From: Pseudobacter ginsenosidimutans
GTDB taxonomy: Bacteria > Bacteroidota > Bacteroidia > Chitinophagales > Chitinophagaceae
Direction of reading: 5' to 3'
NCBI RefSeq assembly: GCF_007970185.1
Contig: NZ_CP042431.1
Location: 5,270,001 to 5,334,000 of the forward strand
Length of the DNA stretch: 64,000 nucleotides
Under the pieces are notes generated by a model. The model searched no databases and was not told the origin of the DNA. It saw only the letters and a list, made by a program, of their open reading frames with translations. Of this stretch, positions 1 to 64,000 are shown piece by piece. Position numbers and translations under genes: made by a program. The first letter of the stretch is position 1. The number at the start of each line of letters is the position of its first letter.

Positions 1-1
1 T

Positions 2-436
2 TATGTAGACAAATGGGGCCGCAAAACCTTGCTGCTGATCGGCGCCGCAGGTATGACCATCTGCCTGGCGCTGGTGGGAGCAGCTTTTCATTTCGGGTTC
101 AACCAGGGACCGATGATCCTGGTGGCCATCCTGGCATATATCGCATTCTTCGCCATTTCGCTCGGACCGCTCACGTTTGTGGTGGTAGCCGAGATCTTCC
201 CCACTAATGTGCGCGGAAGAGCCATGTCCGTAGCCATTTTCTTTCTCTGGGTAGCGGTATTTGCCGTATCCCAGACCTTCCCGATGCTGCAGTCCTCCGT
301 TGGTCCGGCCATTACTTTCTGGATCTATGGGGTAATGTCTGTGATCGCTTTCTTTTTCGTGTGGCGGCTGGTGCCTGAAACCAAAGAGAAATCGCTCGAA
401 GAGATCGAGCAGTTCTGGAAAACCAAAGGCTTATAA
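2..436 (+). CDS. Sugar porter (MFS) transporter, C-terminal part
   Basis: This is the last 144 residues of a major facilitator sugar:proton symporter; the gene begins before the window. The frame is open from base 2 and starts with DKWGRK, the conserved loop between helices in sugar porters (D-R/K-x-G-R). Four hydrophobic segments follow, and the end carries PETKEKSLEEIE, the PETK-G-x-S-LEEIE signature of the XylE/GLUT-like family. It should sit in the inner membrane and bring in a monosaccharide. The glycosidase, esterase and sugar kinase downstream fit uptake of the sugar they release. The family is clear; the substrate cannot be read from this fragment. Confidence 0.9.
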   Translation, partial: YVDKWGRKTLLLIGAAGMTICLALVGAAFHFGFNQGPMILVAILAYIAFFAISLGPLTFVVVAEIFPTNVRGRAMSVAIFFLWVAVFAVSQTFPMLQSSVGPAITFWIYGVMSVIAFFFVWRLVPETKEKSLEEIEQFWKTKGL

Positions 437-476
437 ACTAAACAACTGTTTTCTTAAAATATTAAATCTAACGATC

Positions 477-1265
477 ATGCGCCTATACCCATTCACACTG
501 CTGATAGCAGTCAGTCTGTTTGTTTTCACAGGCTGTGATAAAAATGATGCTGATCCAAACAGGCCGATACTGGATATCTCCACAGATTTCGTGAAGAACA
601 AATCTGACCGCGATGTGGAAGTTGTACTGGAAATGACTGTTCCTGGTGGTATCAAAAATTTCCTGATCACCAAAGGAGTGAACCTGAAACCCGACGCCGA
701 TTTCGGAACGGATACCGTGGCGCCGGCTTCACTGGGTGATAATAAATTCAGGTACATTTTCCATTATACTTTGCAGAGACCTGAAATAGATAAACTGGTT
801 GGTTTCAATTTCAAGCTCATCGACAATGCCGGAAGGATCGTGGAAAAAGATCTTACCGTGCATACCGAAGCCAACGGAGCCGAAACCATTTATAACAGAA
901 GATGGAACCTGACCTCCACACTAAGGATCACGGCCACTCCAGCGGCAGAAGAGCTGGATCCCTGTTTGAAAGACAATATTTACTCTTTTGCGAAAGACAG
1001 CACCATGAGCGTTAACTACGGCCCATCCTGCGGATTCGACGGGCTTAATGTTCATGATAAATGGCAGCTGAGCGAAGATGAGAAAACTTTCACCTGGGAA
1101 TATTTCAACCTGTTCAATCCCGCACAAAGAACAACCGAAGTGTTCAATGTCCGCAGTATTTCCAGCTCCCAGCTGGTGATGGACATTACCATCGATCTGT
1201 CGTGGCTCGGGCCTCCCTATACAGATAAGGAGCAATTCGTTTATACTTTCAAACCTGCACCTTAA
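477..1265 (+). CDS. Putative lipoprotein with lipocalin-like C-terminal half
   Basis: A 262-residue protein with a type II signal peptide ending in FTGC (lipid cysteine near residue 20), so it is probably anchored in the outer membrane. The first half has beta-sandwich-like alternation. The second half begins NRRWNLTSTLRI and runs through WQLSEDEKTFTWEYF and a long C-terminal strand series, the pattern of small lipocalin-like domains common in Bacteroidota lipoproteins. It starts 40 bases after the transporter and ends 12 bases before the next lipoprotein gene, so it belongs to the glycan-use operon. A sugar-binding or surface role is inferred from context only. Confidence 0.6.
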   Translation: MRLYPFTLLIAVSLFVFTGCDKNDADPNRPILDISTDFVKNKSDRDVEVVLEMTVPGGIKNFLITKGVNLKPDADFGTDTVAPASLGDNKFRYIFHYTLQRPEIDKLVGFNFKLIDNAGRIVEKDLTVHTEANGAETIYNRRWNLTSTLRITATPAAEELDPCLKDNIYSFAKDSTMSVNYGPSCGFDGLNVHDKWQLSEDEKTFTWEYFNLFNPAQRTTEVFNVRSISSSQLVMDITIDLSWLGPPYTDKEQFVYTFKPAP

Positions 1266-1277
1266 TACCTTACCGCT

Positions 1278-2510
1278 ATGCAAAAAACAAAAAAACAAAA
1301 CATATTGGCTGCATCCGCCTTCGCTTTCGCATCTCTCCTGATGGCCGGCTGCACCAGCAACACGGAAAAGCCTGCTGAAGAAAAGAAGCAGCTTAGCCTG
1401 GATTCTGTTTCCTTCACTGCTGAAGAAGCGCCAGAATGGAGCCGCTTGTTCAAACGCACTTTCGGTTGGTTCGGCGGTGATGGCATCTTTGCCGTAACCC
1501 GCAATGGCCGCGAGAATCCCAATTCTTCAGCCGGCAGTGAAACCATCATCTGGTTCAGCGATACCATGCTGGGAGAGATAGGAGAGGATGGAAAATTGAA
1601 ACCTGGTTACGAAATGATCCACAATTCCATTTCCGTTTTGAAAGGATCAGAACCTGACAGCAACCGCATCAATTTCTACTGGCCGAAAGAAAGTGGAAAG
1701 AACAAATCGCTCTTTGTACCCAATACACCAGGCACCGGAGCTGATGAATATTACTGGATGGGAGATGGCTTCGTGAACCAGGCCAGGAACAATGATCTCT
1801 ATATCTTCGGTTACCGCATCAAAGATACCCACGATGGTTCCCCTTTTCCATTTAAAGAAATGGGCAATACCCTGGTGGTATTACCAGGCAACAGTCAGCC
1901 CCCCTTCACTTCCCAAAGACAGATCGATATTCCATTTTTCCTGGGGAAAAAAGTAGACAGCACAGGTTCATTCGGCGCAGGAATTTTTGTGAATACGAAA
2001 GAAGCAGGCGCTACCGATCCTGATGGATATGTATATGTCTACGGCATCCGGGGAATGAAGAAGGAGCTGATGATCGCACGCGTGGAGCCCGCCTCCATAG
2101 AGGACTTCGGCCAATGGCGTTTCTTTGATGGTAATGGCTGGACCAATGATCTCACGAAGATCAAAACGGTTACAGACAGTCTCTCCAATGAGCTCGGCAT
2201 GATGCGACTGAAAGATGGCCGCTATGCACTGGTATTCCAGGAAGAAGGACTGGGAAAATATGTGGCCATGCGTTTGTCCAATTCTCCCGTTGGTCCGTTC
2301 GGCAAAGTGATCAGGCTCTTCGATTGCAGCGCTTCTGTTGCAGAAGATAAGGACTTCTTTCCTTACAATGCCAAAGTGCATCCTGTGCTCTCGCAGCCCA
2401 ATGAATTGCTGATCAGCTATAACGTAAACTCTTTCGATTTCTTCAACGACGTGAAAGAGCATCCGCAATTGTACCGTCCACGTTTCGTTCGCGTAAAAAT
2501 AAACGAATAG
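1278..2510 (+). CDS. Lipoprotein, DUF4185/DUF5005-like five-bladed propeller candidate
   Basis: A 410-residue protein with a lipoprotein signal peptide (LLMAGC, cysteine near residue 25). The body has repeated strands with FGGDGIF, TIIWFSDTMLG, MIHNSISV, YYWMGDGF and YVYVYGIRGMKK, which resemble the DUF4185/DUF5005 group of predicted carbohydrate-active beta-propellers related in fold to GH43. I assign the fold by motif resemblance only and see no catalytic triad that can be named with confidence. The stop codon is one base from the start of the esterase gene, so the two are probably translated together. It likely acts on or binds a glycan at the cell surface. Confidence 0.55.
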   Translation: MQKTKKQNILAASAFAFASLLMAGCTSNTEKPAEEKKQLSLDSVSFTAEEAPEWSRLFKRTFGWFGGDGIFAVTRNGRENPNSSAGSETIIWFSDTMLGEIGEDGKLKPGYEMIHNSISVLKGSEPDSNRINFYWPKESGKNKSLFVPNTPGTGADEYYWMGDGFVNQARNNDLYIFGYRIKDTHDGSPFPFKEMGNTLVVLPGNSQPPFTSQRQIDIPFFLGKKVDSTGSFGAGIFVNTKEAGATDPDGYVYVYGIRGMKKELMIARVEPASIEDFGQWRFFDGNGWTNDLTKIKTVTDSLSNELGMMRLKDGRYALVFQEEGLGKYVAMRLSNSPVGPFGKVIRLFDCSASVAEDKDFFPYNAKVHPVLSQPNELLISYNVNSFDFFNDVKEHPQLYRPRFVRVKINE

Positions 2511-2511
2511 C

Positions 2512-4017
2512 ATGCGCGCTCTGATACTTTATACAGCATTCTCTGGCTGGGCTGTGTTTGGCGGCCCGGCCGCTTTTGCTGCACCGCCTTCGTTCACGCT
2601 GGCCAACACCATCCAGTCCAATATGGTGCTGCAACAGGCAAAGCCTTTTAATGTATGGGGTAATGCTGCTGCCGGTACAAAGGTAGAAGTGCAGGCAGAT
2701 TGGATGCAGCAACCTGTTTCCACTACGGCTGCTCAACAGGAATGGTTAACCGAAATTCCAGTCCCTAAAGCAAAGCCCGGTGATTTTACGCCGCATACCA
2801 TCCGCATTTCTTCGGGTAAGGATACTGTTTGGCTAAGGAATGTTCTGATCGGGGAAGTGTGGGTGTGCAGCGGACAAAGTAATATGGACATGGAATTGAA
2901 GCCATTCATTCCCTGGCTGCGTGGCGTGGTGAATTTTGAACAGGAGATACAGCATGCGGATTACCCGGCAATCCGATTATATAATGTGCGCACTGATTTT
3001 AGATCGAAGCCGGAGAATGATTGCATCAATGGTTCCTGGAAGATCTGTTCGCCCGCTAACGCAGCGGATTTTAGCGGTGTGGCTTATTTCTTTGGCCGCG
3101 AATTGTTCCAGCAATTGAATTTACCTGTAGGCCTTGTGGTGAGCAGCGTAGGCGGCTCCAGCTGTCAGGCATGGACCAGCAGGGAAACCATGGAAGCTGA
3201 ACCTGAACTGAATCAAAAATTTTTATACCCTTACGATACCAGCGCCCGCGCAAAAGAGCCGCTGGACTCTGTGGTCACTTTCGAGAAAGTGGTTCGTCCC
3301 ACATTGTTCTATAATGCCATGATCTACCCGCTGCGTCACCTGAGCATCAGTGGCTTTCTCTGGTACCAGGGAGAGAGTAATCGTTTTGAAAGAGAATCCT
3401 ATACAAAGCTCACCAGCGCCATGATCAACAACTGGCGTGAATTGTTCAAACAGGGCGATCTGCCTTTCTATTATGTGCAGGTGGCTCCATTCAAATGGGA
3501 AGGTGATACTACCTGGACCAACTACTATGCTTATTTCCGGGAAGCGCAGGATAAGATCCGTGGCCAGCAAAAGAATACAGATATGGCTGTGATCCTTGAT
3601 CTGGGTGAAGCTGATGATCTGCATCCGCGGAACAAACAACTGGTTGGTATCCGTTTGGCTAAAATGGCGCTGAACAATCAATACAGGAAGCCACGCGTAC
3701 ACCAGGGACCTGCTTACAAAAGTATGCGCGTGGAAGGAAATTGGGTGAAGATCTCGTTTGACACAAATGCGGGGCTTACTACCAATGATGCACAAGCGCC
3801 ATTGCACTTTTATATTGCAGGAGTGGACAAACAATTTCTTCCCGCCAAAGCGGAGATTCACGGCAATGAAGTGTGGGTAAAGGCTGCGGCTGTTCCCAAA
3901 CCCGTTGCTGTCAGGTATGCTTTTACCAATTACCCGGTAACCAATTTATGTAACAAGGAGGGATGGCCTGCTTATCCGTTTCGTACTGATAACTGGGCCG
4001 AGCAATCCAAACAATAA
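2512..4017 (+). CDS. Sialate O-acetylesterase family (SASA) carbohydrate esterase
   Basis: A 501-residue exported esterase of the SASA/SGNH type, which removes O-acetyl groups from sugars. A signal peptide of about 24 residues ends in AFAA. The nucleophile block is GEVWVCSGQSNMDMEL with Ser at about 123. The central block has WYQGESN, and the C-terminal acid/base pair is DDLHPRNKQLVGIRLA, with Asp and His at about 368 and 371. These are the hallmarks of the family, and the length is normal. It lies one base behind the previous lipoprotein and 15 bases before the GH92 gene, so it probably deacetylates the glycan those enzymes handle. True sialic acid specificity is not implied, since plant and microbial glycans are equally likely substrates. 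Confidence 0.88.
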   Translation: MRALILYTAFSGWAVFGGPAAFAAPPSFTLANTIQSNMVLQQAKPFNVWGNAAAGTKVEVQADWMQQPVSTTAAQQEWLTEIPVPKAKPGDFTPHTIRISSGKDTVWLRNVLIGEVWVCSGQSNMDMELKPFIPWLRGVVNFEQEIQHADYPAIRLYNVRTDFRSKPENDCINGSWKICSPANAADFSGVAYFFGRELFQQLNLPVGLVVSSVGGSSCQAWTSRETMEAEPELNQKFLYPYDTSARAKEPLDSVVTFEKVVRPTLFYNAMIYPLRHLSISGFLWYQGESNRFERESYTKLTSAMINNWRELFKQGDLPFYYVQVAPFKWEGDTTWTNYYAYFREAQDKIRGQQKNTDMAVILDLGEADDLHPRNKQLVGIRLAKMALNNQYRKPRVHQGPAYKSMRVEGNWVKISFDTNAGLTTNDAQAPLHFYIAGVDKQFLPAKAEIHGNEVWVKAAAVPKPVAVRYAFTNYPVTNLCNKEGWPAYPFRTDNWAEQSKQ

Positions 4018-4032
4018 ACTATTGCGTTGGCT

Positions 4033-6741
4033 ATGAAAAAATATTTTCTGTTTTTTATTACAATTTTTTTGGTTGAGGTTCTGATGGCCGGCCCTGGCAA
4101 TATCGCTCCGAACGCCACTGTTACGGTTTCCACTTCAAAGGATGCTGATTCCGGAGGAGGCAACGTAACAGATGGCCGGATCGGTATCGACGGCATTGGC
4201 GAATGGGCCTGTGAAGGTGTTACCACAGACTGGGGGTATATCCGTTTTCCCTGGGTGCAGCTTGAATGGAAAACACCACAGGTGATCAACCGCATAGTGT
4301 TGTATGATCGCGCTTCACTGAAGGAGCATATTGCCGGTGGCAGGCTGGAGTTCAGTGATGGTAGCCGGATCTGGGTGAACCAGTTGCCGAATGATGGAAC
4401 CGGAAAGTCAATTTCTTTTCCGGACAAAACAGTTACCTGGGTAAAGTTTGTTGTTACCGATGGTAATGGCAGTGACCTTGGTTTCTCCGAAATTGAAGTA
4501 TATGAATCTCCCGTACAAAGTAAAGACTATGTGAGCTGGGTGGATCCTTATATCGAAACCAACCGGGGGCGTTATATTTTCTTCATCACCGGCAACAGGC
4601 CCTTCGGTATGGTAGGCGCTGCTCCACACACACGCAATAAGAATCAAAATGGTGGTGGTTATAATTACAATGAAGATCATATCCTCGGATTTGGTCAGAT
4701 CCATTGCTGGATGTTGTCAGGTGTTGATGTGATGCCGGTTGCTCCATCGGTGGATCCCACCAGGGGGCCATCTGCCTGGAAAGCCCGTTTCAATCATGAT
4801 GATGAAATTGTGCAGCCAGGATATCAGCGCGTATTTCTCCATGAGCCGAAATCCTGGGTGGAACTGACTTCCACGGAGCGGGTGAGTTTTTACCGTTTCA
4901 CCTGGACGCAGGATATGAAAGCGCGCATACTCACCAACCTGGGCACGCATGTAAGCAATGCCACGATGGCCAATGTAGATGTACGGAAAGTGAATGATCA
5001 TGAGATTGAAGGCTCTTTCAGTTCTATCAAACGTTACTGGGGCGGACCAAAGGATGTGAAGATATTTTTCGTGATGCAATTTGATAAACCGATCGAAGAG
5101 CTCGATGGTTGGAATGGAAGCAAAGCTTCAAAAGGTATTAACACCATTCAAGGCGATAGTGCCGGATATGCTGCAGCTTTCAATTTGAAGGCCGGCGACC
5201 AGGTGAAGATGAAGATCGCTATCTCTTACACAACCATCGATAATGCCAGGAAAAATCTGAATGCGGAATGCAGCACCTGGGATTTCGATAAAGTGAAAAA
5301 AGAGTCACAGGAAATATGGAATGAATGGTTGGGTAAGATGGATGTACAGGGGGGAACTGTTGCACAAAAAGTAAAATTCTATACAGACCTCTGGCATGTA
5401 TTGCTGGGCAGACATAAGATCAATGATGTTTCCGGTGATTATCCAGATCGAACAGAAGGTAAGCGCGACGGTACTTTCACCGATGCCGTGTTCAAAATAA
5501 AAACAGTTCCGAAGAATGCTGATGGCAGTCTGAAGTTCAATATGTACAATTCCGATGCCTGGTGGCTCACGCAATGGAACCTGAATGTATTGTGGGGACT
5601 GGCATGGCCTGAAGTGCAGGATGAAATGAGCGCCAGCATGATTGAATATGCGAATAATGGAGGACTCCTGCCAAGAGGTCCTTCAGGCGGTGGCTACTCT
5701 TATATCATGACCGGTAATCCCGCTGCCAGTCTGATTGTGAGCACCTGCATGAAAGGATTGCTCACCAAAGCTGCCCCTGCAAAAGCATACGAGATCATCA
5801 AACGAAACCAAATGCCCGGCGGTATGCTGGGTGGAGGCAGCGGTCCATTCAGCAGATCGCAGGACGTGGAGTTCTACATCAAAAAAGGATGGTGGCCCGG
5901 CAATGCAGGCATCACAATCGAAGCCGCATTCCAGGACTGGGGCGCCGCGCAGATGGCGCAAAAGCTTGGAAAGAAAAAAGACTATGCTTATTTCATGAAG
6001 CGTTCTGCCAGTTGGAAGAACTGCTTCGATACCACGCAGAAATTACTATTCCCGAAAGATGCGAATGGGAAATTCGTACACAGCAATCCGCTCAGTGGTG
6101 AAGGCTGGGTGGAAGCCAATGCCTGGCAGGGAAGTTTCGGTGTGTCGCATGATATTACAGGACTTGCAAAATTGATGGGTGGGGAAGATGTGTTGTGTGA
6201 GAAACTCAACTACGCATTTGAAAAAGCAGCTGCCAGTGATTTCGTATTTGCCTACAACGATGGTTATGTGAGTTATGCCAATCAGCCCGGATGCTCCAAT
6301 GCCCATGTATTCAATCATGCAGGCCAGCCCTGGCTCAGTCAGTATTGGGTACGCAGGGTGAAGGAGCAGGCTTACGGAGGAATAACGCCAGACATGGGTT
6401 ATGGCGGTCATGATGAAGACCAGGGGCAAATGGGCGGCGTGAGCGCGTTGATGGCAATCGGCCTATTCAGTCTTACAGGCAATGAAGCAATAACGCCAAC
6501 TTATGATATTACTTCGCCCATCTTCGATAAGATCACTATCAGACTGGATAACCGTTATTACAAAGGCAAACAGTTCGTGATCAGAACGCATAACAACAGT
6601 GCTGCAAATTGCTATATCCAGCGCGCAACGCTGAACGGGGCAAACCAGCAGCTGGTCAGCTTTCCGCATGAGGCATTTGCCAATGGGGGAGAGCTGGAGA
6701 TCTGGTTGGGAGATCAACCAAATAAGAATTGGGGTAAGTAG
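4033..6741 (+). CDS. GH92-family glycosidase with N-terminal discoidin-like domain
   Basis: A 902-residue exported protein. An upstream TTG at 4027 is in frame, but the ATG at 4033 directly precedes a normal signal peptide and is preferred. Residues about 25-165 look like an F5/8 type C (discoidin) carbohydrate-binding domain. The rest follows GH92 exo-alpha-mannosidases: DPYIET near the start of the domain, NSDAWWLTQWNLN, GMLGGG, FNHAGQPWLSQYW and an acidic GQM block. The family normally has G-N-D-D-x-GQM; here it reads GHDEDQGQM, and the usual GNEP...H calcium/substrate segment before the NHAGQPW block is replaced by QPGCSNAH. It is therefore a divergent subfamily whose substrate may not be plain alpha-mannoside. 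The operon also contains an esterase and a sugar kinase. Confidence 0.85.
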   Translation: MKKYFLFFITIFLVEVLMAGPGNIAPNATVTVSTSKDADSGGGNVTDGRIGIDGIGEWACEGVTTDWGYIRFPWVQLEWKTPQVINRIVLYDRASLKEHIAGGRLEFSDGSRIWVNQLPNDGTGKSISFPDKTVTWVKFVVTDGNGSDLGFSEIEVYESPVQSKDYVSWVDPYIETNRGRYIFFITGNRPFGMVGAAPHTRNKNQNGGGYNYNEDHILGFGQIHCWMLSGVDVMPVAPSVDPTRGPSAWKARFNHDDEIVQPGYQRVFLHEPKSWVELTSTERVSFYRFTWTQDMKARILTNLGTHVSNATMANVDVRKVNDHEIEGSFSSIKRYWGGPKDVKIFFVMQFDKPIEELDGWNGSKASKGINTIQGDSAGYAAAFNLKAGDQVKMKIAISYTTIDNARKNLNAECSTWDFDKVKKESQEIWNEWLGKMDVQGGTVAQKVKFYTDLWHVLLGRHKINDVSGDYPDRTEGKRDGTFTDAVFKIKTVPKNADGSLKFNMYNSDAWWLTQWNLNVLWGLAWPEVQDEMSASMIEYANNGGLLPRGPSGGGYSYIMTGNPAASLIVSTCMKGLLTKAAPAKAYEIIKRNQMPGGMLGGGSGPFSRSQDVEFYIKKGWWPGNAGITIEAAFQDWGAAQMAQKLGKKKDYAYFMKRSASWKNCFDTTQKLLFPKDANGKFVHSNPLSGEGWVEANAWQGSFGVSHDITGLAKLMGGEDVLCEKLNYAFEKAAASDFVFAYNDGYVSYANQPGCSNAHVFNHAGQPWLSQYWVRRVKEQAYGGITPDMGYGGHDEDQGQMGGVSALMAIGLFSLTGNEAITPTYDITSPIFDKITIRLDNRYYKGKQFVIRTHNNSAANCYIQRATLNGANQQLVSFPHEAFANGGELEIWLGDQPNKNWGK

Positions 6742-6763
6742 AAAAATAGAATATTGGAATACA

Positions 6764-6780
6764 GTTCGCCGGAAGCGAAC
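6764..6780. repeat. Perfect short hairpin after the GH92 gene
   Basis: The arms GTTCGC and GCGAAC (6 bp, perfect) enclose a five-base loop CGGAA, 22 bases after the GH92 stop codon. No T-run follows on the plus strand, so it is not a classic terminator. With the REP-like copies just downstream it forms part of a palindrome-rich intergenic segment. Confidence 0.6.
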
Positions 6781-6792
6781 AAATTAAAATCA

Positions 6793-6862
6793 CTCGCCGG
6801 GAGGCAAGCGATTGGGCACTGCGAAAGTAAGAGCGGAGAGCCGCCAGCCACTCGCCTCCCGG
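6793..6862. repeat. Inverted pair of REP-like elements
   Basis: Copy 1 (6793-6816) reads CTCGCCGGGAGGCAAGCGAT followed by TGGG. Copy 2 (6844-6862) is its reverse-complement relative, matching about 15 of 19 bases. Each copy has a small palindromic core (CTCGCC-GGGA-GGCGAG in the consensus) followed by a conserved CGACTGG-like tail. Close relatives occur at 35916-35939 (21 of 24 bases match copy 1) and 36060-36080. This layout of short palindromes, non-coding, in inverted pairs, matches REP/BIME elements, which in other bacteria are mobilised by RAYT transposases. It lies between the GH92 and ROK genes and could affect mRNA stability in the operon. Confidence 0.65.
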
Positions 6863-6880
6863 TTAGTGGCAACTATTTCA

Positions 6881-6895
6881 GTAGCCTCCGGCTAC
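6881..6895. repeat. Perfect hairpin before the ROK kinase start
   Basis: GTAGCC-TCC-GGCTAC forms a 6-bp perfect stem with a three-base loop, 15 bases before the kinase start codon. It could hide or expose the translation start. No regulator is implied by the sequence itself. Confidence 0.5.
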
Positions 6896-6910
6896 GATTC
6901 AATTAAGAAA

Positions 6911-7765
6911 ATGAAAGTCCTCGGAATAGATATCGGTGGTTCACATATCAGCACCTGTATAGTGGAGTTGAACAATGCCAGTTTTCTAAGGGAAACGGAA
7001 GTGCATGCAAAAGTTGATCCTTCAGGTTCTTCAGAAAACCTTATCAGCGCCTGGGCTGCTGTTATCAGGGAAAGTTTTGAAAAAGCGGGTGAGCCTGTGG
7101 GTTATATCGGAATCGCCATGCCCGGTCCATTCGATTATGAGAAAGGGATCAGCCTGGTAACCGGCCTTCACAAATTTGAGTCCTTATACGGGCTCAATGT
7201 AAAAGAATTGCTTGCTGGTTCTTTAGGGATAGATCCTGATAAGATCCGTTTCATCAACGATGCTTCCGCCTTCCTCCTGGGAGAAGTGAAAGGCGGCGCC
7301 GGCAAAGGATTCGCCAATGCCGCCGGCATCACACTGGGTACCGGTCTTGGTTCTGCCGGTTATTTCCTGCATACTTTGCAGGATGGCGATCTCTGGTGTA
7401 CACCATTCAAGGCGTCAAGGGCAGAAGATTATCTCTGTAGCCGGTGGGTGGTGCAGGAATACAAAAGAATATCCGGAAAAACCATTTCCGGTGTAAAAGA
7501 CCTGATGCATGATGATTACAGGGATGAATATGCGAAACAGGTATTCGATGTATTCGGGCAGCACCTGGGTGAGGTATTGCTGATGAAATATCCGCCTTCC
7601 ATTCAGGATGTGGTGGTGATCGGTGGTAATATCGCAAAGGCATGGGATTGCTTCATACCAGCTGCACAGCAGTATCTTGCAGCACAGGGCGCAAGCATGA
7701 ACCTGCAACCAGCCTTGCTGGGAGAGGATGCCGCTATCATGGGAGCCGCCTGTCTCTGGAGCTAG
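6911..7765 (+). CDS. ROK-family sugar kinase
   Basis: A 284-residue cytoplasmic kinase. The ATG at 6911 gives MKVLGIDIGGSH at the extreme N-terminus, the usual ROK start; upstream in-frame codons run through the REP palindromes and are rejected. GIDIGGS binds phosphate, FINDASA holds the likely catalytic Asp at 117, and AAGITLGTGLGSAGYF is the second ATP loop. The CxCGxxGCxE zinc motif of most ROK proteins is absent, as in the subset closer to polyphosphate/ATP glucokinases. It probably phosphorylates the hexose released by the glycosidase and imported by the sugar porter. Hexose identity (glucose, mannose or N-acetylmannosamine) is open. It ends one base from the convergent kelch gene. Confidence 0.85.
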   Translation: MKVLGIDIGGSHISTCIVELNNASFLRETEVHAKVDPSGSSENLISAWAAVIRESFEKAGEPVGYIGIAMPGPFDYEKGISLVTGLHKFESLYGLNVKELLAGSLGIDPDKIRFINDASAFLLGEVKGGAGKGFANAAGITLGTGLGSAGYFLHTLQDGDLWCTPFKASRAEDYLCSRWVVQEYKRISGKTISGVKDLMHDDYRDEYAKQVFDVFGQHLGEVLLMKYPPSIQDVVVIGGNIAKAWDCFIPAAQQYLAAQGASMNLQPALLGEDAAIMGAACLWS

Positions 7766-7766
7766 A

Positions 7767-8735
7767 TCAGCCGGGAATGTATTCGTACAGTTTTCCCTTT
7801 GTGGTGAAACCGAAAACCTTGTTGTTGTACATGTGAAGGTAAGTGACAGGGCCCAATGCAGCCTGCTCCGGAACTTTGTTCATTTCTCTCCATTTGTTGG
7901 CAGCAGGATCAAACTCGAACAATTCTTTATGCTGACCCAATACATAACCTTTACCATTTTGTGTAAAGGTTATGGCATTTTCAGCCCTTTGCATTTCAAC
8001 AGGGAACTGAGCGATCTTTGTTGTTTGCTGATCGGCAGGATTGTAAACGGCGCATTCTTTGGTGAACACACTGCCGGGCACATTATTATTGTATCCTGCT
8101 CCGAAATGAAGTTTGTTGTTGAGCAGGAAGGCGAATCCGCTACTGCCGCAATTGGCGCCAACCTGATTGAAGTTCTGACTCCATGATTCAGTAGCCAGAT
8201 CAAACACATATACTCTTCGCTGAATGGTTTCGTTCCCCTGTCTTTCATCTATCTGTAAAGTGTTGTGCAGTTTTCCTTCATGGATGAAAGCGGTGCCATC
8301 GCCTCCGGCAACGGGACAATCAGGCAAACGACGCCAGGGATTGGAAGCTTCAGGATCGAATTCCCACCAGTCGCTGAGGAACTGGCCGGCTCCATATCTT
8401 CCATTACCGATATATGCTTTGTTATTGTGTACGGCTACAGCGCAGGCCCAGCGGGACTCAAATTCTGAGGGCAGTGTGAAACTACCTGTCCAGTCCTTAC
8501 GCGAAAAATCATAGATATGCAAGTCTCCTTCAGTACTGCCGAAAAATGCTTTATCGTTGATCACGAAGCTCCATTTGGCTGTTCCGATATTCCTTTCCTT
8601 CCCGCTGTTGATGGTTTCCCAACGATCATGAGGAGGCGAAGGGTTTTCATTTTTATCTTTTTTACAATACGATCCGGTGATGGCGATCACCAGTGCGCAG
8701 AGTAGGATGCCAAGTTGATCAGGTAATTGTCTCAT
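7767..8735 (-). CDS. Kelch-repeat lipoprotein
   Basis: A 322-residue secreted protein with a signal peptide ending in ITGSYC followed by KKDK. The lipobox is weak, but the CKKDK pattern matches other lipoproteins here. The body shows about six kelch-type blades with repeated 'N-x-K-x-Y/F-x-G' and 'Y-D-x-x-x-x-x-W' elements (NDKAFFGS, NNKAYIGNGRYG, NNKLHFGAGYN, NNKVFGF). The fold is a six-bladed beta-propeller, probably on the cell surface, with ligand unknown. The protein resembles the broken kelch gene immediately upstream (8871-9814), so the two look like a tandem duplication. The terminator at 8812-8840 separates them. Confidence 0.75.
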   Translation of the reverse strand: MRQLPDQLGILLCALVIAITGSYCKKDKNENPSPPHDRWETINSGKERNIGTAKWSFVINDKAFFGSTEGDLHIYDFSRKDWTGSFTLPSEFESRWACAVAVHNNKAYIGNGRYGAGQFLSDWWEFDPEASNPWRRLPDCPVAGGDGTAFIHEGKLHNTLQIDERQGNETIQRRVYVFDLATESWSQNFNQVGANCGSSGFAFLLNNKLHFGAGYNNNVPGSVFTKECAVYNPADQQTTKIAQFPVEMQRAENAITFTQNGKGYVLGQHKELFEFDPAANKWREMNKVPEQAALGPVTYLHMYNNKVFGFTTKGKLYEYIPG

Positions 8736-8811
8736 ACAATCAGGTTATGCTTGATTAGGTGAATACCTGACAACAAAATTGGGCTAAGTGTTGGGTGGGT
8801 AAATGTTAAAA

Positions 8812-8840
8812 CAGTCCGGAGTGTTGAAAACTCCGGACTG
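8812..8840 (-). terminator. Rho-independent terminator after the upstream kelch gene
   Basis: An 11-bp perfect stem (CAGTCCGGAGT / ACTCCGGACTG) with a seven-base loop. On the minus strand it is followed by TTTTAACATTT, so it should stop transcription that has run through 9814-8871 before it reaches the second kelch gene. Confidence 0.8.
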
Positions 8841-8870
8841 TATTGTAGTGTTTGTGGGTCCTGGTGTTGA

Positions 8871-9814
8871 TCAGAGATACTCGAAAGCCGAGCCGGCCTG
8901 GGTAAATGAGATCACCCTGTTGCCCACCTGGAAACTGTAAAGGATCCCATGTCCTTCATCATCTTCGGGTAGATTGTTGTAGTGGGTCCAGCTGTTCAAC
9001 GCCGGATCATATACGATCATCCTGGTTCCGACTACGCCGTACATTTTTTCTTTAAGGATAAAAGTATTCGGTCTTGCATTTTCAATGTAAGTAGTGGGCA
9101 TATCAGCCAACCGTGTATGCGCACCGGTTCTGAGATTGTATTTGTAGAATGTTTTGGGATTTGGATCGGATGCGGTATAACCATAACCGCCACCGTAATA
9201 AACGTCTTCACCTTTTTGAAAGGTGATGCCATCGGTTCCTGCATAGCTGTTCAACTCGATGTTTGTGTTTTCCCAGGCGTTGCTTGCAAAGGAATATTTG
9301 TATATCCAGCGCTGGGATTGAGGATTGTGAGGAGTTGTAGCGCTCATGCCAACATAAAATTATTATTGTACACGTATATATTCCCGCCAGTGAGTGGAAC
9401 AGGCAGGTCTGGTAGCCTTTTCCATTCTGAATTGGCCGGGTTGAATTCCCAAAAATCCCTGAGTTTACCACCCATGTTTTGTCCACCGGCGATGTACACT
9501 TTATTATTATGTTGCGCAAGCAGGCAATTGTAGCGTAACATGAAATCTGTGGGGAATGCTTTTTTTTCTTCTGTCCATTTTTTCTGTTGTACATCATAAA
9601 CATGGAACCAGGGATCGAAAGCGGTCATATAGATCTTGTTATTGGCCTGAAAGCCCCAGGCGTCATCACCAAAGTCTTTCTGGTCTTTGCTCAGCACAAC
9701 CCATTCATCCTTGGTGCCTGCAATGGGCTGGTCCTTGTTCTTGTCTTTCTTGCATTGTGTGGTAAGCACTGTTATGGATAACAGTATTGCTATACGGTTG
9801 AATAATGTTTTCAT
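8871..9814 (-). pseudogene. Kelch-repeat lipoprotein, interrupted by a one-base frameshift
   Basis: The first part (9814-9344) encodes a lipoprotein signal peptide (TTQCKKDK) and kelch blades ending NNNFMLA-stop. The second part (9347-8871) continues the blades. Adding one T to the TTTT run (plus-strand AAAA at 9356-9359) makes the text read NNNFYVGMSATT and joins the halves into about 314 residues, matching the neighbouring 322-residue paralogue along its length. The apparent ATGA overlap is therefore a by-product of the frameshift rather than two coupled genes. Either the gene is decaying or the run was under-called in sequencing. If intact, it would be a surface beta-propeller like its neighbour. 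Confidence 0.8.
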
Positions 9815-9909
9815 GGCGCAAGACTACAAATCAAATCCGCAATCAGGAAGCAGGCAACAAATCAATTGCTGATAATTAAGAATAGAATGATGGAATAATG
9901 GAATGAATA

Positions 9910-12204
9910 TCAGGAAGGCTGTGGCTCAACCGCATCGCGCGTTCTGGCGAATTCGCGGAGCTTGTCCAGGATCTTCACCTGTTCTGCCGAGATGGTGCTG
10001 ATCAGCTGGAACTGATCGGTGATGGCTTTGAGGTCGGAGAGAGTTTTGCGTACGGAATTCTGTTCTTCCTCTTCCAGTTGTTTGCCACTCATTTCATCTC
10101 TTCTGATCTCGAGCAATTCCAGTACTTTCTGGCGTATGGGATCTTCCATCAGCTTTTGTTCTGCAACGGAGCTGGTGCGATTGTCAAGGATGGCCGTTGC
10201 CAGTTCAAACTGCGCTTCCACCTGGTTTACGAGTGGCTGGAAATCCATCGATCCATATTGTTGTCCGGAGCGGTGTGCATAGTATGACAATGATGCGATA
10301 CCAGAAGTAAGCAAATGGGATGTGGCAACAAACTGGTGATAGTTCTCCAGGTTGTATTGTTTGCTTTTCGGTTCGGACATCATACGCTGAAAGTGGTCTG
10401 ACATATTTGCCAGCGCCACAAAAGCGCCTTTCCGCGCCACTTTATAATTGGTGATATCGAAACCATTGCCGGTAAAGGCTTTGGACACTGTGCTGAAATA
10501 AGACCTGTTGGCAACGATGGATTGTTCCAGGTAAGTAGCGATCTGTTCCTTCTCCCAAACGGGAAGCACAAACGAAGATGCCAGGAACGCGATCACGCAG
10601 CCGATGGCGGTATCTATCACGCGATCGTGCAATACCACGCCGAGGCCGCTGGGATTGAGAAAATGGAAGCTGATGATCACGTAAAGGGTGATGCCTGCAG
10701 AGCTGACGAGGTAATTCAGCTTCAGCATGCTGTAGGAAATGATCATTGCCAGCAGCATGATGATGAATAATATGGTAGTGTCTTCTGTGATGAAGATAGC
10801 TGCAAATCCAAGGAGGGCGCCGGTGATGGTGCCGATGATCCGTTGCCCGTTCCTTTTTTTCGAAATACTGTAAGCAGGTTTCAGGATAGTAGTGATGGTG
10901 AGGAGTATCCAGTAGCCATGTCCGAGCGGGAACAATAAAGAGATCACATAGCCGGCCACCAGCGCCAGCGTGAGGCGGGCCGCATGCCGGAAGGTGGATG
11001 ATTCGAGCGACAGGTTATCGAAGAGCAGGTTTGGATCCAGGTCCTGTCGTGTAATGAAACGGTCCAGGTGCATTTCCCTTTTTGGTTGATTCTTCAATGC
11101 CTTGCTGATGGAGCGGTCGTAGCTTGTGTATTGCGACAACACTTTGATGCGCTCCGCAAGGTCCTGCAGGCTGAAAAGGATATGCCTGAGTTTGATGAAC
11201 CCTTCTATATTGTCGGCATTGAGTTTTTTATTGCGCATGGAAAAGAAGGCATCCCTGGCATTCTCTATGAGGCGGTCGATGCGCTTTTCATTGCGGTAGG
11301 GAAGTCCGTCCTGGATGGCGAGGCCGATATCATTGAGTGTATCTGCCATTTCGAGTATGGTCCGGTGGTAGACCTGTAAGATCTCTTCCTGTTCAAATTC
11401 CTTGTGGAGGGCTTCATAATCCTGCTGGGTGGTCATGATCCGCTCAAAGAGATCGATACTGTCCAGGAACATCTGCATCAGTACGCGGCCTTTGCTGGTG
11501 GACTCACGTACAACACTACGCGCTTTGAAAAGCATCTCGCGCAGCTCATCCTGGTGCTGTTGGATGGCAATCTGGTGACGCATGAGGGATCGGTACAGTT
11601 CCTTGTATTGCGGATCTTTTTTGTAGAAGGCAGCCTTTACATCCAGGTAACGGGCGGTTTCCATCAGGCTTTCGCCGAGGAGCTGCTGAATGAGCTTGTA
11701 AGGACGCAATGTATGCAACAGGAGGCTGAGCACAGCATACCAGAGTCCACCGGCTGTGAACCAGCCTGCATTGATGAGAATATCCCTGAAATCGTTGCCG
11801 GCAGGAGAGAGGTGGGCATCGATATTGAAAATGAACACCAGTAAAGCGATAGAGCCAATGGAATTGGCGCGGTTCCCATAAACCCCCAGCAGAGAGAAGA
11901 ACATGCTGAAAGCCACCAGCTCGATCCCGATCATCCAGGAATGCCCGCGACTAAGCCCGGCGATCATGGCCGCCACAAAATTGAAACCGATACTGAGGAA
12001 GATGGCATTGCGCCGGTGCTGGATAGGGCCGGGATTATCGGTGAAGCCGACACAGAGCGCGCCGAGCGGCACTGCCATCATCGATCCCAATAGCCCGTAT
12101 TGATAGAGGATGAGCGCCGGAATTACTGCACCTGCTGTAATACGAACGCCTGCATACAGATATTGACTGCTGATAAATTTCCTGAACTCCTGTGCATAAT
12201 CCAT
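9910..12204 (-). CDS. FUSC/YccS-like inner-membrane protein
   Basis: A 764-residue membrane protein of the YccS/YhfK type (FUSC family, related to aromatic-acid exporters such as AaeB and to plant ALMT proteins). It has two blocks of hydrophobic helices, roughly residues 20-170 and 395-520, each followed by a long helical cytoplasmic domain. The second block contains GHGYWILLTITTILKPAYS and the basic KRNGQRIIGTITGALLG, the typical FUSC repeat signature. Length and architecture are normal for the family. It is probably an efflux or permease component; substrates are unknown for most members. It stands alone, with a TAnnTTTG box just upstream. Confidence 0.85.
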   Translation of the reverse strand: MDYAQEFRKFISSQYLYAGVRITAGAVIPALILYQYGLLGSMMAVPLGALCVGFTDNPGPIQHRRNAIFLSIGFNFVAAMIAGLSRGHSWMIGIELVAFSMFFSLLGVYGNRANSIGSIALLVFIFNIDAHLSPAGNDFRDILINAGWFTAGGLWYAVLSLLLHTLRPYKLIQQLLGESLMETARYLDVKAAFYKKDPQYKELYRSLMRHQIAIQQHQDELREMLFKARSVVRESTSKGRVLMQMFLDSIDLFERIMTTQQDYEALHKEFEQEEILQVYHRTILEMADTLNDIGLAIQDGLPYRNEKRIDRLIENARDAFFSMRNKKLNADNIEGFIKLRHILFSLQDLAERIKVLSQYTSYDRSISKALKNQPKREMHLDRFITRQDLDPNLLFDNLSLESSTFRHAARLTLALVAGYVISLLFPLGHGYWILLTITTILKPAYSISKKRNGQRIIGTITGALLGFAAIFITEDTTILFIIMLLAMIISYSMLKLNYLVSSAGITLYVIISFHFLNPSGLGVVLHDRVIDTAIGCVIAFLASSFVLPVWEKEQIATYLEQSIVANRSYFSTVSKAFTGNGFDITNYKVARKGAFVALANMSDHFQRMMSEPKSKQYNLENYHQFVATSHLLTSGIASLSYYAHRSGQQYGSMDFQPLVNQVEAQFELATAILDNRTSSVAEQKLMEDPIRQKVLELLEIRRDEMSGKQLEEEEQNSVRKTLSDLKAITDQFQLISTISAEQVKILDKLREFARTRDAVEPQPS

Positions 12205-12219
12205 AACTCCAATTCAATA

Positions 12220-12227
12220 CAAACTTA
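12220..12227 (-). promoter_or_regulatory. Bacteroidota -7 box for the FUSC gene
   Basis: On the minus strand this reads TAAGTTTG, a perfect TAnnTTTG. It would start transcription about 9 bases before the FUSC start codon. No good TTTG -33 element is seen at the usual distance, so confidence is moderate. Confidence 0.45.
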
Positions 12228-12309
12228 CATTTAAATGGTTTTTAAATAGATGATCAATTGAGCCAGAAGCAGATGGTTTGAAAAAATCTTTAAAAAAAGG
12301 GATAAAAAA

Positions 12310-12340
12310 TTTGGTGCAAAGTGTTTTTCACTTACTTTTG
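12310..12340 (+). promoter_or_regulatory. Consensus Bacteroidota promoter for tRNA-Lys
   Basis: TTTG at 12310-12313, a 19-base spacer, then TACTTTTG at 12333-12340: an exact match to the TTTG/N19/TAnnTTTG promoter of this phylum. It lies about 75 bases before the tRNA, and nothing else lies downstream. Confidence 0.8.
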
Positions 12341-12414
12341 CACTCCCAACGACAAACGCACAAATGCATCAGAGGTCGTTTAAGATCAAAGAGTTGTGTG
12401 TTATGAAGGTGGAA

Positions 12415-12487
12415 GATTCCGTAGCTCAGTTGGTAGAGCAATACACTTTTAATGTATGGGTCCTGGGTTCGAGTCCCAGCGGGATCA
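12415..12487 (+). tRNA. trnK: tRNA-Lys (anticodon UUU)
   Basis: A 73-base cloverleaf. The acceptor arms GATTCCG and CGGGATC pair with one G-T wobble. The D arm is GCTCAGTTGGTAGAGC, the anticodon stem-loop is ATACACTTTTAATGTAT with TTT at the tip, and the T arm is CCTGGGTTCGAGTCCCAG. The 3' CCA is not encoded. The gene has its own promoter upstream and a strong terminator directly downstream. Confidence 0.95.
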
Positions 12488-12488
12488 C

Positions 12489-12530
12489 AAAATGGGGCAA
12501 GTCTAAAATTTAGATTTGCCCCATTTTCTT
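12489..12530 (+). terminator. Terminator after tRNA-Lys
   Basis: AAAATGGGGCAA (12489-12500) pairs perfectly with TTGCCCCATTTT (12516-12527), and the inner TCTAAA/TTTAGA extends the stem. It is followed by CTTTT. Because the stem has A-tracts on the left and T-tracts on the right, it could work on both strands, serving also the DUF4249 operon that ends at 12571. Confidence 0.85.
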
Positions 12531-12570
12531 TTATATGATTCAGTGTTTTTTTTACGGATATGCATTGACG

Positions 12571-13389
12571 TTACTGTATCGTATAACCCCTCACGTCCAC
12601 TTCCGATAATCTGAAATATCCATAAGCGAAATTTGCAGGATGGGTCTGATTGATGATATTCCCTCTCACAGAACCTGGTGTTGTTTGAAAAGGACCGGTA
12701 TCAGCCCCGGATGCTGCTAATAGTTTTCTGAAATAGTCATAATATCTTTTGGTAATGCCATACAGCCTGATGTTTATCTTATCTCCGGCCTTCAGGTCTT
12801 TGTCAGAAAAGTATTCCTGCATCAGGTTGCCCTGACTATTCCCGTCATCCTGTACTTTATAATCCGGAAATATTGATACAGGTGAAAGGATGCGGTGCAG
12901 ATAATGGTTTTCCGCATTGCCATTATCCTGGTAGTAGTATGTGATTTCCACTTCATCTCCCCCAAATCCGCCGGTATTATTCTGTGCAATATTATTCTCA
13001 ATATCGGGCACACCTGTACAGGTTTCTGTTGCGGTATACGTCTCCCCGTTCAATACCACTCTTAAAGTATAGGTTTGCCCGATAACCGGATGGAAATTGG
13101 AGCAGGTATATTCTCCTGTACCAGGATTTTCCATAAAACTAAAAACAGTATTTGCTGAATTTGTTATAACTATATCCGCTCCTGAAACCGTTGGAAATGT
13201 GGTACTGTAATATCCCGTTGTGGTGGAGAGTTTGATCTTCTGTTCATTGCCTGCTGTGCCCTTTATCCAATCGATCGATGCGTCAATTACCAGTTCAGGT
13301 GCTGCTGTTTCCAGGTCCACTTTCACTACTTTGGTGCAAGACAAGAGAAAACAGAAAGAAATGAGCAGGTACGCTGGTATGTTTTTCAT
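12571..13389 (-). CDS. DUF4249 lipoprotein, partner of TonB receptor
   Basis: A 272-residue lipoprotein (signal peptide ending LLSC, then TKVVKVDL). The N-terminal half shows the DUF4249 pattern: ELVIDASIDW, a strand block up to GADIVI, then GEYTCSNFHPVIGQTYTLRV and ETCTGVPDI. The family is nearly always encoded next to a TonB-dependent receptor with a carboxypeptidase-regulatory N-terminal domain, as here; the receptor gene ends 16 bases upstream. The pair probably forms an outer-membrane uptake complex, with the lipoprotein outside as lid or ligand binder, by analogy to SusD. The ligand is unknown. Confidence 0.85.
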   Translation of the reverse strand: MKNIPAYLLISFCFLLSCTKVVKVDLETAAPELVIDASIDWIKGTAGNEQKIKLSTTTGYYSTTFPTVSGADIVITNSANTVFSFMENPGTGEYTCSNFHPVIGQTYTLRVVLNGETYTATETCTGVPDIENNIAQNNTGGFGGDEVEITYYYQDNGNAENHYLHRILSPVSIFPDYKVQDDGNSQGNLMQEYFSDKDLKAGDKINIRLYGITKRYYDYFRKLLAASGADTGPFQTTPGSVRGNIINQTHPANFAYGYFRLSEVDVRGYTIQ

Positions 13390-13405
13390 TATTTTATTAT
13401 TGGAA

Positions 13406-15777
13406 TTAGAATCTGAAATTGTAGGTCACACCGGGAATGATTCCGAAAATGGATATCTTCTTTGCTTCACTCAATCCTGTTTCCCTGTTTTGTTCAAACA
13501 TGATCGATGCGGCATTGTTTCTGCCGTAAACATTGTAAAGACTGAATACCCATTCGCTTTTCCACTTTTTTTTGCTGTCAGGTTTTGGTGTGAAGGTTGC
13601 CGACAGGTCCAGATGATGGTAAGCCGGAAGCGAATTGATATTTCGCTCTCCGTAATTCGCAATCGTAATGCCCTGATACTGGTATTTGCCGATGGGATAG
13701 GTAGCAGCTTTCCCGGATTGGTAGGTAAATATGCCGCCAAAACTCCATTTTTTTGTTAGCTGATATGCGGCCGTAAGTGAAAGGTTATGCGTTTTATCGT
13801 AATTGGCGCGATACCATTTGCCATTGTTAATGCCGGGCTCTCCTGCGCTTCTGCCCGGCGTGCGCTGCTCTGCTTTTGAAATAGTATAAGAAAGCCAGCC
13901 TGTCAGCTTGCCGGTATTTTCTTCAGCATCATCTCAAGCCCGTAAGCCCTTGCCTCCCCGTTTAGCAGTACCTGTTCTATGGCTTTGTGTGCAATCAATT
14001 CGGCGCCGTCGATGTAATCTGCTTTGTTCCTGGTCTTCTTGTAAAAAGCTTCTGTTTCCAATGAATATTTTCCATTGCGGAAATTCCTGAAATAGCCCAA
14101 TGCAACCTGATCAAGGATTTCGGGTTTCAAATATTGGTCGCCCGGCGCCCAGATATCGAGTGGAGAAACGGAAGCTGTGTTGGAAATTAAATGGATATAT
14201 TGGCTCATCCGGTTATAACTCGCCTTTACAGACTGGTTGTCATTTATTGTAAAAGAAACCGCCAGCCTGGGTTCCAGGTTTCCAAAACCAATTATCTTTT
14301 TATTTTTGTTGAAGCGTGTTATATCCACAGGCGTTCCTTCTTCATAGATTTGTAAGTCGGGATTGAATACAACCGCCTGATCATTGGCATAATTATTTAC
14401 ATTCTGTTCTCCCAATCGCAGGAAATTGCTGTATCGCAATCCATAATTCAGTGATATTCTATCTGTGAGTTTTTGCTCTGCACTCACATACAATGCATTC
14501 TCCCAGGCAATTTTTTTTTCTATCTGGTCGGGATTTACAGGCGATTTGGCATCCATAGGTTTTATGGTGCCGGGATTGAATTTATAGTAAATGGAATTGA
14601 TACCGTAATTCAAAACCAGCCTTTCAGACAGATGATGACTGATATTGTACTTCAGATTATAATTGCGGATGTCTGATGCCCAGTCAATGCCAACATATTT
14701 TATCTTCAGGCCATAATCGTATTTGCTGTAAATGACAGATGCATTGGAAAAGAATTTCTCGGAAAAGTTATGATTCCATCGAAGATTAAAGAATGAGTTC
14801 CCATAATTGTTGCTGAAAAAGTTGCTGAAATCCATATTGTCTTTCCCAAAATATCCTGAAAGAAAGATCCTGTTATTTTCATTGATCTTATAATTCAGTT
14901 TAGCGTTCAGGTCATAAAAGGAAACAGAATTAGGATTGTCAGCCAGTTTCATCAACAAATGAGCATAAGAAGCACGGCCAGCAACCACAAACGAGCTTTT
15001 ATCTTTTACAATTGGGCCTTCCGCCAGTAACCTGCCCGAAACTGCCCCTATTCCGCCTGTGATGTGATATTCTTTGTTGTTCCCTTCTTTTTGATAAATA
15101 TCCAAAACAGAGGAAGTGCGTCCACCGAAATTAGCCGGTATTCCTCCTTTATACAATTTCAGATCTTTGATCACATCTGCATTGAAAACGGAGAAAAATC
15201 CAAACAGGTGAGAAATATTGTAAACAACGGCTTCATCCAACAATACCAGATTGCCATCAACCGGGCCACCCCTCACATTAAAGCCTGTTGATCCTTCCTG
15301 TGCATTGGAAACCCCCGGAAGCTGCAGGATAGTTTTCAAAATATCAACCTCGCCCATCACTGCCGGTAACTTTTTGATTGTGGAGATAGAGAGCTTATTC
15401 ACGCTCATTTCCGGTTTCCGGATATTGATTACTGAACTGTTGTGTTTTATCACTACTTCATCTAAAGTCTTTACTTTCTCAGTCATCGAATAGTTTTTCC
15501 TGAGGTTCTCTGTCAGAAAGATATGTTCTTCGATATTTTCAAATCCTACACAACTGATAATGATTGTATATTTCCCTTTGGGGAGGGTGATAGAATACAG
15601 GCCATACGCATTGCTTACTGTTGAAACTTTTGCTTCAGGAATGAATATGCTTGCGCCGCTTATTGTTTCAGTATTTGTTTTTATGGAGATGGTTCCACTC
15701 AATGTGACTTTCTCCTGCGAATAGCCCCCAAATGAAATGCCCAAAAACAGCAGTGTATAAAGGATTTTGTATCTCAT
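13406..15777 (-). pseudogene. TonB-dependent receptor with one-base frameshift near the C-terminus
   Basis: It starts with a signal peptide (GISFGGYSQ), then a CarboxypepD_reg-like domain (residues about 25-105) and a plug with FNVRGGPVDGNLVLLDEA and GGIPANFGGRTSSVLDIY, then barrel strands. The open frame breaks after GLEMMLKK. Adding one A to the AAAA run (plus-strand TTTT at 13917-13920) restores NTGKLTGWLSYTISKAEQR and continues to the terminal GVTYNFRF-stop at 13406, a normal barrel end with final aromatic. The restored protein has about 790 residues. It is transcribed away from the LytTR two-component pair at 16025 and in operon with DUF4249. Decay and sequencing error are both possible. 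Confidence 0.85.
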
Positions 15778-15940
15778 CTTTTAAAAATCGGGTTAACAAT
15801 TACAATCTGGATACAAAGCTATCCCCTGGAATAACCGGCTTTTTTTAATTATAACAAATGCGGTATCTTTTATAGCAAAGTATGCCGGAGCACTACAAAA
15901 CATGGTTCCTGTTTTATACGTTTTTCATAATGCTTCCTTA

Positions 15941-16006
15941 TTTCGTATAAAAAGCACTCTGTTTCGTATAAAGCAGGTGATACCATTGCCTTAAATGTTA
16001 AGTTTG
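15941..16006 (+). promoter_or_regulatory. LytTR-type direct repeats plus -7 box before the histidine kinase
   Basis: TTTCGTATAAA occurs twice, at 15941-15951 and 15962-15972, with a period of exactly 21 bp (two helical turns), the spacing typical of LytTR binding sites. A further related half in reverse orientation, TTTTATACG, is at 15912-15920. A perfect -7 box TAAGTTTG lies at 15999-16006, 26 bases after the repeats, with no TTTG at -33. Transcription would start about 12 bases before the kinase ATG. The site also lies in the shared space with the divergent TonB receptor and may control both. Confidence 0.6.
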
Positions 16007-16024
16007 TTCTATACAATTTTATAA

Positions 16025-17034
16025 ATGAATGATCTTACCCGTCAACAGCTAATCAGCGAAAACGTGCTTTTTCGTTTCCTGGTTTCACCGGACCACAGGG
16101 TATACCGGCATTTGCTGCTCATTGTTTCTATAGGTACCGTGTTGTACAACAGCCCTTCCGTAATTGCCAGCCCAACGACGATTTTTGTATATTTTATTGT
16201 ATTGTTCTATGTGAATATGTATGTGCTTGTTCCAAAGTTTTTGTTCAGGAATAAGAATCTGGAATACTGCCTGGCTGTGATCAGCATCCTTATTCTGATG
16301 GCTGTCTGTGGCTATTTTTTCAATCCTTTTAACAGGGAAAACGAGCTGAACATTCCACTTTTTTCCTTCCTTACCCTGCTGTTGCTGGCGGCTTCCTCTT
16401 CCATAAAACTGTTTCAGGAGGGAATGATGGACAAGCAATTGATCCACGATCTGGAACAGTCTAGAACGTATGCAGAACTGGAGCAGTTGAAAAATCAGAT
16501 CAATCCGCATTTTTGTTTAATATGCTTAACAATGCCAATGTGCTGACAAAGACTAATCCTGAAAAAGCATCGCAGGTGTTGATGAAGTTGAGTGATTTGC
16601 TTCGCTACCAGCTTTATGACAGTGCAAGGGATAAAGTGTTGTTAACTTCGGATATTCATTTCCTGGAAGATCTTTTGAATCTGGAAAAGGTAAGAAGGGA
16701 TAGTTTTGATTTCCTGATCTCAAAAGAGGGAGATCTAAGCGGCGTGCAAATCCCTCCTTTATTGTTCATTTCGTTTGTGGAAAATGCTGTGAAGCACAAT
16801 AATGATGCAACAAAATCATCTTATGTAAATCTCTATTTCGATGTTAGAAACAATGAGCTTTTCTTTAGATGCGTCAACTCCAGGCCAATGCTTAAGCCCG
16901 TTAATAATACAGGCGGATTGGGATTGACAAATATCAGGCGAAGGCTGGAGCTTCTGTTCCCGGCAACACATGATTTGCATATCGAAGATGACCCGGAAAG
17001 GTATAGCGTAACCTTAACCATAAAGCTGAATTAG
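16025..17034 (+). pseudogene. LytS-like sensor histidine kinase, frameshifted at the His box
   Basis: The first part encodes four membrane helices (residues about 35-130) and a short coiled linker up to LEQLKNQINPHF. The frame then breaks in a TTTTT run (16510-16514). Adding one T restores NPHFLFNMLNNANV, the His_kinase box of LytS/YehU kinases, and joins it to the ATPase half (ENAVKHN N-box, GLGLTNIRRRL G-box). Restored length is about 336 residues, normal for this class. The cognate LytTR regulator follows after three bases. As written, the protein would end right after the phospho-accepting His at about 162 and lack the ATPase, so signalling would fail. An ATG at 16513 would give only the ATPase half. 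Confidence 0.85.
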
Positions 17035-17037
17035 ATT

Positions 17038-17760
17038 ATGAATTGCATTATCATAGATGATGAGCCATTGGCAAGGGAAGCCATAGGGATGTTGATCAGC
17101 CAGACTTATGATCTGCATCTGATCGGTTCGTTCAACAGCCCCGAAGCCGCTGCCGGTTTTTTGGAAAACAATACAGTAGAATTGATCTTTCTGGACATAC
17201 AAATGCCAGGAATTAACGGGATTGAATTTGCCCGGACAATTCCGAAAGAAACATTTGTGATCTTTACAACCGCCTATTCAGAATTTGCTACGGACAGCTA
17301 CGAAGTAGATGCTATTGACTACCTGATAAAACCTGTAAAGTCAGAACGGTTTCAAAAGGCTGTAGAAAAAGCCCATACCTATTCGAGATTGTTTAAGGCG
17401 GATTATGCCAATAACAATATCGAACAGGTTGCAGACGATTATTTCTTTGTGAAAGCAGACCGGAGAATGTTCAAAGTCTATTTCAATAATATACTTTTTA
17501 TTCAGGGATTGAAAGATTATGTGGTGATACACAGCGAAAATCAGAAAGTGATTACGGCGATGAATATCAAAACCATCTGCGATCAATTGCCCAAAGACAT
17601 GTTTGTAAGAGTTAGCAAATCCTATATCATCAATGTTAAGCATATCAGTTCCGTAGATAATAACACGGTATACATAGGTACAAACGAAATTCCTATCGGA
17701 AGTATTTACCGGGATTTCTTTTTCACCGGATTTGTAACAAAAAAGATAGTGAACAGGTAA
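17038..17760 (+). CDS. LytTR-family response regulator
   Basis: A 240-residue regulator. The receiver domain has the acidic pair DD at 7-8, phospho-acceptor Asp at 53 in FLDIQMPG, FTTAYSEFA and the conserved Lys in DYLIKPVKSE. Residues about 140-240 form a LytTR DNA-binding domain (FVRVSKSYIINVKHIS, IPIGSIYRDFF). It follows the histidine kinase by three bases and is its partner. It probably binds the 21-bp-period repeats at 15941-15972 and so controls its own operon and perhaps the divergent TonB receptor/DUF4249 genes. Confidence 0.92.
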   Translation: MNCIIIDDEPLAREAIGMLISQTYDLHLIGSFNSPEAAAGFLENNTVELIFLDIQMPGINGIEFARTIPKETFVIFTTAYSEFATDSYEVDAIDYLIKPVKSERFQKAVEKAHTYSRLFKADYANNNIEQVADDYFFVKADRRMFKVYFNNILFIQGLKDYVVIHSENQKVITAMNIKTICDQLPKDMFVRVSKSYIINVKHISSVDNNTVYIGTNEIPIGSIYRDFFFTGFVTKKIVNR

Positions 17761-17888
17761 ATTGATAATTCATCAATGAATTTGTTAAATTAGGAGATTG
17801 TCTGACTGACCGGTCCGGTTGAGACACCTTCTTTTTATTCCACATTTGGAAATACATTGTATATTCATGTTCACCATTAAATCGATCA

Positions 17889-19028
17889 ATGGAATCCGTT
17901 CACCTTGAAAGAATCAACGCCGATAAACAGCGCATCATAGACCAGATGTATGCAGAGCTTGAGAATACTCCGGTAGAGGATAGGTTTTATACATCCGGCA
18001 ATATCGAATCCTGCTCCACTGATCTCGATACATACATCAAAAAGCTTTCGCAAAATCCGGACAGCAAAAGCATTTCAAAAAGTATCAAATGGATATTCCA
18101 GTCGCTGTCCACTTTCAATCAGGAAGACGAGAGCCCGGAATACTTATGGGGCTTTATCTACAATGGTTATACAAAGGAACTTACTGAATTTATCCTGCAT
18201 AGTGCCTTTGCATTTGGCTTGCAGAAGGGAGAACCGAAAATGATCAGGCCGGCGAATATCCACCTCAAACATAATCCGCATTCAACTGACAGGTTCAGGG
18301 TTTATATCGGATCCACCTCAAATGATGGCATTGTCCTGGATTATAATGTGAGAAGCTCTCAATTCGAATACCTCGAAAATATATATGGAGAAAGCTATGG
18401 TCTCCCGGTTTTCGATCTTACTATCAATAAGGATCATTCAGAACTCTCATTCGATGTACTCGCTTCCGGTGTTTACGAAACCATAACATTGAAGGCACAG
18501 CAGCCAACAGACAGCGTTCTGTTCAATGCTGTCTATTCCCTTCATAATAGTGAACAACTGAAAAATGATCCGCCACCAGATCATTGCAGTCTGGAACTGG
18601 AGCTGACCAAAGGCGTGCTAACGAGGCTCACCACCATGAACTATGATACCAATAACCGTATCATCAATATGTTCACGGAAGGCACAGGAATAAAGGTATT
18701 TGTGCAGGAGCTCGACGCGAATGGCTGCTTCCGGAACAGTGATAACATGGCTTCGCATCCGGAGATCGTGGATGAAAAGTTCGTGATCGTAGATGCTGTT
18801 CCGAATTGGAAATATTATGAGATCGATGAACTGGTGATGCAACAGGATATCATCTCTGTTCGTACAAAAAAACAACGGTTCGAATACGAGAATGATGAAC
18901 GAAAGAAAGTGATTGCCCATGAATCAGCTGGCAGAAATATCAGTTATCCCATCAAATCATATGATCTTATAAAAGCACTGCTCCATGAACTGCTTCTTTT
19001 GAGAAAACCTTTTAAATCGCGTTACTGA
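17889..19028 (+). CDS. Unknown cytoplasmic protein, first gene of an ankyrin cluster
   Basis: A 379-residue protein that I do not recognise. It has no signal peptide or membrane segment. The first 110 residues are helical and charged (ADKQRIIDQMYAELENTP). The middle looks beta-rich (FRVYIGSTSNDGIVLDY, SELSFDVLASGVYETITL) and the end is a helix with basic residues (KALLHELLLLRKPFKSRY). It begins a run of five plus-strand genes with gaps of 1 to 38 bases, likely one operon with two ankyrin proteins at its end. Immunity or anti-stress roles are possible for such clusters, but nothing in the sequence proves one. Confidence 0.6.
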   Translation: MESVHLERINADKQRIIDQMYAELENTPVEDRFYTSGNIESCSTDLDTYIKKLSQNPDSKSISKSIKWIFQSLSTFNQEDESPEYLWGFIYNGYTKELTEFILHSAFAFGLQKGEPKMIRPANIHLKHNPHSTDRFRVYIGSTSNDGIVLDYNVRSSQFEYLENIYGESYGLPVFDLTINKDHSELSFDVLASGVYETITLKAQQPTDSVLFNAVYSLHNSEQLKNDPPPDHCSLELELTKGVLTRLTTMNYDTNNRIINMFTEGTGIKVFVQELDANGCFRNSDNMASHPEIVDEKFVIVDAVPNWKYYEIDELVMQQDIISVRTKKQRFEYENDERKKVIAHESAGRNISYPIKSYDLIKALLHELLLLRKPFKSRY

Positions 19029-19029
19029 C

Positions 19030-20019
19030 ATGAAGCTGGAACTAAGAAAAGAATATACAATAGAGGATGCCGGATCAAAGCAGTTCCACCGGCTTGTTTT
19101 ACTGGAAAGTGGCACCATCGTTGGATTCTTCGACAATGAAGATGCCTGTTCATTATTGTGGATCGATGAAAATGGAACAACGGAAACCGGAACAGGACTG
19201 ATAGATTGCAATCCATTCGATACGCCTGCATTGTTCCATTTCCAGGGATATGCGGGCATCTATTCGTCGAATAATGACTATGTAGTATTATATCATGAGG
19301 AAGATAAATCCAATCCGGTAAAACTGCCGATCAGGAACAACCTGCCGCAGATCGGTTTCCCGCAATTCAGTAAGTCGTTATCCAATTATAAGTATGCCGG
19401 AAATTCTGATGATAATATCGTACCGATCCTGTTCACAGACTCCGGTCTGTTGCCTGTCTATATTGCCCAATTGCAGATCGATGTAGAGAACTCAGAAGCC
19501 AGCTGGCTGAATATTCAATATTGGGACAATAAAACTGGTATCGATTTGGAAGCTGCATCTTTCCAGAGGCCGGCCAGGCCTTTTGCCATATTACATGCGT
19601 TGCGAAAGCAGGAGTCCACCTATACCTTCGGTATCGGACACCGCGATAGTGGCTACCTGAAGTCCGGCATGGATTACTCAGACCTGGTAACTATCAATAA
19701 CACCGGGGCCATCAACGATACGCTGTTTACATTGGGAAGATTGTATAAGGAAGATAAGAAAGGAGGGAAAGAATGTATCTTTTCCTCATCAGGCCGCTAT
19801 GCAATACTGACACCCGTTTACAAGTCGGACGACTGGAAGAACAGGCAACGGCTTTTTGATCTGCAGACGCACGAACTGATAGAGGTTACATTGCCTGGGG
19901 AAGTTTCCGGTTTCAGGATCATAGATCATCACCATGATCAATTCCTGATGGCGGATAACTACATCAATCAAACCTTTGCCGGTACCGCTAATATTACTGT
20001 TTCGGGTGAATTACCCTGA
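19030..20019 (+). CDS. Unknown cytoplasmic beta-rich protein
   Basis: A 329-residue protein with no signal peptide, starting one base after the stop codon of the previous gene, so translation is probably coupled. The sequence alternates short strands and turns throughout (TIVGFFDNEDACSLLWIDEN, GKECIFSSSGRYAILTP, QRLFDLQTHELIEVTLPG), including a 'SSSGRYAILTP...LFDLQT' element seen in WD/YVTN-type propeller blades. It may be a divergent beta-propeller. I do not recognise a named family. Confidence 0.6.
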   Translation: MKLELRKEYTIEDAGSKQFHRLVLLESGTIVGFFDNEDACSLLWIDENGTTETGTGLIDCNPFDTPALFHFQGYAGIYSSNNDYVVLYHEEDKSNPVKLPIRNNLPQIGFPQFSKSLSNYKYAGNSDDNIVPILFTDSGLLPVYIAQLQIDVENSEASWLNIQYWDNKTGIDLEAASFQRPARPFAILHALRKQESTYTFGIGHRDSGYLKSGMDYSDLVTINNTGAINDTLFTLGRLYKEDKKGGKECIFSSSGRYAILTPVYKSDDWKNRQRLFDLQTHELIEVTLPGEVSGFRIIDHHHDQFLMADNYINQTFAGTANITVSGELP

Positions 20020-20035
20020 GGCACACACTAAATAA

Positions 20036-20470
20036 ATGAATATGTCTGATTTTAAAAACCTGCAATTGGAAGAAGAATTATTGAGGGGAAATTATACCTC
20101 CGCCATTACCGGAGATATTACTGTTCAGTTTGACCTGGAAGAAGAAGCGCCCGGATTGGATGATTTCAAGGCATTGGTGGAAGAAGCGAATGCATGGATC
20201 AAAACATTCACAAAGGAATCATTGGAAGAGCTGAAGCGTCAGGTGGCAGCAGAATTGACTGATTCGGCTTACGGTGGATCGGACTACCAGCCCACTGCTG
20301 AAGATTACAACAATCTTGCAGAAGAACTAACGCTTAAAGAGATCAGGTTTTATCCGGATGAAATGTATTCCCTCGTACTGGAAGCAAAAAAAGAATATCC
20401 GGATTCGCTGATCTATTGTCAGATTAGCACAGACTTTGATATAGAAGACCTGATCGTAAGCGAAAGCTGA
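20036..20470 (+). CDS. Small acidic protein of unknown function
   Basis: A 144-residue cytoplasmic protein, rich in Glu and Asp and without a signal peptide. A strand (AITGDITVQFDLEEEA) is followed by two helices (ALVEEANAWIKTFTKESLEEL) and C-terminal strands (KEIRFYPDEMYSLVLEAKK, LIYCQISTDFDIEDLIV). The ATG at 20036 is followed by a second ATG at 20042; either could be used. The small acidic form and place beside ankyrin genes recall immunity-type proteins, but this is context only. It lies 16 bases after the previous gene. Confidence 0.6.
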   Translation: MNMSDFKNLQLEEELLRGNYTSAITGDITVQFDLEEEAPGLDDFKALVEEANAWIKTFTKESLEELKRQVAAELTDSAYGGSDYQPTAEDYNNLAEELTLKEIRFYPDEMYSLVLEAKKEYPDSLIYCQISTDFDIEDLIVSES

Positions 20471-20508
20471 ATATTCTACCTTAGTTGAATCAAACCATAT
20501 AAATAGCC

Positions 20509-21690
20509 ATGACCGCTTTGTTGAATGCATTAAAGACCCGTGACCTGGATCTGGCAACCACCCTGGCCGGCCAGGGAGAGAAACTACCCGGCAACCTGCC
20601 TGATTATGAGATCCGCCAATTGTTCGGAAATCTACTGCAGGCTAAAGCCTTCCAGTTGCTGCTGGACCTGATCAGTAACGGATTGATCGAAACCGATATC
20701 TACGAATACGATAAACTGGAAAACGGTGTATTTGAAGTGCTGTTCCGATGGGTGAATGAAGAAGAGGACCGCCTGCAATTCCTGCGCGACTTCCTTTCCA
20801 GGCTGGATAATGTTGGCGATGCCGTGCAGGACAAAACCCTCCTGGATCTCGCTTTTGCACTGCAAGTGCCTGTGGCCGTTATACAGCTATTGGTCGATGC
20901 CGGCTGTGACCTTCGCCGCAGGAACAATGCCGAAGCCAATCATCTTTATAAAGTAGTGCAGGAATTCAGTATCAAAGAGGAACGGGGATTGCAATACATT
21001 AACTTCCTGTTGGACGGAGGGATCGATGTAAACGAAGGAAATGTTGTGGGTGAAACGCCCCTGCACCTGTCGATCAGTAAAAATAAAAAACCTTATATCC
21101 GTTTGTTGCTGGAGAAAGGCGCGGACCTTAACCAGCCGGACGCCAAAGGTGAAACGCCACTATACTGCGCCGTTGTACACCAGGTCTGCGATAAGGATAC
21201 TTACAGGTCTCTCACTGCTTTTGCTTCGCCGGATTTCGAACGCACAACTAAGGATGGTGAAACCCTTTTGCTCGGCGCCGTGCGCATGCGACGCAGCGGA
21301 AATGAGGAAGAAACCGGTCTGCTGACTGCCCTGATTGAAGATGGCGCCGATCTGTACCAGACCTCTCCCCATTACGGAAAAGCCAAATCAGCGCTCGACT
21401 GGATCTGCGAAAAACCTTCCGGCCTGCTGAACGCTGCTCTCTCCGCCGGTGCTGCTGATGTACACCGCCGGAACGATGAAGGCAATACGCTTCTGCACCA
21501 GGTATGCGCCTACAACGTGAACTATGATCAGGAAGCCGCCAGGCAACTGTATCAAAAGGTAAAGCTCCTCATCGCTGCAGGCGCTGATCCCAATGCCACG
21601 AACGACCAGGATCAAACACCAATGATGCTGGCCGCACAAGACAATCTCAAAGTAAAAACAGTTGAACTATTGCTCAAACATAAAGTGTAA
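20509..21690 (+). CDS. Ankyrin-repeat protein 1
   Basis: A 393-residue cytoplasmic protein of ankyrin repeats. Clear repeats include GETPLHLSISKNKKPYIRLL, GETPLYCAVVHQ, GETLLLGAVRMR, GNTLLHQVCAYN and DQTPMMLAAQDNLKVKTVEL, separated by spacer repeats that have drifted. The first 120 residues are helical without obvious repeats and may cap the stack. Ankyrin stacks bind protein partners. The stop codon is followed by only three bases before the second ankyrin gene, so the two are co-translated. There is no catalytic domain. Confidence 0.88.
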   Translation: MTALLNALKTRDLDLATTLAGQGEKLPGNLPDYEIRQLFGNLLQAKAFQLLLDLISNGLIETDIYEYDKLENGVFEVLFRWVNEEEDRLQFLRDFLSRLDNVGDAVQDKTLLDLAFALQVPVAVIQLLVDAGCDLRRRNNAEANHLYKVVQEFSIKEERGLQYINFLLDGGIDVNEGNVVGETPLHLSISKNKKPYIRLLLEKGADLNQPDAKGETPLYCAVVHQVCDKDTYRSLTAFASPDFERTTKDGETLLLGAVRMRRSGNEEETGLLTALIEDGADLYQTSPHYGKAKSALDWICEKPSGLLNAALSAGAADVHRRNDEGNTLLHQVCAYNVNYDQEAARQLYQKVKLLIAAGADPNATNDQDQTPMMLAAQDNLKVKTVELLLKHKV

Positions 21691-21693
21691 GCC

Positions 21694-22902
21694 ATGTCGA
21701 TGTCTTTTATCATAGCCTGCGAAAGCGGCAAACGAAAAATTGCTGAAATACTGCTCGCCAATAAAGAAGTGGATGTAACCTATACCGATGAAAAAGGCCG
21801 CACAGCCATCCATTATGCTGCACACCGCGGTTATCTCGATCTCGTGAAATTGCTGGCAGAAGCTGGCTCTGATATCGACTATGAAGATCATAGCGGCGAA
21901 ACACCCTTGTATTTTGCGTGCCTGCAGAAACAGAAACAAACTGCCGTTTATCTCATCGATAAAGGTGCGCGCACTGATATAAACGACAACCTGGGCAACA
22001 GCCTCTTGCACCTCACTGCCCGAACCGGCCAAAACGAAGTGGTTGCCAGGCTGCTGGAACTTGGAATGGACGTGAACCTGGAGAATAATGAAGCTGAAAC
22101 ACCGCTCATGATTGCTGTTACTGCCCGTTCCAAAGAAATAGCAGATCTGCTTCTTCGCCAGGGCGCCAATGTGGATGCCACCAATAAAGCCGGTGATACA
22201 CCACTGCTGATGGCCGTGCGTACAAAGAACCAGCCAATGGTTTCCTTCCTGCTGGAAAACGGCGCAAATATCAATCACGTAAACCATGCCGGTGAATCCG
22301 CACTGCTGATCGCCTGCTATGATACCAACCGCGCACTCACCAACCTGCTGGTGCAACATGGTGCGGATGTACTGGTCACTTCCAAAGAAGGATTGTCGCC
22401 CATCTGGTATGCCTGTGCCAAAAATCAGAAAGAGATCGTGGCCTTGTTCCTGGATAATGGTGTGAGCGCGGATTTCAGTCAACCCGTTTCCGGAAGTACA
22501 GAAAGTATGAATAGCTACCTAAGCTGGGTGGAAACTGCCAATAATCTTTCTATGGAGGCGAGCTTCAATTTCCATCACAGCTATAGCTATGGCGGCGAAA
22601 GCCTGTTGCATGTGGCCGCAAAGAACGGACACCTGAGCATGGTGAAACTGCTGCAGGAACGCGGGGCCAACGTGAACATACAGGATGAGTCCGGTAATAC
22701 GGCTTTGCATTATGCCAGTTCCGCCGGAAAAAAGGATGTGGTAAAATACCTGCTTGAGCAAGGCGCGGATATTACTGTAGTAAATGCGAAAGAGCAGAAG
22801 GCGATCGATTACGCTACTATCAAGGGCCTGAATGAAATTGCCATCCTGCTGTTGGGGGCCGCAAAGCCGCAACAAACAACCACTCCCGATGTAAAGAGTT
22901 AA
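21694..22902 (+). CDS. Ankyrin-repeat protein 2
   Basis: A 402-residue protein made almost wholly of about eleven ankyrin repeats, e.g. GRTAIHYAAHRGYLDLVKLL, GETPLYFACLQKQKQTAVYL, GNSLLHLTARTGQNEVVARL, GDTPLLMAVRTKNQPMVSFL and GNTALHYASSAGKKDVVKYL. The regular array is broken once, at residues about 270-300, by a non-repeat insert (SGSTESMNSYLSWVETAN). There is no signal peptide, so it acts inside the cell, presumably as a binding scaffold. It ends the five-gene cluster, with the membrane LytTR gene starting 16 bases later. Confidence 0.92.
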   Translation: MSMSFIIACESGKRKIAEILLANKEVDVTYTDEKGRTAIHYAAHRGYLDLVKLLAEAGSDIDYEDHSGETPLYFACLQKQKQTAVYLIDKGARTDINDNLGNSLLHLTARTGQNEVVARLLELGMDVNLENNEAETPLMIAVTARSKEIADLLLRQGANVDATNKAGDTPLLMAVRTKNQPMVSFLLENGANINHVNHAGESALLIACYDTNRALTNLLVQHGADVLVTSKEGLSPIWYACAKNQKEIVALFLDNGVSADFSQPVSGSTESMNSYLSWVETANNLSMEASFNFHHSYSYGGESLLHVAAKNGHLSMVKLLQERGANVNIQDESGNTALHYASSAGKKDVVKYLLEQGADITVVNAKEQKAIDYATIKGLNEIAILLLGAAKPQQTTTPDVKS

Positions 22903-22918
22903 AACCAGTTCGATTCAT

Positions 22919-23752
22919 ATGGCCGGTACCATCACAAACAAACAAGGGGATCCAGGAGTTTCCGTTAGTATGCGAAAACTCCTTTTCGTACTTTCTAATC
23001 TATTCCTGTCTGTTGCAGGGCTGGCCATGTTGCAGGATTTTCTGGAATCAAAAAGGAATGGCTTCACTTTTTACTTCGATGAATCTCTCTTGTACAAAAC
23101 GGTTTGGACCTTATTTATCCCAATACTGGCCTTTCTTTATCGCAGATTACAAAAAGCCTCATTGAAAACTGCAGCACAAACTGCCATTTTCATTGTTACG
23201 CCCATCCTGATTCATCTTTTCTGCCTGCCACTAATAGCTGTGATGTTCTCGGAGCTGTTTTATGGTGGCAGGTATGACCTGTACAAGTTTTTCAGCTATA
23301 CGTTGATAAACCATCTCTCCGTCTTGTTCCTTGTTTATACGATCTTTGTGCTTGGTTTCAGCTATTGGCTGAAAACTCCCCTTAGAATAAACGAGGCACA
23401 AAACAATACCACTTTAGCCACCATCATCATCAATAACGGGAAAGATAATGTGGTGGTGAATATCGATGAGATCATACAAATCACTTCAGCTACTCCCTAT
23501 ATCTATATCCATCTTGAAAACAGAAAATACCTGCACCCGGAAACTTTGAGAGCTCTTTCTGAGCAACTGGACAGCAATGTATTTGTTCGTGTGCATAAAT
23601 CCACCCTGGTGAACATCACAAAGGTCAGCTCTTTCAGATCAAGGCTAAACGGCGATTATGATCTGGAAATGACAACAGGGGAGCTTGTGAGGTTAAGCAG
23701 AACATATGCGGCTGGTTTCAAAAAAACGATCCGGGCCAGGTCATCAGGTTAG
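22919..23752 (+). CDS. Membrane-anchored LytTR transcription regulator
   Basis: A 277-residue one-component regulator. An N-terminal membrane part has four hydrophobic helices (about residues 20-150 of this reading). The C-terminal LytTR DNA-binding domain has VDEIIQITSATPYIYIHL-like strands (as NIDEIIQITS), VFVRVHKSTLVNITKVSS and the closing ELVRLSRTYAAGF. No receiver domain is present, so the membrane part probably senses the signal. An internal ATG at 22970 would begin directly at the first helix (MRKLLFVLSN) and is an equally good start. The 21-bp-period repeat at 23741-23772, overlapping its stop codon, suggests that it controls the dioxygenase gene downstream. Confidence 0.85.
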   Translation: MAGTITNKQGDPGVSVSMRKLLFVLSNLFLSVAGLAMLQDFLESKRNGFTFYFDESLLYKTVWTLFIPILAFLYRRLQKASLKTAAQTAIFIVTPILIHLFCLPLIAVMFSELFYGGRYDLYKFFSYTLINHLSVLFLVYTIFVLGFSYWLKTPLRINEAQNNTTLATIIINNGKDNVVVNIDEIIQITSATPYIYIHLENRKYLHPETLRALSEQLDSNVFVRVHKSTLVNITKVSSFRSRLNGDYDLEMTTGELVRLSRTYAAGFKKTIRARSSG

Positions 23753-23814
23753 CCTGTAAACTCATCAGCTTACAATATCCGGCATTTTCCCCTCTTTCCG
23801 GAGCGATAGTTTTG
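23741..23814 (+). promoter_or_regulatory. 21-bp-period repeat and -7 box before the dioxygenase-like gene
   Basis: TCATCAGGTTA (23741-23751) and TCATCAGCTTA (23762-23772) match in 10 of 11 bases with a period of 21 bp. A perfect -7 box TAGTTTTG lies at 23807-23814, about 30 bases before the ATG. The first repeat covers the end of the LytTR gene. Spacing fits a LytTR site, but the motif differs from the other sites here and sits 34 bases from the -7 box, so confidence is lower. Confidence 0.45.
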
Positions 23815-23844
23815 TGATCATACAATTATTAAATACCACAAACT

Positions 23845-24495
23845 ATGAATGTCAGGTCCATTACAATTCACTTGAACCTCTTGTTGGCTGTATGGTTATG
23901 CGCATCCTGCAATGCCCAGACCAGGCAGGCGACGGCAAGGTTGGTTGGAGGCAGCTGCGAAGGCTGCGAAGCAATTCGTGAATATGGGAACAAAAGACTT
24001 ACTCCCGTTGACACTTTGCCTGAATTTGAAAACAATCAACCTCAAATGAAGATATCGGGGACCGTCTTCATGCAGGACGGGAAAACACCCGCAAAGGATG
24101 TTATCGTTTACATCTATCATACCAACCGGCAGGGTATTTATCAAACCAGGGGCAATGAAACGGGTTGGGCAAAAAGACATGGTTTTATCAGGGGATGGAT
24201 TAAAACCGGAGAAGATGGTAGATATACTTTCTATACCTTCAGGCCGGCAACCTATCCGGACAGGAGTGAGCCCGGGCATATTCACGTTACCGTAAAAGAG
24301 CCTGATAAGAACGAATACTACATCGATGAATATCTGTTTGATGATGATCCGCTATTGACGCAAGCCAAAAGAGGCAAGCTTGAAAACCGGGCGGGATCAG
24401 GAATTGTGAAACCCAAACTCGTAAATGGAATGCTCATTATAGAAAGGGATCTGTTCCTGGGAAAGAATATTCCGGATTATCCAAACGGCAAATGA
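23845..24495 (+). CDS. Secreted intradiol ring-cleavage dioxygenase-like protein
   Basis: A 216-residue lipoprotein (signal peptide ending LCASC, then NAQ). The body matches the catalytic domain of intradiol dioxygenases, Fe(III) enzymes that open catechol rings. The four expected iron ligands are visible: Tyr99 in RQGIYQ, Tyr137 in RPATYP, and His145 and His147 in PGHIHV. The usual helical dimer domain is missing, as in the extracellular single-domain group. A role in aromatic breakdown outside the cytoplasm is plausible, but members of this secreted group are poorly characterised. It follows the membrane LytTR regulator, its likely controller. Confidence 0.8.
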   Translation: MNVRSITIHLNLLLAVWLCASCNAQTRQATARLVGGSCEGCEAIREYGNKRLTPVDTLPEFENNQPQMKISGTVFMQDGKTPAKDVIVYIYHTNRQGIYQTRGNETGWAKRHGFIRGWIKTGEDGRYTFYTFRPATYPDRSEPGHIHVTVKEPDKNEYYIDEYLFDDDPLLTQAKRGKLENRAGSGIVKPKLVNGMLIIERDLFLGKNIPDYPNGK

Positions 24496-24533
24496 ATCGT
24501 GTAAAGTGGATTCTGTATTGGATTGGTTGCTGA

Positions 24534-25295
24534 CTATTTCCCATATTGAGCGAGAGCGCCGATAATAAGATCCTTTCTGCGCCGGGACACGATAATGCCG
24601 GTACCGTTATTCAGCCACAATATCCCTTCTTTATCCAGCCTTTCAATTTCACTGATATTAACCAGGTGGCTTTTATGTACACGTACAAACCCGTGATCGC
24701 TGAGGATATCTTCAAATTCTTTGAGTGTCCGCGAGATCAGCAATGGCTTCTTTTCTTTAAAATAGAAATGGGTGTAATTATTGATGCCTTCACATCGTAC
24801 TATCTCAGCAGGGCTGCAAAAATAGTAGCCATCCTGTGTGCTAAGCGCCAGTTTAAAAGCAGCGGATGATTTTTCTTTCAAATTATTCATCAGGTTGTCC
24901 ACAAGCTTCTGCCGGCCTGCGGCGTAATCATTGTTGCGTGCAATATGCCGGTTGATGGCATTTTGCAGTTCCTCGGCATCGATAGGTTTTAGCAGGTAAT
25001 CCAATGCGCTGAAACGAATTGCTTTAATGGCATACTTGTCATAGGCCGTAGTGAAGATCACATCGATACCCGTACTGTCTATCCGGCTCAGCAGATCAAA
25101 ACCGCTCATAGCGGGCATTTCAACATCCAGCAATAACAGTGAAGGCCGGTATCGTTCGATGAGGTCTACTGCTTCCTCGGGTGAATTGCTGGTAAGTACT
25201 TCCTTCTCGAATGAAGCGAGATGGTGTATCAGTACCTGCAAAATATTGGCTGCTGCCGGTTCATCATCCACTATCAGGATCTTTATCATCTGCAT
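24534..25295 (-). CDS. LytTR-family response regulator of the lipoprotein-array locus
   Basis: A 253-residue regulator; the internal ATG at 25289 (MIKILIVDDEP) may be the true start. The receiver domain has DDEP, phospho-acceptor Asp57 (LLLLDVEMPAMSG), FTTAYDKYA and the Lys of DYLLKPIDAEE. A LytTR domain follows (FVRVHKSHLVNISEIERLD, GIIVSRRRKDLI). It lies six bases downstream of the TPR histidine kinase and forms a two-component system with it. The likely binding sites are the 15-bp repeats at 27461-27538 and 32640-32674, in front of the kinase and of the lipoprotein array. Confidence 0.92.
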   Translation of the reverse strand: MQMIKILIVDDEPAAANILQVLIHHLASFEKEVLTSNSPEEAVDLIERYRPSLLLLDVEMPAMSGFDLLSRIDSTGIDVIFTTAYDKYAIKAIRFSALDYLLKPIDAEELQNAINRHIARNNDYAAGRQKLVDNLMNNLKEKSSAAFKLALSTQDGYYFCSPAEIVRCEGINNYTHFYFKEKKPLLISRTLKEFEDILSDHGFVRVHKSHLVNISEIERLDKEGILWLNNGTGIIVSRRRKDLIIGALAQYGK

Positions 25296-25301
25296 GCATT
25301 T

Positions 25302-27398
25302 TTATAAAGGAACTATTTCTATGATCACGGTGGTGCCTGTGGCAATGTTGTTGTCATCATACCGGTCTTCTATTCTTACGAATGCATCTTTTACCAGTCC
25401 TTCGCGGAGCATGGCCATTCTTTGTTCTGCAAGAATAGTGCCCTTCGATTCAAAATGCTCCGCGCCGATTTTGGCTGCTTTTATCTGTCCGGCGGCTATG
25501 CGCCCAATACCATTGTCGCTAATGGTACAGCGTATACTGTCGCCTGCTTCCTCAAAATGCACCAGCAGGCGCTTTTCTCCTTTCTTATTGGAAAGCCCGT
25601 GCCAGATGGCATTTTCGATATAGGGCTGAACCAGCAGTGTAGGGAACAGGATGGCATCCACATCCAGTTTCTCATCCACGGTGATGCTATAGTCAAAAGT
25701 ATTTTTTAAGCGAAGGGCTTCCAGCGCCACGTATAGCCGGCATATTTCGATCTCCTTCTGCAAGGTGATGAAATTCTTATCGGCCATATCCAGTACCATG
25801 CGCAGCAGTCGCGAAAACTTACTGAGGTATTGCGATGACAGCAGATAGTCTTTGGTTACGATCAGGTCCTGAATGGCATTAAGGCAGTTGAAAATAAAAT
25901 GGGGTTTCATTTGTGTCCGCAGGGCCTTTAATTCCAATTCATTTTTTACGCGCTCCAGTTCGCGTCGCTGCAGTTTGCGCCGGTAATAATAAACAAGGCC
26001 AAACAGCGTCATTAGTAAAAGGGTCCCTGAAATATAGAATAAACGCAGGCGTCTGGCTTCAGTTAATTGCAGCTCCTGGATGCGATTGTTTTTTTGCAGC
26101 AGAATAATTTGCTGGTTCTTTTTACCTGTTTGGTATTTGGCATCCGTTTCCGCCATGGTGCGCATGGCTTTCACGGTATTCAATGAATCCTGATGATCTT
26201 TGACCAGTGTATAATAATGCAGCGCTTCCGGGTAGCGCCCGCTTTCTTTGTACACCCGGTACAGGGACCCGTATAGTTTTATTTTCAGCTCCAGTGCAGT
26301 AGCAGGGGGCAATCCCTTTGCAACTGCCAGCAGTATCCCGTTTGCAGCCTGCCATTGCCTGCCGTCAATAAAAAAATCAGCCAGTGCCAGCTGGCTTTCT
26401 GTTACCAGGTTTGTCAGCTTGCTTTCATGTGCCAGGCGGAGGCTTTGCTGCAGGTATTGTTCGCCCTGCTTTCTGTTGCCGTTTGCTGCCAGTAATATGC
26501 CATAGCTTCTCGCTGCGAAGGAGCGGTGACGCCTGAAGACCCAGCCCGTATCTGTTCTTTCAAGCGCCAGCCGGAGATATTTGTAAGCAGAATCCAGCCT
26601 GCCCAGTTTTGCATAACAGTTACCCTTACCTGTATAGATTAATGGATTATGAGGTTTTCTTCTTTCAGGAACCATCGCTTCCAATTCATTATAATAAGCC
26701 AGGCTTTTGACAAAATCATTATGATCATATTGATAACTGGCCATACTGTATAACAATACCATGAACTGGAACCGGATTTTCTTTGATTCTTTGTCATCAC
26801 CTTCCGGATTGAACCTGTTTTTGATGACGCTGTAAATATCCATTGACCTGGACAGGTATTGAAATTCCATTTCGGGATTTCCTTTTTCGTGATAACATAA
26901 GCGGAGCAACTGATACAAATCGAGCAGCGCAATGCTGTCTTTCAGTTCATTGGCCAGCAGAAAGGCCGGTGTGCTTAAATTGATAGCAGAGTCATATTGT
27001 TTTGAAGAGTACAAACTTTCAACCAGGTTATTCAATATATATGACTGAAGCTTTTTGTTGCCGGAAAGCTGTGCATGTTTGTCGGCAAGTACTTTATAAT
27101 ACTGCTGGCTGTCTTTTTGCGGAGAAGATTTGTATCGAAAATACAGATTTGCCATCCAGTAGAACCTGGATAGCATCGAATCATTCTTTTCAGCAGCAGC
27201 ATCGCCGATGCCCTCCCTTACCAGCACGATGCCCTGTTCAAATTTACCGGTAGTGATCAGTTCGTTTGTCCTGATATATAAACTGTCCAGTTGTTTTATA
27301 GCAATACCGCCTTTTTTCTTGTCTTTACCGGATGGATGGCATCCAATAAAAAGAAGCAGGCATAATATCCATGGTATTATTCTGAAGCTGATTTTCAT
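25302..27398 (-). CDS. TPR-containing LytS-like histidine kinase
   Basis: A 698-residue kinase. The ATG at 27398 is chosen because it directly precedes a lipoprotein-like signal (LLLFIGC); the frame is open further upstream, but that part covers the promoter repeats. Residues about 40-410 are helical hairpins of the TPR type in the periplasm (YTGKGNCYAKLGRLDSAYKY, GILLAANGNRKQGEQYL). One membrane helix follows (LFYISGTLLLMTLFGLVYYY), then a coiled coil and the His_kinase domain with RTQMKPHFIFNCLNAIQDL (His near residue 497), an ENAIWHG N-box and a DNGIG G1 box. It probably senses an envelope signal and phosphorylates the adjacent LytTR regulator. Confidence 0.9.
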   Translation of the reverse strand: MKISFRIIPWILCLLLFIGCHPSGKDKKKGGIAIKQLDSLYIRTNELITTGKFEQGIVLVREGIGDAAAEKNDSMLSRFYWMANLYFRYKSSPQKDSQQYYKVLADKHAQLSGNKKLQSYILNNLVESLYSSKQYDSAINLSTPAFLLANELKDSIALLDLYQLLRLCYHEKGNPEMEFQYLSRSMDIYSVIKNRFNPEGDDKESKKIRFQFMVLLYSMASYQYDHNDFVKSLAYYNELEAMVPERRKPHNPLIYTGKGNCYAKLGRLDSAYKYLRLALERTDTGWVFRRHRSFAARSYGILLAANGNRKQGEQYLQQSLRLAHESKLTNLVTESQLALADFFIDGRQWQAANGILLAVAKGLPPATALELKIKLYGSLYRVYKESGRYPEALHYYTLVKDHQDSLNTVKAMRTMAETDAKYQTGKKNQQIILLQKNNRIQELQLTEARRLRLFYISGTLLLMTLFGLVYYYRRKLQRRELERVKNELELKALRTQMKPHFIFNCLNAIQDLIVTKDYLLSSQYLSKFSRLLRMVLDMADKNFITLQKEIEICRLYVALEALRLKNTFDYSITVDEKLDVDAILFPTLLVQPYIENAIWHGLSNKKGEKRLLVHFEEAGDSIRCTISDNGIGRIAAGQIKAAKIGAEHFESKGTILAEQRMAMLREGLVKDAFVRIEDRYDDNNIATGTTVIIEIVPL

Positions 27399-27430
27399 AT
27401 AACCATTATCGTCATCATACAGGCATATTA

Positions 27431-27496
27431 CAAAAGTACACAACTGCCTGTCAGAAAAGTTACCGTTTTCTCATTCCAGGTTACCGTTTCCTCATT
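27431..27496 (-). promoter_or_regulatory. Kinase-operon promoter with LytTR repeats
   Basis: The minus-strand -7 box TACTTTTG (27438-27431) is perfect and lies about 33 bases before the kinase ATG. No TTTG stands at -33. Instead the direct repeats TACCGTTTTCTCATT (27461-27475) and TACCGTTTCCTCATT (27482-27496; 14 of 15 bases alike, period 21 bp) begin 22 bases further upstream. ACCGTT agrees with the core of the published LytTR half-site. This looks like an activated, self-regulated promoter. Confidence 0.65.
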
Positions 27497-27573
27497 GTGT
27501 GGCCGCTCCCCATCACCCGGCGCGGCCATTGCCTCATTGGCGCTGCTGCAACTGGTTGAGGCAGCTAGTTTTA
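27461..27573 (+). promoter_or_regulatory. Lipoprotein-array promoter with LytTR repeats
   Basis: The two repeats described for the kinase promoter are followed, exactly 42 bp (2 x 21) beyond the second, by a degenerate third copy GGCCATTGCCTCATT (27524-27538; 11 of 15 match). The near-perfect -7 box TAGTTTTA (27566-27573) comes 27 bases after that copy, the same distance as in two other LytTR promoters in this window. Transcription would start about 14 bases before the first lipoprotein gene. Confidence 0.55.
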
Positions 27574-27593
27574 TTGTCGAAAACCATAAACAT

Positions 27594-28529
27594 ATGAAGG
27601 CGCACCAACCCTCTTTTCGATTGCTTAATGGATGCCTGCCGGTTATTATCCTGTTGCTGGCATCCTGCTCCAAACAAGATGGCTCCGGAGCACCCGATCC
27701 TGATTACGATGAACAACGAATCGCCACCATAACCATCAAAGACGAGGTACTGACGGCCACGTTTGCATACGACGACCAAAAACGCCTGAGCCGTATTGAT
27801 TATAGTGATATGGGCAGCCCATCCCTGCGTTTTTCCTACAACGGGCAAACTATCACGGCCCGGTATTACAAGGGCGCTGCCCCCGATCCGCAGCGGGAGA
27901 AATACGTGTTCACCCTGCTCAACAATCATGTGGTAAACACCCGCATGACCCGACCCGACAACTCTTACTACGATACGTATTTCGAATATGATGCACAGAA
28001 CAGAATGACGGAGATCGGTTTTCGTGCCGTATCGTCCAACGGAAGCATTGGCGCAACACTCGATTGCTATTATACTTACCCTGCCCAGGGCAATACGCAG
28101 GAACTGAAAATGTATGGACAATATCTGCTTAAGGAAACCGACACAATCACCCAAAGCAAAACCTGGCATACCGATAAACAATTTGTAAGTCTCAGCAATC
28201 TGGGCTTTGATTATTTTGGTAAAGCTCCTGCTGGTATTGCCTATGATATTGCAGGCATTCTGCCTGCAATAGAACCTTTCCCTTTTATCAGGAACACCAG
28301 GTTTATTGCTTCGTTCGATCAGGTGCCTTACCTGCTGCCTTCACCCACTGCGCTAAAAGTTTTGAAAGGACAAAAAAAATACCTGGATTACTCATCTGGC
28401 CCCTTCAATGTTCAGTGGGAATACAGCGGATGGGACTGGACTGATCCCGATAACAGCACAAGCCCTTACAAGTTCGATGAACTGGGCAGGCTTACCACAT
28501 ACTTCAATTACAATCTTACCTGGAAATAA
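27594..28529 (+). CDS. YD-repeat-like lipoprotein, type A copy 1
   Basis: A 311-residue lipoprotein (ATG at 27594; lipobox LLLASC). It has two YD-repeat-like elements, FAYDDQKRLSRIDY and FEYDAQNRMTEI, then a mid block ending LGFDYFGKAPAG and a C-terminus FDELGRLTTYFNYNLTWK. The same order occurs in copies at 29283, 30944 and 32826. YD repeats form the beta-cage of RHS proteins, but here there are only a few and no toxin domain, so it is a small surface or periplasmic protein. It is the first gene of the array and is probably driven by the LytTR system transcribed in the opposite direction. Function unknown. Confidence 0.75.
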   Translation: MKAHQPSFRLLNGCLPVIILLLASCSKQDGSGAPDPDYDEQRIATITIKDEVLTATFAYDDQKRLSRIDYSDMGSPSLRFSYNGQTITARYYKGAAPDPQREKYVFTLLNNHVVNTRMTRPDNSYYDTYFEYDAQNRMTEIGFRAVSSNGSIGATLDCYYTYPAQGNTQELKMYGQYLLKETDTITQSKTWHTDKQFVSLSNLGFDYFGKAPAGIAYDIAGILPAIEPFPFIRNTRFIASFDQVPYLLPSPTALKVLKGQKKYLDYSSGPFNVQWEYSGWDWTDPDNSTSPYKFDELGRLTTYFNYNLTWK

Positions 28530-28551
28530 TGGCAACCACAATTTTAATATT

Positions 28552-29271
28552 ATGAAAAAGAAAAAGCTGCTGAAGATACTATTACTGTGTTTGTACATCA
28601 TCTCCTGCAAAAAAAATGAAGGAGGCCAGCCGAACATGCCTTTACGCGTAAAAGCTGAAACTGATGCCGGCGGAAGCATGCTGTATACTTACAATGCAGC
28701 CCACAATATTGTAAAAGCGGAATTTGACAATGGCTTTAAAAAACTGGAATATCTGTATGAGCCCGGGAAAATAATGCACACCATTGTTGAAGCCGATCAT
28801 ACATATATCATCCATTATTCGCTCAATGAAAAAGGATACGTTAGTAACCAGCAATTTGAAGGTGAAACTGAAAAGAGGTTTTACGAATATAACGGGAACG
28901 ATTTCCTGATACGCACATTTAATGATCAAACACCCCGGTGGGAATCAAACTACCACTACAATGCTAGCACCGGACTGCTGGACAGTATTCGCAGTACAGT
29001 GGGGGATACCTGGAGCGGAACCAGTGTGTTCCTGTATTATACCGATAAGGCCAATAGTCTTGGCGATGAAAATTTCGGCCGGTATTTTTTCGGTAAATCA
29101 TCTCAGCATCCCGTTAAATCCGTTGCCTCACGGCGGCCCGAGGGCAATCTGGTAAAAGTAAGCGTAACCAATTTTACCTATACCTACGATAGCAGGGGGA
29201 GGATCAGCAGCAGAGGCTTTACCACATCCGGCGGACAAAGCGGCAACACAACGTATACTTATTACGAGTAA
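28552..29271 (+). CDS. YD-repeat-like lipoprotein, type B copy 1
   Basis: A 239-residue lipoprotein; the ATG at 28552 precedes the signal peptide MKKKKLLKILLLCLYIISC. Repeats include LYTYNAAHNIVKAEF, YEYNGNDFLIRTF and YTYDSRGRISSRGF. The type B signature is YHYNASTGLLDSIR, later ENFGRYFFGKSSQHPVKS, and an end in TTYTYYE. The same signature appears in copy 2 (30133). It shares the 'FFGK' block with type A, so both types probably arose from one ancestor. The ORF is open far upstream into the type A gene, but that part has no signal. Function unknown. Confidence 0.72.
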   Translation: MKKKKLLKILLLCLYIISCKKNEGGQPNMPLRVKAETDAGGSMLYTYNAAHNIVKAEFDNGFKKLEYLYEPGKIMHTIVEADHTYIIHYSLNEKGYVSNQQFEGETEKRFYEYNGNDFLIRTFNDQTPRWESNYHYNASTGLLDSIRSTVGDTWSGTSVFLYYTDKANSLGDENFGRYFFGKSSQHPVKSVASRRPEGNLVKVSVTNFTYTYDSRGRISSRGFTTSGGQSGNTTYTYYE

Positions 29272-29282
29272 AAAGAAACCGT

Positions 29283-30122
29283 ATGAACACTACAATTACA
29301 AAGAAGACTTTTATACCGGTTGCTGCATGCATGTTGCTGGTGGCGGCTTCCTGCAAAAAAGAGAGCAACGACAGATCGAAAAAAGAAAACCGGATTGCAG
29401 CCATAAAGACTTCCACCTTCAATCATATTTATCAGTACGATGCACAAAACCGGCTGGCAGGAATCGATTATAGCGTATCGTCACGCATGAAGGCAAGCTA
29501 TAACGCCTCCGGCATAGTGCTGCAGTGGTACGATGGCGCAGGTGATCCTACTGATCACAGAATTGAGATCAACCTGGTGGATGGCAGGGCCATCTCCGTA
29601 AAAGAGAACAATGCCACTTACAGGAACGATCATTTTTATACCTATGATAACGAAGGTAAAATGATACAGGCCCAGGTTACCAGGACTGCATTGGCCAATA
29701 ACCAGGTGGAGAACAGGGGAGAAGCTACCATGAGCTGGGATGGGAATTTGCTGCAGCGCGTATTGCTGCAGGTAAGCAACCGCTTTGGTGAAAAAACGGA
29801 CTCTATCATTAATGTTTTCACTTACTACAACGATAAGAAATTCATAACCTGGGACGATACAGGCTTTTCATATTTCGGGAAAATGCCCATTGGCGGCTTT
29901 CCCAACGGCTTCGGCTGGAGGCTGCCCATTAATTTCTTATCCGAAGATATCATGCCTTCTGCTGCGGCCATGAAAGGGGCTTCCCGGAAAAGTTATTATC
30001 GGAATGGCGGTGCATGGAGCCTTTCACAAGGCAGTAGCAATTATCCCGAAGACGACTACCTTCACGATGAACAAGGAAGGCTGAACAAATGGAGGACCGG
30101 GATAGAAATTACATGGAAATAA
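29283..30122 (+). CDS. YD-repeat-like lipoprotein, type A copy 2
   Basis: A 279-residue lipoprotein (lipobox LVAASC, then KKESND). The order is as in copy 1: YQYDAQNRLAGIDYS, YTYDNEGKMIQAQ, then FITWDDTGFSYFGKMPIG and the end RTGIEITWK. It is closest to copy 3, with which it shares VLQWY, NLVDGR/NLLDGR and YDNEG. It lies 11 bases after type B copy 1 and 10 bases before type B copy 2, so the array is one transcript. Function unknown; a surface place is likely. Confidence 0.75.
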   Translation: MNTTITKKTFIPVAACMLLVAASCKKESNDRSKKENRIAAIKTSTFNHIYQYDAQNRLAGIDYSVSSRMKASYNASGIVLQWYDGAGDPTDHRIEINLVDGRAISVKENNATYRNDHFYTYDNEGKMIQAQVTRTALANNQVENRGEATMSWDGNLLQRVLLQVSNRFGEKTDSIINVFTYYNDKKFITWDDTGFSYFGKMPIGGFPNGFGWRLPINFLSEDIMPSAAAMKGASRKSYYRNGGAWSLSQGSSNYPEDDYLHDEQGRLNKWRTGIEITWK

Positions 30123-30132
30123 AATCTTGACC

Positions 30133-30888
30133 ATGAAAGTGAAGACACAACTACTACTATCATCGATAGTAATGAACTGCCTGCTATTGGCAGCCTGTAA
30201 AAAAAACGGCAGTGGCTCCAATAACTGGCCGGCGCCGATGATAAAAACTGAAACGACCAATAATAACATCACGTCTTACCGGTACGATAAACAGGGACGT
30301 ATTGTGGAACTGGTAAACGGCGACTGGGTAAGGGTCGACTATTCTTATACCAGGGATTCCCTTTTTTACAAAACAACGGAGATTGCCACCAACGCAGTTC
30401 AAAAAGTAGCTGCGAAGCTGGATCCCAATGGAATGCTGGCAGCCCAGGAAGGAACAGTACGTAAATACGACGACGATGGCCGGCCTGTAGAAGAATTGTC
30501 GCCTCCCAATAGTAACGGATGGCAAAAACGATACAAATATTACTACAACAGTGCCACCGGCTTATTGGACAGCACGCGGCAAACTGAAAGCAAATTGCTG
30601 CAGACCCGTTGGCTTCAGACTACAGTGTATACCTACTATCCCGATCAAAATAACACCATCGGCAATGAGAACAGGGGAATGGGTTTTATGGGTAAGAACA
30701 GCCCTCGTCCTGTAAAAATTTCAGAGATCTGGCGGCCAAAATCGGTTGACCCTTTCCGGGAGATCACCAATATCATGAAATTACAGTATGGCTATGATGA
30801 GCAGGGGCGCATTGTAGTAGAGGATCATACCGAAGACAGGGCCGATAATACTGTTGTGCAATGGCGAACGGTATACACCTATTATTGA
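30133..30888 (+). CDS. YD-repeat-like lipoprotein, type B copy 2
   Basis: A 251-residue lipoprotein (ATG at 30133; lipobox LLLAAC, then KKNGSG). Elements are YRYDKQGRIVELVNGDW, RKYDDDGRPVEEL, the type B block YYYNSATGLLDSTR, GMGFMGKNSPRPVKISEIWRP, YGYDEQGRIVVED and the end WRTVYTYY. Compared with copy 1 the block order is the same but most other residues differ, so the pair has been diverging for long. A TTG at 30127 could also start translation. The next gene begins after 55 bases. Function unknown. Confidence 0.74.
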   Translation: MKVKTQLLLSSIVMNCLLLAACKKNGSGSNNWPAPMIKTETTNNNITSYRYDKQGRIVELVNGDWVRVDYSYTRDSLFYKTTEIATNAVQKVAAKLDPNGMLAAQEGTVRKYDDDGRPVEELSPPNSNGWQKRYKYYYNSATGLLDSTRQTESKLLQTRWLQTTVYTYYPDQNNTIGNENRGMGFMGKNSPRPVKISEIWRPKSVDPFREITNIMKLQYGYDEQGRIVVEDHTEDRADNTVVQWRTVYTYY

Positions 30889-30943
30889 TGCGCTACCATT
30901 GAATTGATAATTACGACAACAGCTACACTAAAAATCAGTAAAA

Positions 30944-31783
30944 ATGAAACAGATCGTCCTGTATAGTATAATATTGTTCACCATCCTTGCCTCCTGCAAA
31001 AAAAATAATGACCGCAACGGAAAAGAGAAAAAAATATCCGCTGCGGTGGTAAACAATATCAATAATGTATTCAGTTATGATGCGCAGGGGAGACTGCAAC
31101 GTATCGACTATGGAGTAAGTCACTATTTACTGGTAGAGTACAAGGCAGCCGGCACCGTGCTGCAGTGGTATTTAGCGGATGGTACTCCTATTGCCACCAG
31201 GCGTTATGAGTTCAACTTGCTGGATGGCCGGATCGTTTCGGGTAAAGAAAGCAAGGCGAACAGCCGCATTGTTACCCATTCCTATGGATATGATAATGAA
31301 GGGCGGCTTACCGAACACTCAGCCCGGGATGTGTACGAGCCCACTAACGAGGAAGCGCACAGGGTAATATTCACTTACAGCTATACCGGCAACAATGCCG
31401 GTAAGATCACCTATCTGCATTTCGACCAGGGACTGCGGCGCGATTCGGCAGTAATAACACAGACCTATTACACAAATAAGAAATTATTTACCTGGCAGGC
31501 TGTCGGCTTTGGCTTTTTCGGGCAAACCGCTTCCGGCCTGCCACACCAGGGGCTGGGTATTTCATCGCCCATTACTATATTGCCCTTCCAGGCATACTAT
31601 CCCTCCGTCAATGCGCTGAAAGAAACTACAAGGGACCAATATGAATGGAACATTGCTCAGAACAAATGGGTGTATAAAAATACAAGCGGCTACACGCTGC
31701 CTGAAACAGATTATGAATATAACGGAGAAGGTTACCTGATTTCTTTTAGTGGTGCGGAAAAAATTGAATGGAACCAAAAATGA
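30944..31783 (+). CDS. YD-repeat-like lipoprotein, type A copy 3
   Basis: A 279-residue lipoprotein (lipobox ILASC, then KKNNDRNGKEKK). Signature elements are FSYDAQGRLQRIDYG, YGYDNEGRLTEHSAR, FTWQAVGFGFFGQTASG and an end in GAEKIEWNQK. Same length as copy 2. Its last codons overlap the start of the flavoprotein gene in an ATGA (31780-31783), so the two are translationally coupled. It is the last gene before the flavoprotein breaks the A/B alternation. Function unknown. Confidence 0.75.
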   Translation: MKQIVLYSIILFTILASCKKNNDRNGKEKKISAAVVNNINNVFSYDAQGRLQRIDYGVSHYLLVEYKAAGTVLQWYLADGTPIATRRYEFNLLDGRIVSGKESKANSRIVTHSYGYDNEGRLTEHSARDVYEPTNEEAHRVIFTYSYTGNNAGKITYLHFDQGLRRDSAVITQTYYTNKKLFTWQAVGFGFFGQTASGLPHQGLGISSPITILPFQAYYPSVNALKETTRDQYEWNIAQNKWVYKNTSGYTLPETDYEYNGEGYLISFSGAEKIEWNQK

Positions 31784-32601
31784 AACAAGTGGCAGTTGTT
31801 GGCGCGGGTATCAGCGGACTGGTAACGGCAAATGCCATGCAGCAGCAGGGATACAAAGTAACCGTATTTGAAAAAGCCTCCACCATCGGTGAATCATGGG
31901 AGCGTGGAACTTACTATACTGGCGAAGTGGCACAGTCAGTAAGAAAAGACTATACCTTTTACGGTTCGGATATTCCTCCGCTCTCCGGCGAATGGCCCGA
32001 TGGTGAAGAAATGCAGGAGTATCTTGAAGCTTATGCCTTAAAAACCGGGGTGCACCAACTCATTTCTTTTCAAACAAATGTTCAGAATGTCTATAGTAAC
32101 GCCTCCGGATGGAAAATATCAGCCAGGAAGGATAAGGAAAACCAATACAGGGAACTGCAGTTTGATGCAGTGGTGATATGTACAGGGATGGAGTGGGGCA
32201 GTTTTAGCTATTGGCCTTTACATCGCAATATCGCTGTTGCCAATTCCGGAAGCATCGGCTTTGTTGGCATGAACGGAAGCCTTTTCTTTACACTTACTGC
32301 AATCATCGCGGCGCATTGGATGGCAGCTTACCTGAGCGGAGGCATACAATTATCCACCCATCAGTCAACCAGGTACCAACCCAAACAATACAATAAGAGG
32401 AGACAGGTTTCGCAACTCATACATTACCTGAACCAGCTCTTAAAGGATATGGGCGGTAAGCCACCGGCCAGCAGTAATCTCTTGTTTCGTCTGTTGGGCA
32501 CTCCCTTCAAGCCCGGAATTTATGCTGCTCTGGCAAAGAAATTGACAAACAGCCATGCTTCTCTTTTTCACGGACCTTATTCACGCTCCTGCTTTTCCTG
32601 A
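31780..32601 (+). CDS. Flavin monooxygenase-like protein lacking its NADPH domain
   Basis: A 273-residue remnant of an FMO/CzcO-type flavoprotein. The ATG at 31780 overlaps the preceding stop; an in-frame ATG at 31768 is less likely. The FAD-binding Rossmann motif VAVVGAGISGLVTANAM and EKASTIGESWERG are intact, followed by DAVVICTGMEWGS. From there the text jumps to a region that normally lies near the end of the enzyme (SIGFVGMNGSL...AAHWMAAYLSGG). The second GxGxSG (NADPH) domain is absent, and the protein is 150 or more residues shorter than the usual 430-460. An in-frame internal deletion is the simplest reading. A normal monooxygenase reaction is unlikely; FAD binding may remain. Confidence 0.65.
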   Translation: MKQVAVVGAGISGLVTANAMQQQGYKVTVFEKASTIGESWERGTYYTGEVAQSVRKDYTFYGSDIPPLSGEWPDGEEMQEYLEAYALKTGVHQLISFQTNVQNVYSNASGWKISARKDKENQYRELQFDAVVICTGMEWGSFSYWPLHRNIAVANSGSIGFVGMNGSLFFTLTAIIAAHWMAAYLSGGIQLSTHQSTRYQPKQYNKRRQVSQLIHYLNQLLKDMGGKPPASSNLLFRLLGTPFKPGIYAALAKKLTNSHASLFHGPYSRSCFS

Positions 32602-32639
32602 ACAGCACTATCGAATGGATACATTGAATAGACCAGCGC

Positions 32640-32710
32640 TACCGTTTTCTCATTCAGAAAACCACTCCCTCATTTGTTTGACAGGCTGATTGTAACCCGC
32701 TTTATTTTTA
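32640..32710 (+). promoter_or_regulatory. Second array promoter with LytTR repeats
   Basis: TACCGTTTTCTCATT (32640-32654) is identical, base for base, to the repeat at 27461-27475. A weaker second copy AACCACTCCCTCATT (32660-32674; 10 of 15) follows at a 20-bp period. The -7 box TATTTTTA (32703-32710; 7 of 8) begins 28 bases after it. This ties the fourth type A gene to the same regulator as the start of the array. Confidence 0.65.
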
Positions 32711-32825
32711 GACAAAATACCAGCCAATGATGAAACAAAGCTCCGTTATCAATTCATTTGTTTCTGCCGGTATCAGCCAATATCATATTGCCGTAATGAC
32801 CATAGCAAATAACCATACAGGAAAA

Positions 32826-33695
32826 ATGATGAAACCAATAGCTCTCATACCAGTTTTCGCTGCACTCTTTGCAGGCGCTTTTCTGTCTTGTAAAAAAGAT
32901 AAGGACAATAACCCTCAACCTGGTTCATCTTACCGGATAAAAACAACATTGGACGGAGGGGACAAAAAGACATTTATATACGATAATGAAAACAGGCTTA
33001 CGCGTATTGAATTTTCCGGGGGAACTTACCAGCTCGTGTATTCAGCTGTAGAGATCAAGGCGCAGACCTATTTTGCCAATGGCAATCCCGACCCCAATTG
33101 GAAATACCTGTTCTCCGTGAACAATAACCGGATCAATGGCGGATTCCGCTATCTTCCCAACGGAGCTGTAGGTCGTGATTACCGTTTTGAATATGATATC
33201 GATGGACGACTGCAATTAACCTTAATGCGTCTGTTCGACTTTACTGGTGATGTATCGGAGTCCCACCGTTATTATTTTTTGTACGATGCAGAGAATAATC
33301 TGCAACAGGTTGCCTACACCAGAGAGAACCGGAATGGCGCTGTCATGGAGAAAGCGGACTCTGTAGCTGCAATGATTAGTTATTATACCCGCAGGGATTT
33401 CATTCGATGGAAACAAACGGGCTTTGATTTCTTCGGGAAATCTACAGGCGGCATCCGGTTTACGGGTCTTGACATCATCCCATTTTCATTTTTATTCCAG
33501 GAAAATATTATTCTGTCTGAAAAAGCCATTCAGACAATCGGTACTAAAAAATTCAACTGGAACCAGGGAACTCATTCATGGAGTCCTGTATCGTCAAACA
33601 ATCAAAACTATCCTGAATCAGATTATCAATATAACGATCAGGGACTTCCCGTAAAGTTCAAGAATATTTCCATAGAGTGGGAGTCCTACAAATAG
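32826..33695 (+). CDS. YD-repeat-like lipoprotein, type A copy 4
   Basis: A 289-residue lipoprotein (ATG at 32826; a second ATG follows directly), with lipobox AFLSC and KKDKDNN. An in-frame ATG at 32727 fits the predicted transcription start better but would give an unusual 60-residue leader. Elements are FIYDNENRLTRIEF, FEYDIDGRLQLTL, FIRWKQTGFDFFGKSTGG and the end NISIEWESYK. It is the most distant of the four A copies and has its own LytTR promoter. Function unknown. Confidence 0.72.
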   Translation: MMKPIALIPVFAALFAGAFLSCKKDKDNNPQPGSSYRIKTTLDGGDKKTFIYDNENRLTRIEFSGGTYQLVYSAVEIKAQTYFANGNPDPNWKYLFSVNNNRINGGFRYLPNGAVGRDYRFEYDIDGRLQLTLMRLFDFTGDVSESHRYYFLYDAENNLQQVAYTRENRNGAVMEKADSVAAMISYYTRRDFIRWKQTGFDFFGKSTGGIRFTGLDIIPFSFLFQENIILSEKAIQTIGTKKFNWNQGTHSWSPVSSNNQNYPESDYQYNDQGLPVKFKNISIEWESYK

Positions 33696-33710
33696 ATAAA
33701 TAAGATGTGT

Positions 33711-34544
33711 ATGAGAAAGATCATTTATTTCCTGTTATCATTTGTGATATTGGGATTGTTCAGCGAGTGCAAAAAGGGGAAACAATCCAAGCTGGAAAAT
33801 CCCTTTGGGCTCCTGCAGTTAGGATCTGATACGAGTCTGCCTGATGGGCGCTATGTTATTCGTACGGCTAACGGATGTACAATACCTGCGGCTACCTTAC
33901 GCTGCGATTATACATCAGACCGTGTGATCGGCATCAATGGCAGCCTGCCGGCAATCGATCATATCAGGCTTGAAGATATCGATTCAGCAGATGTCTGGTA
34001 TGTCAAAAAGGTGAGGTACGTATCGCCCGACCCGGATTATGCATTGGCGTTTGGATACCGGATCTATCAACGTATGTCCGATGGCAGTTATCGATTTCTT
34101 TCGCTTTCTGCTACCGCCAGCACTTTACAGTGGACAGATGATGAAATCGGGGATACCTACACCGATGATCGTGCCAAAAGTGTAAAAGCAGCCGCACACT
34201 ATTTAGAAAAATACCCGGCAGATCCGCCTGTTCCTACTTCTTTCGCCACCAGCAATGATACCCTCCCGGAAATAAAAACGAGATTCCTGTTCCAGCTATA
34301 CGCATCGGAAAAAGAAAAGGGGGCTTTCTTTATTAAAACCGGCGGCATAAGTGCAACCACTGGAAGTACACCAGTTGCCCGATGGAACTTTTGCCTTGCT
34401 TGTATTGAAGATGATAAATGTGATCCAGGCAATCTGTATCCGCATTTCAGGGATGAAGATCCCCGCTGTCAAACATGGCGCGAAGGTGGTAACGATACAC
34501 GCAGATGCTATATCAGGGAATATTATTTTCAAAAAGTATATTAA
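33711..34544 (+). CDS. Cysteine-rich putative lipoprotein at the array end
   Basis: A 277-residue protein with a lipoprotein signal (GLFSEC, then KKGK); ATG at 33711 is preferred over 33705. It shows no YD repeats. The sequence begins with a beta-trefoil-like or lectin-like strand run (LPDGRYVIRTANGCTIPAAT, DVWYVKKVRYVSP) and ends in a short cysteine-rich part (LACIEDDKCDPGN, CQTW, RRCYI), suggesting disulphides and export. It follows type A copy 4 by 15 bases and probably shares its transcript. I do not recognise the family. Confidence 0.65.
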   Translation: MRKIIYFLLSFVILGLFSECKKGKQSKLENPFGLLQLGSDTSLPDGRYVIRTANGCTIPAATLRCDYTSDRVIGINGSLPAIDHIRLEDIDSADVWYVKKVRYVSPDPDYALAFGYRIYQRMSDGSYRFLSLSATASTLQWTDDEIGDTYTDDRAKSVKAAAHYLEKYPADPPVPTSFATSNDTLPEIKTRFLFQLYASEKEKGAFFIKTGGISATTGSTPVARWNFCLACIEDDKCDPGNLYPHFRDEDPRCQTWREGGNDTRRCYIREYYFQKVY

Positions 34545-34573
34545 GATGTGGCGGAAAGCTTAGGATTGAAAAA

Positions 34574-35890
34574 TCATCCTTCCAGCATTTCCAGTATTCC
34601 TTCATTCCTGATGATCATCATACCCTGACGATCTTCTGTAACGCCTTCCTGTAACCGGTAAGTATACCTGGGTTTCGAACCTTCCATGATGGTGGGCATG
34701 AATACGGAATGGATATTCCCTCTTTGCTTCAATGCCTCGCCCACTTCAATGATATGAGTGGATACAATGAACAGGCAGTCATTGTAATCCGCAAATCCTT
34801 CTGTTACTGCCAATGTTCCATCATAAGCATCTTTTACATTGGTGCCTTTGAACAGTTCATCGAACATCAGTAACAGGCGTTTTCCACTGGCGGCTGCATT
34901 GGCGGCCTGCTTTACGCGTACCACTTCTGCATAGAAATGGCTGTAGCCAAGTCCGATATTATCCGCCACATTGATAGACGAGTATAAGCCTTCCCTTACG
35001 GAAAAATCCATTCTTTCTGCGGCCACCGGGAATCCCATCTGTGCCAGGTAGAGGCCGATGCCGATCGATTTCATTAATGTACTCTTACCGGCCATATTTG
35101 CTCCGGTGAGAAAAATAACATTGTGCCTTTCGCTCATGAGAATATCATTGCCGATAGCTTTATCGATACAGGGATGCGCCAGGTTTGCAGCCCGCAGTAT
35201 ATTTTGTTCAGGAGCCAGTGCCTTTGCATAAGTGAATCCCTTCTTACGCGCAACACTGCTTACTGCGATATAGAGATCCAACTCATAGATGAACTGCAGC
35301 AGTTCTTCCATTTCAGCATGGAAGCGGCTTTTCAGCAGGTGGTCATATTGAGCAAGGGTAGTTACAGAAATATCGGTATAGATATCTGTAGTACGTAACT
35401 TCTCCAGTTGTTTATCAGAAAGCAGTTGGAGGAGTTGGTTGATACGATTGTGCAGCGGGCTTTGTAGTTTTTGTAATACTTCCAGTATCCCATGACAACG
35501 GTTCAACGTAACGATGGTGGCCTGCAATCCCTGCACAGATTTCTTGTACCGTTCATCGCGGGTAAGCTTGCTAAGTAATTTCTGTGTGAACATACTGCAG
35601 AGAATGGCAAATGCACGCTTTCCCGTTCCTGCATCGAGGTATTCCCGCATGATATTGAGTTGCTGCACATCGAAGGAAAAACCCAGGTTCGATTGCTGAA
35701 AGAACTGGAAGATACTACTGCGTTGATTGATACTGTCAGCATCGAGCAAAGGGTTGCGGAACATCTGATCCAGCATCTGTTCTCCGCCTCTCGTTTTTAC
35801 CTCATTGAACAAGTGATATACCGAGCCCTGTCTGAATTTCCCCAACAGGTTCAGTTCTTCCACCGTTTGCTTATCTGTATAAAATTGCAT
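34574..35890 (-). CDS. MutS-like ATPase 1 (core and ATPase domains only)
   Basis: A 438-residue protein with the clamp/lever helices (residues about 1-230) and the ATPase domain of MutS proteins but no mismatch-recognition domain. Walker A is LTGANMAGKSTLMK, Walker B LLLMFDELFKGT, and the signature region is STHIIEVGEALKQ. Short MutS-like proteins of this kind are common in Bacteroidota; their role is not in standard mismatch repair as far as the missing recognition domain shows. The paralogue at 36096 has the same length and order. A 205-base gap with repeat elements separates them. Confidence 0.82.
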   Translation of the reverse strand: MQFYTDKQTVEELNLLGKFRQGSVYHLFNEVKTRGGEQMLDQMFRNPLLDADSINQRSSIFQFFQQSNLGFSFDVQQLNIMREYLDAGTGKRAFAILCSMFTQKLLSKLTRDERYKKSVQGLQATIVTLNRCHGILEVLQKLQSPLHNRINQLLQLLSDKQLEKLRTTDIYTDISVTTLAQYDHLLKSRFHAEMEELLQFIYELDLYIAVSSVARKKGFTYAKALAPEQNILRAANLAHPCIDKAIGNDILMSERHNVIFLTGANMAGKSTLMKSIGIGLYLAQMGFPVAAERMDFSVREGLYSSINVADNIGLGYSHFYAEVVRVKQAANAAASGKRLLLMFDELFKGTNVKDAYDGTLAVTEGFADYNDCLFIVSTHIIEVGEALKQRGNIHSVFMPTIMEGSKPRYTYRLQEGVTEDRQGMMIIRNEGILEMLEG

Positions 35891-35915
35891 TGTTGTTAAA
35901 TTTATTCAGCGTGTG

Positions 35916-36080
35916 CCCAGTCGATCGCCTCCCGGCGAGGGACTTATATTGGGGGCTGACTAAAAAGGTTAACGAAGGCTCTGAGAATCGCGTAATCGAG
36001 CTTTTGTCTCCATCACCTACCCGGGTGAGGGGGCACCCTTTTTAGTCAGCCCCACTATGTCGCCGGAGGCGAGCGACTGG
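35916..36080. repeat. REP-like inverted pair flanking a small element
   Basis: Left copy 35916-35939 (reverse orientation) and right copy 36060-36080 match each other in about 20 of 21 bases with one gap. They belong to the same family as the pair at 6793-6862. Each has a GGCGA-type palindromic core followed by CGACTGG. Together they frame the 102-bp element inside. The span is non-coding and separates two MutS-like genes. Confidence 0.6.
35952..36053. mobile_element. MITE-like 102-bp element with 17-bp perfect terminal inverted repeats
   Basis: GGGGCTGACTAAAAAGG (35952-35968) is exactly repeated in inverted form at 36037-36053. The interior has no reading frame and contains a small CACC...GGTG hairpin. 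Perfect TIRs, short size and intergenic position are typical of a miniature inverted-repeat transposable element. No clear target-site duplication is visible (the flanking bases differ), so a stable RNA or bidirectional terminator hairpin remains possible. Confidence 0.5.
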
Positions 36081-36095
36081 CGCCACGCCGATGTT

Positions 36096-37400
36096 TTATT
36101 GTACAGCCCGTTTACGGCCATGCTTCAGCGTCTCAAGGATGCCTTCATTGCGGATAATGATCATACCGTGGCGATCAGCGGTAATTCCTCGTTCTAACGT
36201 GTAAGTATATTCGGGAACATTGCCATTCATGCGTGTAGGCAGGTACTGAAAACCAATTGATGGGACCTGCTGTAAACGCTCACCGGCTTCCACAATATGG
36301 GAAGAGATGATGAACATACTATTCTTCTTTGCAGCAAAGGCCACCGTGATCTCCACCGTGGCTTCATGCGCATCTTTCACATTGGTGCCGCGGAACATTT
36401 CATCGAAAATGATAAACAGTGATTTGTTGGCCTGCAACTCTGCCGCCACTTTCTTCACCCGCAATACTTCTGCATAGAAATGGCTGGCGCCAATCCCTAA
36501 ATTATCCGGTAAGTTGATGGTAGTGTAAATGCCATCCAGTACGGAGAACTCCATTTCTTCTGCCGCTACCGGAAAGCCGATATGCGCCACATATACTGCA
36601 GTACTCACGGATCGCAGGAAGGTGGATTTTCCCGCCATATTCGCTCCGGTGAGAAACACCACGTTATTTGCGGCATCCATGGTAAAATTATTACTCACGG
36701 GCTTCGCCAGCTCCGGGTGATACACACCTTTGAGCCGGAGAATGCTTGTGCCTTTTTCTAACGCTTTGGGAAATACGAATTTCCTTTCCTGTGCAACTCT
36801 GGCCACTGAGAGATAAACATCCAGCTGATAGATCTGCGCCAGCAGTTTTTCTATTTTATTTCGTTCCCGATGCCGGAACAGGAGATCGTAAGCCGTGATG
36901 GCTGCATAGCTCAATTTTGCTTTGCCCTGTTCCCGCATTACCGGTTCAAAAGCAGGGTCGAGGAGGAGGGAGGCAATCGCCTCCCTTTCCTTTGACCAGG
37001 ATTTCATGGCTATGACCTCCTTTGAATCGATGAAAGTTTTGATCTGTTGCACCAGTGAAATCAGCGCCGTTACGCCATTGCTGATCTCTTTTTCACTCAA
37101 CACCGCCTGTTGTGTGCCCTGCTTTTTCTGTTCATCGGCCGCCAGCAAATATTTCTCTGCCATATCGAACAAAGCTCCTTCAAAAGGAAAGCGCATATTC
37201 ATCATCGAAAAATTGCGGATGATATCGCTTCTACGGTTGATCTCCTGTTGGTCACACAATGGTTTGGTGAACATTTCTTTCAATACTGCTTCTGCGCCGC
37301 GGGTATGTGAGTGATTGTAGAGATCGAATAATCCCTGGCTGTCCCGCTTCCCGAAGATCCGCAGATCTTCTATCGTTTGTTCATCGGTTTGTAAGTACAT
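36096..37400 (-). CDS. MutS-like ATPase 2 (core and ATPase domains only)
   Basis: A 434-residue paralogue of the protein at 34574. Walker A is LTGANMAGKSTFLR, Walker B LFIIFDEMFRGTNVKDAHEA, then ISSHIVEAGERLQQ. The N-terminal helices correspond to the MutS core, and no DNA mismatch domain is present. It starts six bases after the ABC fusion gene, so it is probably co-transcribed with the transporter. In both copies an F replaces the usual L/V residue before the Walker B DE, and 'NVKDA' follows. The cell role is unknown; an ATP-driven action on branched DNA is possible by family analogy. Confidence 0.82.
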   Translation of the reverse strand: MYLQTDEQTIEDLRIFGKRDSQGLFDLYNHSHTRGAEAVLKEMFTKPLCDQQEINRRSDIIRNFSMMNMRFPFEGALFDMAEKYLLAADEQKKQGTQQAVLSEKEISNGVTALISLVQQIKTFIDSKEVIAMKSWSKEREAIASLLLDPAFEPVMREQGKAKLSYAAITAYDLLFRHRERNKIEKLLAQIYQLDVYLSVARVAQERKFVFPKALEKGTSILRLKGVYHPELAKPVSNNFTMDAANNVVFLTGANMAGKSTFLRSVSTAVYVAHIGFPVAAEEMEFSVLDGIYTTINLPDNLGIGASHFYAEVLRVKKVAAELQANKSLFIIFDEMFRGTNVKDAHEATVEITVAFAAKKNSMFIISSHIVEAGERLQQVPSIGFQYLPTRMNGNVPEYTYTLERGITADRHGMIIIRNEGILETLKHGRKRAVQ

Positions 37401-37406
37401 CTTTTA

Positions 37407-39746
37407 TTATTTTCTTTTCCGGCGGATCAGGAGTACGGTGCCACCAATGAATATAAGGGCAGGTAAAACCCACACTAATGCAATTTTTTGATAGTAGGCG
37501 GTTCTTTCACCGATGGTCAGGAAGAGATCTTTTGGCTGCGGTCTTGGCATATAAACAGGGAACTGATCATACACCAACCAGCTATAGGATGACATCAGCA
37601 TACCTGAATTGGCGGGAAGCATGCTGATTCGCAGGTTGTTGGCATAATCTGCGTCCCCGGCAATCATCACCCGTTGTTCTTTGCCATTAACGGTGCGCGT
37701 CAATTTTTGCAGGAGTTTAAACGATTGCCCGCTGATATCGCCTTCCATGGGATTGAAGGGAGGCAGAATGGAGTCGATCACAACAGGGCCGGCTTTCAGC
37801 CAGGTTTTATCAGCCAGCGTAACAGCCAGTGAATCTGCCCTGAATCCTTTTTCACCGGTAACAGTAATACCTGTGACGCCAGGCATCAGGATCTTAATGG
37901 TATCACCGCTTTTTAGATTTCTCGATGCGGCCATTGCTTCCGAAAGGCCACGGCAGGCCTTTGTCAATAAGGGAAGTACTTTGTCAGGTGTTTCGTTGAG
38001 GGTGGGTTCCAGTATTTGTCCATGCATCAACTGAACGCCGAGATGCGACAATAAGGGGTTAACAACATATTGTTTTCCTGGTTCACTGCTTACCATCAGA
38101 TTGCCTCCCTTGTTGATATGGTCCTTTAATTTTTCCATCGCTATTGGGGGCAGGTCCATTTTGGGGTCGGCTAAAACCAGCGCAGTCAGATCATTTGGAA
38201 TATCCTGCGAAGAAAGGTTGATGGTGTCTACATCATAACCGATATTCAGCAGGGACCCGCGGGAGCCTTTATACGCAGAATGAAGGGCATACTCACGTTC
38301 TCCGGTTTTAATAGTACTTCGTTCCAATCCGCCAGTTACAAATCCTACCTGCGGCATATCAGTACCTAACAAACGGTTAAACGCTGCTATCATGTTTGTT
38401 TCGTCCGGCCAGAAACGCGGATCATCGAAAGTGCGTACGAAAGCAGTGCGCCCTTTGTACTTCAGTTGCATCACCAGGCGGTACTCTTCGGGCTTGAGGT
38501 CAATCACCTGACGTATCTCATCAGGTGCTTTAAACATATCCAGGTTGGCGTCGATCACCATTGCTACCTCTGATGCTATCTCAGGCAACGGCTTACCCGG
38601 GAATGCCCTGTACAATGAACTATCGTCTTTTGCCGGATCATTGTCATAATAATACTCGTATTTAAATCGGATATCCGGTTTGAAACGGAGGTAACGCTCC
38701 CAGAGACCATCCAGATACAGGGAATTACGCGCTTCGGGCAGGCCTTCTCCGAGACCACCTCCCAATAAATTAGTGTAGAGTGTAACTTCGAGTGTACTGT
38801 CCTTACTGAACTCTCCTAAGGTGGCCTGTGTTTTCGGATGAATGGTGTGGATTTGCCCGGCAGTAGTATCCCAATAACCAGTCAAAGCAGGTCGGGAACT
38901 AACATAACCAATACATACTACCACTACGAACACCGCAAGATACCTGCTCATTTTGAGAAAGGAGGATTTGGATTCCCTGTTGTTTTGCAGCCTGATGAAT
39001 GAGAAAGCGATAAACAGGAATGTAACCACTACAAAATAGATCACATCTTTTGTAACAATCAATCCGTTGGTCATTTTCTCTGTCCGGTTTTGCAGCGAGA
39101 GAAAGTAAGTAAGGTCGCGTACAAAATCGTACCGTTGCCATAAACTTCCAATATGAGTCAGTATGAATATCGCCACGAAAGTAGCGAGGGCAGATACGAT
39201 CTGGTAAGCGCTTAAACAACTCATGAACATACCTATGGCTGAATAGGTACAGATCAACAGGTAAAAGCCCAGCCCTGCTGACAACAACATCCCATAATCT
39301 GCGTGTTTGATCTCTACAATACCGGCTACAAGAAAAATGGCAACGATCAGCAGCAACAACAGGTTGTACAGCATGATACCAATATATTTACCAAGGATCA
39401 CTCTTCGTAAATTGATTGGGGAAGAGAAAAGCAGGGCAGTGGTGCCATTATTCACTTCCCGGCTGATCAAACCCATGGTAAGGATAGGAATAAACAGGTA
39501 CAGGTTGCTGATGATATTATGGAAAAACGGTTTGGTATGAAAAATTTCTTTGGTAAGAGCGGTGGAAAATCCACCGAATGACGACGAATTGTTGATTGAG
39601 ACTTCCTGGACAATGGCGAAATTATATACCGTGCCGCTAAAAAGAGCGGCACACTGCACCAGGAAGACGATGAGGAAAAACCAGGCAATAGGTGAGTAAA
39701 ACAAGTATCGGAACTCGTTCTTTGCTATACTGAATATAACCTTCAT
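37407..39746 (-). CDS. ABC permease/auxiliary fusion (GldF/GldG-like), copy 2
   Basis: A 779-residue fusion. The first 260 residues are an ABC-2 type permease with six helices (FSIAKNEFRYLFYSPIAWFF, NNGTTALLFSSPINLRRVILG). After another helix comes the GldG-like periplasmic domain (residues about 300-740: HPKTQATLGEFSKDSTLEVTLYTN, MISREV-type and GGNLMVSSEPGKQYVVNPLL elements), and a last helix precedes a basic tail RRKRK. In Flavobacterium, GldF and GldG are separate proteins that work with ATPase GldA in gliding motility. Here they are joined, and a second copy stands upstream. The exact substrate or role is not shown by sequence. Confidence 0.82.
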   Translation of the reverse strand: MKVIFSIAKNEFRYLFYSPIAWFFLIVFLVQCAALFSGTVYNFAIVQEVSINNSSSFGGFSTALTKEIFHTKPFFHNIISNLYLFIPILTMGLISREVNNGTTALLFSSPINLRRVILGKYIGIMLYNLLLLLIVAIFLVAGIVEIKHADYGMLLSAGLGFYLLICTYSAIGMFMSCLSAYQIVSALATFVAIFILTHIGSLWQRYDFVRDLTYFLSLQNRTEKMTNGLIVTKDVIYFVVVTFLFIAFSFIRLQNNRESKSSFLKMSRYLAVFVVVVCIGYVSSRPALTGYWDTTAGQIHTIHPKTQATLGEFSKDSTLEVTLYTNLLGGGLGEGLPEARNSLYLDGLWERYLRFKPDIRFKYEYYYDNDPAKDDSSLYRAFPGKPLPEIASEVAMVIDANLDMFKAPDEIRQVIDLKPEEYRLVMQLKYKGRTAFVRTFDDPRFWPDETNMIAAFNRLLGTDMPQVGFVTGGLERSTIKTGEREYALHSAYKGSRGSLLNIGYDVDTINLSSQDIPNDLTALVLADPKMDLPPIAMEKLKDHINKGGNLMVSSEPGKQYVVNPLLSHLGVQLMHGQILEPTLNETPDKVLPLLTKACRGLSEAMAASRNLKSGDTIKILMPGVTGITVTGEKGFRADSLAVTLADKTWLKAGPVVIDSILPPFNPMEGDISGQSFKLLQKLTRTVNGKEQRVMIAGDADYANNLRISMLPANSGMLMSSYSWLVYDQFPVYMPRPQPKDLFLTIGERTAYYQKIALVWVLPALIFIGGTVLLIRRKRK

Positions 39747-39759
39747 GGCAACGATTTAT

Positions 39760-42099
39760 TTATTTTCTTTTTCTTCTGATTAAAATAACAGTACCTGTTA
39801 CCAGCACTACTGCAGGTAAAATCCACAGCAATAGCATTTTTTGAACATCTGCAGCAGTCGGGCTCAGCAGGAAGACAGTGTCCGGAGCCCGTGGGTAGGG
39901 AGTATACACTGGAAATCGGTTGTAGGAAAGCCAGCTATAAAGAGGATCAATAAGATTGTTCATTTGCCGAAAATTACTGAGGAAATCCGCGTCGCCGGCG
40001 ATGATGATGCGCTGTTCTTTGTTATTGTGTTGTCTTGATAAAGCTATTGCAGTAGCGAAAGAGTTTGACTTGATATCGCCCTCTTGCGGATTGAAAACCG
40101 GCGTAATGGAATCTATCACCAGCTTGCCTGCTTTCAGCCATGCTCTTCCCGGGCTGGTCATATACAGGGGTTTAACGGTAAAGCTGCTACTGTCAGACCA
40201 GGGTATTCCTGTTGCTCCCTCAAAACCATTTCTTAAACTGTCTTTCCTGCTGCCGTGTTTCCAGATATATTTTCGCTTTACCAATTCGGTATGCTCTGCC
40301 AGATCAAAGGCATCAAATGTGTAATAGTTGGTTATTTTATCCGGTGTTTCGTCCCTGCTGGGTTGCACCAGCTGGCCATTACTGAACTGAACGCCCGTTT
40401 GAGACAAAAGCGGATTCAACACATACTGCTTGCCGGGTTCGCCCAGCACCAGCATGTTACCTCCGGTATTGATATGGGTTTGTAGCTTGTTCAATACCGT
40501 TGGCGTCAAATCCATTTTTGGATCCGCCATTACCAGCAGGGAAGTTGAATCCGGTATCGGCTGCGTAGAGAGATTAAGACTATCGGCATCAAAACCTGTA
40601 TTGATCAGCGCGTAACGATTACTCTTGTCCAGCACATGTGTAAAGTATTCCCTTTCTCCTTTTTTATGGATATTGCGTTCTAATGCTCCCGTAACAAAAT
40701 ACAGGTTGGGAATTGGATCCTCCAGCAATCTGCTGAAAGCTGCATTCATATTTTGCTGATCAGGCAGCGTCCTTGAATCATTATAAAATCTTACTAATGT
40801 ACTTCGCCCCTTGTATTTCAACTGCATCACTACCTGGTAATCCTCGAGTGCAAGATCGATCTCCTTACTTATCTTTTCGTATGGCTTGAACATCGCTGAA
40901 TCTACCCTGTTCATTTTCGAAATCACCCCCACAATTTGTTGCAGGCTTTTCCCGGGGTACACATCAAAAATAGTTTCCTGGTTTTTGGTTAGTGCATAAT
41001 AATATTCATATTTGAAATCGATATCAGTCTTGAATCGCTGGTACCCCTCCCATAATTGAGTAATATAATTGTTGCGTTCTCTCGGAAAGCCAAAGCTTGC
41101 GTTACTTGCAAATATGTTGGTATACAATGTTACTTCCAGTGGCGCTTCGTTTAACCTTTTTAATAATTGCTGTGTTCTCGGATGAAGCGTATTTGTTTTG
41201 GTAGCTGTAGTGTCAAGATAACCTGTAAACACTGGTCTTGCACTGATATAACCAATTACAAGCGCACCAACAACAATGGCCATGTATCTGCTCATTTTCA
41301 GATACCAGGGTTTGGTTTCCTGCCCGGCCTTTAATTTCAACAAGGTAAATCCTATGAACATGGCCATGATGATTAGGTAGTATAACACATCTTTGGATGT
41401 GAGCAATCCCAGGATCATCTTTTCCAATCTTCCCCTCAGGGAAAGAAAAAGGGTCAGGTCCCTTACAAAATCGTATTGCTGCCATAAGCTGCCGATATTA
41501 CTCAAAATGAACAGTACAATAAAGGTGGATATAGCCGACACTACCTGGTAAGTGGTCAGGGAAGACATAAAGATGCCGATGGCGGTCAGTGCGGTAAAAA
41601 ACAGGTAGAGTCCCAGACTGGCACATAGCAAGGGTGGAACATCCAGTGATTGAATGCCGGCAAATCCGGCTACCATAAAAATACCCACTACCGATACCAA
41701 CAGGAGGTTATAAATAGCCATCCCCAGAAATTTTCCCAGTACAAGGGTACGAAGCTTCACGGGGGAAGAATACAATAGCCTGATGGTGCCATTGTTGAAC
41801 TCACGGCCGATGACCCCCATGGTCAAGAGTGGCACAAACAGAAAGAGGTGCGGCAGTATGGTGATGATGAAACCATGTGATATATTCAGGTAGAGGCCAT
41901 GGGTCATAGAATCGAAAAAAGAAAGCGATGCGTCCGGATTGTTTTTATAGTTCAGGTGAAAAACTTTTGCCGTGAAGGAAGTAGTCTCTGTAAAATAAAA
42001 GGCACACATCACCATCATCACAACAGTAACAAACCAGGCTATGGGTGAATAGAACAGGTTCCGGAGCTCATTCTTGGCTATTTGAAATATAATGCGCAT
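39760..42099 (-). CDS. ABC permease/auxiliary fusion (GldF/GldG-like), copy 1
   Basis: A 779-residue fusion of exactly the same length and plan as the next gene. It has an N-terminal ABC-2 permease (FQIAKNELRNLFYSPIAWFV, FNNGTIRLLYSSPVKLRTLV), a GldG-like periplasmic domain (TLHPRTQQLLKRLNEAPLEV, GGNMLVLGEPGKQYVLNPLL) and a final helix before RRKRK. The pair probably forms a heterodimeric channel driven by the ATPase encoded just upstream, with a gap of 21 bases. Homology to GldF/GldG is by motif and order; a link to gliding is inferred, not shown. Confidence 0.82.
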   Translation of the reverse strand: MRIIFQIAKNELRNLFYSPIAWFVTVVMMVMCAFYFTETTSFTAKVFHLNYKNNPDASLSFFDSMTHGLYLNISHGFIITILPHLFLFVPLLTMGVIGREFNNGTIRLLYSSPVKLRTLVLGKFLGMAIYNLLLVSVVGIFMVAGFAGIQSLDVPPLLCASLGLYLFFTALTAIGIFMSSLTTYQVVSAISTFIVLFILSNIGSLWQQYDFVRDLTLFLSLRGRLEKMILGLLTSKDVLYYLIIMAMFIGFTLLKLKAGQETKPWYLKMSRYMAIVVGALVIGYISARPVFTGYLDTTATKTNTLHPRTQQLLKRLNEAPLEVTLYTNIFASNASFGFPRERNNYITQLWEGYQRFKTDIDFKYEYYYALTKNQETIFDVYPGKSLQQIVGVISKMNRVDSAMFKPYEKISKEIDLALEDYQVVMQLKYKGRSTLVRFYNDSRTLPDQQNMNAAFSRLLEDPIPNLYFVTGALERNIHKKGEREYFTHVLDKSNRYALINTGFDADSLNLSTQPIPDSTSLLVMADPKMDLTPTVLNKLQTHINTGGNMLVLGEPGKQYVLNPLLSQTGVQFSNGQLVQPSRDETPDKITNYYTFDAFDLAEHTELVKRKYIWKHGSRKDSLRNGFEGATGIPWSDSSSFTVKPLYMTSPGRAWLKAGKLVIDSITPVFNPQEGDIKSNSFATAIALSRQHNNKEQRIIIAGDADFLSNFRQMNNLIDPLYSWLSYNRFPVYTPYPRAPDTVFLLSPTAADVQKMLLLWILPAVVLVTGTVILIRRKRK

Positions 42100-42120
42100 G
42101 GATATTTTTTTAATAAATGA

Positions 42121-43038
42121 TTATGCAGACTGAGCGGATAACTGTTTAAATACATCATCGAGAAGACCTTTATCAAATCCTATTTCACTTAACCGCCATC
42201 CATACTGTACACTGGCGGTTACCAGCCTTTCCCTGATGTCCGCATCGCCATCGTAGTAAATGCGCACCTGCGTAGGCGTTAGGAACTCAACGGAGCTTAT
42301 GCCCTTCACCTGCAGCAGGTCTTCTTTCGAAGGAGGATTCTCCAGGGTAACGAGAACGGTGCTGGCCTTTGAATAATTATTGAACGCCTCCATGGTATCT
42401 GAAAACACGATCCTGCCGCTTTCTACCATGATGATCTCCCGGCAGAGCAGGTTGATCTCTGATAAGATATGCGAGGACAACAGCACTGTATGTTCCTGGG
42501 AAATTTCCCGGATCAGTTTGCGGGCTTCGATCAGTTGATTCGGGTCGAGTCCATTGGTTGGTTCATCCATCACCACCAGTTTTGGTTTATGGATAATGGA
42601 CTGGGCGATACCTACCCGCTGGCGATAGCCTCCTGATAGATTTTTGATCAGCCTGGAACTGAAATGCGCTATACCACAACGCTCTTTGACTTCCTCTACA
42701 GCAGGTTTTATTTTATGTTTCTCTATCAGTCTAAGAGTGGCGCAGTAAGTAAGGTATTCATCGATAGTGAGGTCGGTATACAAAGGCGGTGTTTGTGGCA
42801 GGAAGCCGATCTCTCTCTTGGCTGCTTCCGGATCTTTTCGGGTATCGATCCCATTTATATAAACATTGCCTTCCGTCTGGTTGAGCGTACCACAAATGAT
42901 ATTCATGGTAGTTGATTTGCCGGCGCCATTGGAGCCCAGTAAACCAATGATGCCATGCTCCGCAATCTCGATATTGATATCACGGATGGCCCAGCTGCTG
43001 CTATAACGATGAGAGAGGTTTTCTGTTTTTAAGATCAT
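42121..43038 (-). CDS. ABC transporter ATP-binding protein (GldA-like)
   Basis: A 305-residue ATPase. Walker A GSNGAGKST (about 35-43), Q-loop FLPQTPPLYTDLT, signature LSGGYRQRVGIAQ, Walker B LVVMDEPTNGLD and the switch His in LLSSHILSEI are all present. The C-terminal 70 residues form the small domain typical of GldA-type ATPases. It is the first gene of an apparent operon with the two permease fusions and the MutS-like genes. It powers the two permease fusions; a role in gliding or envelope export is likely by family but not proven. Confidence 0.88.
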   Translation of the reverse strand: MILKTENLSHRYSSSWAIRDINIEIAEHGIIGLLGSNGAGKSTTMNIICGTLNQTEGNVYINGIDTRKDPEAAKREIGFLPQTPPLYTDLTIDEYLTYCATLRLIEKHKIKPAVEEVKERCGIAHFSSRLIKNLSGGYRQRVGIAQSIIHKPKLVVMDEPTNGLDPNQLIEARKLIREISQEHTVLLSSHILSEINLLCREIIMVESGRIVFSDTMEAFNNYSKASTVLVTLENPPSKEDLLQVKGISSVEFLTPTQVRIYYDGDADIRERLVTASVQYGWRLSEIGFDKGLLDDVFKQLSAQSA

Positions 43039-43143
43039 ACATTGAGTGTTTATTAATATTTGATTAGGGCATAGGATGGCCTGGCCGGTACAGTATACTG
43101 CATCAACCGGGTTTGTTGTCAGGCTGCCTGAGGCTGCCTTGTT

Positions 43144-43890
43144 TTACTGTTTACATGAATGGGTAGTTGCCTGTGTGATCGTTTTTAATAGTGGCATAAT
43201 TTGAACAGATTCAGCAATAGCGCTACTCAGATCCTTCTTTATAAAGAGTTCCATAAGTTCTGCTTTCGTACTACTTCTTTTGAAAAAAATATTGTTACAA
43301 ATAAAAAGCAGTACAAACAAGGAAATGCAGGCAAGATTGTCTTTCAAAAATCGAACGGCGCGATGTAAATGTAGTTTCACCGTATTCGGCGATAGTTGTA
43401 AAGAGGCAGCGATCTCTGCGCGCCTCCATCCTTTTTCCTTACTGAGGTGCAGTACGATCTTTTGCTGCTCAGGGAGCTGGTTGAAGATATTTTTGAGCAG
43501 GGCATATTTCTCCTTCACGATCAAATGATCTTCTGTTTCAGTGACGGATGTTTTCTTTTCATCACTTAACAATTCATGTATGCGAACCTGGATGTTCATA
43601 TTTCGAATATGCCTGGCTGATAGATTGGTCACTACCCTGATCAGCCAGCCTACGGGGTTATCCGGGATGGTCTTTGCTGTTTGCTGCCATAAGGCAAGAA
43701 ATGCTTCCTGAACAATATCTTCCGCTACATGTTGGTTTTTGGTGATCTGCCAGGCCCTGTAATGCAGGTGCGGCGTCCAGTCCTGAACGATCTTTGTAAA
43801 CTGTGAACGAAATAGTTGCAGGGGACGATCACTTTGTGGATGATCGGCTGACGGAAAAGGTACAGATGGATAACAGGTGATGCTGCTCAT
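43144..43890 (-). CDS. ECF-type sigma factor with a C-terminal membrane helix
   Basis: A 248-residue sigma factor. The start at 43890 is chosen because the frame upstream overlaps the lipoprotein gene. Region 2 has WQITKNQHVAEDIVQEAFLALWQ, and region 4 has LPEQQKIVLHLSKEKGWRRAEIAASLQLSPNTVKLHLHRAV. After region 4 comes a clear hydrophobic segment (LACISLFVLLFICNNIFF) and a 45-residue tail, which is longer than the usual short hydrophobic end of Bacteroidota FecI-like factors. No anti-sigma gene is adjacent. It follows the lipoprotein gene by ten bases and so sits at the 3' end of the SusC/SusD operon. Confidence 0.8.
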   Translation of the reverse strand: MSSITCYPSVPFPSADHPQSDRPLQLFRSQFTKIVQDWTPHLHYRAWQITKNQHVAEDIVQEAFLALWQQTAKTIPDNPVGWLIRVVTNLSARHIRNMNIQVRIHELLSDEKKTSVTETEDHLIVKEKYALLKNIFNQLPEQQKIVLHLSKEKGWRRAEIAASLQLSPNTVKLHLHRAVRFLKDNLACISLFVLLFICNNIFFKRSSTKAELMELFIKKDLSSAIAESVQIMPLLKTITQATTHSCKQ

Positions 43891-43900
43891 GAGTGTTCTT

Positions 43901-44866
43901 TTATTCCGGAATGCTGAACCCGGCATCTTTGACAAAGCGTCTGATAATATTGAACTTTTGCAGAACAAGTGTTTCCTGCTGGTGCAGGTCAGTAAATTCC
44001 GCGGTAGTATAGTAAAAAGCTGCTGTGAGAAAAGCCCTGAGATCATCCACTTCACGGGGCTGATTAGGGTAGTCTCCCGGTAAGAAAACAGTAGTTGGAT
44101 AGAACAGAAATCCGATATCCAGTGGCGCGGGCTCCATACCGGGAGTCAACAGCAGAAACCATGGATAGTTTGAATAGATATCAACCGGTAAGGTAGCGCT
44201 GGTTGCCGCTCTCGATATGCTGAAGAATTCCTTTTGCAACTGACCGGCATAGAGCTCGTTGATCTTTGTTACTGCAATTCCGGCTAGGATGGATGCTGCA
44301 TACATTTTTCTTTCTTCATTGTTCATCATTTCCACCTCCGCCACAGTAATACCAACAGTATTGAATCCACAAATGGACGTAAGCCCATGCGGGATCTGAA
44401 CGTTTTTATAGGTATGGTCCGAAAAAGAATCGATTAACAGGATGCTGGGGATGATGGCAGCGGATGGAAGTTTAGGGATTATGTCAGTTTCCAGCAAATG
44501 CAGCAGGGACTGGATATTAGCCCTCGATGAAAGTAGCTCTGAGTAAACATCCGGGTTACCCAAAGGAGTATAATTTAAAGTCAGCTTAATATAGGCAAAG
44601 CGTTCCGGAATCTCCCCCTCCCTGCTGACCCGCTTTTTGTAAATGGAATCAGTATAGAAAGTGGCAATACCGGTGCTTTTATAGAATGTATAGATCGAAT
44701 GATCTACGGGATCACTGGGATTGTCTTCGATAACAAAATAGTTTTTGTCGAGGTTGCTGGGTTCAGGGGCTTTTTCTTTGCGGCAACTAACAATGAACAG
44801 CAAGCTGGTTAGCAGACAGCAGCTAAGTATCAATGTTGCAGGTTTCTGACGATTGTATAGTTTCAT
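43901..44866 (-). CDS. Putative lipoprotein of the SusC/SusD locus
   Basis: A 321-residue lipoprotein (ATG at 44866, lipobox LLFIVSC, then RKEKAP). The order of elements (YFVIEDNPSDPVDHSIY near the start, LLETDIIPKLPSA, GFNTVGITVAEVEMMNNEERKMY, and a C-terminal helix after VDDLRAFLTAAFYYTTAEF) resembles the putative metallopeptidase-like lipoproteins often found after SusD. The HExxH zinc motif is not present, so no peptidase activity is claimed. It starts 34 bases after the SusD gene and probably lies with it on the outer surface. Confidence 0.6.
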   Translation of the reverse strand: MKLYNRQKPATLILSCCLLTSLLFIVSCRKEKAPEPSNLDKNYFVIEDNPSDPVDHSIYTFYKSTGIATFYTDSIYKKRVSREGEIPERFAYIKLTLNYTPLGNPDVYSELLSSRANIQSLLHLLETDIIPKLPSAAIIPSILLIDSFSDHTYKNVQIPHGLTSICGFNTVGITVAEVEMMNNEERKMYAASILAGIAVTKINELYAGQLQKEFFSISRAATSATLPVDIYSNYPWFLLLTPGMEPAPLDIGFLFYPTTVFLPGDYPNQPREVDDLRAFLTAAFYYTTAEFTDLHQQETLVLQKFNIIRRFVKDAGFSIPE

Positions 44867-44900
44867 GTTACAGTGCAATTGGGATGAATAATAGCGCCGG

Positions 44901-46415
44901 TCATTGTTTCAGCGGACGGGCGGGTCTTGGCTCATTGGTCAGCAGCCCATTGTTGAATTCGATCTCATCATTGGCGATGGGCACAACATAGGCTGCTGCA
45001 TCCTGTTCATAAGGCCCCAGTTCATAATAGCCGTTATCTATGTATCCGTTTCCTCCGAATACTACGGAACGATGGGTAATGGATTTGCTGAATGGATATT
45101 TGCTGTTTACTCCGTAACGGCGAAGATCAAACCAGCGGTGTGCTTCAAAGCAAAGCTCGAGCCTGCGCTCATCCCGGATGGTATTAACGAGCGCTTCGCC
45201 TGTTGCATTTACCGGAGGAAGCTCTGACGGTTTGAAGCGCGTTTTCCTGAATTCCTGTAAAGTGTTGCGGGCTTCTTCGGAACGATCGAGTGCCGCTAAT
45301 GCTTCTGCTTTGTTCAGGTAAGTTTCAGACAAACGAAGCAGAAAAATATCACCTACATCGTCTGTGGAAGGGCCGCCTTGCGTTCTTCTTTTTGTTACTC
45401 TCATTTCTCCTCTGCTGTTCCTCTGAAAGAAAACCTGGAGCCGCAGATCTGCCGGGGAATAGCCCAGAATAAGGTCTTCAGATGCCTTGTAGGCAATTGT
45501 CGGAGGGATATCATAGTCCAATGCCATGATCACTGATATTATATAGTTTGTTCTCATCGTGAAGATTACTTCTTCATCCTTATTATTGAGAAAATTGTCA
45601 CCTGTGTTGTATGTATTCAGGTCCTTTAAGTGGTAAGTACTGGTATTGATCACCTGGTCCGCATAATAAACAGCCTTCTCATAATTTTCCATGTAGAGAT
45701 AAACCCTGCTGAGAAATGCCTGCGCGGCTGCCTGGTTAACACGGATGGTAGAAGACGCATTGGCGCCTGCCAGCGCTTTCTCTGCCTCCAGCAGATCTGC
45801 AATGACCTGATCATATACCTGCCTGGTAGTATTGCGGGCAACAAACTGGTCTTTGATAGCAGGATCTGTTTTCAGCGGAACGCCAAAATCAGTGGAGGCG
45901 GTAGCGGGTGTATAGGGCTTCCCGTAAGTATTCACCAGCATGAAATAATAGAATGCTCTCAGGAATAGGGCTTCTCCGGATATTCTTTTCAAAGTAGCGG
46001 CAGGTTCACCTTTTTCCTGCAACGATGGTACAATATGAAGTATGGAATTGATGTGGGCAATCTTGCTAAACAGACTGTTGAAAAAGATATCGTTTGTGAC
46101 GATTTTTCCATCCGTGGTGATGCGTGGTTGCGCCTGCCAGTAATGAAATCCTGTTCCCTGAAGTACAGTATTGCTATTGTTGCCCTCGGGTATAACAGCC
46201 GCAATATCATCATCCATCAGGTGCAGCATTTCAGGAGTGTAGAATAGTTGATAATCTGTATATACCTCTCCTACCAGCAATTCATCCAGATCGGCTGCCG
46301 ATTCAACAAAACTGTCGTTCTGTGAATATGTGGCCAGGAATTTTTTGCAGGAAGAAACACCTGCAAACAATATGCAAAGCAAAAGGATCCATGTTCTTTT
46401 TATATGTGATGGCAT
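44901..46415 (-). CDS. SusD/RagB-family nutrient-binding lipoprotein
   Basis: A 504-residue surface lipoprotein. ATG at 46415 gives a proper signal peptide with lipobox GVSSC and KKFLA; the longer frame runs into the SusC gene. It has the SusD pattern: an early FLATYSQNDSFV, TPR-like helices (ISGEALFLRAFYYFMLVNTYG), AQAFLSRVYLYMENYEKAV, and at the end RDERRLELCFEAHRWFDLRRYG followed by a YVVPIANDEI region. It caps the barrel of the SusC protein encoded ten bases upstream and binds its ligand outside the cell. The ligand is not evident; no glycosidase is linked, so it may be a peptide or other polymer. Confidence 0.93.
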   Translation of the reverse strand: MPSHIKRTWILLLCILFAGVSSCKKFLATYSQNDSFVESAADLDELLVGEVYTDYQLFYTPEMLHLMDDDIAAVIPEGNNSNTVLQGTGFHYWQAQPRITTDGKIVTNDIFFNSLFSKIAHINSILHIVPSLQEKGEPAATLKRISGEALFLRAFYYFMLVNTYGKPYTPATASTDFGVPLKTDPAIKDQFVARNTTRQVYDQVIADLLEAEKALAGANASSTIRVNQAAAQAFLSRVYLYMENYEKAVYYADQVINTSTYHLKDLNTYNTGDNFLNNKDEEVIFTMRTNYIISVIMALDYDIPPTIAYKASEDLILGYSPADLRLQVFFQRNSRGEMRVTKRRTQGGPSTDDVGDIFLLRLSETYLNKAEALAALDRSEEARNTLQEFRKTRFKPSELPPVNATGEALVNTIRDERRLELCFEAHRWFDLRRYGVNSKYPFSKSITHRSVVFGGNGYIDNGYYELGPYEQDAAAYVVPIANDEIEFNNGLLTNEPRPARPLKQ

Positions 46416-46425
46416 AATAGTGGAT

Positions 46426-49400
46426 TTAGAAACTGATATTGAGGTTGAGTGCATAAACCGGCCTGATGGAAAGGTTGATATTAGAGGCAGAACCAGACTG
46501 GGAAGGATCCTGACCACGCAATGCTTTATTGGCAAATGTATATAGGTTGCTGCCACTGACATTTACGATAGCTCCCTTACAATTCAATTTTCTGCAGAGT
46601 TCATTGGAGAGCCGGTAGCTCAGTGATACATACTGGAGTTTGAGATAATCGCCTTTTACCACCCGCAAGTCTGAGAAATCGTACATCTGGTAGTAGTCCT
46701 GAGCAAAGTTGGTAAGCAGGCTGTAGCTTTTCCACCAGAAAAACTGGTCGTCCTGTATGGAATGCGAAGCTCCCTGAATAGCCGGGATATTGGTGAATTT
46801 TTCGTCTCCCGGATAGCGCCATCTATTGGTAAATTCTTTGCGAAGGTTTTGTTGTGAACTGGGTCTGAAAGTGCCGTAATTCCCTGAAGCCATCTGCAGC
46901 AACCGGATCTTGTTACCTACACTATAGGTGAAGGAGACATTAAGTGTCCAGTTCCCATATACGAAGGAATTATTGATACCGCCCTGCAATACTGGCTCTC
47001 TTCTTCCGGATTCCACCATTACCATATTGAAAACCTGGTCTTTCGTCAGCTTATTATATTGCGCCACCAGCTCGTCTTTATTTTCAGGTTCAACACCATA
47101 GAAAACCGGAAAACCATATTGGGGATCGAGTCCTTTAAATCGGTAAGAATAGAAAGTGTTGACAGCTTTTCCATTGACAGGCACTTTACCATCCAGGTAG
47201 TTCTGGTAGGTGAGCGTAGCGGCATCCACCATTACATTGCGGCTGTTCAGGTTGTCATTGATCAGCTTGTTGAATACCTGTCCCAGCTGCGGATCAAAGC
47301 GCCACATGAACCTTTTGTTACCGGCGCCCATATTGTCGATGAACTTGAAGTTCAGGCTCAGTTCCACGCCCTGGTTTTCCAATGTTCCTCCATTCACCAC
47401 ATAAGTATTACCCGGAGCTCCGTTCACAGCAGACACCTGCTTTGTAAGGAATGCATTGGTTGTTTTGCTATAGAAGTAAGCCAGTGAGCCATTGATCCTG
47501 CCTTTCAATAAGGTGAATTCAAGCGAGCCATTGTAATCCTGCGTTTTTTCCCAGGCCAGGTCAGGGTTGGGATAGGATACAGTAGTGGAGGAAAAAGAAT
47601 TATAGAAAGTATTAAGACTCCCTTTCCGGATGGTCATATAAGGTGTTTGACCGGCCAGCATATTCCCGCGTGTGCCCAAAGATAAAAGCAATGCCGCCCT
47701 GTCTACCCATGATACACTACGCAGCAGGTCTTCCTGCATATTCCATCTGCCAGACAAAGCCCAGGTGGGAAGGAATTTTTCATTGCTCCTTGTACCAAAT
47801 GAATTGGAGAATTCCTGGCTGGCAGTGGCAGAGATCACATAGCGGTCATTAAAGATCCAGGTGGATGTCAGATAAGGCCGGACTGAATTTTGTATACCTT
47901 CTGTGATGGTGGGAAAGCTATTGGCCGACAGCCAGGCACCATATGTTTGGTATTTCGATACATCTACCAGTGCGAAGCTATGCCCTCTGCCTGGATAATA
48001 TCCCCTGCTTGTTAATTCAGTTGAATTGACCCGATTGGATTGCAGGTCAGCAGCCACTTCTACAGTAAGCTGGTGTTTGTTTTGCTGATCGAGGAACCTG
48101 CTGAAATTGAGACGGCCATTGATGATATAGTTCTGTCTCCTGACCTGCTGCCCGCGAAGCTCTCCTCCGAAAGGCATCGGATCACTGACTGGTTGGATTA
48201 TATTCAGGATGGGATCGTATGCATATTGCCTGAGCTGGGAGGCCCATTCTGTATTTTCTTCAAACCACATATCCTGACTGGAATTACCGCCTGTATACGC
48301 AAGCCTGGTTTGAAACTGAAAGCCTTTGGCGATCTCATAACTGAGGTCGATACTGGCGTTGTATTCATTACTTTCAACCCTTTGCATGGTATGGTCCATC
48401 TCATTGAGGATGTTCATCGTTTTGAAATCCCCGAAGAGTGAAACAACCCTGGAGTTGATGGTTGAATAGAAATAGCGAGATCCATCTTGATTGTACAATG
48501 GGATAGCACGACTGGTGCCATACACATAATTGAGCAGACCTACCTCTGAAGGCGTATACCTTCTTTTCTCTTTGTTTAGTTGAATATTAAAATCGACTTT
48601 GAATTTTCGGTAGTTCATCTGCATATTCAGCATACCGGTATACCGGGCGTTGCTTTCTTTCTTAATCACGCCCGATTCATTTTGGTAGCCAACAGAAGCG
48701 CGATAGGAGACAGTGCTGGTCCCTCCTGAAACACTCAACGAGTGATTGGTGGCGAACACATCGCGCATCGTATGGCCCATCCAGTCTGTATTCATGGATT
48801 CAGCCCTGTCCACTCTTTTTTTGAATGTCTCATAATCGATCCTGCCTGCATAGTAGTCAACAATATCCTTTTCATAGGCTTCCAAAGCGCCTCCACGCAA
48901 CGTCAATTGTTTTTCTATCATCTCCCGTGAAACGTCTATTCGCTCGCGGGAATCCATCATGTAAACGGATCTGTCAGTATATCTGGGCCTTCGGGTATAG
49001 GTTCCTGTTACATTGTAGGTAACAGTAGGAGGCCCGGGTTTTCCTCTCTTGGTAGTGATCACGATCACGCCATTGGCTGCTCTTACGCCATATAGCGCAG
49101 CGGCCGTGGCATCTTTCAATACATCTACCTGTTCAATGTCGTAAGGATTTAATCCTGAGATAGCATTGCCCAGCAGGTTTACGAAATCCGGATCATTGAT
49201 CCTTTCTGCTGGAATGGGGAAGGGGTTGGTGCGAATGATCCCATCCACTACCCAAAGTGGCTCTCTCGAACCGAGGTAAGTATTGGTTCCCCGGATGCGC
49301 AGCTTGGGAGCGGCTCCAGCCTGTCCGGAGTTTTGCATGAACATGATGCCGGGTACACGCCCCTCCAGCATTTTGTCTACTGTATTCAAACCCGGTTGAA

Positions 49401-50058
49401 TGATTGAATCCATTTTCAAAGAGGTAACAGAGCCTGTCAGGTATTTCTGCTTGATCTTTTGATAGCCATTGTACACCACTGCATCATCCAGTTGCTTGTT
49501 TCCCGGTACCATCTTTACTATGATCCGGCTGCGGCTGTTCACATTTTCCACTAACTGTTCGAAGCCCACATAGCTGAATACCAGTATGGCTTTCTCCCCA
49601 ATATCACGAATTGTGAATTCTCCGTTCTGGTCTGTAGACGTTCCTGTTTGTGTTCCTTTGACAGTTATGCTCACTCCCTGCATCGCTTGCTGGTTATTGT
49701 CCACTACCTTTCCCGTAATGCTGATCTGTTGTGAGAAAGGAAAGATGGTGATCATCTTGTTTGAAATAGTGTAGGAGTATGGCTTATCGTTCAGGCAGAT
49801 GCGGATTACCTCATCAACAGCCGTATTTTTTACATCGAGCGTAATCCGCCCGATATCTTTGGCCCATTCTTCCTTACAGACAAAATAGAATCCTGTTTGA
49901 TCCCTGATATCTTTAAGGATTTTCACGAAAGGCAGGTTTTTACCCGTCAGGGTCACCTGTTGTGCATCGACCTTATTGCTCATGAATGAAATAATAATGA
50001 AGATGGCCAGGTACAGCAGTTTCCCGGGCTGCTTTTCTTGCCAGATAGCAAAATACAT
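46426..50058 (-). CDS. SusC/RagA-family TonB receptor with STN domain
   Basis: A 1210-residue outer-membrane receptor. After the signal region comes a secretin/TonB short N-terminal (STN) domain at about residues 35-105, used to pass a signal to FecR. A carboxypeptidase-regulatory-like domain (ISITGKVVDNNQQAMQGVSI) follows, then the plug with VDKMLEGRVPGI, LRIRGTNTYLGSREPLWVVDG and KDATAAALYGVRAANGVIVI, then the barrel ending in LNLNISF. The STN domain and the FecR/sigma pair upstream make a cell-surface signalling route: ligand binding should activate the ECF sigma factor at 51493 and so this operon. The SusD partner lies ten bases downstream. Confidence 0.93.
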   Translation of the reverse strand: MYFAIWQEKQPGKLLYLAIFIIISFMSNKVDAQQVTLTGKNLPFVKILKDIRDQTGFYFVCKEEWAKDIGRITLDVKNTAVDEVIRICLNDKPYSYTISNKMITIFPFSQQISITGKVVDNNQQAMQGVSITVKGTQTGTSTDQNGEFTIRDIGEKAILVFSYVGFEQLVENVNSRSRIIVKMVPGNKQLDDAVVYNGYQKIKQKYLTGSVTSLKMDSIIQPGLNTVDKMLEGRVPGIMFMQNSGQAGAAPKLRIRGTNTYLGSREPLWVVDGIIRTNPFPIPAERINDPDFVNLLGNAISGLNPYDIEQVDVLKDATAAALYGVRAANGVIVITTKRGKPGPPTVTYNVTGTYTRRPRYTDRSVYMMDSRERIDVSREMIEKQLTLRGGALEAYEKDIVDYYAGRIDYETFKKRVDRAESMNTDWMGHTMRDVFATNHSLSVSGGTSTVSYRASVGYQNESGVIKKESNARYTGMLNMQMNYRKFKVDFNIQLNKEKRRYTPSEVGLLNYVYGTSRAIPLYNQDGSRYFYSTINSRVVSLFGDFKTMNILNEMDHTMQRVESNEYNASIDLSYEIAKGFQFQTRLAYTGGNSSQDMWFEENTEWASQLRQYAYDPILNIIQPVSDPMPFGGELRGQQVRRQNYIINGRLNFSRFLDQQNKHQLTVEVAADLQSNRVNSTELTSRGYYPGRGHSFALVDVSKYQTYGAWLSANSFPTITEGIQNSVRPYLTSTWIFNDRYVISATASQEFSNSFGTRSNEKFLPTWALSGRWNMQEDLLRSVSWVDRAALLLSLGTRGNMLAGQTPYMTIRKGSLNTFYNSFSSTTVSYPNPDLAWEKTQDYNGSLEFTLLKGRINGSLAYFYSKTTNAFLTKQVSAVNGAPGNTYVVNGGTLENQGVELSLNFKFIDNMGAGNKRFMWRFDPQLGQVFNKLINDNLNSRNVMVDAATLTYQNYLDGKVPVNGKAVNTFYSYRFKGLDPQYGFPVFYGVEPENKDELVAQYNKLTKDQVFNMVMVESGRREPVLQGGINNSFVYGNWTLNVSFTYSVGNKIRLLQMASGNYGTFRPSSQQNLRKEFTNRWRYPGDEKFTNIPAIQGASHSIQDDQFFWWKSYSLLTNFAQDYYQMYDFSDLRVVKGDYLKLQYVSLSYRLSNELCRKLNCKGAIVNVSGSNLYTFANKALRGQDPSQSGSASNINLSIRPVYALNLNISF

Positions 50059-50113
50059 AGTGGCAGTAGTTTTAGTAATAAAATGATAAGTTCTATCAGG
50101 CAGATAAGGTAGT

Positions 50114-50139
50114 CAATACCCAATAGGTGCGGGGTATTG
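50114..50139. repeat. Inverted repeat between the FecR and SusC genes
   Basis: CAATACCC (50114-50121) and GGGTATTG (50132-50139) are perfect inverted arms with a ten-base loop, in the 150-base gap before the SusC gene. On the minus strand no T-run follows, so it is not a standard terminator. It could be an mRNA fold or an operator near the sigma-dependent promoter. Apart from this, nothing else is recognised in the gap. Confidence 0.45.
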
Positions 50140-50208
50140 CATGATGATGCAAAAAAACAGGCAGGTTTAATGGAAAATTCTAAGCAGTGAAAATTGTAAC
50201 ACAGATAG

Positions 50209-51441
50209 CTATCGTTGTATAATAATTCTTCCTGGCTTGATATTGTTTTCTATTTTGAATTTGATCCCGGTGGTGAGTTCAAAGCTTTTCAGCATATCGC
50301 TCAGATTGGTATTCCGGCTCATGATGCCGAGAATTTTTACATCCGGGATTTTATCTTCGTACACTATTTTCATATCGTACCAGCGGGCAATCTGGTTCAT
50401 TACAGATTCAAATGGCTGGTCTCGGAAATCGAAAGTTCCATTCTTCCAGGCGACTACCTGTTCGGTATCGATATTTTCTGAGAAGTTGAGCGTATTGCTG
50501 TTTTCGCGGAACCAGACCTGTTGTCCGGGTTTCATGATTTTTCGTTCGTTCCCCTTTTTCAAACTGATGCTGCCTTCCAGCAGGGTGATCCTTGAAATGG
50601 GCTCCTCCGCATAGGCATTCACGTTAAAGGCCGTACCCACAACATCGATCAAAGCATCTTTCACTTTTACCCTGAATGGCTGCGAACTGTTTTTTGCCAC
50701 CTGCAGGTATACTTCTCCCTGAACAGTTACTGTTCTTTCGTTTCCCCTGAAGGCAGTAGGAAAACTGATGCTGGATGCGGCATTCAACCAGGCAATACTT
50801 CCATCAGGCAATGTGATGGTATATTCTCCGCCTCTTGGCGTGGATACTGTATTGGTATCGATCGTCTGCTGTGAGGCAGTGATTGAATCGTTCAACTGAT
50901 AAATTATCTGTCCGTTCTCCGATTTAATTACTTCAGCGCCGCTTTGCTGCGCCAGCTTGCCATTGGCGGAAGTATCCAGGATGATCTGCTGTCCGCTACC
51001 GAGTGTAAGTATGGCCTTATTGTTGTCTGATTGCTGCGAAGCTCTGCCAGGACTGGTTTCTGTTATCTTTTCATTAGCAGGGTGATCCTTGCCGGTATTG
51101 AAAAAATAAAAACCTCCTGCTGCAAAGAGGACCAGTATCGCCGCTGCTACTGCATATTTCCGCCAGGGGCGCATATGCCTTACCGGTGCAGCCGGCATCA
51201 GTCCGGGTTCTGTTTCGATCAGGTTCTGGTATACTTTATCAAAGATGGCCGCGTGTTGCTGTTCTATCAGTTCAGGCTGCATTTCGTCCGGCAATTCAAA
51301 CAGTAAGGATTGCCAGGTTTCCTGCAACTCAGAGTCCTCCGCCAGTTCAGACAGCCTGTTGATAATGGTTTCGTTGCCATTATTGTGCAGCCACTGGCTG
51401 AAGAGAGAACGAAGTTCCTGTTCTTTTTGATGAAGGGCCAT
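50209..51441 (-). CDS. FecR-family anti-sigma factor
   Basis: A 410-residue inner-membrane protein. A cytoplasmic N-terminus of about 90 residues (binds the sigma factor) precedes one membrane helix (YAVAAAILVLFAAGGFYFF). The periplasmic part has the FecR domain (TPRGGEYTITLPDGSIAWLN, RTVTVQGEVYLQVAKNSSQP, VDVVGTAFNVNAY-like text) and a C-terminal DUF4974/STN-like fold (FDFRDQPFESVMNQIARWYD). It should relay the signal from the SusC STN domain to the sigma factor. The gene begins 51 bases after the sigma gene and precedes SusC. Confidence 0.92.
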   Translation of the reverse strand: MALHQKEQELRSLFSQWLHNNGNETIINRLSELAEDSELQETWQSLLFELPDEMQPELIEQQHAAIFDKVYQNLIETEPGLMPAAPVRHMRPWRKYAVAAAILVLFAAGGFYFFNTGKDHPANEKITETSPGRASQQSDNNKAILTLGSGQQIILDTSANGKLAQQSGAEVIKSENGQIIYQLNDSITASQQTIDTNTVSTPRGGEYTITLPDGSIAWLNAASSISFPTAFRGNERTVTVQGEVYLQVAKNSSQPFRVKVKDALIDVVGTAFNVNAYAEEPISRITLLEGSISLKKGNERKIMKPGQQVWFRENSNTLNFSENIDTEQVVAWKNGTFDFRDQPFESVMNQIARWYDMKIVYEDKIPDVKILGIMSRNTNLSDMLKSFELTTGIKFKIENNIKPGRIIIQR

Positions 51442-51492
51442 ATATATGAATACGTTGGTGGAAGAAAAGTTAACTACTCTGCCGGAAAAAAA

Positions 51493-52089
51493 TTATTCGA
51501 AGAGCCAGAAAAGCAGCAGAATGCCTGCCATATCCGGGTTTTCGGCGGCAAATGCGCGAAGGTTTTGGATCGCTTTTACCAGGTGATTGTTTACGGTAGC
51601 ACGGGAGATGTTCAGTAATTGGGCTGTTTCCTCATGTGATTTGTTCTCCAGCTTGCAAAGTTTGAAGACCATTTGCCTTTGGGCAGGCAGTCGTTCTATA
51701 GCTTTGTGCAGCCATCCTTCATTCTCTTTCCGGAACAACCAATCCTCGGTGTTTTCCATCTCCTGCAGACCGGCATGTATCAGGTGATCGATCAATTGCT
51801 GATCGCGTTTGGCTTTCCTGAATACGTCAATCACCAGGTTATGGGAGATCCTGAACAGGTAAGCGTTGAACGATTTATCCGGATCGATGCCCGCTCTTTT
51901 CTGCCAGATGATGGCAAAAAGTTCCTGAAGTATGTCCGCTGCCAGTTCTTTCGACTTCAGCACTTTCAGCAATTTACCATAAACGCGCGGACTGTAGTAT
52001 TTGTAGATGGCGTGGAATGCAGCCTGGTCACCCCGGGACAGGCGGACGATCAATTCTTTTTCATATTCGGGGTCAAGCTGCAAAGACAT
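51493..52089 (-). CDS. ECF sigma factor (FecI-like) of the SusC operon
   Basis: A 198-residue sigma factor with region 2 (FHAIYKYYSPRVYGKLLKVL, SFNAYLFRISHNLVIDVFRK) and region 4 (RLPAQRQMVFKLCKLENKSHEETAQLLNIS, VNNHLVKAIQNLR). The last 20 residues are hydrophobic (MAGILLLFWLFE), a short tail common in this phylum's FecI-type factors. It is the first gene of the sigma/FecR/SusC/SusD series and should direct RNA polymerase to the SusC promoter when FecR releases it. Confidence 0.92.
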   Translation of the reverse strand: MSLQLDPEYEKELIVRLSRGDQAAFHAIYKYYSPRVYGKLLKVLKSKELAADILQELFAIIWQKRAGIDPDKSFNAYLFRISHNLVIDVFRKAKRDQQLIDHLIHAGLQEMENTEDWLFRKENEGWLHKAIERLPAQRQMVFKLCKLENKSHEETAQLLNISRATVNNHLVKAIQNLRAFAAENPDMAGILLLFWLFE

Positions 52090-52230
52090 GTAGGGTAGGT
52101 TGGTACCAGTCCCAATATTAGGTTTTTTTAAGCAAATGCAATGAAGCTATGGCCTTTGGCTCAGAAATTAGCGGGAGTATGACAAGTAATAATTAAGCAT
52201 TACCTTGAGAAAAAGGAACTGAAATAAACC

Positions 52231-53370
52231 ATGCCTGTTATAAAGAAGAAACTAATTGGATTTCTCATCTGTGGCTTCCTCCTAAGCTTTTCCATTTGCT
52301 ATGGGCAGGAAGTGAAGAAGTCAACTCTACAATTTACAGGTGATAACCCATTGCGTACAGCCCTGGATTCAGCTATTGATCAGAGTGTGCGGCAGTATTT
52401 ACAAGACAAACGGGCAGTTGGGATCTCCATTGGTGTTCTCGTTAACAATAAAGCATCTTTTTACAATTACGGAGAAACAAAGGCTGGCAATAAAAAACTA
52501 CCGGGTAAAAATACTCTTTACGAAATCGGTTCTATCACCAAAGCATTTACCGGCATCTTGTTGGCAGGGGCTGTACTGGATCAAAAGATAGATCCGGAGA
52601 ATGATATCCGTGAGTATCTCGAAGGTGACTACCCCAATCTTGAATACAATGGTGCTTCGATCCTTGTGAAGGATCTTGCCAATCATACCTCAACCATCAC
52701 CAGGATCTTTCCCAACATGTGGGAGCGTCCGGAATATGATTCACTGAACCCATTGAAAGGATACGACCGTACTTTGTTATACGAAGGCCTGCACGCCATG
52801 AAAATGGATACTTTCCCCGGCAGGGTTTCATCTTATTCGAATATGGCCGTAGCCTTGCTGGGCACCATACTGGAAGATGTTTATGAGCAGCCATGGTTTC
52901 AACTGCTGTCTGAAGAGATCCTAGAACCTTTGCAGATGAAAGAAACCCGGATCGATCTTAGAGGATCACCGGATGCTGTAATTGCTTTACCGCATAATGA
53001 TCAGCGTGAGCCATGCCCGCTTTGGGATATTTCCCGGCTGCCTGCGATGGGGGCCCTGCGATCTACTACCAGCGATCTTATCCGTTTCATCCAGGCCAAT
53101 AATGATGATGAGTTGCCGGCCATTGCCTTGTCGCACCAGACAACTTATGGCACTATCCGGGAGGGGTTGGGATTCAACTGGTTCATACATACAACTCCGG
53201 AAGGCTACCAGGTATTTGAACATGGGGGAGGAACGGGCGGCTCACGCAGCTCCCTGGAATGCCTGCCGGGACTACGTTCCGGATTTGTGATCCTCACCAA
53301 TAGCCTCGCCAACCGGAAAGAACTGGAAAAGCAACTGGAGTCCATTGTTATTAAACTCGCCCGGAACTGA
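52231..53370 (+). CDS. Class C beta-lactamase-like serine hydrolase
   Basis: A 379-residue exported protein (signal peptide ending CYGQ). The catalytic set of penicillin-binding/beta-lactamase folds is complete: Ser101-x-x-Lys104 in SITK, Tyr202-Ser-Asn in SSYSNM, and His331-Gly-Gly in EHGGGTGG. Family members include esterases, D-peptidases and AmpC-type enzymes; this one is more like the broad 'beta-lactamase family' hydrolases than a true AmpC (HGG replaces KTG). It is the first of four plus-strand genes, gap 57 bases to the next. Antibiotic hydrolysis is not implied. Confidence 0.85.
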   Translation: MPVIKKKLIGFLICGFLLSFSICYGQEVKKSTLQFTGDNPLRTALDSAIDQSVRQYLQDKRAVGISIGVLVNNKASFYNYGETKAGNKKLPGKNTLYEIGSITKAFTGILLAGAVLDQKIDPENDIREYLEGDYPNLEYNGASILVKDLANHTSTITRIFPNMWERPEYDSLNPLKGYDRTLLYEGLHAMKMDTFPGRVSSYSNMAVALLGTILEDVYEQPWFQLLSEEILEPLQMKETRIDLRGSPDAVIALPHNDQREPCPLWDISRLPAMGALRSTTSDLIRFIQANNDDELPAIALSHQTTYGTIREGLGFNWFIHTTPEGYQVFEHGGGTGGSRSSLECLPGLRSGFVILTNSLANRKELEKQLESIVIKLARN

Positions 53371-53427
53371 GTGTGTTCCGGCAATAAGTATATTTGTTTT
53401 ATTCCATCCAAAAACCCGAATCAATAA

Positions 53428-53958
53428 ATGAAAAATTTACTAAGTATCATTTTCGTTCTGTTTTGCCTGAGCTCCGTTAATAGCCAACAAACCATAAAAG
53501 ACCATTCAAAATCGATAAAAGAGCAAGCCGAAAAAATGGGAGAGCTCCTGGTGAAAAAGGAATACGATTCATTTGCCAGATACAATCATCCTACGATCCT
53601 TGAGATGATGGGAGGCAAGCAGAAAATGATTGAGGTGCTGGAAAAAAGTATCAATGAAATGGAAGCTGAAGGTATAAGTTTTACGAAAGTAAGTTTTGGT
53701 CAGCCGTCTACGGTTATTCCAGTAAAAAATGAACTTCAATGTACGGTTCCACAGGAAATAGAAATGAAAATGCCAAACGGAAGAATGGTTACGAAGTCAA
53801 CATTGATTGCGGTTTCAGAAGATAATGGTAAAACATGGTGGTTCCTGGATACTGCAGGCAAAGACATTTCCGTGATGAAACAAATATTGCCGAATCTGAG
53901 CTCCAAAATTGTGATACCGGAGAAAGAAGAACCGGTTATTTTCAAGGATGAACAATAA
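53428..53958 (+). CDS. Small secreted protein of unknown function
   Basis: A 176-residue protein with an N-terminal signal (FVLFCLSSVNSQQ) and no lipid cysteine, so probably periplasmic or secreted. A helical part (SIKEQAEKMGELLVKKEYDSFARYNHPTILEMMG begins the domain; shown only by its start and end residues 32-65) is followed by strands with TVIPVKNELQCTVPQ and TLIAVSEDNGKTWWFLD. The order resembles NTF2/SnoaL-like small folds, but I cannot name the family. It lies between the serine hydrolase and the transglutaminase-like gene. Confidence 0.65.
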   Translation: MKNLLSIIFVLFCLSSVNSQQTIKDHSKSIKEQAEKMGELLVKKEYDSFARYNHPTILEMMGGKQKMIEVLEKSINEMEAEGISFTKVSFGQPSTVIPVKNELQCTVPQEIEMKMPNGRMVTKSTLIAVSEDNGKTWWFLDTAGKDISVMKQILPNLSSKIVIPEKEEPVIFKDEQ

Positions 53959-53992
53959 ACATAGCAATTAATAACCTTATTCCGGGCAGTGC

Positions 53993-55075
53993 ATGAACAA
54001 GCGAAAACAATTACTGCTGCTTATCTTTCTGTATCCGATCTTTTCCTTCGCGCAACTGTCGATCAAATTTGCTTCGGTAGATAGTTTTGCTTCACAGGTA
54101 AAATACAGAAAAGACTTCAGGACATTGACGGAAGATTTGACCAGCCCTTATTCCGAACCTTTACTCAAAGCAAGATCGATTTTCAAATGGATCACGGAAA
54201 ATATCCGGTACAACTACAAATACTACAACAAATATTACTACCAGGGGCGTGAACCAAAATCCTTTACCTGCAAAGACAATAAAGATTGTGAATCCAAAAG
54301 GATCGCCTGGGAGATCAATTACATAGAAACCATCCTGCGAAAGAAAAAAGCCGTGTGCTATGGCTATGCCATGCTCTTTAAGAAAATGTGTGATATCGCC
54401 GGACTTCAATCTGAAATAATTCCCGGTTATGTCAGGACCGAATATTACCAGGTGGGTACGGCCGGAACCCTTGATCATGCCTGGAATGCAGTCTGGGTCG
54501 ATAGCACCTGGCATTTGCTTGACCCTACCTGGGCCGCGGGTGGCTGCGCCAAAAATGACGATGGAAAAATGCTTTCCTTCACTAAGAAATTCAACAATTA
54601 TTACTGGCTCACATCCCCGGAAAATTTTGCAAGGAATCATTTTCCTAAAAACAACAAATGGACATTGTTGCAAAACTATACTAAGGATAGCTTTGCCCTT
54701 AACCCGTATTACGCCGCTAATGCGATCAGTAAGATCAGGCTTATGGCGCCCGGATCCGGAGTGATCCATTCGAAAAAAGGGGACACGGTTCATTTCAGGA
54801 TCGGTTATGAAGGACCTGTTCAGGATATACAGATCAACTCTAATTATTTTCGAAACCCTGAGATCTGGGTTTATGAAGAAGTTTCCAAAAGGAAAAAAGT
54901 CCGCAAGCTGGATTCCGGCGCTGTGAAGAAACAGCAATACATACAATACCAAAGGGTAGGAAATACTTATGAGTTTTACTATCTTATCCCTGATAATTCA
55001 TTGTATTACCTGGATATCCTGTTCAACAGGAACCGGGTAATGAGATTTAAAGTTGTTACCAGTCATGGCAAATAG
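53993..55075 (+). CDS. Transglutaminase-like cysteine protein, secreted
   Basis: A 360-residue exported protein (signal peptide ending FSFAQ). The transglutaminase-like catalytic triad is visible: Cys122 in KAVCYGYAMLF, His162 in LDHAWNAVWVD and Asp177 in HLLDPTWAAGG. Before it, SIFKWITENIRYNYK is the usual lead-in helix. The C-terminal third is beta-rich (DTVHFRIGYEGPVQDIQI). In bacteria such proteins act as peptidases or amidases on peptides or cell wall. The last 11 bases overlap the next gene. Confidence 0.85.
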   Translation: MNKRKQLLLLIFLYPIFSFAQLSIKFASVDSFASQVKYRKDFRTLTEDLTSPYSEPLLKARSIFKWITENIRYNYKYYNKYYYQGREPKSFTCKDNKDCESKRIAWEINYIETILRKKKAVCYGYAMLFKKMCDIAGLQSEIIPGYVRTEYYQVGTAGTLDHAWNAVWVDSTWHLLDPTWAAGGCAKNDDGKMLSFTKKFNNYYWLTSPENFARNHFPKNNKWTLLQNYTKDSFALNPYYAANAISKIRLMAPGSGVIHSKKGDTVHFRIGYEGPVQDIQINSNYFRNPEIWVYEEVSKRKKVRKLDSGAVKKQQYIQYQRVGNTYEFYYLIPDNSLYYLDILFNRNRVMRFKVVTSHGK

Positions 55076-55652
55076 AAAACAGGAAATCAAAGAATATGAC
55101 CTGATGCTCCAAAAGCATATCGATAAAAAAGATTTCATAAAGATCAGCCGGACTTTCAAAGACAGGGAAGAGAACATAGCAGGATTCCTTCTTGCTATTT
55201 CTAAGGATTTCTTACTGTTACAAATCGATAATGAATTCCTCCTGGATGGCTACGCTATCATTCCGAAAACTAAGTTCGACAGTATTCGTTGCAACAGGTA
55301 CGAAAAAACCTTGAAAAAGATCCATAAGAAGGAAGGACATTTGGACAGCCAATATGGAATCTATCAAAATATCTCTATAAAGACCTGGCAGGACTTGTTC
55401 ACTGACCTGAAAAAAGCAGACTATCATGTAATAGTTGAATGTGAGGACAATGATGAGCCGGATTTTACAATAGGACCAATCAAGAAAATATATAAGAACA
55501 AGGTTGGGATACAATATTATGATCCCACAGGCAAACTTGATGTAGAGTTAACATCAGTACCTTACAATGAGATCACAATTATCAAGTTTGGAGACCGTTA
55601 CTCTACCACGTTCAGGAAATACCTGAGAGAAAGTACCCGCAAGAAAAGCTAA
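55065..55652 (+). CDS. Unknown cytoplasmic protein coupled to the transglutaminase-like gene
   Basis: A 195-residue basic protein with no signal peptide. ATG at 55065 overlaps the end of the previous gene by 11 bases; the longer frame from 55053 is possible. It has two similar strand blocks, GFLLAISKDFLLLQIDNEFL with IIPKTKFDSI, and IGPIKKIYKNKVGIQYYDP with VPYNEITIIKFGD, which suggests an internally duplicated small beta-barrel (Sm-like or PRC-like), an inference only. The stop codon overlaps, by four bases, the restored end of the convergent hydrolase gene. Confidence 0.65.
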   Translation: MANRKQEIKEYDLMLQKHIDKKDFIKISRTFKDREENIAGFLLAISKDFLLLQIDNEFLLDGYAIIPKTKFDSIRCNRYEKTLKKIHKKEGHLDSQYGIYQNISIKTWQDLFTDLKKADYHVIVECEDNDEPDFTIGPIKKIYKNKVGIQYYDPTGKLDVELTSVPYNEITIIKFGDRYSTTFRKYLRESTRKKS

Positions 55653-56544
55653 GCTTTGCTTTTGATCTTTCGATCCAGGAAATCCAGAATAACATGAGCC
55701 AATTCTTCGAAGTGGCTTTCCAGCACTTTATGACCTGCTTCCAAACATGTATCTCCGCATCAGGATTATCCCTCTTATAACAAGGCGCCTCCGCCACACT
55801 ATAGAAGGCGTCATATTTTCCCCATATTACAAGTGTGGGTGGTTGAACTGTTCTAAAGAAATTATGGAATTCAGGAAACATTGCCCTGTTATCAGGATAG
55901 TCTTTAAACAATGCATACAGTGAATCAATATGCCCTGGGCGATTCATCAGGTTCCAGTCTAGTGTCCATGCATCAGGTGTGAATAGGGCCTGTTGATCTT
56001 CCGGTACCCCGGCCAGATATTGCTGGCGACAACTTTCTTCATTCAAGAAGTCCCCAATTTTATCCCAGTTCTCTTTTGTAGGATGATCCCAGTAAACCTT
56101 GCAGGCATCCCATTCCTTGCCGAGACCTTCTTCATAAGCATTGCTATCCTGAAACATAAGTGCAGTGATCTTTTCAGGATGCATCAACGCAACGCGCATG
56201 CCTATCAGTGATCCATAATCATGCAGGTAAATAGCGAATTTCTCCAACTGCATTTTTTCAGTAAAAGAAGAAATGATGTTTGCATAATTCCTGAATGTAT
56301 ATTGAAATTCATCTGCGGATGGATAAGAGCTGTAGCCCATTCCTGGGAAGTCCGGGGCAATTGCGTAATAGTTTTCCGCAGCAAGCGCCGGTAATAATCT
56401 CCTGTATAAAAAAGAGGAATTCGGATAGCCGTGCATGAGCAAAACGGCGGGGTTGGAAGGATCTCCGGCCTCCCGGTAAAAAATATCCAGTCCGTCCACT
56501 TTCACGGTACGATGAAAGATCTTTTGGTTCTGTGTTGCATCCAT
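55649..56544 (-). pseudogene. Alpha/beta hydrolase (epoxide hydrolase-like) with one-base frameshift at the end
   Basis: It begins at 56544 (MDATQNQKIF) and shows LLMHGYPNSSFLYR (oxyanion HGxP), nucleophile Asp in LHDYGSLIG and cap helices. The open frame then turns to nonsense after EIHVWK. Adding one base in the GG/AA run (plus-strand 55739-55742) restores EAGHKVLESHFEELAHVILD, with the catalytic His, and ends at 55649 after about 298 residues. As written, the catalytic His is lost and the tail is 50 foreign residues. The Asp nucleophile points to epoxide or haloalkane chemistry rather than an esterase. Real mutation and sequencing error are both possible. Confidence 0.82.
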
Positions 56545-56613
56545 AAGATATCTTTTGGGGAGATACTTCAAATGCGGTGCCAGGGCTGGAACAGCTAAAA
56601 AGATTTGATAAAA

Positions 56614-59600
56614 TCACTTCTTCAATTCCTGTAAAAACTGGCTCGGCGTTTTGCCAAATTCTTTCTTGAAAGCTTTCGTGAAATACGACTGCGTTTGAAT
56701 TCCCACGCGGTAGGTCACTTCCGTAAGCGGCACATCTTCCTCGGTCATGATCTTTACGGCCTGTCTTAAACGAACCGAGCGAACAAATTCCCCGATCGAT
56801 TGCCCTGTGATGCTTTTGATCTTCTGGTATAGTTTGGTGCGACTCATTCCTGCCTGCTGGCAAATATAATCCACATCCATATCGGGATTGGTGAGTTGTT
56901 CAGTGATGATGCTCAACAGTTGGTCCATGAAAGCCTTATCCTTTGCAGAATGTACCATATCCCGGGCTTCAGCGAACTGGTCCTGCGCGTAGCGCTCTTT
57001 GAGCTTCTGGCGTTGGTCCAGGATATTGCGGATGGTGAGTTGAAGCAGGTCCACACTGATGGGTTTGGCGAAATAGAAATCGGCGCCCGAGCCAACGCCT
57101 TCCAGTTGCGCATCCAGGCTATCGCGCGAAGTGAGGATCAAAAAAGGAACATGACTGGTCTCGATATTGTCCTTCACCGCGCGGCATAATTCTATACCAT
57201 CCATCACAGGCATCATCACATCGCTGATGATGAGATCGGGAAAGCTGTCCTGTAAATAGTCCAGCGCTTCCTGTCCGTTTGCTGCTTCGGCTATTGTATA
57301 CTGTTGTTGAAGGTTGTCCTTTAAGAAATTTCGAAGCTCATCGCTGTCTTCCACCAATAGTATTACGGGTTTCTGTCCATTGCTATCAGCGGGAGGCGAT
57401 TGCTGGTCATTGTGAGTAACCGGAGGGATTACTGCTGTTTGTTGTGTCGTTGTTGCATCACGATCCAATGCAGGTAATTGCTGCTCGTATTTGTAATGGA
57501 TGCTTTCCAGCCTTACACCGGCTTCTTCATGGTTTTGTTCCCATTGTTCCGCTGCTGCATAATCTGCTTCACCTACCGGAATGGCGATGATGATCTCCGT
57601 GCCTTCGCTTCGTTCACTATACACTTTAATGCCTCCTTTGTGAAGATGTGTAAGACTTTTCACGAAAGCCAGACCAATACCAGAGCCGAGGTGGGATTCA
57701 CTGATCTTGTAATAACGTTCGAACAAATGCCTGATGGATTCCTTTGAAATGCCGATACCATTATCGGCTACACGGATGTATAAGGAGTCAACAGCTTTGT
57801 AGTCGCCGGGTAATAAGAGATCATTTCCGAACGAAGGTTTGAAGCCATCGAGGCTGGTCATGATTTCCAGGGTGATCTGGCCGCCATCACTGGTATACTT
57901 GAAAGAGTTGCTGACGAGGTTGAGTACGATCTTTTCCAGCACCTGCCGGTCGAACCAGGCAGTGGACAGGCCTTCTGGGATCAGTACATCGAAACGGATA
58001 TTCTTCTGGATAGCCAGCTCGCTGAATTCGTCGGCCAGCTCGCGAAGGAAAAGGCCGATATTACCGGGCATCACTTTCAGTTCGAGCGCGCCAGATTCCA
58101 CTTTGCGGAAATCCATCAGTTCATTGATCAGCCCGGTAAGGCGATTGATATTCCTGAAGATGATCTTATAATGATGACTGGACGCGGACCGCGGGGATTC
58201 TTTCTGTAACAGTTCCAGGGAGCCGAGTATCAAAGAAAGAGGGGTGCGGAACTCATGACTGATATTGGTGAACAGTTGTAACTGCAGACGGTGCAGTTCT
58301 TCTTTTTTCTGTTCTTCGAGTCTGTGCAATTGCTGACGCTGACGGAATCGATACCAGGCCAGCGCGCCATAGATGAGGAGGCCGATAAGGATCGTTTTGA
58401 ACCACCAGGTATTCCAGAAGGGCGGATGGATCACGATATCGATACTGGCGCCCTGTTCATTCCAGATCCCGTCATTGTTGGCGGCTTTCACATGGAAAGT
58501 GTATTTGCCGGGATCGAGGTTGGTATAAGTGGCTTTGCGTTCGTGGCCTACATAGTTCCAGTCTTTATCCCAGCCATCGAGCTTGTACGCATACTGGTTG
58601 TTCTCGGAGGCTGTATAATTGAGCGCGGCAAAGCTGATACTGAAGGCTGTTTGATCGTAGCTGAGCGTGATTGCTTTTGCAAGACTGACGTCTTCCTGCA
58701 ATGGTCCTTTCTTTTCCGGCAGGATGGTTTGATTGAATACCTGCAGTTCAGTCAGGTAAACCGGCGGCAGGAAATTATTGGCGCGGATCTGGGCAGGGTA
58801 GAAGCTGTTGAAGCCATTGATGCCGCCAAAGAACATTTCCCCTGATTTCGTTTGCAGGTAAGCGTTGGCTTCAAACTCAAGCCCCTGCAGGCCATCGCCG
58901 GTATTGTATTTCTTGAATTCTTTTGTATCGGGATGGAAACGGGTAATGCCATTGGAAGTAGCGATCCAGAAATTTCCGTTCTTGTCTTCCGTGATGCCTT
59001 TGATGAATTCTGTGCCGAGCCCGGCCTTATCAGTGAAGAGCGAAAAAGATTTGCGGGCCGGATCGAACAAATACAATCCTACCTGTCCGATCCATACGCG
59101 ATGCTTGCTATCGGTGAAGATCACGCGCAGGTCGGGTAGTTTGTCGTCATTGGTGAAGTAGTGAGAGAAGCGGTGGTTAACAGGATCATAGCAGTTGAGA
59201 CCGCCATCGTCCGTACCGATCCAGAGGTTGCCGGATGCGTCTTCGCGCAGCGATACGATATTATTACCGATCAGTTTTGTTTTGCCTTCCGGGTCCTGCG
59301 TGATGCGGGTAAATTTTTTTGATTTGCGATCGAATAAATGCAGGCCACCATAATAGGTAGCCACCCAGAGCTGGTGTTGCCGGTCCTCATAGATCTGTTG
59401 CACATAATTGGAACTGATGGAACCGGCAACCGCAGGGTTATGTGTATACCGGGTAAAGCGCCCTGTACTTCTGTTGAACAGATTGAGACCACCGCCCCAG
59501 GTACCTGCCCAGAGATTACCTTCACTGTCCTCCATTACATGCAATACTTCATTCGAACCGATACTGCCGGCATCGTAGGGGTTGTATTTATAATGTGTGA

Positions 59601-60819
59601 ACTGGTTACGGTTCCTGTCGAGACGATTGAGGCCGCCGCCATCAGTACCGATCCAGATATTGCCCTGACTGTCTTCACAGAATGCCTTCACATCGTTATA
59701 ACTAAGGCTGTTGTTTGACAATGTTTGACGATATAGCCTGAATTTTTCAGTGCCAGGTGTATAAAGATTGATGCCGCCGCGGTGTGTGCCGATCCATAAG
59801 TTTCCCTGGATATCTTCCAGTAAAGCTGAAACTGTACGCTGGGAGAGGCTCGCAGGATTACCTTCTTCATATTGGTAGCGCCAGAAATTATTCGCAGGTG
59901 GATTGAACAATTGTAGTCCGCCATTGATACTGCCGATCCACACATTCCCCTGGTTGTCTGACATGATGCAACGGACCTGGTTGCTGCCGAGACTGTATGG
60001 ATCGGTTTCAGAATGACGGTAACGGGTGGTTTGTTTGCGAATGAGGTTGATCACAAAGAGCCCGTCATCTTCAGTACCTATCCAAACATTGCCCTGCTGA
60101 TCTTCATGAATGGCGCGGATACTGAAGGATTCATCAGGGATGGTCAGCGGATGGATAGAGGATAGGTCCTGTTGTGGGTTGTATTGATAGAGATGGCGTC
60201 CGGTGCCAATCCAGATATTGCCTTTGGCATCCTCATAGATCACCTGTACCGATTCGCCGGGAGCGAGTTGTTCCAGTGGAAAGCGATCGAAGCCCGATCC
60301 ATCGGTGCGGATGAAAGTCAGTCCTCCGGCGGCAGTGCCTGCCCAGAGTTTGCCCGACCTGTCTTTGAACAAAGTGTTCACCTGGTTATTGGGCAGACTA
60401 TGCGGATTGGCTGCATCATGTTTGAAGCGGGTGAATTGCTGGTCCTTTTCATTGAAGCGATTGAGCCCATTGCTTGTACCTACCCATAATACTTTGTTGC
60501 TGTCTTCCCCGATGCTCTTAATATAATTATCACTGATGCTGCCGGGGACCCTGGGATCATACCGGTATACAGTGAGCTGGTAACCGTCGTAACGGTTGAG
60601 TCCGTCTCGGGTGCCGAACCAGAGAAAACCTTTGCTATCCTGGAAGATGCATTCGATGGTGCTGTTGCTGAGTCCTTGTTCGTTTTGGATATGTTTGAAA
60701 CTGATGGACGGTTTTTGTGCAAAAACGTCAGTAGTCCCCGGAAGATGAAAGAAGAGGGCAACCGCTAACAGGATGATGCGGCAGAGCAGTCGGCAGAGTG
60801 ATGAACGATCCAATGGCAT
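56614..60819 (-). CDS. Hybrid two-component regulator (HTCS) controlling the SusC locus
   Basis: A 1401-residue one-protein sensor and regulator. ATG at 60819 precedes a signal peptide ending VFAQ. Residues about 35-690 form a two-domain periplasmic beta-propeller with many 'D-x-x-GNLWIGT-x-x-GGLN' repeats. A Y_Y_Y domain follows (YKLDGWDKDWNYVG), then a membrane helix and histidine kinase (FTNISHEFRTPLSLILGSL; NLVSNSFKYT; ADNGIG). A receiver with Asp in LIISDVMMPVMDG and a C-terminal AraC DNA-binding domain (SRTKLYQKIKSITGQ, VGIQTQSYFTKAFKKEFGKTP) complete the set. Such proteins sense oligosaccharides and switch on the adjacent SusC gene, which here is divergent. Confidence 0.95.
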   Translation of the reverse strand: MPLDRSSLCRLLCRIILLAVALFFHLPGTTDVFAQKPSISFKHIQNEQGLSNSTIECIFQDSKGFLWFGTRDGLNRYDGYQLTVYRYDPRVPGSISDNYIKSIGEDSNKVLWVGTSNGLNRFNEKDQQFTRFKHDAANPHSLPNNQVNTLFKDRSGKLWAGTAAGGLTFIRTDGSGFDRFPLEQLAPGESVQVIYEDAKGNIWIGTGRHLYQYNPQQDLSSIHPLTIPDESFSIRAIHEDQQGNVWIGTEDDGLFVINLIRKQTTRYRHSETDPYSLGSNQVRCIMSDNQGNVWIGSINGGLQLFNPPANNFWRYQYEEGNPASLSQRTVSALLEDIQGNLWIGTHRGGINLYTPGTEKFRLYRQTLSNNSLSYNDVKAFCEDSQGNIWIGTDGGGLNRLDRNRNQFTHYKYNPYDAGSIGSNEVLHVMEDSEGNLWAGTWGGGLNLFNRSTGRFTRYTHNPAVAGSISSNYVQQIYEDRQHQLWVATYYGGLHLFDRKSKKFTRITQDPEGKTKLIGNNIVSLREDASGNLWIGTDDGGLNCYDPVNHRFSHYFTNDDKLPDLRVIFTDSKHRVWIGQVGLYLFDPARKSFSLFTDKAGLGTEFIKGITEDKNGNFWIATSNGITRFHPDTKEFKKYNTGDGLQGLEFEANAYLQTKSGEMFFGGINGFNSFYPAQIRANNFLPPVYLTELQVFNQTILPEKKGPLQEDVSLAKAITLSYDQTAFSISFAALNYTASENNQYAYKLDGWDKDWNYVGHERKATYTNLDPGKYTFHVKAANNDGIWNEQGASIDIVIHPPFWNTWWFKTILIGLLIYGALAWYRFRQRQQLHRLEEQKKEELHRLQLQLFTNISHEFRTPLSLILGSLELLQKESPRSASSHHYKIIFRNINRLTGLINELMDFRKVESGALELKVMPGNIGLFLRELADEFSELAIQKNIRFDVLIPEGLSTAWFDRQVLEKIVLNLVSNSFKYTSDGGQITLEIMTSLDGFKPSFGNDLLLPGDYKAVDSLYIRVADNGIGISKESIRHLFERYYKISESHLGSGIGLAFVKSLTHLHKGGIKVYSERSEGTEIIIAIPVGEADYAAAEQWEQNHEEAGVRLESIHYKYEQQLPALDRDATTTQQTAVIPPVTHNDQQSPPADSNGQKPVILLVEDSDELRNFLKDNLQQQYTIAEAANGQEALDYLQDSFPDLIISDVMMPVMDGIELCRAVKDNIETSHVPFLILTSRDSLDAQLEGVGSGADFYFAKPISVDLLQLTIRNILDQRQKLKERYAQDQFAEARDMVHSAKDKAFMDQLLSIITEQLTNPDMDVDYICQQAGMSRTKLYQKIKSITGQSIGEFVRSVRLRQAVKIMTEEDVPLTEVTYRVGIQTQSYFTKAFKKEFGKTPSQFLQELKK

Positions 60820-61033
60820 AATACAGGACCAAAATAGGTCAATTGGAGCGGAAAATGTGCTGTTGATCAACAAAAAGTCAGATCGGACTAAAATTATGAA
60901 CGGGTGGACTACTGCCTGATCCACTTCATGCGCTAATATTGTTACAGCTCAGCTTGCCTTGTTCAACACGTTTTGCAGAGCGATCCGGGAATCGCGTTTT
61001 CATTGCCCCGGGTAGTATCTTAAAATGTAACTA

Positions 61034-64000
61034 ATGAAAAAAAGAGAACGATTGCGACATCTTGTCATTGCCCTATGTGCTATTTGCTTTCTGCTTTTGG
61101 GTAATGCGGGATTTTCCCAACCAACTAACCGCACAGTAACCGGAACTATCAATTCCCCCGACAGCCTGCCGCTCAGCGGCGCCACCGTAACGGTGAAGGA
61201 AACACGACAATCAGCACGCACAGACGACAAAGGCCAGTTCACCATCACGGTACCTGCCGGCCAGGTGACCCTGGAGATCACGTATGTGGGATATGCCCCC
61301 GGGCAGATCATTGTTGCACCCACGGCCACCCAGGTGAGCCTGGTAATGAAGAGGCCGGACAACAACCTGAACGAAGTGATCGTGATCGGTTATGGCGCCA
61401 CCCGCAAAAAAGATCTGACGGGAGCTGTGACCAGTATCACCGAAAAAGATTTCAATCCCGGTGTGATGGGATCTCCCGAACAACTGATCAATGGCAAGGC
61501 CGCTGGTGTACAGATCATGAGCAACAACGGTTCTCCCAGCTCAGGCAATACCGTACGTATCCGCGGCGGCGCTTCACTTAGCGCCAGCAATGATCCACTC
61601 ATTGTAGTGGATGGCGTGCCGCTGGAGATCGGTGGCATCAGTGGCAATGGCAATAACTTCCTCGCATTGCTGAACCCGAATGATATCGAGTCCATCAATA
61701 TTCTGAAAGATGCGTCGGCTACTGCTATCTATGGTTCCCGCGCAAGCAATGGCGTAATGATCATCACTACAAAAAAAGGCGCCAGCGGCCCGCTGAAGGT
61801 TACCTTCAATTCTTTGCTCTCCATGCAAACGGTAACGCGATTACCGGAAATGCTCTCTGCACAACAGTTCCGCGATCTCATCAACACCAAAGGATCAGGT
61901 GCGCAGAAAGCGCTGCTGGGAAACAGTACAACCGATTGGACCGACCAGGTATTCGAGAATGCCATCGGCAACGATAATAATATCAGCGTGTCTGGTTCCA
62001 TCGCGAAGAAATTACCCTTCCGCGCTTCACTCGGCTATCTCTACCAGGATGGACTGCTGAAGACCGATAACCTCAAAAGATTTTCAGGTAGCCTGGTGCT
62101 GAGCCCGAGTTTCTTCGACCGGCACCTGAAGATCGATATCAATCTCAAAGGTTCGGTGAACGATAATAGCTTCGCCAACCAGGATGCTGTATGGGCTGCG
62201 TCTGCATTCGATCCCACGCAGGCAGTGCGTACAGACAAGCCGGAATTCGGAGGCTATTACGAGAGGATCGATAATGCCGGTGTGCCTGTTGTACGCGCAC
62301 TGCGTAATCCGCTTGGATTACTTGAACAGGAAAGTCATAAGAGCACTGTACGACGCAGCATCGGTACCGCAGAAGTGGATTACAAATTCCATTTCCTGCC
62401 TGATCTTCGTGCACACGCCATCGTTGGCTATGATATTGCCGAAGGCGAAGGCACCAATTATGTTCCCGATTACGCGGCTGCACAATACACACGCGGCGGC
62501 ATTCAGAACAGCTACTCACAGAAAAAGACCAATAAGCTTTTCACCGCTTATCTGAATTATACAAAGAACCTGCCCGGACTGAAAAGCAGGGTAGACGTTA
62601 CGGCTGGTTATGATTACCAGAACTGGATGGCCACCAATCCGGCTTTCATCGATTACAATGTAAAAGGAGAAGTACAGGCCAGCACGCCGGCCGATTCACA
62701 GCGCCATGTATTGCTTTCGTACTACGGCCGTCTTAACTATACATTCAACAACAAATACCTGCTCACCGCCACTATTCGCCGCGACGGTACTTCCCGCTTC
62801 AACAAGGATAACCGCTGGGGCGTATTCCCATCACTGGCGCTGGCCTGGAAGATCAAGGAGGAGAATTTCCTGGTCAACAGCGATCTCATCAGTGATCTGA
62901 AACTTCGTTTAGGCTTTGGCGTTACCGGGCAACAGGAAGGCATCGGCAACTACAGTTACCTGCCCAACTATACCATCGGTAATGAATTTGCGCGCTATCG
63001 CTTCGGCAATACTTATTACCAGACCTACAGGCCGCAGGCTTATGTGTCGGACCTGAAATGGGAATCAACGGAAGCCTGGAACGCAGGACTGGACTTCGGT
63101 CTCTTCAGCAATAAAGTGACCGGTACCGTTGATTATTATTACAGGAAAACGAAAGACCTCCTGGCTTATGTATCTGTGCCTGCCGGTTCCAATCTTACCA
63201 ACAGCATTACCACCAATGTGGGAAATATCACCAGCAAGGGATTGGAATTATCGTTGAACACTACATTGATCAGCAATAACCAGCTTACCTGGACTGTGGG
63301 CGCCAATGCCACCTGGCAGGATGTAAAGATCACCAACCTCAGCCTGGTGCCGGATACTGCTTCTCCCGGTTCCTTCACCGGTCCTGAAGTGGGCAGCAGG
63401 GGATTGCAGATCCTCAGTCCCGGTTATGCGCCTTATATGTTCTATGTATACAAACAGGTATACGATAATAAAGGAAAACCAATCGAAGGCATGTATGCTG
63501 ATCTCAATAAGGACGGTGTGATCAACGATAAGGATTTTTATCGATACCATTCTCCCATGCCGGAATTCATGCTGGGTTTCAATACGCAGGTCACATATGG
63601 CAAATGGAGCGCCAGCACTGTATTGCGCGCCAGCTTCGGTAATTATGTGTACAACGATGTGAAGGCCAACCAGGGGAGCTGGGAAACTTTACAATACAAT
63701 CCTTACGAGCTGATCAATCTCTCTACTGATTATCTGAATACAGGGTTCACGGCGCGCCAGTTCTTTTCCGATTATTTCGTGGAGAATGCGAGCTTCCTGA
63801 AAATGGATAATATTTCCATCGGATACGATTTTGGGAATGTGTGGAAGAATACAGCCAGGCTGCGTGTAGGCATGCTGGTGCAGAACGTGTTCACCATTAC
63901 AAAATATGATGGAGTGGATCCCGAGATCCAGAATGGATTCGACAATAGTTTCTATCCACGTCCAAGGACTTTCTCACTCAACCTGAACCTGAGCTTCTAA
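61034..64000 (+). CDS. SusC/RagA-family TonB receptor
   Basis: A 988-residue outer-membrane receptor, complete: the stop codon takes the last three bases of the window. The signal peptide ends FSQPTN. A carboxypeptidase-regulatory-like domain (VTGTINSPDSLPLSGATVTV) precedes a TonB box-like LNEVIVIGYGATRKKDLTGA and the plug (MGSPEQLINGKAAGVQI, VRIRGGASLSASNDPLIVVD, LKDASATAIYGSRASNGVMI). The barrel ends SLNLNLSF. There is no STN domain, so control is by the divergent HTCS rather than an ECF sigma. Its SusD partner presumably follows beyond the window. Confidence 0.95.
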   Translation: MKKRERLRHLVIALCAICFLLLGNAGFSQPTNRTVTGTINSPDSLPLSGATVTVKETRQSARTDDKGQFTITVPAGQVTLEITYVGYAPGQIIVAPTATQVSLVMKRPDNNLNEVIVIGYGATRKKDLTGAVTSITEKDFNPGVMGSPEQLINGKAAGVQIMSNNGSPSSGNTVRIRGGASLSASNDPLIVVDGVPLEIGGISGNGNNFLALLNPNDIESINILKDASATAIYGSRASNGVMIITTKKGASGPLKVTFNSLLSMQTVTRLPEMLSAQQFRDLINTKGSGAQKALLGNSTTDWTDQVFENAIGNDNNISVSGSIAKKLPFRASLGYLYQDGLLKTDNLKRFSGSLVLSPSFFDRHLKIDINLKGSVNDNSFANQDAVWAASAFDPTQAVRTDKPEFGGYYERIDNAGVPVVRALRNPLGLLEQESHKSTVRRSIGTAEVDYKFHFLPDLRAHAIVGYDIAEGEGTNYVPDYAAAQYTRGGIQNSYSQKKTNKLFTAYLNYTKNLPGLKSRVDVTAGYDYQNWMATNPAFIDYNVKGEVQASTPADSQRHVLLSYYGRLNYTFNNKYLLTATIRRDGTSRFNKDNRWGVFPSLALAWKIKEENFLVNSDLISDLKLRLGFGVTGQQEGIGNYSYLPNYTIGNEFARYRFGNTYYQTYRPQAYVSDLKWESTEAWNAGLDFGLFSNKVTGTVDYYYRKTKDLLAYVSVPAGSNLTNSITTNVGNITSKGLELSLNTTLISNNQLTWTVGANATWQDVKITNLSLVPDTASPGSFTGPEVGSRGLQILSPGYAPYMFYVYKQVYDNKGKPIEGMYADLNKDGVINDKDFYRYHSPMPEFMLGFNTQVTYGKWSASTVLRASFGNYVYNDVKANQGSWETLQYNPYELINLSTDYLNTGFTARQFFSDYFVENASFLKMDNISIGYDFGNVWKNTARLRVGMLVQNVFTITKYDGVDPEIQNGFDNSFYPRPRTFSLNLNLSF

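Follow-up and report, generated by a model that had tools for sequence, protein, structure and literature searches.

A LytTR two-component system beside an array of YD-type lipoproteins, with predicted operators at two promoters

Locus organization

Positions 24534-34544 of the window (the whole 64-kb stretch of DNA analysed here) encode a histidine kinase and a LytTR regulator divergent from the lipoprotein array A1-B1-A2-B2-A3, which is followed by a probable FMO-like remnant, then by A4 and a distinct lipoprotein, C. The ORF list, Pfam and alignments give the following features:

24534..25295, minus strand: LytTR response regulator (RR), 253 aa; Response_reg (80.7 bits) and LytTR (59.6 bits) both above cut-off
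25302..27407, minus strand: sensor histidine kinase (HK), TPRs followed by His_kinase (Pfam); N-terminal lipobox and one TM segment by eye
27461..27496, plus strand: predicted operator P1, two LytTR-type half-sites at 21-bp spacing in the HK/A1 divergent region, oriented towards A1 (pattern search, matrix)
27525..27538, plus strand: third, weaker P1 half-site, 42 bp (2 x 21) past the second; same place in genome G111
27594..28529, plus strand: A1 lipoprotein (ORF, A alignment)
28552..29271, plus strand: B1 lipoprotein (ORF, B1/B2 comparison; model pLDDT 85)
29283..30122, plus strand: A2 lipoprotein (ORF, A alignment)
30133..30888, plus strand: B2 lipoprotein (ORF, B1/B2 comparison); no orthologue at the G111 locus
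30944..31783, plus strand: A3 lipoprotein (ORF, A alignment)
31780..32601, plus strand: FMO-like flavoprotein, apparently without the middle of its fold; probable remnant and passenger
32640..32674, plus strand: predicted operator P2, two half-sites at 20-bp spacing (pattern search, matrix)
32829..33695, plus strand: A4 lipoprotein (ORF, A alignment; model pLDDT 81)
33705..34544, plus strand: C lipoprotein, without a Pfam match; most conserved output gene

The original prediction, of a TPR kinase and LytTR regulator transcribed away from a lipoprotein array, is borne out by ORFs at the coordinates above and by Pfam matches above the cut-offs, which for HK are TPR_12, TPR_2 and His_kinase (PF06580, 73.9 bits against a cut-off of 25.2). 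The proposed order A1-B1-A2-B2-A3-flavoprotein-A4 also stands, but the flavoprotein is an apparent remnant, the gene at 33705-34544 is C and not a type A gene, and P2 splits the array into A1 to FMO on one side and A4-C on the other. The flavoprotein is unlikely to be a working part: its second stretch matches FMO weakly and some 126 residues further on, so that the middle of the FMO is apparently missing, and no ORF at the G111 locus matches it. Base composition gave no signal of recent acquisition (GC 45.1% in the array against 45.7% in the window), and PADLOC returned a single weak match at the locus, B2 against an oligonucleotide-cyclase model (E 0.0025).

In its receiver plus LytTR regulator, its His_kinase-type sensor, its tandem direct-repeat candidate operators near a promoter and its nearby presumed target operon, the locus resembles BtsS/BtsR, YpdA/YpdB and AgrC/AgrA. 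It nevertheless differs: the best NCBIfam model for RR, BtsR (PRK11697), scores 109.8 bits, far under its cut-off of 246; the sensor has TPRs, whereas BtsS is described as a 7-TM sensor (PMC10653868); and a lipoprotein array takes the place of a transporter as the presumed output.

Two clades of YD-type lipoproteins

The two sequence types recognized earlier hold up. A1-A4 align with 29 invariant columns in common, B1 and B2 are 36% identical, and the GF-Y/F-FGK/Q block, the C-terminal Trp strand, YxYNxxTGLLDS and the YTYY end are all present as quoted. In a tree, A forms one clade and B another, and each of A1, A2, A3 and A4 groups with its counterpart from another genome. The proteins are single chains of 240-310 aa in which no toxin domain was found, and inspection by eye shows a lipobox in each of the six, that of A4 being weaker, in agreement with the lipoprotein signals assigned to them.

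All six also match RHS/YD repeats, four (A1, B1, B2 and A4) above the 22-bit cut-off and two (A2, 17.3 bits; A3, 20.2 bits) below it, and 11 of 12 A/B members match PF05593 (RHS_repeat) at E <= 0.1. They share these repeats with Rhs/YD-shell proteins such as RhsA and teneurins, and Rhs came first by E-value for A4 in Foldseek, but the overall fit is poor, with query TM at most 0.36 among the matches listed. Structural likeness extends over nearly the full length for two other entries, 3tzg with the A4 model (E 2.6e-06, rank 3, query TM 0.51-0.54) and 4ghb with the B1 model (E 1.1e-07, rank 1, query TM 0.60-0.61), each at an rmsd of 5-7 A. From their titles we infer that these 'porin-like' structures represent DUF4595 (PF15283), whose members likewise are short YD-repeat lipoproteins. 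The differences lie in sequence, where B1 reaches 23.0 bits against a PF15283 cut-off of 34.2 and 1 of the 12 A/B members matches at E <= 0.1, and in the arrangement of the present genes in tandem two-clade arrays with predicted regulation. On these models, the YD-type lipoproteins of both clades, A and B, are predicted to fold like DUF4595. Pfam and NCBIfam assign no function to either family; the predicted fold and location suggest a role in ligand binding.

Predicted operators at two promoters

Repeats common to the kinase/A1 region and the region before A4 had been noticed earlier, and they exceed chance. They are putative tandem LytTR-type operators, spaced by 21/20 bp and placed at two promoters; the window holds two copies of the paired pattern, and 100 shuffles gave none. 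A search of the whole 7.8-Mb genome with one exact pattern found two matches, P1 and P2, and none for the pattern read backwards. The half-sites occupy the same positions in G111 (21 then 42 bp at P1, 20 bp at P2), and the tandem spacing is kept in three genomes, including G263, where the predicted operator lies directly before A4.

A weight matrix built from eight half-sites of the window and G111 (threshold 15 bits) was applied to 20 other loci (354 kb), 19 of them chosen by RR similarity and one, L124, by A4. It found 11 tandem sites, whereas a shuffled replicate gave 0.6, although these sites may mark the regulator subfamily in general because the test loci share it. Of these, the highest-scoring immediately precedes A4 in G263. 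Kinase genes have such a site upstream in seven cases, a kinase operon in one and a different lipoprotein gene in one, and the last site falls within coding sequence. In all seven kinase-upstream cases the half-sites point away from the kinase, as at P1, and in L088, L089, L090, L094 and L103 a divergent gene on the other side of the operator may be the target; for both reasons, autoregulation of the kinase genes stays only a possibility. At L137, a match to the window operator lies between kinase and lipoprotein genes (none of 200 shuffles was as good), and the upstream regions of L173 and L189 gave no clear match. Operator conservation, used as a footprint, makes regulation of the lipoprotein genes well supported, and it supports treating the two-component system and the array as one regulatory unit.

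Conservation across genera

In G111, which belongs to a second genus, HK, RR, A1, B1, A2, A3, A4 and C are kept in order at 56-83% identity (HK 59.5%; A4 67%; C 83%; RR 77%, from a search scoring the best nine first-look candidates per genome), with dN well below dS and dS saturated. In a third genus, G263 has the order operator-A4-C-HK-RR (A4 58% and C 27% identical). Its kinase and that of L088, the two scanned, carry Reg_prop and Y_Y_Y domains, and both loci have a related regulator and an operator of the same type. In the window kinase TPRs stand in their place, and neither domain is among the 14 Pfam families listed for it. The sensor is probably exchangeable.

The alternation of types had suggested that A and B work as pairs, and A-B-A-B order at this locus, together with the mixing of two types in the g105 arrays described below, would fit obligate heteromeric pairs whose alternation reflects functional stoichiometry. 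Gene content speaks against this, and we consider it very unlikely. The G111 array reads A1-B1-A2-A3 and then B'-A4-C, with no B2 and with B' at another place; the 20-kb G263 locus holds A4-C and no B gene; and of the three g105 orders a single one alternates from end to end. The B profile, applied to the best 7 candidates in each genome, listed 8 of 394 genomes, and G263 was not among them.

The invariant partner of A4 in the three genomes is C, not B. A profile search found C in 3 of 374 family genomes, in each of them after A4 and beside a LytTR two-component system. C has no Pfam match even at E 10, and an E or Q before its lipid Cys makes the lipobox unusual. An operator-linked lipoprotein of L091 was considered as C-like on a suggestive MAFFT alignment and set aside, its C-profile score being no better than shuffles. 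Genome and place counts are lower bounds because the large searches scored only the best first-look candidates per genome (7 for the B and A14 profiles, 6 for C).

The wider family and the g105 arrays

Relatives of A are widespread: profile A14 matches at least 81 of 365 phylum genomes, some hits being large Rhs-like genes. The proximity to LytTR systems foreseen for such relatives holds for A4/C, in three of three genomes, but not for the wider family, in which no LytTR gene was seen 5 kb or less from 30 of 35 loci, although at three (L138, L141 and L155) a contig end less than 5 kb away could hide one. A general enrichment is weak at most (5 of 35 loci against 1.8 expected, P=0.03; 4 of 34 leaving out G263, P=0.10), and among 20 further loci from a phylum search three (L173, L174 and L189) have LytTR within 5 kb. 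These counts would suit a kinase-regulator pair that controls something else, with the lipoproteins as unrelated cargo. Yet both matches of the exact operator pattern in the whole genome sit here, their spacing is conserved in G111 and G263 has the order operator-A4-C-HK-RR, and we regard chance adjacency as highly improbable.

Another genus, g105, has mixed arrays of two types (X and Y), with 3-6 copies, beside an unrelated LytTR system. Copy-number variation, part of the original prediction, is evident in this independent array, with 6, 4, 3 and 1 copies in the species represented by G343, G186, G282 and G238; one large genome search, which scored 6 candidates per genome, did not list the X genes of G282. 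The orders are Y-X-Y-X-X-X, X-X-X-Y and X-Y-X. An unbiased tandem-repeat search of these arrays gave no signal (4 hits; shuffles averaged 1.3 and reached 11). A tandem ACC-N18-ACC precedes the first X gene in four genomes, in three at no more than 1% of shuffles and in one at 44 of 300, and is absent from three kinase upstream regions.

Discussion

Our preferred reading, which we hold to be probable, is a self-contained envelope regulon in which the LytTR system switches on both lipoprotein operons and the anchored products bind an outside molecule. The TPR kinase would sense a cue on the periplasmic side and phosphorylate the regulator, which would bind the tandem half-sites at P1, between the kinase and A1, and at P2, before A4. 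Binding would turn on, rather than repress, A1-B1-A2-B2-A3 and A4-C, and perhaps also the system's own genes. A and B, with their curled YD/DUF4595-type beta fold, and C would then be held at the envelope by their lipid anchors, where they would act as binding proteins. The founding unit was probably operator-A4-C with the LytTR two-component system, and A1-A3 and the B genes seem to have been added later in tandem.

A different use for such a repertoire would be an inducible bank of immunity proteins, diverged and mostly orphan, that counter toxins which neighbours deliver and that the sensor induces under attack. The tandem diverged paralogues, the variation in copy number between sister species and the patchy presence of the array genes (one of six genomes of the window genus) fit this idea. 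It also draws on Bti1 (BF9343_1936), listed in a table of one paper as a Bacteroides fragilis type VI effector immunity protein (PMC7604300) and reported in another to have a DUF4595-like domain (PMC11854122); it is set beside A and B by that description, not by sequence. However, no effector gene was recognized beside the array, and the 102 proteins that flank 52 lipoprotein loci carry 101 Pfam families, of which the 25 most frequent include no toxin or secretion family. Moreover, the order of A1-A4, B1 and C is stable at 56-83% identity over two genera, unlike that of quickly swapped immunity genes. We consider an immunity bank unlikely and return to the envelope regulon as the better account. 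A broader proposal is speculative and, we think, rather improbable: that LytTR systems of Bacteroidota took over DUF4595-fold lipoproteins several times independently, that they multiplied these into mixed arrays of two clades with species-level copy turnover, and that the arrays form an inducible, modular repertoire for envelope recognition, serving as a bank of decoys or immunity proteins against agents that are delivered by contact or target the envelope.

A-type relatives are spread through the phylum, and the families that they resemble have no assigned job. Because an operator, a regulator and two promoters accompany the six lipoproteins, the inducing cue and the function are directly testable, and the variable g105 arrays let one ask what selects copy number.

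Two minor observations concern single proteins: by eye, C brings a beta-trefoil to mind, and beyond RR in G111 lies an unrelated-looking FAD-type ORF.

The locus and its operators

The window occupies G000:C1:5270001-5334000 of its genome, a single 7.8 Mb contig from a genus with six genomes in the data set. Its genes for a LytTR response regulator (RR) and a TPR sensor kinase (HK) lie 6 bp apart, and two operators, P1 in the divergent region between HK and A1 and P2 before A4, accompany them:

24534-25295, minus strand, RR (Pfam Response_reg and LytTR)
25302-27407, minus strand, HK (Pfam TPR and His_kinase)
27461-27496, P1, two ACCGTTTTCTCATT-like half-sites in tandem with 21-bp spacing
32640-32674, P2, two ACCGTTTTCTCATT-like half-sites in tandem with 20-bp spacing

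Divergent from HK, the genes for YD-type lipoproteins of two types, A1, B1, A2, B2 and A3, follow one another on the plus strand with intergenic gaps of 10-55 bp; a flavoprotein (FMO-like) gene overlaps the end of A3 and is followed by a promoter gap and then by A4 and a separate lipoprotein gene, C, 9 bp apart. Pfam finds an RHS/YD repeat in all six A and B proteins (above the cut-off in four) and no match in C. As the FMO-like protein aligns with residues 1-154 of a structurally known FMO and then weakly with 281-351, it appears to lack the central part of the fold.

The repeats that the original prediction saw around the kinase and A1, and again ahead of A4, are real, and are these tandem operators. 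The paired half-site pattern has two matches in the window against none in 100 shuffles, and exactly two in the whole genome, where the reversed pattern has none; weaker look-alikes also occur in the window. The BtsR site of E. coli is built on the same general plan.

Nearby, a LytTR-domain protein with apparent membrane segments and no visible receiver lies one gene from RR (22919-23752; LytTR match G000:C1:5293450), and an additional LytTR gene lies near 17464. At 34574-37400 are two tandem genes that look by eye like MutS-like ATPases, each about 28% identical to an ORF in neighbourhood L048.

An orthologous locus and a constant core

Among nine candidates scored in each of 294 family genomes, the closest RR relative (77% identity; the next at most 59%) is in G111, a MAG of Sphingobacteriales bacterium 44-61 (phylum Bacteroidota). 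A contig scan with the C alignment, which may omit records very close to the window, returned one locus, in G111. This locus (L087) contains RR, HK, then divergent A1-B1-A2-A3, and B'-A4-C; it is without B2 and FMO, and B' is an extra gene. Identity to the window is 76.8% for RR, 59.5% for HK, 65.7% for A1, 74.5% for B1, 56.3% for A2, 71.8% for A3, 67.4% for A4 and 83.4% for C, and dN of 0.10-0.35 against dS of 1.3-3.4 (saturated) indicates purifying selection. G111 also has one operator between HK and A1 and one before B'-A4-C; in both genomes the P1 half-sites stand at relative positions 22, 43 and 85, and those of P2 are 20 bp apart.

An A profile from the A4 alignment, with six candidates scored in each of 394 family genomes, matched at least 46 places in at least 32 genomes. 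Nine of them belong to the arrays of the window genome and G111, and beyond these there is one further full-length match, in G263, where a row on one strand consists of A4 (58%) and C (27%) followed by a Reg_prop/Y_Y_Y kinase and then a LytTR regulator (45%). The C profile found C in at least three of 374 genomes, namely these three. We conclude that A4-C plus a two-component pair is the constant core, and that its sensor can be exchanged.

Operators in related neighbourhoods

A matrix built from eight half-sites (window and G111) was run over 20 other loci (354 kb), L088-L106 picked by RR similarity and L124, the G263 neighbourhood, by A4. Above 15 bits it found 11 tandem sites, against 0.6 per shuffled replicate:

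L124, immediately 5' of A4
L088, L089, L090, L091, L092, L094 and L103, upstream of the kinase
L099, ahead of a kinase operon
L091, before a lipoprotein gene with no detectable relation to C
L104, within coding sequence, likely by chance

With a variant matrix of nine half-sites (one extra from G111) the list was similar, except that the L091 lipoprotein site was absent. That lipoprotein (L091:8389-9143; 212 aa, no Pfam match) has the operator just upstream, and a relative of RR with 57% identity is encoded about 6 kb away.

The half-sites of the kinase-side operators read away from the kinase in seven of seven cases, like P1, and in five of the seven the site may instead serve a divergent gene on the far side; because of this reading direction, we rate a kinase/LytTR-controlled envelope regulon slightly lower. 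Since an A/B array was seen in these neighbourhoods only at L087 and L124, the operator appears to be a property of the regulator subfamily, with lipoproteins recruited into its regulon in some lineages. Genes with SVGIG-type fibre-like N-terminal stretches (by eye) recur beside the kinase in L088, L089, L090, L093 and L106, and this subfamily may therefore control surface structures elsewhere.

Pairing, copy number and fold

Strict alternation of A and B, expected if they worked as pairs, breaks down in G111, and no B was seen at the G263 locus; the B profile matched at least eight of 394 genomes. Unexpectedly, another genus (g105) has independent arrays in which two diverged lipoprotein types, X and Y, precede an unrelated kinase-LytTR regulator pair. 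An X-profile search of 14 genomes of this genus matched in eight.

X/Y arrays; profiles were made from G343, G186, G282 and G031 proteins, so type calls there follow in part from how the profiles were built; independent calls come from L162, L163 and the first X of L131
G343, L134:7604-16716, Y-X-Y-X-X-X, 6 copies
G186, L131:6919-14419, X-X-X-Y, 4 copies
G282, L162:3416-9835, X-Y-X, 3 copies
G238, L163:8972-9724, single X, 1 copy

A tree separates X from Y for the members included. All four appear to occupy one and the same locus in four species of the genus, with a kinase-LytTR pair directly after three of the four; in G238 none directly adjoins X, a different-looking pair begins 4.4 kb on, and a flanking gene is similar by eye. 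Several of the gaps between array genes contain visible hairpin-T stretches. Two further lipoproteins of this kind are encoded in the window genome, divergent from a second kinase-LytTR pair (L173:4690-10359; G000:C1 near 4911103), and G111 has a similar arrangement (L137:4748-10685). In both, the lipoproteins are DUF4595-like and a small similar-looking protein lies nearby.

AlphaFold models from 12 aligned sequences are nearly all beta (pLDDT 81 for A4, 85 for B1). Foldseek places two Rhs proteins first by E-value for A4, with poor overall fit, then the 'porin-like' Bacteroides protein 3tzg (TM by query 0.51-0.54, rmsd 6-7 Å); for B1 the 'porin-like' 4ghb ranks first (0.60-0.61, 5-6 Å). By sequence, A and B do not fall within PF15283. 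In a 71-row tree, A forms one clade (nine rows, support 95/86 or better) in which A1, A2, A3 and A4 each pair with their counterpart between genomes, and B forms another (four rows, 100/95), nested among other lipoproteins.

The LytTR link and function

The 37 non-array A-profile places fall in 35 loci. A LytTR gene lies within 5 kb in five (L124, L130, L131, L134 and L137) against 1.8 expected from LytTR densities (P=0.03), or in four of 34 without L124 (P=0.10); the other 30 show none within 5 kb, the contig ending within that distance in three. The predicted company of A genes and a kinase/LytTR pair thus holds for the A4-C core in three genomes and fails for most other A-profile loci.

We surveyed 102 neighbours of 52 loci (three of 55 were without an anchor, and a few neighbours are spurious ORFs). 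ABC transporter families occur five times each, with kinase and receiver families just behind at four. For an alternative reading, in which the lipoproteins would form a bank of immunity proteins, there is one real lead: passages of two articles describe BF9343_1936 as the immunity protein Bti1 (PMC7604300) and report a DUF4595-like domain in it (PMC11854122). Gene order conserved across genera argues against this, as does the absence of recognised toxin families among the 25 commonest of 101 neighbour families. We favour A, B and C as envelope binding proteins, and their forming an envelope regulon under HK-RR control is a reading we hold with moderate confidence. Conservation supports its regulatory half well. 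In this reading HK would pass phosphate to RR, which would activate the lipoprotein genes and perhaps regulate its own expression, and the products would be located in the envelope. No title or abstract opening listed, in a literature collection with few subscription journals, described such a system.

Small genes that look globin-like by eye recur close to these LytTR systems and lipoproteins (L130:11330-11755, L131:14862-15848, L165:7888-8316, L050:8774-9193, L056:9088-9932 and L104:12868-13296).
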